IMG/VR virus record: IMGVR_UViG_3300044614_000168
Coordinates: 1-24,807 of that record
Strand: one strand, 5' to 3'
DNA: 24,807 nucleotides
Source: a virus
The notes under the pieces were generated by a model that worked only from the letters and a program-made list of their open reading frames with translations, was not told the origin of the DNA and searched no databases. A program made the translations under genes and the position numbers. Below are positions 1 through 24,807 of the stretch, piece after piece (positions within the stretch are counted from its first letter, which is position 1; every line of letters starts with the position of its first letter).

Positions 1-35
1 ACAGTATTCATCCACGGTTGCTTCTTCTCATTCAT
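1..35 (-). CDS. Partial gene, N-terminus only, runs off left edge
   Basis: Downstream of the methyltransferase-like gene an open frame begins and runs to the window edge. ATG at 33-35 reads MNEKKQPWMNT and lies 11 nt after an AGGAG (47-51 on the complement). A second in-frame ATG at 42-44 is only 2 nt from that AGGAG, so I prefer the inner start. The product is too short to identify. It continues the same-strand gene chain. Confidence 0.4.
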   Translation of the reverse strand, partial: MNEKKQPWMNT

Positions 36-67
36 CTCGTACATCACTCCTAACATGTTCTGTAAAG

Positions 68-1291
68 TCACGCTGCTACTCCATCAAAGAAACTCTCGAG
101 GCTCGGCGTATCAGCCTTATCGAGGATCTCCACCGACTGACTATGATTGTGCTGAAGGACCAATCTGGCGTCGATGTAGTTTCTCTTACCCTCCAGGACC
201 GCCTTCACTTCGGTGGCCATGTCGACCGCAGTCTGATACGGTACGTTCTGGCAGATGTGATTGTAGCTCTGAGTGGGTGACAGCAGCTCGTAGTCGGAGG
301 GCAGACCCATGATGGTCATCGCCTCCCTGTATGTTATATACCTGTCTTCGTGCGGGTGGGTCAGCATCTTAGGGTAGTGTCCTACGAAGGCGCCGATGTG
401 GTCCTTAGGCACGATGGTCCCGCGCCGCATGATGTTGCCGCCGTCGTCCAGCTTCTTGAACATGCGATCGCACTTCTCTACTTCCTTCTCGTAACCCTCC
501 TTGGCCATCCACTCGCCGACCTGCTTGTAGGAATGCCCGTGCCACTCGATCAGGCTCTTGGCGTCTAGGTAGCGAGTAGCGATCTTGTCAGTGTCGAGCG
601 CGTCGAAGTGCTGACGATGAGTGATGCCTCCATTGATGACCTCGAGCAGGTACCGATAGTAAGGATCCTTGGTAGGCGTGTTCTTGTTGATGGGCTCCAT
701 CTGCGAGTTAGACTTCACTCCGAGGATGATGTCCTCGATGCGAGTGTAGGGCCGGCGGTAGTACCCGAGCTCAGGCACCTTCGTGTCTTGCCAGAAGAAG
801 TAGAATGTACGCTCTCGAACCTGAGGCACTCCGTGAAGCAGGCTCTTGGTGCGATACATGGTCATCGTGTATCCGTTCTTGCGACCGATCTCGATCAGCT
901 GCTTACGAATAGGCTCGCCGATCTTGCCCACGAACGTCGGAGCGTTCTCACCCCAGAATACCTTTGGCTTCATCTCTCCCAACACGTACTCGGCGGTCTT
1001 GATCATCCACTGATTGTTCGGGTTGTGCTCTCCGTATCCCATGGAGAACAGAGACAGGCCGGCACACGGACATACCGAGGAGACTACGTCTACTCGATGC
1101 GGGTGGCTACCTCCCTTGTCGAGTACGTGATAAGGAACCTCGTGGTTCCAATAGTTGAGCAGGTGCTTCTCGTTGGCGGCGAATGCTTCATAAGACAGGA
1201 TGTACTCCGGTCTAGACCCGAATACTTCAGTCGACGCGAGTGCTTCACCTCCGATTAGCGGAATGATAGTGGCGTGGGTGATGTTGCTCAT
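68..1291 (-). CDS. C5-cytosine DNA methyltransferase homologue (possibly repurposed)
   Basis: A 407-residue protein with most C5-cytosine methyltransferase blocks in order. A weak SAM-binding motif I lies near residues 10-25 (PLIGGEALAS in place of the usual DLFAGxGG). Motif IV PCAGLS at 75-80 carries the catalytic Cys76. Motif VI GENAP is at 114-118, motif VIII QVRERTF at 157-163, a target-recognition-like stretch at about 165-310, motif IX around RYITYREAMTIMGLP (317-331), and motif X CQNVP near 347-351. The family flips a cytosine and attacks C6 with the Cys to activate C5. The start overlaps the stop of the upstream gene (ATGA), so the two are coupled. Odd point: the same cluster encodes dCMP hydroxymethylase, which would leave few free C5 positions. 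The enzyme may methylate residual or host cytosine, or may act on 5-hydroxymethylcytosine. Family call fairly sure, role uncertain. Confidence 0.75.
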   Translation of the reverse strand: MSNITHATIIPLIGGEALASTEVFGSRPEYILSYEAFAANEKHLLNYWNHEVPYHVLDKGGSHPHRVDVVSSVCPCAGLSLFSMGYGEHNPNNQWMIKTAEYVLGEMKPKVFWGENAPTFVGKIGEPIRKQLIEIGRKNGYTMTMYRTKSLLHGVPQVRERTFYFFWQDTKVPELGYYRRPYTRIEDIILGVKSNSQMEPINKNTPTKDPYYRYLLEVINGGITHRQHFDALDTDKIATRYLDAKSLIEWHGHSYKQVGEWMAKEGYEKEVEKCDRMFKKLDDGGNIMRRGTIVPKDHIGAFVGHYPKMLTHPHEDRYITYREAMTIMGLPSDYELLSPTQSYNHICQNVPYQTAVDMATEVKAVLEGKRNYIDARLVLQHNHSQSVEILDKADTPSLESFFDGVAA

Positions 1292-2358
1292 GCGAATAGT
1301 CCCATAACTGTGTTAGCTTGATGCTTCTTCTCGTTGTATTCCCTGCCCTGCCAGTGAGGATAGAACTCACGAGAGAGGTGGACTGACTGCGGCTTCTCCA
1401 TGTACTTGAAGTCGAGTTCGCCCTTGTTGTTCTTCAACTTATCACACCACCTGAATAGAGTGACTCCATTACCTTGCTGCTTGGTAGCTTCATCAATGAA
1501 GATGTTGCGGATGTTATCGCGCTCATCCCACGAGCCATAGAATGGAGTACCCTCGTACCATCCGGTCTTAGGAATGGAGCGAGACTCGTTCTCGATGGGC
1601 AGTGGCTCGTAGATCTGAATTTCGCACCCGAGATCTGCTGTAATGGATTTGCACGCGTCGTAATAGTTTTTCACGAGGTCTCGGGTAGCGGCTTCAGGAT
1701 CGGACTGACGCATCAGGTGATGGCGAATGTCGATGTTGCCGAAGTAGTACTCGAGCTTCTTGAAATTCACCTTATCAGTAGGTAAGAAGCTCTTGAGTCC
1801 CATCTTCAGGGCACCATGCAGAGTCTTGAACGGGACTGAGTTGAGCATCCATTCTGGACGATACATGCAGATGGCGTGGCTGTCGCCCATGGCCGCTTTG
1901 TCGTACAGGACCAGCTCATTGGGATTGACTACCTCTGCGGTCTGTATCATGCGCTGGAGATTGGGCCAGTCTACCTCGTCCCACATCTTGTTGATCTCTT
2001 TGTTCTTCTCTCTCATCAGCTTCATCTTGTGCTGAAGATCCGCGTAGTAGTCGGGATGCGGGATCATCAGCGAGTAGACTTTGCCCTTGAACTTAGAGAA
2101 GTTCACGAAGTTGTCGATGTATGGAAACTCCTTCAACCCGCCGAACAGGTTGAGGTGACCAGACCAGTCGTTGCCATGATAGACGTACAGCTCGTCGAAC
2201 TTATTGAAGTCGTGCTGATAGAATTCGAGAGTCATATTCACGGTGACGTCTTTGCCAGACTGACGAATCTGATCGGCATAGATTACGCCCTGAGCAGCGC
2301 GATGGCTGCTCAGGTTACTTGCGATAGTGATGAAGGGGGTTGCTACGAGTGCGCTCAT
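1288..2358 (-). CDS. SGNH/GDSL-like hydrolase or acyltransferase-type protein
   Basis: A 356-residue protein. The C-terminal 200 residues show the block layout of the SGNH hydrolase superfamily: GDSH at 158-161 (predicted nucleophile Ser160), an HG pair at 181-182 in the block II region, FGNIDIRHH at 206-214 (block III, the GxND-type oxyanion Asn and Asp), then VHLS at 326-329 as the candidate block V His. The N-terminal 150 residues are not recognised. SGNH enzymes deacylate or transacylate sugars and lipids. Here the gene sits between the PLP enzyme and the methyltransferase homologue, with ATGA overlaps on both sides, so a role in adding or trimming a small group on a modified base is possible but only inferred. 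No signal peptide is seen, so it is probably cytoplasmic. Confidence 0.6.
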   Translation of the reverse strand: MSALVATPFITIASNLSSHRAAQGVIYADQIRQSGKDVTVNMTLEFYQHDFNKFDELYVYHGNDWSGHLNLFGGLKEFPYIDNFVNFSKFKGKVYSLMIPHPDYYADLQHKMKLMREKNKEINKMWDEVDWPNLQRMIQTAEVVNPNELVLYDKAAMGDSHAICMYRPEWMLNSVPFKTLHGALKMGLKSFLPTDKVNFKKLEYYFGNIDIRHHLMRQSDPEAATRDLVKNYYDACKSITADLGCEIQIYEPLPIENESRSIPKTGWYEGTPFYGSWDERDNIRNIFIDEATKQQGNGVTLFRWCDKLKNNKGELDFKYMEKPQSVHLSREFYPHWQGREYNEKKHQANTVMGLFA

Positions 2359-3245
2359 TTCAAATTCTTGTCCCAGTCACGGTAGGAGTCTATGGTATCA
2401 TATATAGCCGAATTTGTCAACACGGGTTCAGCGCCTACGTTCCACATCAGGACATTGCGCCCGGTGTTCTTCGGAATGTACTTCCAGATTTTGGCGTCGT
2501 AGGTAGATATCGCAGGGAACGGAGGCATGTTCTCAGCCTTCTCTGGAGTGGTGAATGGCAGAGGCTCAGAGATCACTTCTGCTCTTCCAAGCTCGCCCTC
2601 CTTAAGATTTCGAGCGACAGCCACGCAGGTGAACTTAGCCTTAGGCCAAGCGATCTGTAGAGCTCGAGACAGTACGCCAGTAGAGATGGCGACATACACC
2701 TCGTCTGGAGGATCGATCTTACTAGCAGCATGAACGATACCAGCAGTAGCGTATGAGTGCTTGAGTCCAAGTGGTACGAAGAATCCGTCATTCTTTTTCG
2801 CCCATTCCAATGCGTACTTATTGAGGATAGGCATCGCGGCGATTCGCTTGAAGTGCACTTCTGCTCCTCGCTCGATGCAACAGGCTTGATGAAGAGATAC
2901 CTCCTTAGAGGCAGGCATGAAGAGCACCACTCTCTTGTTGTGGTGTTTGGCAGCGTCTAGGATAGACACTCCAGCGAGTCCAGTTCGAGGCTGAGAGTAG
3001 ACGATAGTCTCGTGATTGATCTTAGACGCGAGCAAGTCGCCGGCCCTGGTCTTGGTGCCGACGATCAGGTCGTCTCTGACTACTCTTACTCCGTCGTGTT
3101 CGATCACTACTGGATCCGGGTTGTACGGAGTCCAGCCCGCGGCGAGATCGAGATAGTACTCGCGAGCTTCTTCTAACGTACAACCCGGCCAGAGCTGGGC
3201 GTCTTTGTTGATACCGTCCTGAACGTGTGTATCATGTGCCATCAA
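2355..3245 (-). CDS. PLP-dependent enzyme, fold type II (ACC deaminase/desulfhydrase-like)
   Basis: A 296-residue protein resembling the tryptophan-synthase-beta/ACC-deaminase superfamily. RDDLIVGTKTR (57-67) matches the RDD...GGNKxRK block, with Lys65 as predicted Schiff-base lysine. SQPRTGLAG (84-92) corresponds to the QSNHxRxTA substrate loop. AISTGVLSRAL (186-196) sits where the Gly-rich phosphate cup is expected. RVVLFMP is the following Rossmann-like strand. Such enzymes carry out elimination, replacement or deamination on amino acids. In phages with hypermodified thymidine, a PLP enzyme processes an amino acid attached to the base. The position next to the transferase-like gene (ATGA overlap at its own start) makes a similar job plausible here. 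Two adjacent Met codons begin the frame; I took the first. Fold call good, substrate unknown. Confidence 0.68.
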   Translation of the reverse strand: MMAHDTHVQDGINKDAQLWPGCTLEEAREYYLDLAAGWTPYNPDPVVIEHDGVRVVRDDLIVGTKTRAGDLLASKINHETIVYSQPRTGLAGVSILDAAKHHNKRVVLFMPASKEVSLHQACCIERGAEVHFKRIAAMPILNKYALEWAKKNDGFFVPLGLKHSYATAGIVHAASKIDPPDEVYVAISTGVLSRALQIAWPKAKFTCVAVARNLKEGELGRAEVISEPLPFTTPEKAENMPPFPAISTYDAKIWKYIPKNTGRNVLMWNVGAEPVLTNSAIYDTIDSYRDWDKNLK

Positions 3246-4240
3246 TTCATCCTGTCATACTTGTTTGTCTTGAGAGACCACTCTCTCGGATACACCCACT
3301 CATAAGGGATTTGTTTTGTCTGTTGTTTTATACTCATTCGAATGGCGAGGTATTTGTAGTGCATACAGAGCTTGTCCTCGAGATTCAAGAGCTTCTGTCG
3401 AACTATCGGATTAGACTTGTGATTAGCCAAGTATACCATGTGATCGACAAATTGTACACCGTGTTTATTGAGGGCAATGTACTCTCCGTACTCGTTGATC
3501 TCGTACTTCACCTTGCTCATGAGAGGAGGGCAGTCGAACACTTGCTGTAGACCATCGAAGAAGCCAGTGCCTCCGTGCAAGAAGCTCTCTGGATCTACCC
3601 ACTCGGGATGAGACATGGCTACGTGACGAGCCGCGTTCTTGCAGGGATACATGGCGTTGCGGAATCCTTGCTCGGTGACGAAGTGCTCGTTGAGGATCTT
3701 GGCAAACTCCATCATAGTGTAAGGACGGTTCTTAGCACCAAGAACGTGATGAAGAGCCTTAGCAGCCTTCTGAGGACCTGCTAGGAGCCACTCTTCTACT
3801 CTAGTGCCCTTGGGATAGTAGATCTGAAAGAGGTCAGACCTGCACGGGCGATTGCCCTCATTCAAATAGTCTCGCAGGCCCGCCTGTCCCGAGTAGATCC
3901 AAGACCCGAGAGTTAGCCAGTGCTCGTTAGTGAATGAGAATAAGATGCAAGCGTGAAGCACTGTCTCGGGATCGTCAAAAGTCTTGAGCAGATCCACGAA
4001 CGGACACTCGTCCCAGTGCAGGCGATGAGAGAACTGCTGGTAGTTCTCGGCGAGTAGAGAGTCTTCTCGCATGTCGTATGCTCGACAGAACTCGAAGAAC
4101 TTCTCAGTCCTCTCTTCCTGCGTCCAGTCCTTCATCCAGCTGCGACTCGGCTTGCCATTAGGCAGCATGTCTACGTCGGCCAGATTCTCATACTTTATGT
4201 CATTAGAACGATCAAAAAATAATTCAGTCAATCCATTCAT
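3242..4240 (-). CDS. Helical aGPT-PPlase/amino-acid:DNA transferase-like protein
   Basis: A 332-residue protein with no membrane segment. From residue about 175 it follows the pattern I associate with the alpha-glutamyl/putrescinyl-thymine pyrophosphorylase group (helical, DNA-glycosylase-related; experimentally linked to amino-acid:DNA transferases in thymidine-hypermodifying phages). The pattern is a helix ending FRNAMYPCKNAARH (193-206), a Gly-rich turn GGTGFFDGLQQVF (223-235) equivalent to GPGAxxGL, and LEDKLCMHYKY (287-297) equivalent to the VExxLCExxKY helix. These enzymes replace the pyrophosphate of an activated hydroxymethyl base with an amino acid or amine. The gene is coupled to the PLP enzyme by ATGA. 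No DNA base kinase is visible in the window, so it would have to lie elsewhere. The assignment is from pattern memory and could be wrong in detail. Confidence 0.5.
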   Translation of the reverse strand: MNGLTELFFDRSNDIKYENLADVDMLPNGKPSRSWMKDWTQEERTEKFFEFCRAYDMREDSLLAENYQQFSHRLHWDECPFVDLLKTFDDPETVLHACILFSFTNEHWLTLGSWIYSGQAGLRDYLNEGNRPCRSDLFQIYYPKGTRVEEWLLAGPQKAAKALHHVLGAKNRPYTMMEFAKILNEHFVTEQGFRNAMYPCKNAARHVAMSHPEWVDPESFLHGGTGFFDGLQQVFDCPPLMSKVKYEINEYGEYIALNKHGVQFVDHMVYLANHKSNPIVRQKLLNLEDKLCMHYKYLAIRMSIKQQTKQIPYEWVYPREWSLKTNKYDRMN

Positions 4241-4255
4241 AACAAACTTTCTAAG

Positions 4256-4597
4256 TTAGTTAGCTTTGTGCCAAGCTAGAGCGCCCTGTACTGCCTTCAC
4301 TGGATCTTTGTGTTCGCTGTCATGTAAGAGAGCAGCACCGGTTTTAGTATCTTTTCCCTTAAACGTTCCAGGACCTTCACCTACCGAAGCACGATGATGT
4401 CCATCTTCTATTTCACTGACATGGATCTGTCTACCGGATTCATGTTCGGCATGAACGGCAGGACGACCGTCAGTCTTAGTCCTCTTGACTTCCCACCCGC
4501 TCTTAAAGAGGTGATCCGCCGCGGCCTGTAAGCCTTCAGGAAAGCTAGAATTCTTGGTGGTCTCGGATAGGTACTTGACTACTTTCTGTATACTCAT
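4256..4597 (-). CDS. Small late-expressed protein of unknown function
   Basis: A 113-residue hydrophilic protein I do not recognise. It starts with a helix (MSIQKVVKYLSE), followed by a strand-rich middle (residues about 35-70, WEVKRTKTDGRPAVHAEHE and on) and a short C-terminal helix ending AVQGALAWHKAN. No signal peptide, Cys pairs or membrane segment. The start is secure: AGGAGG lies 5 nt before the ATG. Unlike all neighbours it is not coupled to the upstream gene and has its own TATAAATA late promoter just ahead. It is therefore probably made in quantity late in infection, possibly as a virion or head-internal protein, although it sits among predicted early DNA-metabolism genes. Confidence 0.75.
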   Translation of the reverse strand: MSIQKVVKYLSETTKNSSFPEGLQAAADHLFKSGWEVKRTKTDGRPAVHAEHESGRQIHVSEIEDGHHRASVGEGPGTFKGKDTKTGAALLHDSEHKDPVKAVQGALAWHKAN

Positions 4598-4620
4598 GAG
4601 TTCCTCCTATTGAGTATAGC

Positions 4621-4628
4621 TATTTATA
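4621..4628 (-). promoter_or_regulatory. T4-type late promoter, exact TATAAATA
   Basis: The minus strand reads TATAAATA, the exact -10-like box used by the gp55 late sigma factor, which this phage encodes at 13538-14110. The box lies about 24 nt upstream of the ATG of the 113-residue gene and includes the TAA stop of the upstream 390-residue gene. The resulting leader would be short and would hold a strong AGGAGG. Confidence 0.65.
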
Positions 4629-5796
4629 ATTGCGAGACCATCTGCTTGTACTGCTCCACGGTGACGCCTGCCTTCTTCAACACGGCGTCATCGGAAGGAT
4701 GAGCAGTCATTCCGTTGAAGGTCTTGACGAGACCAAGGTCAAGCATGGCTTTTTGTCGACCAAACGGGTGATCTTTAATTCTACAGCTCGACCATACTCC
4801 GTCGAAGTCCAGATGGTCGTAGTGTGCACCCGGTCTGACGTAGTTTTCCACCCATCTGATGAAGTCGCAACAAACATCTTCCGCATTGTACGGAAGAGAC
4901 TTCGTATCCGCATAGATCTTCTCCATCACTGCGTCGAGGAACTGGTCCTGACTCATCTTCTTGGTAGGCACTGCTAGATATGAGATACACTCGCGAGCAT
5001 TCGTCCCGTAGTAGAACATACTATCGAGATTGACGAACTTAGGATACCAGTCGGCGATGTCTGCTAAGACTGCGGCGTACTGGAACTGGTAGACTCGGAG
5101 GCCGTTCTTCTTATTCCAGTCGAACATCCACTCACCCATCTCGCGGAGGTCCTTCTTCGCATTACTCTTCGTGAGCCAATCGGCCATGTCGCGAGCCAGG
5201 CGAGGAGCGAACTCGGTCAAGAAGTAGTCACCGTTCCTCTTGTAAGAAGAACCCTCAGGAGGCTTAGGGAATGCCGGGAACTGGTAGCCTACCGAGGTAT
5301 AGAACGGCGTAGGATAGGTGTTCACCATCTTGGTCATGTCCTCGATGGTGTTGGCCTTGTGCAGATCGAACAAGATGGTGTTGTGATAACCAGAAGGCTG
5401 CGTGGCGTAGTTGATGGCAGACCCGCACACGCGATGCAGGATGAAGATGTAGAGCCACTCGGGGAGGTCGAAGTCCTTGTGCTTACCTGTCCACGCGTGC
5501 GCCACCATCTCGCGTTGACGAGTCACCTTGCCAGCCTTCATCTTGGGCCAGTACGGGTGCTCGTCTGTCCATCCGTAGAAGCAGTCATTGACGATCTGAG
5601 AGAAGCCGGCCAGCTTACGCTCGACGACATCATAGAGAGTCACGTTCTCCATGAGGTCGTCGTTCATCCCGGAGTCTTTGTGATCCATCATGCCGTACGG
5701 CTCTACAGTGGCCGTATTACACTTGATCTGCTGGTCTGCCGCCAGATTGAAGTATCGTATGAACTCGTCGTAGTACTGCGTAGGTTCTATGCTCAC
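4624..5796 (-). CDS. Large helical protein in the base-modification cluster, possibly a second transferase-like paralogue
   Basis: A 390-residue, mostly helical protein without membrane or export signals. I do not recognise it firmly. The stretch FQYAAVLADIADWYPKF (238-254) followed by MFYYGTNARECISYL (260-274) has the spacing of the AYExVxDL...GPGAxxGL core of the alpha-glutamyl/putrescinyl-thymine pyrophosphorylase group. It could be a diverged second member next to the 332-residue one. RPGAHYDHLDFDGVW (321-335) and CGSAINY (124-130) are other well-defined segments. The start is coupled to the preceding UDG-like gene by ATGA. A DNA-glycosylase-type or transferase function would suit the context; an unrelated helical fold cannot be excluded. 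Confidence 0.5.
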   Translation of the reverse strand: MSIEPTQYYDEFIRYFNLAADQQIKCNTATVEPYGMMDHKDSGMNDDLMENVTLYDVVERKLAGFSQIVNDCFYGWTDEHPYWPKMKAGKVTRQREMVAHAWTGKHKDFDLPEWLYIFILHRVCGSAINYATQPSGYHNTILFDLHKANTIEDMTKMVNTYPTPFYTSVGYQFPAFPKPPEGSSYKRNGDYFLTEFAPRLARDMADWLTKSNAKKDLREMGEWMFDWNKKNGLRVYQFQYAAVLADIADWYPKFVNLDSMFYYGTNARECISYLAVPTKKMSQDQFLDAVMEKIYADTKSLPYNAEDVCCDFIRWVENYVRPGAHYDHLDFDGVWSSCRIKDHPFGRQKAMLDLGLVKTFNGMTAHPSDDAVLKKAGVTVEQYKQMVSQL

Positions 5797-6239
5797 TTGC
5801 TTCCCTTCACGTATTCATGGATCAAGCGGATCTGCTCGATGCGGTTATCGAACTTATTTAGATGTCTGTTGAGACCAGAGGGATGCAATAATTTCAGGTG
5901 TGGTATGCGGAGTTCAGTCAGCACCTCTGACGCCAAGTTGCCGAGTGCGATGACTTTCTTGCCCTTCCACGGGCGAACTCGCTTGTACACAGCCTCGAAG
6001 TCTACTTGGCTAAGTCTGTCTCCACCCTCTTCATCGATGACGTTGGTGAACGACCACGAGTAGACGCAGGCAGAAGTCAGCCATGCATTGATGACTGCGT
6101 ACGTACCGCTGGCTGATGGATTATTAGTCTTAGCTGGCGACTGACCTACTACGATCACGTCTTTGCTAGGCTTATGATTGTGAATATAGTCTATGACGGT
6201 TTTCGATTGGATAGATTGCATGATATACACCGCTTTCAT
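5793..6239 (-). CDS. Uracil-DNA glycosylase superfamily protein
   Basis: A 148-residue protein with the two signature loops of the UDG superfamily. VVGQSPAKTNN (30-40) corresponds to motif 1 (GxxPGxxE) and LLHPSGLNRHLN (117-128) to the HPSxxN motif 2, with a strand and turn KVIALGNLASEVL (95-107) between them. The motif 1 acidic residue of family 4/5 enzymes is absent, so the catalytic mode is uncertain. The length is short for the superfamily but covers the core. The frame overlaps the end of the dCMP deaminase gene by 68 nt. ATG at 6239 has a GAAGAG ahead of it, ATG at 6221 is the alternative, and both overlap. In this cluster it may remove uracil or a damaged base, or act in base modification. 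Confidence 0.6.
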   Translation of the reverse strand: MKAVYIMQSIQSKTVIDYIHNHKPSKDVIVVGQSPAKTNNPSASGTYAVINAWLTSACVYSWSFTNVIDEEGGDRLSQVDFEAVYKRVRPWKGKKVIALGNLASEVLTELRIPHLKLLHPSGLNRHLNKFDNRIEQIRLIHEYVKGSK

Positions 6240-6657
6240 TAAACATCTCTTCGCTCAACTTCCAGCTCTCTCCCCATGGTCCGTCCATGAGTGTCTGGTC
6301 GAACTCCATAATCACGGTCTTGATACCAGACTGAATGACGCCCTTAGCGCAGTCAGAGCAGACTGGAAGCCCAGAGACGTAGAGCATTCCACCATCAAGG
6401 CTGACGCCATGATGGCAGGCATTGTAGATGCAGTTCATCTCGGCATGAACGACATACTTGAGCTTGAGCTCGCGATTCTTGAGCCTGCGCTCGTCGTCTG
6501 CGATACCTCGAGGGAATCCATTGTATCCCTGCGTCAGGATGCGCTTGTGCTTGTCCACGACGATGGCCCCGATCTTGGTAGAGTCTTTAGACCAAGACGC
6601 TACCTCTCTAGCCATCTTCAGAAAGCGATCGTCCCATACGTATGCTGGTGTTGTCAT
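6172..6657 (-). CDS. cd: dCMP deaminase
   Basis: A 161-residue deoxycytidylate deaminase that converts dCMP to dUMP to feed dTMP synthesis and balance the C and T pools during phage replication. The zinc site is plain: HAEMN at 71-75 (His71 ligand, Glu73 proton shuttle) and PVCSDC at 98-103 (Cys100, Cys103). GYNGFPRG (44-51) is the conserved substrate-side loop. The frame extends 39 residues further upstream, but those residues are unlike the family. MTTPAYVWDDRF begins where the family begins, and its ATG overlaps the stop of the hydroxymethylase gene as TAATG. The C-terminal 68 nt are also read as the start of the UDG-like gene. In T4 the family is allosterically controlled by dCTP/dTTP; the regulatory residues were not checked here. 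Confidence 0.93.
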   Translation of the reverse strand: MTTPAYVWDDRFLKMAREVASWSKDSTKIGAIVVDKHKRILTQGYNGFPRGIADDERRLKNRELKLKYVVHAEMNCIYNACHHGVSLDGGMLYVSGLPVCSDCAKGVIQSGIKTVIMEFDQTLMDGPWGESWKLSEEMFNESGVYHAIYPIENRHRLYSQS

Positions 6658-7313
6658 TACTTCACTAGTCCGAAGTGACGTTCGTAGACATGTAGGGAGC
6701 CGACGTTCCAGATGATAGGGCCAACCTCGCATCCAAGATCTGCGGCGAGCGACTGTTGTACATAGGACTGCCACGCGTAGTCGTTCTTATAACCATAAAC
6801 GACATCGTTGGAGCGCATGTTGACGAGGGCGTAGAGTTCTCCGTTCCGAATGAGATACTGTACGGTATTAGTGCACATGAAGTCAGACATTCCATCTGCG
6901 TTGTACTCCGTTTGCATATCAGGGCGAGTATAGATCATGATGCCGCGCCTGGAGTTAGGGTTCTGTCTCAATTCACGATAACAGCTGTCGTACTGATAAC
7001 CGTTATAACTGGACCAGACACACCATCCGTAGTTGGAGTTGATAGTGCCATTTTTACTCGCGACTTGTTGCCAGATCTTGGGAGGTCCGCCGGGAATGTC
7101 GTTGACGTTGAGGGACATCGAGCGATACCACTCGAGCTCACGCTTGACATAGTCCTCGTCGACAGTGCCGAAGATCGCGGGTTCATCTGCCACGAACTGA
7201 GCACCTATCATCTCGATCGTCTTTACACCAGTCTTGTCAGGCACGAACTCTTCGTATGCCAGAGCAGTCATGAAGTACTTACGAATGTCTTTGACGGTGT
7301 TCATCTTTATCAT
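6657..7313 (-). CDS. 42: Deoxycytidylate 5-hydroxymethylase (T4 gp42 family)
   Basis: A 218-residue thymidylate-synthase-fold enzyme that uses methylene-tetrahydrofolate to make 5-hydroxymethyl-dCMP, the precursor of hmC-containing phage DNA. Similarity to T4 gp42 is visible along the whole chain: DKTGVKTIE, ADEPAIFG, KIWQQVAS, INSNYGW, SRRGIMIYTRP, MCTNTVQYLI and IIWNVGSLHVY. Numbered from MIKM, the catalytic Cys is 147 (SDFMCTN) and Asp178 (KNDYAW) replaces the Asn of thymidylate synthase, matching Cys148/Asp179 of T4 and favouring dCMP over dUMP. The open frame extends 17 residues upstream, but ATG 7313 overlaps the preceding stop (ATGA), follows a GGGG, and aligns with the T4 start. Odd: the chain stops at YERHFGLVK, roughly 25 residues shorter than T4 gp42 at the C-terminus. 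Confidence 0.95.
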   Translation of the reverse strand: MIKMNTVKDIRKYFMTALAYEEFVPDKTGVKTIEMIGAQFVADEPAIFGTVDEDYVKRELEWYRSMSLNVNDIPGGPPKIWQQVASKNGTINSNYGWCVWSSYNGYQYDSCYRELRQNPNSRRGIMIYTRPDMQTEYNADGMSDFMCTNTVQYLIRNGELYALVNMRSNDVVYGYKNDYAWQSYVQQSLAADLGCEVGPIIWNVGSLHVYERHFGLVK

Positions 7314-7900
7314 CGCATCATCCCCGGACCAGAGTCGCCATTGGCACCATCGACGCCATACCACAAAGTATCATTAGATCCGACGGCGCCGTATTCTTTG
7401 AGGTCTGCAGTGACTCCAGGATGACCGACGAACGGCTGGTTACGCTCGTCGCGTCCGGAGTCACCGGTCTCACCTATAAATCCACCTTTTCCAAGTGAAT
7501 TCCAATCGTTCCACATTTCATTGATGTTGTTGACGAGGATAGTGGTGCTGACGTTCTTGGTAGTATCTACCTTGCGATTGAGAAAGTCGCGATCAGCTTC
7601 CTGACCGTCGACTTTTCCACGAGAGTAGGCGACATAGAACGAGGCATAGTTGATCAGATCCTTGGCGGAATCTTCGAGAGATTCGAAGTTAGGCTTGTAG
7701 GAAGGATCGTGTTGCATAGCTTCCATGACCGAACACATCCTCAGCACTTTGGCATGGATGATCTCCAAGATAGTCAGGCAACCTGACGGGTAGTAGTCAG
7801 CCTGCTTGATGGTGGAGTTCGGGTTCTGATAGTCATTGGCCTTCTTGTTCTGAAGGTCGATGCACTCTCGTAGAACCTGCACTGAGTGGCGTTCGATCAT
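7310..7900 (-). CDS. DUF1599/Nmad1-like protein with a Gly-rich tail
   Basis: A 196-residue protein. Residues 1-95 resemble DUF1599 (nucleotide-modification-associated domain 1): LQNKKANDYQNP (16-27), LTILEIIHAKVLRMCSVMEA (42-61) and LEDSAKDLINYASFYVAYSRG (75-95, ending EDxxxDxINY) match the KNxDYG / K.xR / EDsxxDxxNY pattern. That all-alpha family is found next to modified-base genes and has an NTP-pyrophosphohydrolase-like layout. The C-terminal 60 residues are different: low complexity and rich in Gly, Asp and Asn (GKGGFIGETGDSGR, GVDGANGDSGPG), loosely collagen-like. The start follows AAAGGAG by 8 nt and a possible sigma70-type promoter. Its stop overlaps the hydroxymethylase start. Confidence 0.7.
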   Translation of the reverse strand: MIERHSVQVLRECIDLQNKKANDYQNPNSTIKQADYYPSGCLTILEIIHAKVLRMCSVMEAMQHDPSYKPNFESLEDSAKDLINYASFYVAYSRGKVDGQEADRDFLNRKVDTTKNVSTTILVNNINEMWNDWNSLGKGGFIGETGDSGRDERNQPFVGHPGVTADLKEYGAVGSNDTLWYGVDGANGDSGPGMMR

Positions 7901-7932
7901 GGCTATGCTCCTTTATTGGTTACTGTTTAGAC

Positions 7933-7962
7933 AGTATACAACTTATTGCTTATAATTGGAAA
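7933..7962 (-). promoter_or_regulatory. Possible sigma70-type promoter before the DUF1599/gp42 operon
   Basis: On the minus strand TATACT (7933-7938) could be a -10 box and TTTCCA (7957-7962) a -35 box, 18 nt apart, just upstream of the 7900 start. An ACTGT-ctaa-ACAGT inverted repeat (7922-7935) overlaps the -10 and could be an operator or a leader hairpin. It falls in one of the few gaps between genes in this region, which supports it, but the boxes are weak. Confidence 0.3.
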
Positions 7963-8413
7963 CGGAAAGTTCGTAGAGACTATCGACAATCTTAGGATCA
8001 TCGATGGTCTTGACCTTCTTCATCTTACCGAGGTCGTACATGCGAGTCTCAGTCTTTCGAGGTCCGAACTCCTTAAGAGTGGTGAAGCAGTCACCGACTG
8101 CCTCGTAGATGTTGACCGACTCATCCCTCGAGGTAGGATTCGTGATGAAGAACAGACGATCAGAGTTGTCTGCCTTGTACCACTGGCTCTTCTCGAGAGG
8201 CATGGCGTAGTACTTGCGAATGACGGTGCGAGTCTTCACTTCCACCTTGACGGGCTTCATCAGTCCGTTGATAGAAGCAGAGATGTCCTTGTGCATGTCA
8301 TAGACATTCTCACTGAGAGTCACTCGGCTGTACTCGCCAGTCTCCTTAAGATACTGGAGGACGAGCTTCTCACCGATAGAGCCGGTCTTTGCGATGTTGT
8401 CGTTGCGATCCAT
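7943..8413 (-). CDS. PD-(D/E)XK nuclease-like protein
   Basis: A 156-residue protein with the residues expected of a restriction-endonuclease-like fold: an N-terminal helix GSIGEKLVLQYLKE (11-24) with Glu15, Asp43 (HKDIS) and the ExK pair Glu58/Lys60 (KVEVKTRT). This order, GE - D - ExK, is typical of PD-(D/E)XK domains in small phage and Holliday-junction-type nucleases. Nothing shows its substrate. It could act on host DNA or in phage DNA metabolism. The start has AGGAG 9 nt upstream. The gene stands alone between two short gaps and is not coupled to either neighbour. Confidence 0.6.
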   Translation of the reverse strand: MDRNDNIAKTGSIGEKLVLQYLKETGEYSRVTLSENVYDMHKDISASINGLMKPVKVEVKTRTVIRKYYAMPLEKSQWYKADNSDRLFFITNPTSRDESVNIYEAVGDCFTTLKEFGPRKTETRMYDLGKMKKVKTIDDPKIVDSLYELSVSNYKQ

Positions 8414-8456
8414 GATTGTAGTCTCCTGATTTAAGATTTTTGTTTAAGAGTTACAC

Positions 8457-8951
8457 TTACTCGAAGATCTTCGAGAGAGTGCCGTGATTGCCGGTGTGAT
8501 CCGGCCCGACCCAGCCCGGAGGCTTGATCAGATCTGGCAGACCCAGAGGGTTCGGCCTAGATTCCTTGATGCCAACTTCCTTATTGAGATTGGCCTTTAA
8601 TACTTCGTCCCACGCCTGATTGGCGTCGACACCATAAGCATCGAGAGTACCGATGGCCACGACGCAGAGGTCGATGAGGGCATCCACTACGTCTTCAGCG
8701 GACGTGGCATTCTTCATCTCGTCCAGTTCTTCCTGCAAGAACTGGATGCGAAACTGAAGGAACTTCCTCATCTTATCCTTGTCCATGTTAGCCATGGCAG
8801 TGTGAGTGCCGAACTTCTCGTGCATCTCGAAGATGTCGTGTGACCAGTTAGTGCTCATATCTTGTTCCTTCAATTTCAATTTTCTATACTCAGGACTCGT
8901 GAAGTACTCATATAGTACGTCATATGTATCTATCCACTCTTCACGCGGCAT
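8457..8951 (-). CDS. MazG/PRA-PH-like nucleotide pyrophosphohydrolase
   Basis: A 164-residue all-alpha protein. FLQEELDEM (71-79) followed by AEDVVDALIDL (85-95) gives the ExxE...(E/D)xxD metal-binding pattern of the MazG/phosphoribosyl-ATP pyrophosphohydrolase superfamily. WDEVLKANLNK (114-124) is the usual following helix, and the Pro/Gly-rich tail (LIKPPGWVGPDH) is common in phage members. It probably hydrolyses a nucleoside triphosphate to the monophosphate, perhaps dCTP or dUTP in a phage that modifies cytosine. Two starts are credible: ATG 8951 (GGAG 8 nt ahead, overlapping the upstream stop) and ATG 8858 (AAGGAAC ahead, MSTNWSHDIF), where relatives seem to begin. The extra 31 residues are charged and aromatic and not part of the family core. 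Confidence 0.72.
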   Translation of the reverse strand: MPREEWIDTYDVLYEYFTSPEYRKLKLKEQDMSTNWSHDIFEMHEKFGTHTAMANMDKDKMRKFLQFRIQFLQEELDEMKNATSAEDVVDALIDLCVVAIGTLDAYGVDANQAWDEVLKANLNKEVGIKESRPNPLGLPDLIKPPGWVGPDHTGNHGTLSKIFE

Positions 8952-9480
8952 TGATCCACTCCGGCGGCTCGCGATTCGTCCACTTATGCATGGACGCCTT
9001 CCCGATCTTATAGTAGTGACGATAATTTGTCAACGGATCTTCGCTGATCCGATACTCGGGAGCCATTGCCGACGGCATGGGAGTCATGTCGAAGTCCTTG
9101 AGGTTGTGAGGAGGCGACTGGAGAAGCAGCAGCAAATCGAAGCACTTGTGGCGCTTGAAGTACCGATGAGTATACTCGTCCAGTAGGCCCGCGAAGTGCT
9201 CCACTAGCCACAAGTAGTTCTCTACAGAAGTACGGCACCAGACAGCCGACGGATGGTTGACGTGGGTAGCCGTGTAGATCACGTGCTCGCGCTCGTCTGA
9301 CAGGATCCAGCGCTTAGTCTTGCGACCAGTCTTGGATAAAGCCGGCCTCTGCTCACCATCGAGTATGCGGTGCGCAGTAGACATGAGCTGCGCAGACTCG
9401 AGGATCATCTTGACGACGTGCTTATCCACGAGTGACTGGGCCGCTACGACTGGATCCTTGTCGACGTAAAAGATATTCAT
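8941..9480 (-). CDS. Conserved phage protein of unknown function (DKHVVKM family)
   Basis: A 179-residue protein. MNIFYVDKDPVVAAQSLVDK and the next segment HVVKMILESAQLMSTAHR, then NHPSAVWCRTSVENYLWL (75-92) and MAPEYR (139-144), are patterns I have seen repeatedly in large myoviruses without a proven function. The many conserved His, Trp and Arg residues suggest an enzyme or nucleic-acid-binding protein rather than a structural one. The open frame runs 43 residues further upstream, but that part overlaps the end of deformylase and the small exported protein and is unlike the family; GCGGAA precedes ATG 9480. The end overlaps the MazG-like gene by 11 nt. Confidence 0.75.
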   Translation of the reverse strand: MNIFYVDKDPVVAAQSLVDKHVVKMILESAQLMSTAHRILDGEQRPALSKTGRKTKRWILSDEREHVIYTATHVNHPSAVWCRTSVENYLWLVEHFAGLLDEYTHRYFKRHKCFDLLLLLQSPPHNLKDFDMTPMPSAMAPEYRISEDPLTNYRHYYKIGKASMHKWTNREPPEWINAA

Positions 9481-9482
9481 TG

Positions 9483-9701
9483 CTATTCCGCTACTTCTAC
9501 CATGAATTTGTAGCCAGATTCTACATCGATCTCGCGAGAAAGTAAAACGTTTTTTTGCGAGTCTATGAGTTTTACTTTGACTTTCTTGACCCCGTCCGGC
9601 ACGATCCACTCACCCTTGCCTCGAGACTTTGCGTTGGCGAGCGAGCTCATTAGCGGCAAGCTCAAGAGGAGCGAAGAAGCTATCATTCTGCGATTTAACA
9701 T
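9483..9701 (-). CDS. Small exported protein with cleavable signal peptide
   Basis: A 72-residue frame. Residues 1-24 form a clear Sec-type signal peptide: MLNRR, a hydrophobic core (MIASSLLLSLPLMSS) and an AxA cleavage site LANA before KSRGKG. The mature part is about 48 residues with alternating strands (GEWIVPDGVKKVKVKL, then VLLSREIDV, then YKFMVEVAE), so probably a small beta protein in the periplasm. The first 92 nt lie inside the 3' end of the deformylase gene in another frame. The rest fills an otherwise empty 130-nt gap. AAGGG precedes the ATG by 9 nt. The export signal supports it being real. A role at the cell envelope (lysis, superinfection block) is only a guess. Confidence 0.6.
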   Translation of the reverse strand: MLNRRMIASSLLLSLPLMSSLANAKSRGKGEWIVPDGVKKVKVKLIDSQKNVLLSREIDVESGYKFMVEVAE

Positions 9702-10200
9702 GTATCTTACCCTTTGCTGCTTTCTTGAAGATCTGCTCTCTCTTGAATCTAGGCAAGTGATTGAAGAACAGGATTCCGTTTAAGTGGTCCATCTCGTGTT
9801 GTACCACCCTGGCGCTCATGCCAGTGAACTTCTTGGTAGTCGTCTGGCCGTCTGGTCCAGTGAAACGAATCTTGATGTGACGAGCCCTAGCGATTGGAGC
9901 CACGACTCCTGGAAATGAGAGGCAACCCTCGTCTAGAGTGATGGTCTCGTTAGAGACGTCTACTAGTTTCGGATTGAACATGACGTGATTAGGTTGACCG
10001 ATCATGGCAAACACGGCGTAGGGCAACCCTACTTGGCAGGCAGACAGACCCATGCCGTTGTTGTCTATCATGATCTTAACCATGGCCTCGGCGAGGTCCC
10101 ACGGATCACACGGCGGGCTGTTGAAGTCGAACTTCTCTGCCGGCTTCATGAGAATAGGCTCTTTGCCGGTGATGAGTTTCAAATTACTCAGGTCAATCAT
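9610..10200 (-). CDS. def: Peptide deformylase
   Basis: A 196-residue metal-dependent deformylase that removes the N-formyl group from nascent proteins at the ribosome exit. All three family motifs are intact: GMGLSACQ (49-56, motif 1 GxGxxAxQ), EGCLS (91-95, metal ligand Cys93) and QHEMDH (134-139, ligands His135 and His139 with catalytic Glu136). The length is normal. The C-terminal 30 residues after the catalytic helix are a basic extension that overlaps the small exported protein's gene. The start overlaps the stop of the 76-residue gene upstream. Phage deformylases are known in marine phages, where they are thought to help turnover of highly made proteins. Likely active. Confidence 0.95.
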   Translation of the reverse strand: MIDLSNLKLITGKEPILMKPAEKFDFNSPPCDPWDLAEAMVKIMIDNNGMGLSACQVGLPYAVFAMIGQPNHVMFNPKLVDVSNETITLDEGCLSFPGVVAPIARARHIKIRFTGPDGQTTTKKFTGMSARVVQHEMDHLNGILFFNHLPRFKREQIFKKAAKGKIHVKSQNDSFFAPLELAANELARQRKVSRQG

Positions 10201-10423
10201 CTATGATCTCCAATGTAGCTTTCTTGACTCGATACCCTCTATCGAACCAGTATTGAACTCGCCTAGCTCTCTCGCCTGGATCGATTGCACCAGTGAATCG
10301 ATTCCAGACATGAGTAGAGCTCGGGTGAAATGTAGAGTAAGCCGTGTCCAACCAGATCTTATCTCTGTTCTTCTCGTCCCACGGATTGACAGTAGGCACG
10401 ATCACGTATCCTTCCATCTTCAT
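10193..10423 (-). CDS. Small protein of unknown function between gp46 and def
   Basis: A 76-residue soluble protein not recognised. It begins MKMEGYVIVPTVNPWDEKNR, has several aromatic residues (VWNRF, VQYWFDRGYRV) and ends with a strand-like KKATLEIIDD. The layout suggests a small alpha/beta domain. ATGA overlap with the gp46 stop and an 8-nt overlap with def show that it is translated as part of the 47-46-def chain. No other clue to its role. Confidence 0.7.
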   Translation of the reverse strand: MKMEGYVIVPTVNPWDEKNRDKIWLDTAYSTFHPSSTHVWNRFTGAIDPGERARRVQYWFDRGYRVKKATLEIIDD

Positions 10424-12111
10424 GTTGCTATCCTCGAAAAATTCTTATGCTTCTCAAACTTAATGACTCGCTCAAACTTATCGAAGAGCTGATCACCTTT
10501 GTGCGAGATGATGAATGTGTTTGTATCCTGAGTCAGGTTGGTCAGGATCTTCATGAACTCTTCAGTACCACCAGAGTCTAGTGATGAATCAAACACCTCG
10601 TCCATGATCAAGAGATTGGTGTTGATGGAGTTACGCATCTTGGCCACGGCTCTCCAGGTGAAGAGGATGGCTAGGTTGATCCTCATCTTCTCGCCTTCTG
10701 AGAACGAGGCGTAGCTGAACTCGTCGCGGAACCTGGACTTGATCGTCTCCTCGAATTGCTCATTCAACTCGAACTGCACGAAGAAGTCCATGGCGCTGAG
10801 GTACTTATTGATCAGTTTATTGATGATGGGCACGTACTGCTTTATGATCCTAGCTTTGATACCGCCGTCTTTAAGGATAGCAGCCGCAGCCGTGAGGACG
10901 TGTCTCTCGTCAACCTCAGCATTGTAGGAGTTAATCGCCTTGTCAAGCTCCTCCTCAGTCTCTGGGATCTTATCCTCAAATACCTGCGTCTCGACGACAC
11001 GCTCAAGATCATGCAGAATCTTGTCTTGAAGAGAACGCTCGTGGTTGAGAGTTGACCACCTGATATTGAGCTCTGAGATCTTCTCGGTGATCTCCATGAT
11101 CTCTTGCATGCGAGCTTCAATCTTCGCCTTCTCTTCCTCGAGCTTAATGATACCATCGGCTAGTTCCTGTAATTGAGCTCGCTTATTGAAGATCGTCTGC
11201 TCTTTGAAATCGTGATCAATGCCTTGATTGCAGGTCGGACAAGTCTCGGTATCGTGAAAGAAATTGATGGTCTTATCAAAGCTCTTCATCTTCGACTCTA
11301 TCTGAGCTTTGAGAGTAATAAGTTTTTCTCTTTTCTCTTTGATCTTAGTCTTGTCTTCAATCGACTGCCGTAAATTCTTAGCATATTCATTGATGCTCTC
11401 TATCTCTACGTCGATTGAATCGATTCGGATCTTACACTCGCCGATCTTCTCTTGCTTCTCTACGAATAAGCGATTGTTGTTCTCTTCGATCTGAGCGCGA
11501 TGCTTCTTCATCATATCGATACGCTCTTCGAGGATCTTAGTCTGAGTGTCCAGTTCGGTCAGCTTAGCGGTATTGGTAGCCACCTTATCTCTGAGTAGAG
11601 TATTCATGGTAGTGAAGATCTGTAGGTCGAGGAGGTCCTCGATCACCTCTCGGCGCTGACCGGTCGGTAGCTGCATGAACGGAACGAACGAGGCAGACCC
11701 GAGGACTACCACTTGACAGAACGACTTGTGATTGACCTTGAGGATCTGATCTTCTAAGACTTTCTGATAGTCTCGAGACTCGGCGTCCTGATTGAGAAGA
11801 GAGCCGTTCTTGTAGAGCTCGAAGACGTTTGGCTTCATGCCGCGAACGACTTTGTACTCCGACTTTCCTACGATGAACTCCACCTCGACAGACAGGTCCT
11901 TGCGATTGATGGTATTCATCAATTGAGGCTTGTTCACCTTGCGAAACGGCTTGTTGAACAAGGCGAACGAGAGTGCGTCGAGGAGGGTAGACTTACCTGC
12001 CCCATTCTCTCCGACTATGAGTGTGGTCTTATTGGAACAGAGATCTATCTCAGTGAACACGTTACCCGTACTGAGAAAGTTCTTCCATCGTATTTTCCTG
12101 AAGACTATCAT
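10420..12111 (-). CDS. 46: Recombination endonuclease subunit gp46 (Rad50/SbcC-like ATPase)
   Basis: A 563-residue SMC-type ATPase that pairs with gp47 to resect DNA ends for recombination-dependent replication. Walker A GENGAGKS is at 34-41. Long coiled-coil arms flank a zinc hook CPTC (Cys291/Cys294) at the tip. The C-terminal lobe has the ABC signature FSEGEKMRI (about 470) and Walker B with catalytic Glu, LLIMDEVFDSSLD (about 500), then ISHKGDQLF. The size and order match T4 gp46. The gene is coupled to gp47 upstream (ATGA) and to a small unknown downstream. Start at MIVFRKIRWKNFLS, the usual first strand. Confidence 0.97.
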   Translation of the reverse strand: MIVFRKIRWKNFLSTGNVFTEIDLCSNKTTLIVGENGAGKSTLLDALSFALFNKPFRKVNKPQLMNTINRKDLSVEVEFIVGKSEYKVVRGMKPNVFELYKNGSLLNQDAESRDYQKVLEDQILKVNHKSFCQVVVLGSASFVPFMQLPTGQRREVIEDLLDLQIFTTMNTLLRDKVATNTAKLTELDTQTKILEERIDMMKKHRAQIEENNNRLFVEKQEKIGECKIRIDSIDVEIESINEYAKNLRQSIEDKTKIKEKREKLITLKAQIESKMKSFDKTINFFHDTETCPTCNQGIDHDFKEQTIFNKRAQLQELADGIIKLEEEKAKIEARMQEIMEITEKISELNIRWSTLNHERSLQDKILHDLERVVETQVFEDKIPETEEELDKAINSYNAEVDERHVLTAAAAILKDGGIKARIIKQYVPIINKLINKYLSAMDFFVQFELNEQFEETIKSRFRDEFSYASFSEGEKMRINLAILFTWRAVAKMRNSINTNLLIMDEVFDSSLDSGGTEEFMKILTNLTQDTNTFIISHKGDQLFDKFERVIKFEKHKNFSRIAT

Positions 12112-13172
12112 TCCACCTGCAACGCTTCACTGTATAGATTGGTTATCACTCTGTCGAGCTTCTTATGATCGACACTCAAATTCATCGAGGCGATATACTT
12201 CTTACAGACCGTGAGGGTGTCCTCGGCTTCGTCGATGATGTCCTCGTCTGCTACTAAGTCTAGGTGTAAGTGATCCTCGACTACCTGCAGGTCGATGACG
12301 CCTTCTTTCTCTATCCTATCCACGAATAGATCGAACCAATACGGATTGGTCTTGTTCTTCACGATGAGCTTGACCATCTTATTACGGACGTCTATCTCAC
12401 GATCGAATACGACTTCTTCCACGGTCTTACCAGCGTCGTCGTACCAGACTTTCTCAAACATCCTATACGGATTGCGAATAAATGTCAACTCTCTTATCTC
12501 TGTATCAAAGACATGAAAGCCTCGTGGATCGTCAAAGTCAGACCAAGTATACTCAGCAAAAGCACCCAGATAATGAATGTTACCAGTATCGGACTTATGA
12601 TGATAGTGACCAGAACACACAACGTCAAAGCGATCGAAGAGCTTATGATCCATGCCATGATCTGATATGCTGCCCTTGAACATCTCGAAGCCATTGAGCT
12701 CAAGGTGCCCGCAGACGACTTGCCCGGTGGTGGTCTTAATGGCATTCATGCTCTCCTCATAATTGTCCTCACAGATCCAGGGGAGTAGGAGGATGTCCGT
12801 GCTATCGAATGTGATTGTGACAGGCTTCTCGATCACATGAATGAACTGGTACCTGCCAGTGATGATTTCTCTAAGAGCATTGACCTCATTCGTATTCTTA
12901 TAGAAGACGTCGTGATTGCCGGGGATGATGTACACGTCGATACAACGACGCTCGCACTCCTCGAGGAAGTCCCTGCGTAGTCGAGATAATGTGAGGTAGT
13001 TGGCGTACTTGCGACGATCTACTAGATCCCCGAGATGGATGACTTGCTTGATGCCTTCCTTCTCGAGCGTAGGAAAGAATACGTCGTCTAGGAATCGCTT
13101 GAAGTAGTCATAGAATACCTGAGAGTCGTTACGAATTCCCCAGTGAGTATCAGCGATGAGTGCTATCTTCAA
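12108..13172 (-). CDS. 47: Recombination endonuclease subunit gp47 (Mre11/SbcD-like)
   Basis: A 354-residue calcineurin-type phosphoesterase, the nuclease partner of gp46. The metal-binding motifs are in order: DTHWG (Asp8, His10), HLGDLVDRR (Asp49), GNHD (85-88), CGHLE (His156) and SGHYHH (His189, His191). The remaining C-terminal region is the capping and gp46-binding part. With gp46 it makes 3' single strands used by the UvsX/UvsY machinery; uvsY and uvsW are encoded a few genes upstream. The start overlaps the end of the macro-like gene by 23 nt; ATG 13172 (MKIALIADTHWG) is the only sensible start because it begins the first strand of the fold. Confidence 0.97.
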   Translation of the reverse strand: MKIALIADTHWGIRNDSQVFYDYFKRFLDDVFFPTLEKEGIKQVIHLGDLVDRRKYANYLTLSRLRRDFLEECERRCIDVYIIPGNHDVFYKNTNEVNALREIITGRYQFIHVIEKPVTITFDSTDILLLPWICEDNYEESMNAIKTTTGQVVCGHLELNGFEMFKGSISDHGMDHKLFDRFDVVCSGHYHHKSDTGNIHYLGAFAEYTWSDFDDPRGFHVFDTEIRELTFIRNPYRMFEKVWYDDAGKTVEEVVFDREIDVRNKMVKLIVKNKTNPYWFDLFVDRIEKEGVIDLQVVEDHLHLDLVADEDIIDEAEDTLTVCKKYIASMNLSVDHKKLDRVITNLYSEALQVE

Positions 13173-13563
13173 GGTATGGTCTCCATTGTTCAGCGAAGGA
13201 GCAGTTGTTTGCTTCCTTGAAGAGGGGTGCGATCTGCTCGTCTCTGTAGCCGGCTAATCCGCATCCGACGCGGGTCACGAACCAGTGAGTGTCTGAGTGC
13301 TCCTCACTCTGAGTGAGGTACACGAATTCATAGATGTATGACTTGATTATATCAAGAATCATCGTATCGATAAAGGAGTCTTTCGTAGGTATGGCGTAAG
13401 ACTCGCGAACTAGACCAGTTCCTACTGATACTTTAGCACCGAACTTCTGCTGAGCCACTAGAGCGGCTCCAGCTCCATGGATGCCTGCTAGGTTAGACCC
13501 GAATACGAAGATCTCACCATTCTCAGGCAGAGTGCCGTCAAGATGATACAGTCGTGTCGTCAT
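13150..13563 (-). CDS. Macro-domain-like (ADP-ribose-binding-type) phage protein
   Basis: A 137-residue protein with FVFGSNLAGIHGAGAA (19-34), a glycine-rich loop after the first strand as in macro domains, then ESYAIPTKD (54-62), FVTRVGCGLAGYRDEQIAPLF (95-115) and a final WRPYLED. The combination GSNxxGxHGAGAA / AIPTKD / GCGLAGY marks a phage and bacterial family near the macro (A1pp) domain. Macro domains bind or hydrolyse ADP-ribose and related metabolites. T4-type phages ADP-ribosylate host proteins, so a role with that chemistry is possible but not shown. It overlaps gp55 by 26 nt and gp47 by 23 nt, so its expression is tied to both. Confidence 0.65.
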   Translation of the reverse strand: MTTRLYHLDGTLPENGEIFVFGSNLAGIHGAGAALVAQQKFGAKVSVGTGLVRESYAIPTKDSFIDTMILDIIKSYIYEFVYLTQSEEHSDTHWFVTRVGCGLAGYRDEQIAPLFKEANNCSFAEQWRPYLEDSTHR

Positions 13564-14110
13564 GTGCTTCTTCCTCCACGAACTTCTCGATGCCCTTCTT
13601 GGCGCGCTTCGACTTCTCTCTAGTCACTACCAAGTAGTTCTCATAGTCCTTGATGAACTCGTTTACGTGCTCCATCGTGAGATAGCTATTCTCCACGGTC
13701 TTCATGTCCTCCAGCTCCTGCTGGAACGAGAGGCCTCCCTCGATGGTCATCTTCTGCATAGACCTGTACTTGACGTATGTCTGCTTCTTCTCTTTCATGA
13801 TGCGACGGAAGAAGGCGTTGCGGATGATCTGTGTGAAGTAGGCGAAGGGATTATTAGACTTCGTCGGATCGAAGTTGTTGACTACCATGACGCAGTTCTC
13901 GATGGCGTCCGAGATCATCTCGTCTCTGTAGGTGTAGTTCACGAACCTGTACTTGGTGGAGAGTCGAGTGGCGATCTTGTAGAAACACTCGCCGATGTAC
14001 TCGGGGATTCGAGGCAGCTGCTTGCCTTCTCGCTTGGCCTGCTCGACTCGCTCCTTGTACTTGCAGAGTTCTTCGTAGAGAGTCTTATTGTTGATGTAGT
14101 GTCTGCTCAT
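13538..14110 (-). CDS. 55: Late-transcription sigma factor gp55
   Basis: A 190-residue reduced sigma factor that directs host RNA polymerase to late promoters of the TATAAATA type. The region 2 core is recognisable and matches T4 gp55: LSTKYRFVNYTYRDEMISDA (54-73), then NFDPTKSNNPFAYFTQIIRNAFFRRI (with the NFD, NP.AY.TQ and NAF.RRI positions conserved) and a basic patch KEKKQTYVKYRS. T4 gp55 has nearly the same length. The tail is acidic (FVEEEAHDD), where the sliding-clamp contact of T4 gp55 lies. The presence of TATAAATA at 4621-4628 and CATAAATA at 20169-20176 fits. The start is coupled by ATGA to the gene upstream. Confidence 0.92.
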   Translation of the reverse strand: MSRHYINNKTLYEELCKYKERVEQAKREGKQLPRIPEYIGECFYKIATRLSTKYRFVNYTYRDEMISDAIENCVMVVNNFDPTKSNNPFAYFTQIIRNAFFRRIMKEKKQTYVKYRSMQKMTIEGGLSFQQELEDMKTVENSYLTMEHVNEFIKDYENYLVVTREKSKRAKKGIEKFVEEEAHDDTTVSS

Positions 14111-14430
14111 TCGTTGTACATTCTCTCATATGCCTTCTTCACAGAAGTGAGGTTGATGGTATCCATGGCTATGCCTCCACACTCTTTGAGGCGGAGACGA
14201 AGCTCTTCTTTAGTGGTAGGACCTGGAGTCTTATCTCTGTCCCTGGCCATCTTGTTGATCTCGATGAGACTCTCGAGCATGTACTTCGCTGCTAGCGATA
14301 TATCTGCCAGAGACTTCCCTCGTCGGGTATTGAGGAGCTCATACGCTTCTATGCGTACCGCGGCCTCGAAACACAGAGGGTCATCGCTGTTATACAACTC
14401 TTCTAATAAAATGTCAACTGTCTTATTCAT
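14107..14430 (-). CDS. Small helical protein of unknown function next to gp55
   Basis: A 107-residue soluble, strongly helical and charged protein, not recognised. It begins MNKTVDILLEELYNSDDP, has AVRIEAYELLNTRRGKSLAD and a long helix LAAKYMLESLIEIN, and ends VKKAYERMYNE. No metal or nucleotide motif seen. It lies in the coupled chain uvsW - 129 aa - this gene - 55, joined by TGATG on one side and ATGA on the other, so it is co-expressed with the late sigma factor. It might be a transcription or replication accessory protein; that is only context. Confidence 0.72.
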   Translation of the reverse strand: MNKTVDILLEELYNSDDPLCFEAAVRIEAYELLNTRRGKSLADISLAAKYMLESLIEINKMARDRDKTPGPTTKEELRLRLKECGGIAMDTINLTSVKKAYERMYNE

Positions 14431-14819
14431 CAGTGCAGCGACGTGTTACTCATTGCGCGGTTGACGATCTCCAGGATCGCGTCTCTATCGCTCGCTACCG
14501 CCCTCGATACCTTATGCTCCTTCTCTTCGATGAAACTCTTCACGGAGTCGTCGTAGATCTTGATGTAGGAGTCCTTGAGGTAGTAGAGGGAGATGATCGA
14601 GTTAAAGTTGAGGAACACTTCTCGACTGTCATTGTAAGCGTCGTACTTAGTGAATACGGCGGTAGCCACTCCGTCTATCTGACGATATCGTACTTCTAGC
14701 GGGTCTGTGACAAGGATGAATGCCGGATCGCCGACCCACTTCATGGGGTGATCCTTGTGAAGGGACACCTTGCCGACGATCTCGCCTCCGTCCACGGTCT
14801 TTATGAAAGCTGTCTTCAT
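14430..14819 (-). CDS. Small beta-rich protein of unknown function downstream of uvsW
   Basis: A 129-residue protein. The first half is strand-rich: FIKTVDGGEIVGKVS, FILVTDPLEVRYRQ, then ATAVFTKYD. It resembles a small Sm-like or OB-type barrel in rhythm, ending with a strand pair SIISLYYLKDSYIKIYDD. The last third is helical and charged. No catalytic motif recognised. The gene is coupled to uvsW by ATGA and to the following small gene by TGATG. A nucleic-acid-binding role is possible, but I have no direct evidence. Confidence 0.72.
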   Translation of the reverse strand: MKTAFIKTVDGGEIVGKVSLHKDHPMKWVGDPAFILVTDPLEVRYRQIDGVATAVFTKYDAYNDSREVFLNFNSIISLYYLKDSYIKIYDDSVKSFIEEKEHKVSRAVASDRDAILEIVNRAMSNTSLH

Positions 14820-16291
14820 TGATTGAGCCTCACGTTGTAGAGCTTGTACTCGAAGCTCTCTTCATTGTATATCTTCACGCGTTCCATGAAGTGGTTTATG
14901 GTGTGATTTCGCTTGGATTTCCAAGACAGGTCGTCTGCGATATCGTACAGAGTAGCGACTTCTTTCCCGTTTGCCTTTCGCAGTCCTCTTCCGATAGACT
15001 GCAGGTTACGGATGCGGGACTTGGAAGGCGAAGCGAAGATAAGATTGCTGATACTAGGAATATTGATACCAGTAGAGAAAGTGCCATAGCTAGCGACGAG
15101 AATAGCGTCACTCTCATCAGCCACGATCCTTCTGATGTCGTCTCTCTCTTCACCCTCGACTCCTCCGTGTATGAAGAACACCGCTCTCTCCTCATCCTTC
15201 AGGAGATCGTACAGTATCTTACCATGCTTCTCTACGTATTGATACAGAATAAGCGTGTTGCCCTTCAAAGAAATCGCCAGATTCTTCACGAACGTATTGC
15301 GTGCAGGATTGGCTACTAAGAAGTCCATCTCGTCTTGATAGGTCATGTTAGAGACGAGCTTCTTCTGCTCGTCGGTGTATCCTAGGACTATGCACTTGAT
15401 CTTGAGATCCGAGACGTGCTTAGTCTCCATCAGCTCCGCGGTAGTGATGACCTTGTGGACCGGACCGAACAGGCCCTCGATGACTAGCTTATGCGTCTGC
15501 GTGCCATCGAGAGTGCCTGTGAGCCCGAACCGGTAGGGCGTCTTGCCCATGTTGGTCATGATGGAGGCGAGGCTCTTGGCCTTGAACAGGTGAACCTCGT
15601 CTCCGACGACTACTTCGAACTGGTCGAACCATTCTTTTTCTTGTTTGTAGACGCTCTGCCACGTTGTGATGGTGACTTGCGCTTCGGTTTCTCTGTCTCG
15701 TCCGGAGAAGATCTTGTGTATTCCAAAGCTACCGGAGTCGGATCGATCGGAGACACCGGAGTAGCCGTAGGACTCGAAGTCTCCTGCGAGCTGGTGGACC
15801 AGAGTAACCGTCGGAACCACGATAAGAGTCTTTGCATTGTAATACCTCGTTAATAAGTAGATGATGAGAGACTTACCAGACGCTGTCGGAGATAGGAGGA
15901 CGCACCTCTTGTTTCTGACGGCGTGCACGAATGCCTTGATCTGGTAGTCTCGGGGTTTAACTTTTTCGGGGAGATCGATGGAGCGGATGAAGTCTGCGGC
16001 CTCCTTGAGGGAGAACTCCTGCTGAGAGAAGTCTGAAGACTCTACTACCTCGACGTCTCTCGAGGCGCAGAACTTCTTCACGTGATCTACTAGACCGGCG
16101 TAGATGCAGCGATTCAGGTTGTTGACTAGGCGGATCTTACCGTCCCAGAATCGGGACCTGTAGGCGGGCATGAACTCGGCGCCGGGCACCTTGAACGTGA
16201 AGGCATCCGAGATCTCTTGGAGTGTAGACGGCTCGCAGTCGAGCCTGACGTAGGCATGATCTACTCTCGATATAGTTACTCTCTCACTCAC
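14816..16291 (-). CDS. uvsW: Recombination/replication helicase UvsW
   Basis: A 491-residue superfamily 2 helicase that unwinds R-loops and branched DNA and helps switch replication from origins to recombination. The motifs are intact: an N-terminal DNA-binding domain (1-110), Q-like segment KPRDYQIKA (112-120), Walker A SPTASGKS (134-141), Ia VVPTVTLVHQL, DEVH box (231-234), motif III LTGTLDG, motif V YGTFSTGINI and motif VI QSIGRGLR. Length and domain order match T4 UvsW. It is coupled to uvsY by ATGA, as the shared role in recombination predicts. In T4 uvsW is late; here the shared promoter upstream of uvsY looks sigma70-like. Confidence 0.96.
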   Translation of the reverse strand: MSERVTISRVDHAYVRLDCEPSTLQEISDAFTFKVPGAEFMPAYRSRFWDGKIRLVNNLNRCIYAGLVDHVKKFCASRDVEVVESSDFSQQEFSLKEAADFIRSIDLPEKVKPRDYQIKAFVHAVRNKRCVLLSPTASGKSLIIYLLTRYYNAKTLIVVPTVTLVHQLAGDFESYGYSGVSDRSDSGSFGIHKIFSGRDRETEAQVTITTWQSVYKQEKEWFDQFEVVVGDEVHLFKAKSLASIMTNMGKTPYRFGLTGTLDGTQTHKLVIEGLFGPVHKVITTAELMETKHVSDLKIKCIVLGYTDEQKKLVSNMTYQDEMDFLVANPARNTFVKNLAISLKGNTLILYQYVEKHGKILYDLLKDEERAVFFIHGGVEGEERDDIRRIVADESDAILVASYGTFSTGINIPSISNLIFASPSKSRIRNLQSIGRGLRKANGKEVATLYDIADDLSWKSKRNHTINHFMERVKIYNEESFEYKLYNVRLNQ

Positions 16292-16725
16292 CCTAATCCG
16301 TTCTCAAACTTCTTCCAATCGATGTAGTTCTTGATGGCGTATCCTCTATTAGCTATCGTCTTGAGGATAGAATCGAGGACTTCCACCTTCTCTTCCTGCA
16401 TGCCGATCTGCAGATTGATGTTAATCAGATCTCTGTCGGCGTCTAGGTATATAGGCAAGTCCTGCTTGAGCAGCTTCAGAGCGAACGGCTCCCACCCTCG
16501 AGAGTCTAGCTCGGACTTGTCCATCCTCCCAGTGAAGTAGTCGCTCTTCGCCAGGATCAGTTCTGACTTAGAAGTTCTCAACTTCTTGAGCCTGAGCCTC
16601 TCTTCAGAGAGGATCTTTAGATACTTGCCGTGGAGCTTCGGGGTATTGAGGCTCTCGCTAGACAGATTCAGTGCATCTATCTTGGAGTCCTTACCCCATT
16701 CGGTGTGGATGTCTTCCAGTTTCAT
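16288..16725 (-). CDS. uvsY: Recombination mediator UvsY
   Basis: A 145-residue all-helical protein that loads UvsX recombinase onto gp32-covered single strands. It follows T4 UvsY from end to end: MKLEDIHTEWGKDSKIDALNL at the N-terminus, the middle YFTGRMDKSELDSRG, where T4 has YYSGRGDGDEF, the helix DADRDLININLQIG, and the final ANRGYAIKNYIDWKKFENG, which mirrors SRGFAIKHIQDMRAFEAG. Length is close to the 137 residues of T4. It is the first gene of the uvsY-uvsW-55-47-46 chain, with a possible promoter in the 72-nt gap upstream. Confidence 0.93.
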   Translation of the reverse strand: MKLEDIHTEWGKDSKIDALNLSSESLNTPKLHGKYLKILSEERLRLKKLRTSKSELILAKSDYFTGRMDKSELDSRGWEPFALKLLKQDLPIYLDADRDLININLQIGMQEEKVEVLDSILKTIANRGYAIKNYIDWKKFENGLG

Positions 16726-16764
16726 GATGTAGCCTAGTGTTATATTCTATTTGGATATAGCCGT

Positions 16765-16795
16765 ATTATACACGTCTCGTCCAAAAAGTACACAA
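16765..16795 (-). promoter_or_regulatory. Sigma70-like promoter before uvsY
   Basis: In the 72-nt gap between the tail-tube-like gene and uvsY the minus strand has a perfect TATAAT (16765-16770). A weak TTGTGT lies 19 nt further upstream (16790-16795). This is the only -10 of that quality I found in a gap. It would drive the recombination and late-sigma chain early. The wide spacing and poor -35 suggest that an activator (MotA-type) may help; no clear MotA box was seen. Confidence 0.5.
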
Positions 16796-16797
16796 GA

Positions 16798-17346
16798 TTA
16801 TTGATAGCTAGGATAGTTACTCGTGGTCGTGGGATCGAGAGTAAACATGCGATAGGAGAACTCTGCGCTCGCCTCTAGGTATGCCACGTCGCTGAGGGTA
16901 GAGTCGAACTTCATTCCCGTCAGACCGACTGGGAAGATGTCATAGAACTTGACTTCGTGCTTTGGATTCTTCGAGCTGGACAGGATGACGAGCGATGCGT
17001 CTGATCTTATCCTCTGCGAGTCGACCGAGGACTTCTCGGCCAGTGCCTTGTACTGCTCGTAGCTCTCGGGGAATCCGAGTGCCAGCATCCAGTTGTAGAT
17101 CTCTTTGTAGTTCGTGAGATCCTCGTCGATCTTGAAGTTCACGCTGATAGTACCATAAGTCAGCTCAGTGCCGGCTACAGGAATTCTCTGGAAGGGGTTA
17201 GGAATAGTAGCGGTATTCAGAGTGACAGTGGGGAAGGATATGGACTGACAGAAGTAGTCCACGTTAGGCAGTCGCGTGATCACGAACTTGTACCCGAGAG
17301 GGGACAGGAAGTTCTTATTGGCAGTGACTTCTGCAAATGACGGCAT
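16798..17346 (-). CDS. Tail-tube-like structural protein
   Basis: A 182-residue protein, strand-rich throughout. FLSPLGYKFVITRLPNVDYF, SISFPTVTLNTA, PVAGTELTYGTISVNFKIDE, then a helix YKEIYNWMLALGFP, and finally HEVKFYDIFPVGLTGMKFD and EASAEFSYRMFTLD. This is the layout of the T4 gp19 tail-tube fold shared by tube and baseplate-tube proteins (CQSISFP and PVAGTELTY parallel the QCKATALP and INVAGDRTF regions). It could be the main tube protein or a baseplate/tail-terminus relative; 182 residues is a little longer than gp19 (163). It lies after the gp23 terminator with AAGGAG 8 nt before the ATG, so it is expressed as its own unit. Confidence 0.6.
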   Translation of the reverse strand: MPSFAEVTANKNFLSPLGYKFVITRLPNVDYFCQSISFPTVTLNTATIPNPFQRIPVAGTELTYGTISVNFKIDEDLTNYKEIYNWMLALGFPESYEQYKALAEKSSVDSQRIRSDASLVILSSSKNPKHEVKFYDIFPVGLTGMKFDSTLSDVAYLEASAEFSYRMFTLDPTTTSNYPSYQ

Positions 17347-17365
17347 CTGTGGGCTCCTTCACTAC

Positions 17366-17373
17366 TATTTAGG
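17366..17373 (-). promoter_or_regulatory. Possible late promoter (CCTAAATA) for the tail-tube-like gene
   Basis: The minus strand reads CCTAAATA directly after the T-tract of the gp23 terminator and about 20 nt before the tail-tube-like start. CTAAATA-type boxes are the late-promoter form described in some T4-like cyanophages. The start point would be very close to the AAGGAG, giving an unusually short leader, so confidence is limited. Confidence 0.35.
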
Positions 17374-17374
17374 C

Positions 17375-17403
17375 AAAAAGAAAGGGGGAGGTTGCCCTCC
17401 CCC
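17375..17403 (-). terminator. Rho-independent terminator after gp23
   Basis: Read on the minus strand: GGGGGAGG, tetraloop GCAA, CCTCCCCC, then TTTCTTTTT. The stem is a perfect 8-bp G/C-rich helix (17384-17391 with 17396-17403) closed by a stable GNRA-type loop and followed by a T-run (17375-17383). It lies 30 nt after the gp23 stop and should end the head-gene transcript. Confidence 0.93.
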
Positions 17404-17432
17404 AGTTCGTTCGGTTGTCCCGAATCTTATGA

Positions 17433-18806
17433 TTACAGGATGTTGGTGACCAGGACGCGACGGTAGTAGACGTTGCTGTCCTTGGAGATCGTGCCGAGAC
17501 CGGCGACGTTACCACCAGCGAACGGATTCGCGACTACGCCGTAACGAGTCTTGAAGCCGATCTTCGGCTGGAAGGTGGACGGATCGACGGCGCGGACCAT
17601 CTGCAGCGGAACGTATGGGCAGTAGAAGAGGCCAGCGTCGAAAGCGCTAGAACCCTTGTAGCCTACGGTCATGTAGTGGCCAGAGCTGTTGTTGACACCG
17701 GTGCCGGACTGACCAGCATACGGATCGATGTAGACGCGCATACGACCATTGAGTACGCCAGCGAAGGTCGCGCCGGTGTCGTCTACCTGGAGGTTGTTGC
17801 TGTTGAGAGCCGGAGTGTAGTCGAGAACACCAGCCATCTGCAGAGCGGAAGCGACGTCCGAAGAGCAGAGGACGATGTTGCCCTTACCGCGACGGGTAGC
17901 CTTCGCGATCTGGTTGGCTTCGCGCTCGATCTGGAACATCAGACCCTTGAACTTCTCTACAGACCAACGGCCGTTAGAGTCGGTGTCGAGGTCGAAGATA
18001 CCGGCAGCGGTGGTGCCTTCGGTAGCGCCGCGGACGGCAGAGATGTTGATGGTACGAACGATCTCGCGGTTGATTTCAGCGAGGATCTCAGCAGACAGGA
18101 TGTTGCTGAGCTCGGTCTCGGCGTCGAGGCCGTGGATGGCCTTGAGGTCCTGAGCGAGTTCCATGCTGTACTCAGCCTTGAGGGCGCGAGTGTTAGCGGT
18201 GACAGTCACCTTCTCGATGGAGAAGGCCATCTCAGGGAAGGTCAGCGAGCTGTTGCCCAGACCTTCGCCCTGGTCAGTGGTCATGCCGCCAGCGAAGTTG
18301 TACACGTCCTGAGACGCGATGTTGATGGTGTGGGTGGTATTACCTGGAAGGTTACCAACTTGCTTGTTGCCGAGGATAGCATCAGTGTTGCTCTTGTAGG
18401 TAGAGAAACGAGTGTTCGCCTCGTTGTACAGAGCCTCGTCACCGGCGTTGTTAGCGTAGCGAGCGCGCATTGCGAAGATGAGGCCGGTAGGACCGGTCAT
18501 AGGCTGCACGCCGCAGATGTCATAGGCTACGAGGTTCGGCATCGCGCGACGAACCAGGCTGATGAGCACTGGGTCGAAGGTGTCGATGGCGCCGGCGTTG
18601 GTAGAGTCCGGGTTACCGATAGCGTTGGTCGGACCTTCCATGAGGAACTGAGAGCCGCCCATAGCAGAAGATTCGCGAAGCGCGTTCTCGGTGTTCTCGA
18701 GCATCATGGCAGTTACGGAGCGACGGTGCGCATCCTTGATCGCCGGTAGGTCTGGGTGACCTAGCACCGGCGACCACTTGTTCTGGATTTCTTCATTGAG
18801 ATACAT
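17433..18806 (-). CDS. 23: Major capsid protein gp23
   Basis: A 457-residue T4-type major head protein (HK97 fold). Recognisable segments are FDPVLISLVRRAMPNLVAYD, CGVQPMTGPTGLIFAMR, the middle FPEMAFSIEKVTVTANTRALKAEYS, the ATRRGKGNIVLCSSDVASAL helix-strand and the C-terminal YKGSSAFDAGLFYCPYVPLQ. FLMEGPT (54-60) gives an (L/I)xE site, so gp21 probably cuts after Glu57, removing a propeptide as it does after residue 65 in T4. It is shorter than T4 gp23 (521). AAGGAG lies 9 nt before the ATG. It shares the late unit with gp22, and the strong terminator follows. The smooth codon use suits very high expression. Confidence 0.97.
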   Translation of the reverse strand: MYLNEEIQNKWSPVLGHPDLPAIKDAHRRSVTAMMLENTENALRESSAMGGSQFLMEGPTNAIGNPDSTNAGAIDTFDPVLISLVRRAMPNLVAYDICGVQPMTGPTGLIFAMRARYANNAGDEALYNEANTRFSTYKSNTDAILGNKQVGNLPGNTTHTINIASQDVYNFAGGMTTDQGEGLGNSSLTFPEMAFSIEKVTVTANTRALKAEYSMELAQDLKAIHGLDAETELSNILSAEILAEINREIVRTINISAVRGATEGTTAAGIFDLDTDSNGRWSVEKFKGLMFQIEREANQIAKATRRGKGNIVLCSSDVASALQMAGVLDYTPALNSNNLQVDDTGATFAGVLNGRMRVYIDPYAGQSGTGVNNSSGHYMTVGYKGSSAFDAGLFYCPYVPLQMVRAVDPSTFQPKIGFKTRYGVVANPFAGGNVAGLGTISKDSNVYYRRVLVTNIL

Positions 18807-18836
18807 TGAGTTATACTCCTTTGAGTTTTACTAGTA

Positions 18837-20138
18837 TTAGTTTAGCTTGGTGGTGCGTGAGATTGCACGAACATACTTGTTCATTACGCCGGTAGGAGCG
18901 ACAGTCTCGGCATACTCGCCACTGTTGTCGAATCCTTCCTCGGTGAGCATCTTCATCGGCTTATTTTCAACAGAAGTGAAGTAGTTCTCCCTGATCACTT
19001 GCACCTTCTTAGCGAAAGTCTCCTCGTCATCGAAGCTGAGGCCCTCACAGAGGGTCTTGAGCTTCTCTGCCTGAGTAACGGCGAGTCCGTCGGTCATGCT
19101 CTCGACGATAGCGGCCATCTTTGCCTCGGAGATCTCGCTGTTCAGAGCGATGACCTCGTCGGTCTTCTCATTGACCATCTGCTCGAGCTCCTCGATACGG
19201 GATACCATCTCAGAGACGACGTCAGTCTTCTCTTCTGGTACCTCGATGTAGTGCTCGGCGAACAGGTTCTTCAGGCCGTCGATGAACTCCTCGGCGATCT
19301 CAGCGCGGAGGCTGTTCTCGAGAACGAGCTTGTTCTCTTCGATCCATTCATTGATGGCATACGACAGATACTTGTCGACGCTCTCGACCATGGCCTCCTG
19401 AGCGGCCTCGAGTTCTTCGTCGAGACGGGTAGAGTACTCGGTCTCGAGCTCCTCCATGATGGCGTCGACGCGATCATTTACTGCGGCCGTGAAGAGGGCA
19501 GAAGCCTCGGTCACGAACTCGGCAGAAGCTTCTTCACCGAAGAGCTGCTGGAGTTCGGCTTCGACTTCTCTTACTGTAGATTCTCCAACGATCTTAGTCT
19601 GCTTCACTCTCATGCCATAGCTATCTTCGTGTTTGCCGGCCCAGTTCTTAATGAAGTCATGAACTTTAGGATCGTTGTGCTTTACGTATACAGAAGTTGT
19701 GTGGCCATGACCTCCCTCGCTATCGATCTTATGCTTGAGGCCACTCTTCGCTAGAGCAGATTTGAACTGCTTGGCGTTCTTGTGATTGTCAGCATCGTCG
19801 GCATCGAAGTGAATGACGGTGCCCTCGGCAATATCGTATTCTTCCATCTTTGCAGAAGCTGCAGACGGCTTCATACTGACAGAGGCCTTATGCTTGGCTG
19901 ACATGTCGCCAGTTGGCTTGGTGTTGGTCTCGGTGTCGGTTTCTTCCTCACCTTGTCCTGGGGTCTCGCCCTTGAGCTTGTTCATCGCGTTATCGCCCTG
20001 GCTCTTGTCCTGTGGACGATTCGCGTGAACATCGCCCTTGACGATAGGACCAGGAACTTTAGAGACGCCAGTGGCGCCTCCGCCGACAGAGATTTCTTCA
20101 TCCATCTCTACGGCCTTGTTCTTGCTCTTAAGCATCAT
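18837..20138 (-). CDS. 22: Prohead core scaffold gp22 with a long N-terminal extension
   Basis: A 433-residue protein. Residues about 188-433 match the T4 scaffold: acidic, helical, with INEWIEENKLVLENSLRAEI, FIDGLKNLFAEHYIEVPEE and a coiled-coil SRIEELEQMVNEKTDEVIAL. This part forms the prohead core and is digested by gp21. T4 gp22 has only 269 residues. The extra 185 here comprise an acidic disordered stretch (1-100, EEETDTETNTKP) and a compact alpha/beta-looking domain (100-185, TVIHFDADDADNH, KQFKSALAKSGLKH, TTSVYVKHNDPKVH). The domain starts right after IAEG (103-106), an (L/I)xE cleavage-type site, so it may be released into the capsid. AAGGGAGC precedes the paired start codons; either ATG could be used. 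Confidence 0.9.
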   Translation of the reverse strand: MMLKSKNKAVEMDEEISVGGGATGVSKVPGPIVKGDVHANRPQDKSQGDNAMNKLKGETPGQGEEETDTETNTKPTGDMSAKHKASVSMKPSAASAKMEEYDIAEGTVIHFDADDADNHKNAKQFKSALAKSGLKHKIDSEGGHGHTTSVYVKHNDPKVHDFIKNWAGKHEDSYGMRVKQTKIVGESTVREVEAELQQLFGEEASAEFVTEASALFTAAVNDRVDAIMEELETEYSTRLDEELEAAQEAMVESVDKYLSYAINEWIEENKLVLENSLRAEIAEEFIDGLKNLFAEHYIEVPEEKTDVVSEMVSRIEELEQMVNEKTDEVIALNSEISEAKMAAIVESMTDGLAVTQAEKLKTLCEGLSFDDEETFAKKVQVIRENYFTSVENKPMKMLTEEGFDNSGEYAETVAPTGVMNKYVRAISRTTKLN

Positions 20139-20168
20139 GATGCTCCCTTGTTACGAATCTGATAGATA

Positions 20169-20176
20169 TATTTATG
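20169..20176 (-). promoter_or_regulatory. Likely late promoter (CATAAATA) for genes 22 and 23
   Basis: The minus strand reads CATAAATA, one base off the TATAAATA consensus, in the 49-nt gap between genes 21 and 22. It lies about 30 nt before the gp22 start. A transcript from here would carry 22 and 23 and end at the terminator at 17375-17403, giving extra capsid and scaffold mRNA as in T4. Confidence 0.5.
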
Positions 20177-20187
20177 AAATCGCGAAT

Positions 20188-20838
20188 TTACAGCAACCTC
20201 AAGAACTTCTCAAAAGTGGCGAGCTTAGCTTCTTCTAGCTCGGCGCTCGACGCCTTCTTGATAGTATTCCTCATCTGCTCAACTGCCTGAGCCTTGATGA
20301 TTCCGTTGTCCCATACCCACTCGACGCCCTCCATGATGCCCTGAACGAAGGCATCCGGAGCGGACGGGTCGGCTACGATGTCTGCGGCGGTGGCCAGATA
20401 GAAGTCGTCCTGGACTTCCATGATGCCGTTCTTGCCCGGGGCTAGAGAACCCATGCCACGAGAAGACACGCCGAGCTGAGCGCCAGATTCGATGAGACCG
20501 CGAGCGATGTTGCCCATCGGGGTCTCGGTGATCTTGGCGCGACCGATGAAGTTATTGCCCTCTTGACGAAGACTAGTGATCAAGTGTGAAACTCTATCTA
20601 AGTTGATAGACGGGCCATTTGGATGACCCAGCTCGCCGAAGGCGCGACCCTTCTCGACGAACTCTTTCATGTAGCGACTAACTTCACGCTTCATAGTTTC
20701 TAACTTGTATTCACGACCGTTGCGATTCTTCTGCTCGCACTGGAGGAAGATGCCCTCGATATAGAGGTTCTTCTTACCACCCTCGGTAGATTCAGTGACG
20801 TACTTGACGTCTTCTGTTAGTTCGGTGATGAGTTTCAT
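20188..20838 (-). CDS. 21: Prohead maturation protease gp21
   Basis: A 216-residue herpes-type serine protease that cleaves scaffold, core and capsid proteins after (L/I)xE during head maturation. YIEGIFLQCEQKNRNGREY (26-44) is the first strand pair of the fold. The catalytic His72 is in FGELGHP, with NLDRVSHLI following, and the Ser is in GVSSRGMG (125/126). DIVADPSAPDAF (153-164) is the conserved end of the core. The short C-terminal tail ends in acidic helix AELEEAKLATFEKFLRLL, likely a self-processing or scaffold contact. Gene order 21-22-23 is that of T4. Start 4 nt after the preceding stop. Confidence 0.95.
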   Translation of the reverse strand: MKLITELTEDVKYVTESTEGGKKNLYIEGIFLQCEQKNRNGREYKLETMKREVSRYMKEFVEKGRAFGELGHPNGPSINLDRVSHLITSLRQEGNNFIGRAKITETPMGNIARGLIESGAQLGVSSRGMGSLAPGKNGIMEVQDDFYLATAADIVADPSAPDAFVQGIMEGVEWVWDNGIIKAQAVEQMRNTIKKASSAELEEAKLATFEKFLRLL

Positions 20839-20841
20839 CTA

Positions 20842-21759
20842 TCAACCCCAATCTCTCTTGTCTTGCTTAGCCGCTGCGATCTTTTCAGAAGCAGACTTCA
20901 TGGCGGACTGAGCGGCTTTCATCTCGCGCTGAGCGTTAGCGCGCGCCTTGAGGCCAGACGCATGATCGAAGCGAATCTGGTGGTGTTGAGCCTGCATCTC
21001 ATGATGTATAGCCTCGCCGGTGTGATGATCGAATCCACGCTCATCACCAACTTCTTCTGCCTTGTCAGCCTGCACCATGTGATGATTCAACATCTTCTCG
21101 TGATGACGCATGTTGTCCTTATGATGCATGAGGATGTCGTTCAGCTTGCCCTTGCCGACCATCTCTTCGAGATAAGCAGACTCGTCTGCGCTTATCTCAT
21201 ATGACGCAGTGATGTTCAGATCGGTCTGGACCTTAGGCTTAGAGCCTCTTCCCTTGTACCTCACTTTGCTCGGGGTGATGCTCGGAGCCTTCTGCATTCT
21301 GTTAGCGTGCACACCTTTGATGGCGCGAATTTCATCCAGCGCTTCTACTTCTTCTCTTGCAAGTCTTTTAGTTGCTCTCTCTATTCCTCTTACACGCTTA
21401 AATGCTTTTTTGAAACTTTTCTCTTTTGTTTTTGGATCATTTGTATTTGTCATACCAGCAGCATAAGCATGTCCAAGCACTTCTGGTGCTGCTTTTCCGA
21501 TGTAACTACCTAATGCTTTTTTTCCAGCAGAAGTATTACCAACTTCATCAATCTGTTCTACTTCTTCTTTCTTGAGGTGCTCTTTGTTGCGAAGCGCCTC
21601 GAGGTCGTCGGCGTCGATATCGTCCTTCGGCTCTCTGAGCTTGGCGATGTCTGCCTTCGACATCTGCTTCTTCTCTTGCAGGTCTACTGCGTTGACGCCG
21701 GAGACAGAGAGCTTACGCTGCTGCTCGGCGATGAACTGTGCGTACTTATCCGCGCTCAT
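20842..21759 (-). CDS. Head-core type protein with a processed-module motif and His heptads
   Basis: A 305-residue basic, helical protein, not assigned to a T4 gene by sequence. By position (before gene 21) it stands where T4 has the core genes 67 and 68. It contains EEVEQIDE (65-72) and EEVEALDE (136-143), each ending with an (I/L)DE that fits gp21 cleavage, and between them ALGSYIGKAA and KRVRGIERATKR. That stretch is AT-rich compared with both sides. The C-terminal third has HH pairs at 212, 219, 226 and at 245, 252, 259, exactly seven residues apart in two helices. AGGAG lies 9 nt before the start. Probably an internal head or core protein. Confidence 0.7.
   Translation of the reverse strand: MSADKYAQFIAEQQRKLSVSGVNAVDLQEKKQMSKADIAKLREPKDDIDADDLEALRNKEHLKKEEVEQIDEVGNTSAGKKALGSYIGKAAPEVLGHAYAAGMTNTNDPKTKEKSFKKAFKRVRGIERATKRLAREEVEALDEIRAIKGVHANRMQKAPSITPSKVRYKGRGSKPKVQTDLNITASYEISADESAYLEEMVGKGKLNDILMHHKDNMRHHEKMLNHHMVQADKAEEVGDERGFDHHTGEAIHHEMQAQHHQIRFDHASGLKARANAQREMKAAQSAMKSASEKIAAAKQDKRDWG
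20962..21126 (-). other. His-heptad coding segment
   Basis: This part of the 305-residue gene encodes residues 212-266. Paired histidines recur every seven residues in two blocks (212/219/226 and 245/252/259, with a single His at 266), separated by an acidic turn (EEVGDERG). On a helix these would line one face, a layout that could bind metal or become charged at low pH. Confidence 0.7.
21343..21568 (-). repeat. AT-rich module bounded by a 13-nt direct repeat
   Basis: TTCTACTTCTTCT occurs at 21343-21355 and again at 21556-21568, 213 nt (71 codons) apart and in the same frame. It encodes the EEVE of the two motif copies. My hand count for 21361-21540 is 66 G+C in 180 bases (37%), against roughly half in the flanks. 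The codon choice also changes to A/T endings. This looks like a cassette exchanged by recombination between the motif copies. Confidence 0.6.
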
Positions 21760-21774
21760 AGTTTCTATCTCCTA

Positions 21775-22107
21775 TTAGATTGGTTCTGAGGTCTTCTGAC
21801 CGACGATGACGATAGTGCCATTACCCGTGAGGGTGTAGCTCAGCGTAGCATTAGCCGATTCATTGAAAGTAACTCCATGACCAGCGAGATTCCAATGACC
21901 AGTGCCAGGCAGTACCGCGATCGTGTTAGAGCCGCGAGCCACTACCCACTGGCCATTTGAAGTGAAGAAGATCTGCTTGATGGCGAGACTAGTCACGTTC
22001 TCGACGGTGCTGTTCGGCGTAGCGAGATTCGCGAGAGTGATGCTGCTGTTAGTGGCAGTATCGCGGATGACGACAGTGCCGTACTTTTGATTCTGAATGA
22101 TAGCCAT
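21775..22107 (-). CDS. Small beta-rich head-region protein of unknown function
   Basis: A 110-residue, almost entirely strand-forming protein. YGTVVIRDTATNSSITLANL opens the chain, then LAIKQIFFTSNGQWVVARG, TIAVLPGTGHWNLAG and ATLSYTLTGNGTIVIVGQK. No Cys, no signal peptide, Thr/Asn/Gly-rich like capsid decoration or fibre-type domains. It lies between two core-type genes, with TAATG coupling to the upstream one. I suspect a virion component (decoration or neck) because of its location and composition, but I do not recognise a defined family. Confidence 0.72.
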   Translation of the reverse strand: MAIIQNQKYGTVVIRDTATNSSITLANLATPNSTVENVTSLAIKQIFFTSNGQWVVARGSNTIAVLPGTGHWNLAGHGVTFNESANATLSYTLTGNGTIVIVGQKTSEPI

Positions 22108-23561
22108 TATTTCTTGTATCCCTGATTCTTACGCATGATGCTACCAGCGGTACTCGCCCACTTGCTGCCCTTCATCTTAGATGCGGGCCACGGCTTCTCG
22201 GACTCGCGTGGCTGATTGTACTTGCCCTTCGTGATCTTTCCCTTATAAGACTTCATCAGCTTATTTAGCTCTTCACGATCCATCTTCTCAAAGATGGCCT
22301 TGTGCTCTTCAGAGAGGCTGTCATACAGCTCGATCTCTTCAGAAGTGTACTCGATCTCTTCTCTCTTCAGAGCCAGACCTAGTCCCTTGCGGCGCTTCAA
22401 TCTGATCTTAGCGGCCTTCTGATGAGCTTCACTGTCAGAGTCCGTGTGACGCATCATGTGACCAGCCATCGTCTCTTGGCTGGATGAGCGCGCTACATAC
22501 TTGTCTTTGAGTTTCTGAGAGATCTCGTCGATCTGCTCGATCTCTTCGTTAGTGGCCTTGACTTTAGGCTTCCTGCCGAGTTCGTCAGAACCGATGATCT
22601 TCTTAAGTGCTAGCTTTACGCCAGCCCTTCTCTTTTCGCCCTTGACTGGATCTCTGCGCTCTGGCTTGGCGCCCTGAACGTAGCGCTGAAGCTTGTCTTT
22701 AGTAGATTCATCTAGTTCGGCTTCTTCTTTTCTGGTCTGAACTCGCTTGCCGTCTTTATTCAAACGAACGCCCTTCTTCCAGTCTTCTTTGGAGACGGCA
22801 TTCGATCCGTGCATCTCTTTGTGAGCGTACCAGCCGTCGTCGTTCTCAGCTTCTTCCTTACGCAGCTTCGGGCCAGCGAGAGTAATCTTCGGCTTCTTGG
22901 ACGGGATGCTCTTCTTAGAGAGGACGTGGTAGAAATTGGAGTGACTCTTCCCCATGTGATCGGCGTGATCTGCGCGCTCGATAGGCTTCAGCGAGGCGAG
23001 GTGTTGTAGCGCCTTGTTGGCGTGTACACGAGGAATGTCGTGCTTAGTGTTATCTTTGAAGTGCACCTCGACGTGATTAGGATGAGTCAGCTTAGACAGC
23101 TGATCTTGAAGGTGAAGCGTATCAGCTTCTTCACCTGGCTTCAGCTTCTTTGGACGGCCCGCTTTCTTCGCCTCAGTCATGAACTGGTTGAATGTCTTGT
23201 CTGTCATCTTCTCAGTTTCCTCGTAGTGTGGTCTTTCCATCTGCGGAGTCGAGCGGTACTGCCCTCCTCTGACGGGAGCCGGGTGTTGCAAGTGCTTAGG
23301 TCTCTTATTAGACCTGGAAGCGAACGTCTGTCTCATGCTTTTCGGCAGCATGTCTTCCTTGTGCTTCTTCTCGAGGTCGATCTCTGAGACCTGCTCAGAG
23401 AACTTACTCCTCAAGCGATAGCCGAAGCCTAGCGGCTGAGTAGGACCCTCGATGGCAGAAGATGGCTTAGCACGCTTCAGACCCTCGGGTTCAGGGAACT
23501 GCTTCCGCTCCTTGTTGCCAAAGATTATATTGGCTGCCGCTTTCTTAGGGATTTTCGCCAC
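22107..23561 (-). CDS. Large basic head-core type protein with tandem EExxxxDE modules
   Basis: A 484-residue, strongly basic, low-hydrophobicity protein typical of T4-like head core and internal proteins. Two related modules lie at 279-321 and 339-400. Each starts with EEAELDE or EEIEQIDE, has KLQRYV or KLKDKYV a few residues on, and ends with a basic helix KRRAGVKLALKK or LKRRKGLGLALKR. The same pattern appears once in the 305-residue neighbour. The LDE and IDE match the gp21 rule (L/I)xE. Residues 155-215 (VEVHFKDNTKHDIPRVHANKA...) look like a small folded domain. The start overlaps the preceding gene by 17 nt. Role inferred: DNA-binding internal protein, perhaps processed into peptides. 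It is not one of the short T4 core proteins (gp67, gp68) by size. Confidence 0.7.
   Translation of the reverse strand: MAKIPKKAAANIIFGNKERKQFPEPEGLKRAKPSSAIEGPTQPLGFGYRLRSKFSEQVSEIDLEKKHKEDMLPKSMRQTFASRSNKRPKHLQHPAPVRGGQYRSTPQMERPHYEETEKMTDKTFNQFMTEAKKAGRPKKLKPGEEADTLHLQDQLSKLTHPNHVEVHFKDNTKHDIPRVHANKALQHLASLKPIERADHADHMGKSHSNFYHVLSKKSIPSKKPKITLAGPKLRKEEAENDDGWYAHKEMHGSNAVSKEDWKKGVRLNKDGKRVQTRKEEAELDESTKDKLQRYVQGAKPERRDPVKGEKRRAGVKLALKKIIGSDELGRKPKVKATNEEIEQIDEISQKLKDKYVARSSSQETMAGHMMRHTDSDSEAHQKAAKIRLKRRKGLGLALKREEIEYTSEEIELYDSLSEEHKAIFEKMDREELNKLMKSYKGKITKGKYNQPRESEKPWPASKMKGSKWASTAGSIMRKNQGYKK
22362..22727 (-). repeat. Duplicated protein-coding module in the 484-residue gene
   Basis: This region encodes the two modules at residues 279-321 and 339-400. 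They share EExE(L/Q)(L/I)DE, a KLxxxYV segment and a K/R-rich RRxGxxLALK+ end. The nucleotide sequence between copies is diverged, so this is an old protein-level duplication rather than a fresh DNA repeat. Confidence 0.6.
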
Positions 23562-24807
23562 GACGCTTCTTGCTGTAATAGATTGCCAGAGACTGCTTGA
23601 TCTTCTGCTTCTTACCCTTGGCAGTCAGCTTCTCGGGGTGCTCCATCTCCTTGCTGATGAACTCACCGGCGGTGCCCTCGTTGATCTCGCCGTACTTCTC
23701 CACGAAGGCGGCGATGGCAGCGGCGTGAGCCTCGGAGACGAGATACGAAGTGCCGTCTACGTCGATCTCAAACGACTGTCTGAGAGGATTAGTTCCGGCC
23801 GGGGCCTTGACTTTAGGACGAGCAGGCTGGACGTAGGTCTTAGCGGTCTTGACACCGAGACCTGATATCGCCTGTAGCTTCTTAGCCTCTGGACCGACTG
23901 CTCCTTTGTCTAACTTTCGCTGAGCTTCGCGACGCTGCGCAGCGGAGTACTTAGGTTGAGCAGGAGCTGCCTGCTTCTTCTGTGCAGGAGCTGCCTGCTT
24001 CTGCTGTGCAGGAGCGACAGCAGGCTTAAGCTTCGGCTTCGGTGGTGCAATATTAGATCCGGCTGGCGGATCACCGGAAGTCGGCACGATCTTTACACCG
24101 GCATCTCTTGGTTCAGTCTGCGACTTATTTGGTCCAGGCTGCTGAGCTGCTGGTCTCTTATCCGTAATATTGCCGTCCATCTGAGCTTTGAGTGTAGGAC
24201 TCATCTGCGGCTTACTCTTAATTTTGACGTCAGGCGCCATCTGCTGCTTACTACCCGATTTATTAGTAGTATTGAACGCAGTCGCAGCTGCTTTCTTAGC
24301 TGCCTGATCTGCCGCCAACTTGTTCGCTCCAGGCTGAGGCCTAGGAGCGATGTCACCGGATGCTGTGCGAGCTTTCAGGTTAGTCGTCGAAGGGCTATTA
24401 ACGGCCGAACCAAAGCGACCTTGGAATCCAGCGGTGCCGCGATTAGGCGTCTGGGCAGCAGGAGCTGCAACTGGCTTCCTATTAAGCATTCCTGCATTAG
24501 CGCCGCTAGTTCCTTGACCTACCATAGGAGACTTAAGTCTTTGAACTGCATTGGCAGTCTGCGCTTTATTCTGAGCGGCGTAGCCTTGTTGGATAGCTTG
24601 AGCTCTGGTCTCTTCTTTGACGTCGTCGGAAGAGCAGTCTTCGCAGTCGCAGTCGTCTTCGTGCTCTTCTTCCTTGGCCTTGGCTTCTTCGATCTCGAGG
24701 TGCTCATTGTACTCTACGTACTTGTTGAGATCCTCAGGCGCCTGCTGGTCAGAGAGGCGGGCCTTGGCGTGATCGACGTCTCCGTTGAACATCTTCTCGT
24801 AGTCTTT
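23545..24807 (-). CDS. Large Ala/Pro/Lys-rich head-core type protein, 5' end outside window
   Basis: The frame stays open to the right edge (KDYEK precedes the first Met at 24792 and no ribosome site is well placed), so the true start is probably outside. Seen part: an acidic head with an odd DDCDCEDC cluster (residues 47-53 from that Met), a long disordered Gln/Ala/Pro/Lys linker containing tandem QAAPAQKK repeats, a helix-hairpin-helix-like ISGLGVKTAKTYV (about residues 310-322), then a folded C-terminal part with YLVSEAHAAAIAAFVEKYG and INEGTAGE, ending with a basic helix KGKKQKIKQSLAIYYSKKRRG. INE|G fits gp21 cleavage. The gene precedes the core genes and gene 21, so it is likely an internal head protein next to the portal gene. 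Confidence 0.65.
   Translation of the reverse strand, partial: KDYEKMFNGDVDHAKARLSDQQAPEDLNKYVEYNEHLEIEEAKAKEEEHEDDCDCEDCSSDDVKEETRAQAIQQGYAAQNKAQTANAVQRLKSPMVGQGTSGANAGMLNRKPVAAPAAQTPNRGTAGFQGRFGSAVNSPSTTNLKARTASGDIAPRPQPGANKLAADQAAKKAAATAFNTTNKSGSKQQMAPDVKIKSKPQMSPTLKAQMDGNITDKRPAAQQPGPNKSQTEPRDAGVKIVPTSGDPPAGSNIAPPKPKLKPAVAPAQQKQAAPAQKKQAAPAQPKYSAAQRREAQRKLDKGAVGPEAKKLQAISGLGVKTAKTYVQPARPKVKAPAGTNPLRQSFEIDVDGTSYLVSEAHAAAIAAFVEKYGEINEGTAGEFISKEMEHPEKLTAKGKKQKIKQSLAIYYSKKRRGENP
23961..24014 (-). repeat. 24-nt tandem repeat, about 2.3 copies
   Basis: CAGGAGCTGCCTGCTTCT plus a six-base end repeats at 23961-23984 and 23985-24008 with one difference, followed by a partial copy. It is in frame and encodes QAAPAQKK-type octapeptides in the flexible linker. 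Slippage-prone, so copy number may vary between strains. Confidence 0.85.

Follow-up and report, generated by a model that had tools for sequence, protein, structure and literature searches.

A candidate hypermodification cassette for 5-hydroxymethylcytosine behind gp42 of a T4-like bacterial virus

Gene content of the locus

The window, that is, the whole stretch of DNA analysed here, comprises 24,807 nt (IMG/VR record IMGVR_UViG_3300044614_000168, positions 1–24,807), and the virus's own genome is fragmentary. Positions 68–7313 hold a run of minus-strand genes, mostly overlapping their neighbours by 1–4 bp, for a gp42-type hydroxymethylase, dCMP deaminase, a weakly UDG-like protein and the proteins called here P6 to P1. 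These genes, and one further nucleotide enzyme of the window, are:

6657–7313, minus strand: gp42-type dCMP 5-hydroxymethylase (218 aa), Asp178 and Cys147
6172–6657, minus strand: dCMP deaminase (Pfam 5e-19, PHROG 6e-37)
5793–6239, minus strand: UDG-superfamily-like protein, optional (Pfam UDG E 0.0025, below cut-off)
4624–5796, minus strand: P6, helical, 390 aa, predicted PUGT-like fold of amino-acid:DNA transferases (AlphaFold, 8z2n, BFVD, motif)
4256–4597, minus strand: P5, small protein, present only in closest relatives
3242–4240, minus strand: P4, second helical protein, 332 aa (signature motif), absent from some loci
2355–3245, minus strand: P3, fold-II PLP enzyme (homology to M6/CN2/Pam3 'threonine dehydratase')
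1288–2358, minus strand: P2, predicted SGNH fold with invariant residues, 356 aa, BGT-like N-terminal region
68–1291, minus strand: P1, C5-cytosine methyltransferase homologue, optional (Pfam 1e-16)
8457–8951, minus strand: PRA-PH/MazG-type nucleotide pyrophosphohydrolase (Pfam PF01503, 1.5e-8)

The first-pass annotation of this DNA had described such an overlapping set, and coordinates, strand and overlaps agree with it. Its gp42-type hydroxymethylase with a dCMP-specific Asp178 is equally well founded: in sequence search the protein is ∼66% identical to T4-type dCMP hydroxymethylases, it scores 318 bits against the T4 structure 1b49, and the dCMP-specificity Asp at 178 and the catalytic Cys at 147 mark it as a T4-type enzyme. 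Since the hydroxymethylase is of the dCMP type, the base in question should be hmC. The dCMP deaminase also stands, and since it starts at 6657 its gene spans 6172–6657. As for the UDG-like protein, the gene is present, but the match is weak and the gene occurs in 84 of 231 loci. The C5-methyltransferase homology of P1 is clear, though the gene is optional (16 of 83 loci); P1 keeps the PC, EN and RxR motifs, its SAM-binding part has diverged, and possibly it is an ordinary methyltransferase. P5 gave zero Pfam or PHROG matches, and a possible role of the PRA-PH/MazG-type enzyme is dCTP clearing.

Recurrence of the cassette

Many uncultivated T4-like phages have the core P6-(P4)-P3-P2 immediately behind gp42, and the gene order was found again in ∼200 loci, so it is not due to chance. 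Co-occurrence with gp42 homologues, suggested earlier as a check, was confirmed: gp42 lies upstream in 51 of the 60 non-identical loci whose upstream DNA was long enough, and one more (L040) was missed by the ORF caller. The specificity Asp was scored in 37 upstream gp42 proteins and is visible in the printed fragments that reach its position.

P2 is the constant partner across versions of the cassette. In L178, L180 and L182 the P6-P4-P3 block behind gp42 is swapped for an HMUDK_hel protein, over the Pfam cut-off, and an inositol-1-phosphate synthase, while P2 and P1 stay. In Aeromonas phage 44RR P2 is fused to an HMUDK_hel-like domain, a homologue of the HMUDK_hel protein of these loci; 44RR has gp42 and no known glucosyltransferase (PMC2993671). 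P2 homologues are present in the cultured Aeromonas phages 44RR2.8t, 31 and 25.

The helical, PLP and SGNH-fold proteins

One of the two helical proteins had been likened to the aGPT-PPlase/amino-acid:DNA transferase group, with structure prediction and profile search of both proposed as a check. Structure supports this for P6, while sequence profiles do not reach significance. The best solved match of the P6 AlphaFold model (pLDDT 88) is 8z2n, PaMx11 gp46 (PUGT, a 5-phosphomethyl-dU glycinyltransferase), with Z 9.9, rmsd 3.8 and 209 aligned residues, 1.9 Z units above the next row; among BFVD viral models its matches are named amino-acid:DNA transferase, HMUDK helical domain and aGPT-PPlase1. 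A Z of 9.9 is moderate for a helical protein, and the predicted PUGT-type fold of P6 speaks of fold alone, not of function. Neither P6 nor P4 matched a Pfam aGPT-PPlase, ADDT or HMUDK_hel family, even at E 10, and for both nothing useful came from Pfam, PHROG, NCBIfam and PADLOC. Hhalign of their profiles with PUGT and aGPT-PPlase1 gave no significant match, tblastn with either protein matched no isolate phage, and sequence search of solved structures returned chance haemagglutinin matches only for P6 and nothing for P4.

P4 and P6 both carry a signature of the aGPT-PPlase/PUGT superfamily (a conserved C-terminal E-x3-C followed by K/R), which we defined after inspecting the alignments. The motif E-x3-C-x3-[KR] is present in 130/130 P6 and 99% of 103 P4 sequences, and in at most 29% of any of 60 other families; close forms occur in PUGT and aGPT-PPlase1. 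Judging by this motif, P4 probably belongs to the same superfamily as P6 (hhalign of P4 versus P6: P = 0.003, probability 11%).

After PUGT, the next structural matches of P6 are HhH-type DNA glycosylases. A UDG-like gene is often adjacent to the cassette, and in L090/L091 P6-P4 adjoin an HhH-GPD glycosylase, with P3 and P2 absent from the available stretch. All this could point to an anti-defence or repair module whose helical and PLP genes merely travel with gp42. We consider such a module the least probable explanation, as PADLOC has no match for P2, P3, P4 or P6 and P3 has a relative among known hypermodification PLP enzymes.

P3 is indeed a fold-II PLP enzyme, as annotated: its PHROG match is 'threonine dehydratase', and further matches are cysteine synthases. 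It also aligns with PLP enzymes of the M6, CN2 and Pam3 hypermodification clusters (BLAST down to 2e-6), with 18 invariant columns in common. These include K65, from the alignment a candidate for the PLP lysine, and with alignable homology and the invariant Lys P3 falls in with the M6-type hypermodification PLP enzymes.

The SGNH-like assignment of P2 could be confirmed for residues ∼144–353 and refined for the rest. The predicted fold is SGNH with Z ∼13 (13.2 to 2hsj), whereas the N-terminal third bears a weak likeness to domain 1 of T4 beta-glucosyltransferase; against the family of the latter (PF09198) the best value was 2.4e-4 in a single protein, below cut-off and without reaching the gathering score. 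Ser160, Gly182, Glu321 and His327 are invariant in 137 sequences and the Asn block is kept in 121 of the 137, so that fold and Ser, Gly, Asn and His blocks are those of SGNH hydrolases/acyltransferases. The usual Asp of DxxH is missing, with Glu321 in its place.

The BGT-like N-terminus of P2 bears on another reading, in which the main modification of hmC is glycosylation by enzymes from other parts of the genome, with P2, P6 and P3 decorating the sugar or serving another purpose. In L081/L082, whose cassettes are divergent, genes for a GT2 enzyme and a UDP-galactopyranose mutase-like protein come next, a UDP-galactopyranose mutase adjoins the P2 homologue of Aes012, and an NDP-sugar epimerase lies downstream in L084, a close relative. 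The first-pass statement that no glucosyltransferase is seen holds insofar as no T4 BGT scored over the cut-off in 12 long relatives, but sugar genes accompany divergent cassettes, so glycosylation may occur in some of these phages. A GT-A-like gene, c6, precedes gp45 in 128 loci. However, in phiM12 it sits between gp46 and gp45 in a shown stretch without gp42 or cassette, so it looks like a core gene, and we set it aside as an hmC glycosyltransferase. Most cassettes contain no glycosyltransferase, the catalytic half of P2 is SGNH and not GT-B, and P6 matches base-level transferases; on balance we regard mainly glycosylated hmC as unlikely.

A proposed route to decorated hydroxymethylcytosine

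In the best reading, the amino-acid/PLP type of hypermodification has here been moved onto hmC from hmU. The first-pass annotation had suggested such a transfer, and the P6 fold, the P3 homology and the link to a dCMP-type hydroxymethylase favour it, though not its phosphorylation step. Since a conserved gene set resembling that by which other phages join amino acids to modified thymine follows gp42, the cytosines of this virus probably bear a novel amino-acid-derived decoration replacing T4's glucose. With moderate confidence we regard the locus as a hypermodification cassette acting on 5-hydroxymethylcytosine by the following steps. gp42 would supply hm-dCMP, incorporated into DNA as hmC, as its identity to T4 gp42 strongly suggests. 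P6, probably with P4, would join an amino acid to the methylene group at C5 of hmC within DNA, to judge from fold and motif and by analogy with PUGT, which puts glycine on 5-phosphomethyl-dU. P3, given its M6-type homology, may then alter this amino acid by PLP chemistry, the simplest reaction being a decarboxylation that leaves an amine. More speculatively, P2, with its conserved Ser and His, might act on hmC or the adduct by acyl-type transfer or by hydrolysis, which would either make the hydroxyl able to leave or cap the product, and P1, where present, might help by base flipping. The route would most likely yield an aminoacyl- or aminoalkyl-methylcytosine.

Known amino-acid hypermodification pathways, that of ViI among them, need a base kinase. 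The hmdU-type base kinase profile found none in 12 long cassette contigs, despite three positive control phages (M6/SP10-type), so the earlier notion that the base is phosphorylated and then joined is not supported as stated. T4 gp1 dNMP kinase was not found in these 12 contigs either. The two absences would suit modification of hm-dCMP or hm-dCTP before polymerisation instead of on DNA, and the known hmC carbamoyltransferase takes 5hmdCTP as well as DNA (PMC8670742). Still, P6 falls by its fold with PUGT and with DNA glycosylases that flip bases, and P1 is a DNA methyltransferase homologue, which makes modification at the nucleotide level quite improbable. Tentatively, and with more doubt than belief, we suggest that P2 replaces the base kinase: it would esterify the hmC hydroxyl, and interchangeable helical transferases would displace the ester with amino acids (this cassette), an inositol-derived group (L180/L182) or another group (44RR-type). 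If true, hmC hypermodifications would include a modular family that needs no kinase.

In thymidine hypermodification of the Pseudomonas phages M6/PaMx11 and their relatives, hmdU is converted to 5-phosphomethyl-dU, glycinyl-dU and further products. In both systems a PUGT-fold transferase, another helical protein and PLP enzymes homologous to each other are encoded close to a hydroxymethylase; here, in contrast, the hydroxymethylase is dCMP-type (Asp178), an SGNH protein is added, the genome is of the T4 superfamily, the base kinase is missing from the 12 long relatives, and the cassette yielded no identifiable radical-SAM or FAD enzyme. The nearest functional analogy is Salmonella phage ViI, whose product is 5-NeOmdU (PMC6449724), with amino-acid transferase and PLP logic without a radical-SAM step, although on hmU instead of hmC. 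With the glycosyl-hmC phages T4 and RB69 the locus shares gp42, dCMP deaminase, a T4-type genome and the BGT-like first domain in P2, and it differs in lacking a T4 BGT over cut-off, in the SGNH C-terminus of P2 and in having PLP and helical transferase genes. Phages with 5-hmC carbamoyltransferase (MetaGPA, PMC8670742) likewise have an Asp-type thymidylate-synthase homologue, dCMP deaminase and PRA-PH neighbours, but the carbamoyltransferase was found in 0 of the 12 long relatives. A known amino-acid-bearing phage cytosine, that of the CmoX/CmoY 5-carboxymethylcytosine system, is made with a C5-methyltransferase homologue (PMC12783734); there an ATP-dependent amide ligase does the joining and the handle is a carboxymethyl group, while the handle here would be hmC.

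The P2 fusion to an HMUDK_hel-like domain in 44RR, which has gp42 and no known glucosyltransferase, makes the question of 2010 (PMC2993671) testable on a cultured phage. In the literature surveyed hmC decorations are sugars and carbamoyl, and an amino-acid/PLP arm would bring in a further class of base in phage DNA. If true, it would also provide new hmC-labelling enzymes and account for the way in which numerous uncultivated T4-like phages may keep their DNA protected.

The gp42 cassette and its conservation

The 24.8-kb window belongs to a T4-superfamily phage: gp46/gp47, gp55, UvsW and UvsY are present, and its major capsid protein is closest to that of Stenotrophomonas phage DLP6 (67%). 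The gene set described in the first-pass annotation is found on the minus strand, with overlaps mostly of 1–4 bp:

7313 down to 68, minus strand: cassette of gp42 (T4-type dCMP hydroxymethylase), dCMP deaminase, UDG-like protein, P6 (390-aa helical protein), small protein, P4 (332-aa helical protein), P3 (fold-II PLP enzyme), P2 (SGNH-fold protein) and P1 (C5-cytosine methyltransferase homologue)

The gp42 is 66–67% identical to the T4 kind (318 bits to 1b49) and carries Cys147 and, read directly, the dCMP-specific Asp178 noted earlier, so that 5-hydroxymethylcytosine (hmC) is the base to expect. The hm-dCMP made by gp42 must be phosphorylated. The profile of the T4 gp1 dNMP kinase (DNMK) matches T4, 44RR and Aes012 and has no match in any of the 12 long cassette contigs (118–168 kb, possibly incomplete). 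Elsewhere in the window lie a pyrimidine dimer glycosylase resembling T4 endonuclease V (PF03013, 8941–9609) and a phage peptide deformylase (PF01327, 9610–10200).

The cassette is a real unit. IMG/VR scans recovered at least 596 relatives of P2, at least 491 of P6 and 351 of P4, and the order gp42-(dCMPd)-(UDG-like)-P6-(P4)-P3-P2-(P1) is strongly kept across loci. Among 150 non-identical P6 proteins, 60 have at least 4.5 kb of upstream DNA, and gp42 stands upstream in 51 of these; one locus, L040, was scored without gp42 because the ORF caller missed it. The specificity residue is Asp in 37, and is also visible as Asp in those of the unresolved fragments that reach the position. Downstream of P6, the 83 loci with enough DNA contain P2 (81), P3 (79), P4 (62) and P1 (16). 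No GenBank isolate phage matches P6 at E 0.01; among contigs of cellular genomes just five were found to carry it, each belonging to a binned or metagenome-assembled genome, and the two examined (L280, L283) are T4-like phage DNA. Whereas Sinorhizobium phage phiM12 has gp46-c6-gp45 with neither gp42 nor cassette between, the cassette phages have both between gp46 and c6/gp45. A GT-A-like gene (c6) directly precedes gp45 at L145:8152-9114 and in relatives, as well as in phiM12, Cr30 and DLP6.

Folds and homologies of the cassette proteins

The P6 model (pLDDT 88) best matches PUGT, the 5-phosphomethyl-dU glycinyltransferase PaMx11 gp46 (Z 9.9, rmsd 3.8, 209 residues), followed by HhH-type DNA glycosylases; a Z near 10 is not by itself proof for a helical protein. 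Its top BFVD match, 63% identical, is automatically named 'Amino acid:DNA transferase domain-containing', and PhiW-14 HMUDK-helical and aGPT-PPlase1 proteins (also automatic names) follow further down. A C-terminal signature, E-x3-C-x3-[KR], is present in 130/130 P6 and 99% of P4 sequences; in none of 60 other families does its frequency exceed 29%, and PUGT and aGPT-PPlase1 show closely similar forms. This signature and a weak profile match suggest that P4 is related to P6. Pfam profiles reach neither P6 nor P4. At L090/L091 a minimal P6-P4 pair adjoins an HhH-GPD DNA glycosylase, with no P3 or P2 within the stretch covered.

P3 aligns with the PLP enzymes of the M6, Bordetella CN2 and Pseudanabaena Pam3 hypermodification clusters and keeps their common lysine (K65) in [TS]-K-x-R. 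Relatives in Erythrobacter and Microcystis phages (L093/L094) are annotated as DNA methylase, and in Mae-JY30 a relative adjoins ParB/sulfiredoxin-like genes. The SGNH assignment of P2 is borne out (Z 13.2 to 2hsj), Ser160, Gly182, His327 and Glu321 being invariant in 137 sequences and Asn208 present in 121. The N-terminal third of P2 gives a sub-threshold match to T4 BGT in 13/28 members; such a match occurs in 9/12 long contigs, at the P2 gene wherever coordinates were compared. P1 keeps motifs PC, EN and RxR, its Pfam match beginning only past SAM-binding motif I.

A putative route to modified hmC

The proposed pathway is built on computed homologies, folds and synteny, and its logic would be that of the thymidine systems of M6/PaMx11 and ViI; details of the M6 and ViI pathways beyond database titles and abstracts are taken as background. 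P6, with P4, would couple hmC in DNA to an amino acid, and P3 would then act on the coupled amino acid, most simply by decarboxylation. P2 may form or cleave an ester or amide bond, either on hmC itself or on the adduct. Phosphorylation before joining, which the first-pass annotation had carried over, fared differently: the hmdU-type base kinase profile matches three phages used as controls (E 2e-23 to 9e-82) and none of the 12 long cassette contigs (118–168 kb, possibly incomplete), and this repeated absence leaves the classical activation step unsupported here. We do not class the cassette with the thymidine systems, since it acts on a different putative base and the profile found no kinase in these contigs.

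Rival readings are modification at the nucleotide level, a role in repair or counter-defence, and a sugar rather than an amino-acid arm on hmC. The sugar arm is favoured by divergent loci (L081/L082) that carry, besides a GT2 enzyme, a gene resembling UDP-galactopyranose mutase:

L081:7268-14086: divergent cassette P2-thioredoxin-like-P6-P4-P3, then GT2 glycosyltransferase and UDP-galactopyranose mutase-like gene

In a close relative, an NDP-sugar epimerase lies downstream of the cassette (L084:8053-8982). Described hmC decorations in the literature searched are sugars and carbamoyl (PMC8670742, PMC6024577), and amino-acid-bearing cytosine appears there only via CmoX/CmoY, a different route (PMC12783734).

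Swapped cassettes and a fused form

At three loci (L178/L180/L182) other genes hold the P6-P4-P3 place behind gp42, and a fusion occurs in Aeromonas phage 44RR:

L182:4198-9222 (example): alternative cassette of myo-inositol-phosphate synthase, small protein, HMUDK_hel protein, P2 and P1
L002:6001-8388: 44RR ORF233c, fusion of P2 and HMUDK_hel-like domain

The synthase matches Pfam (1.3e-7 and 1.5e-23) and scores 201 bits in NCBIfam, below the equivalog cut-off; the HMUDK_hel protein exceeds its Pfam cut-off. These hint at an inositol-type hmC modification. The 795-aa 44RR protein corresponds to P2 at its N-terminus (33%) and to the HMUDK_hel protein of these loci at its C-terminus (31% over 355 residues), and is a candidate for hmC modification of 44RR. 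P2 homologues occur in Aeromonas phages 44RR, 31 and 25, which have gp42 and no known glucosyltransferase (PMC2993671). From the swapped cassettes and the fusion, we therefore see P2 with a helical aGPT-type protein, beside gp42 or mutually fused, as the recurring theme, while the putative small-molecule donor appears to vary between cassettes.
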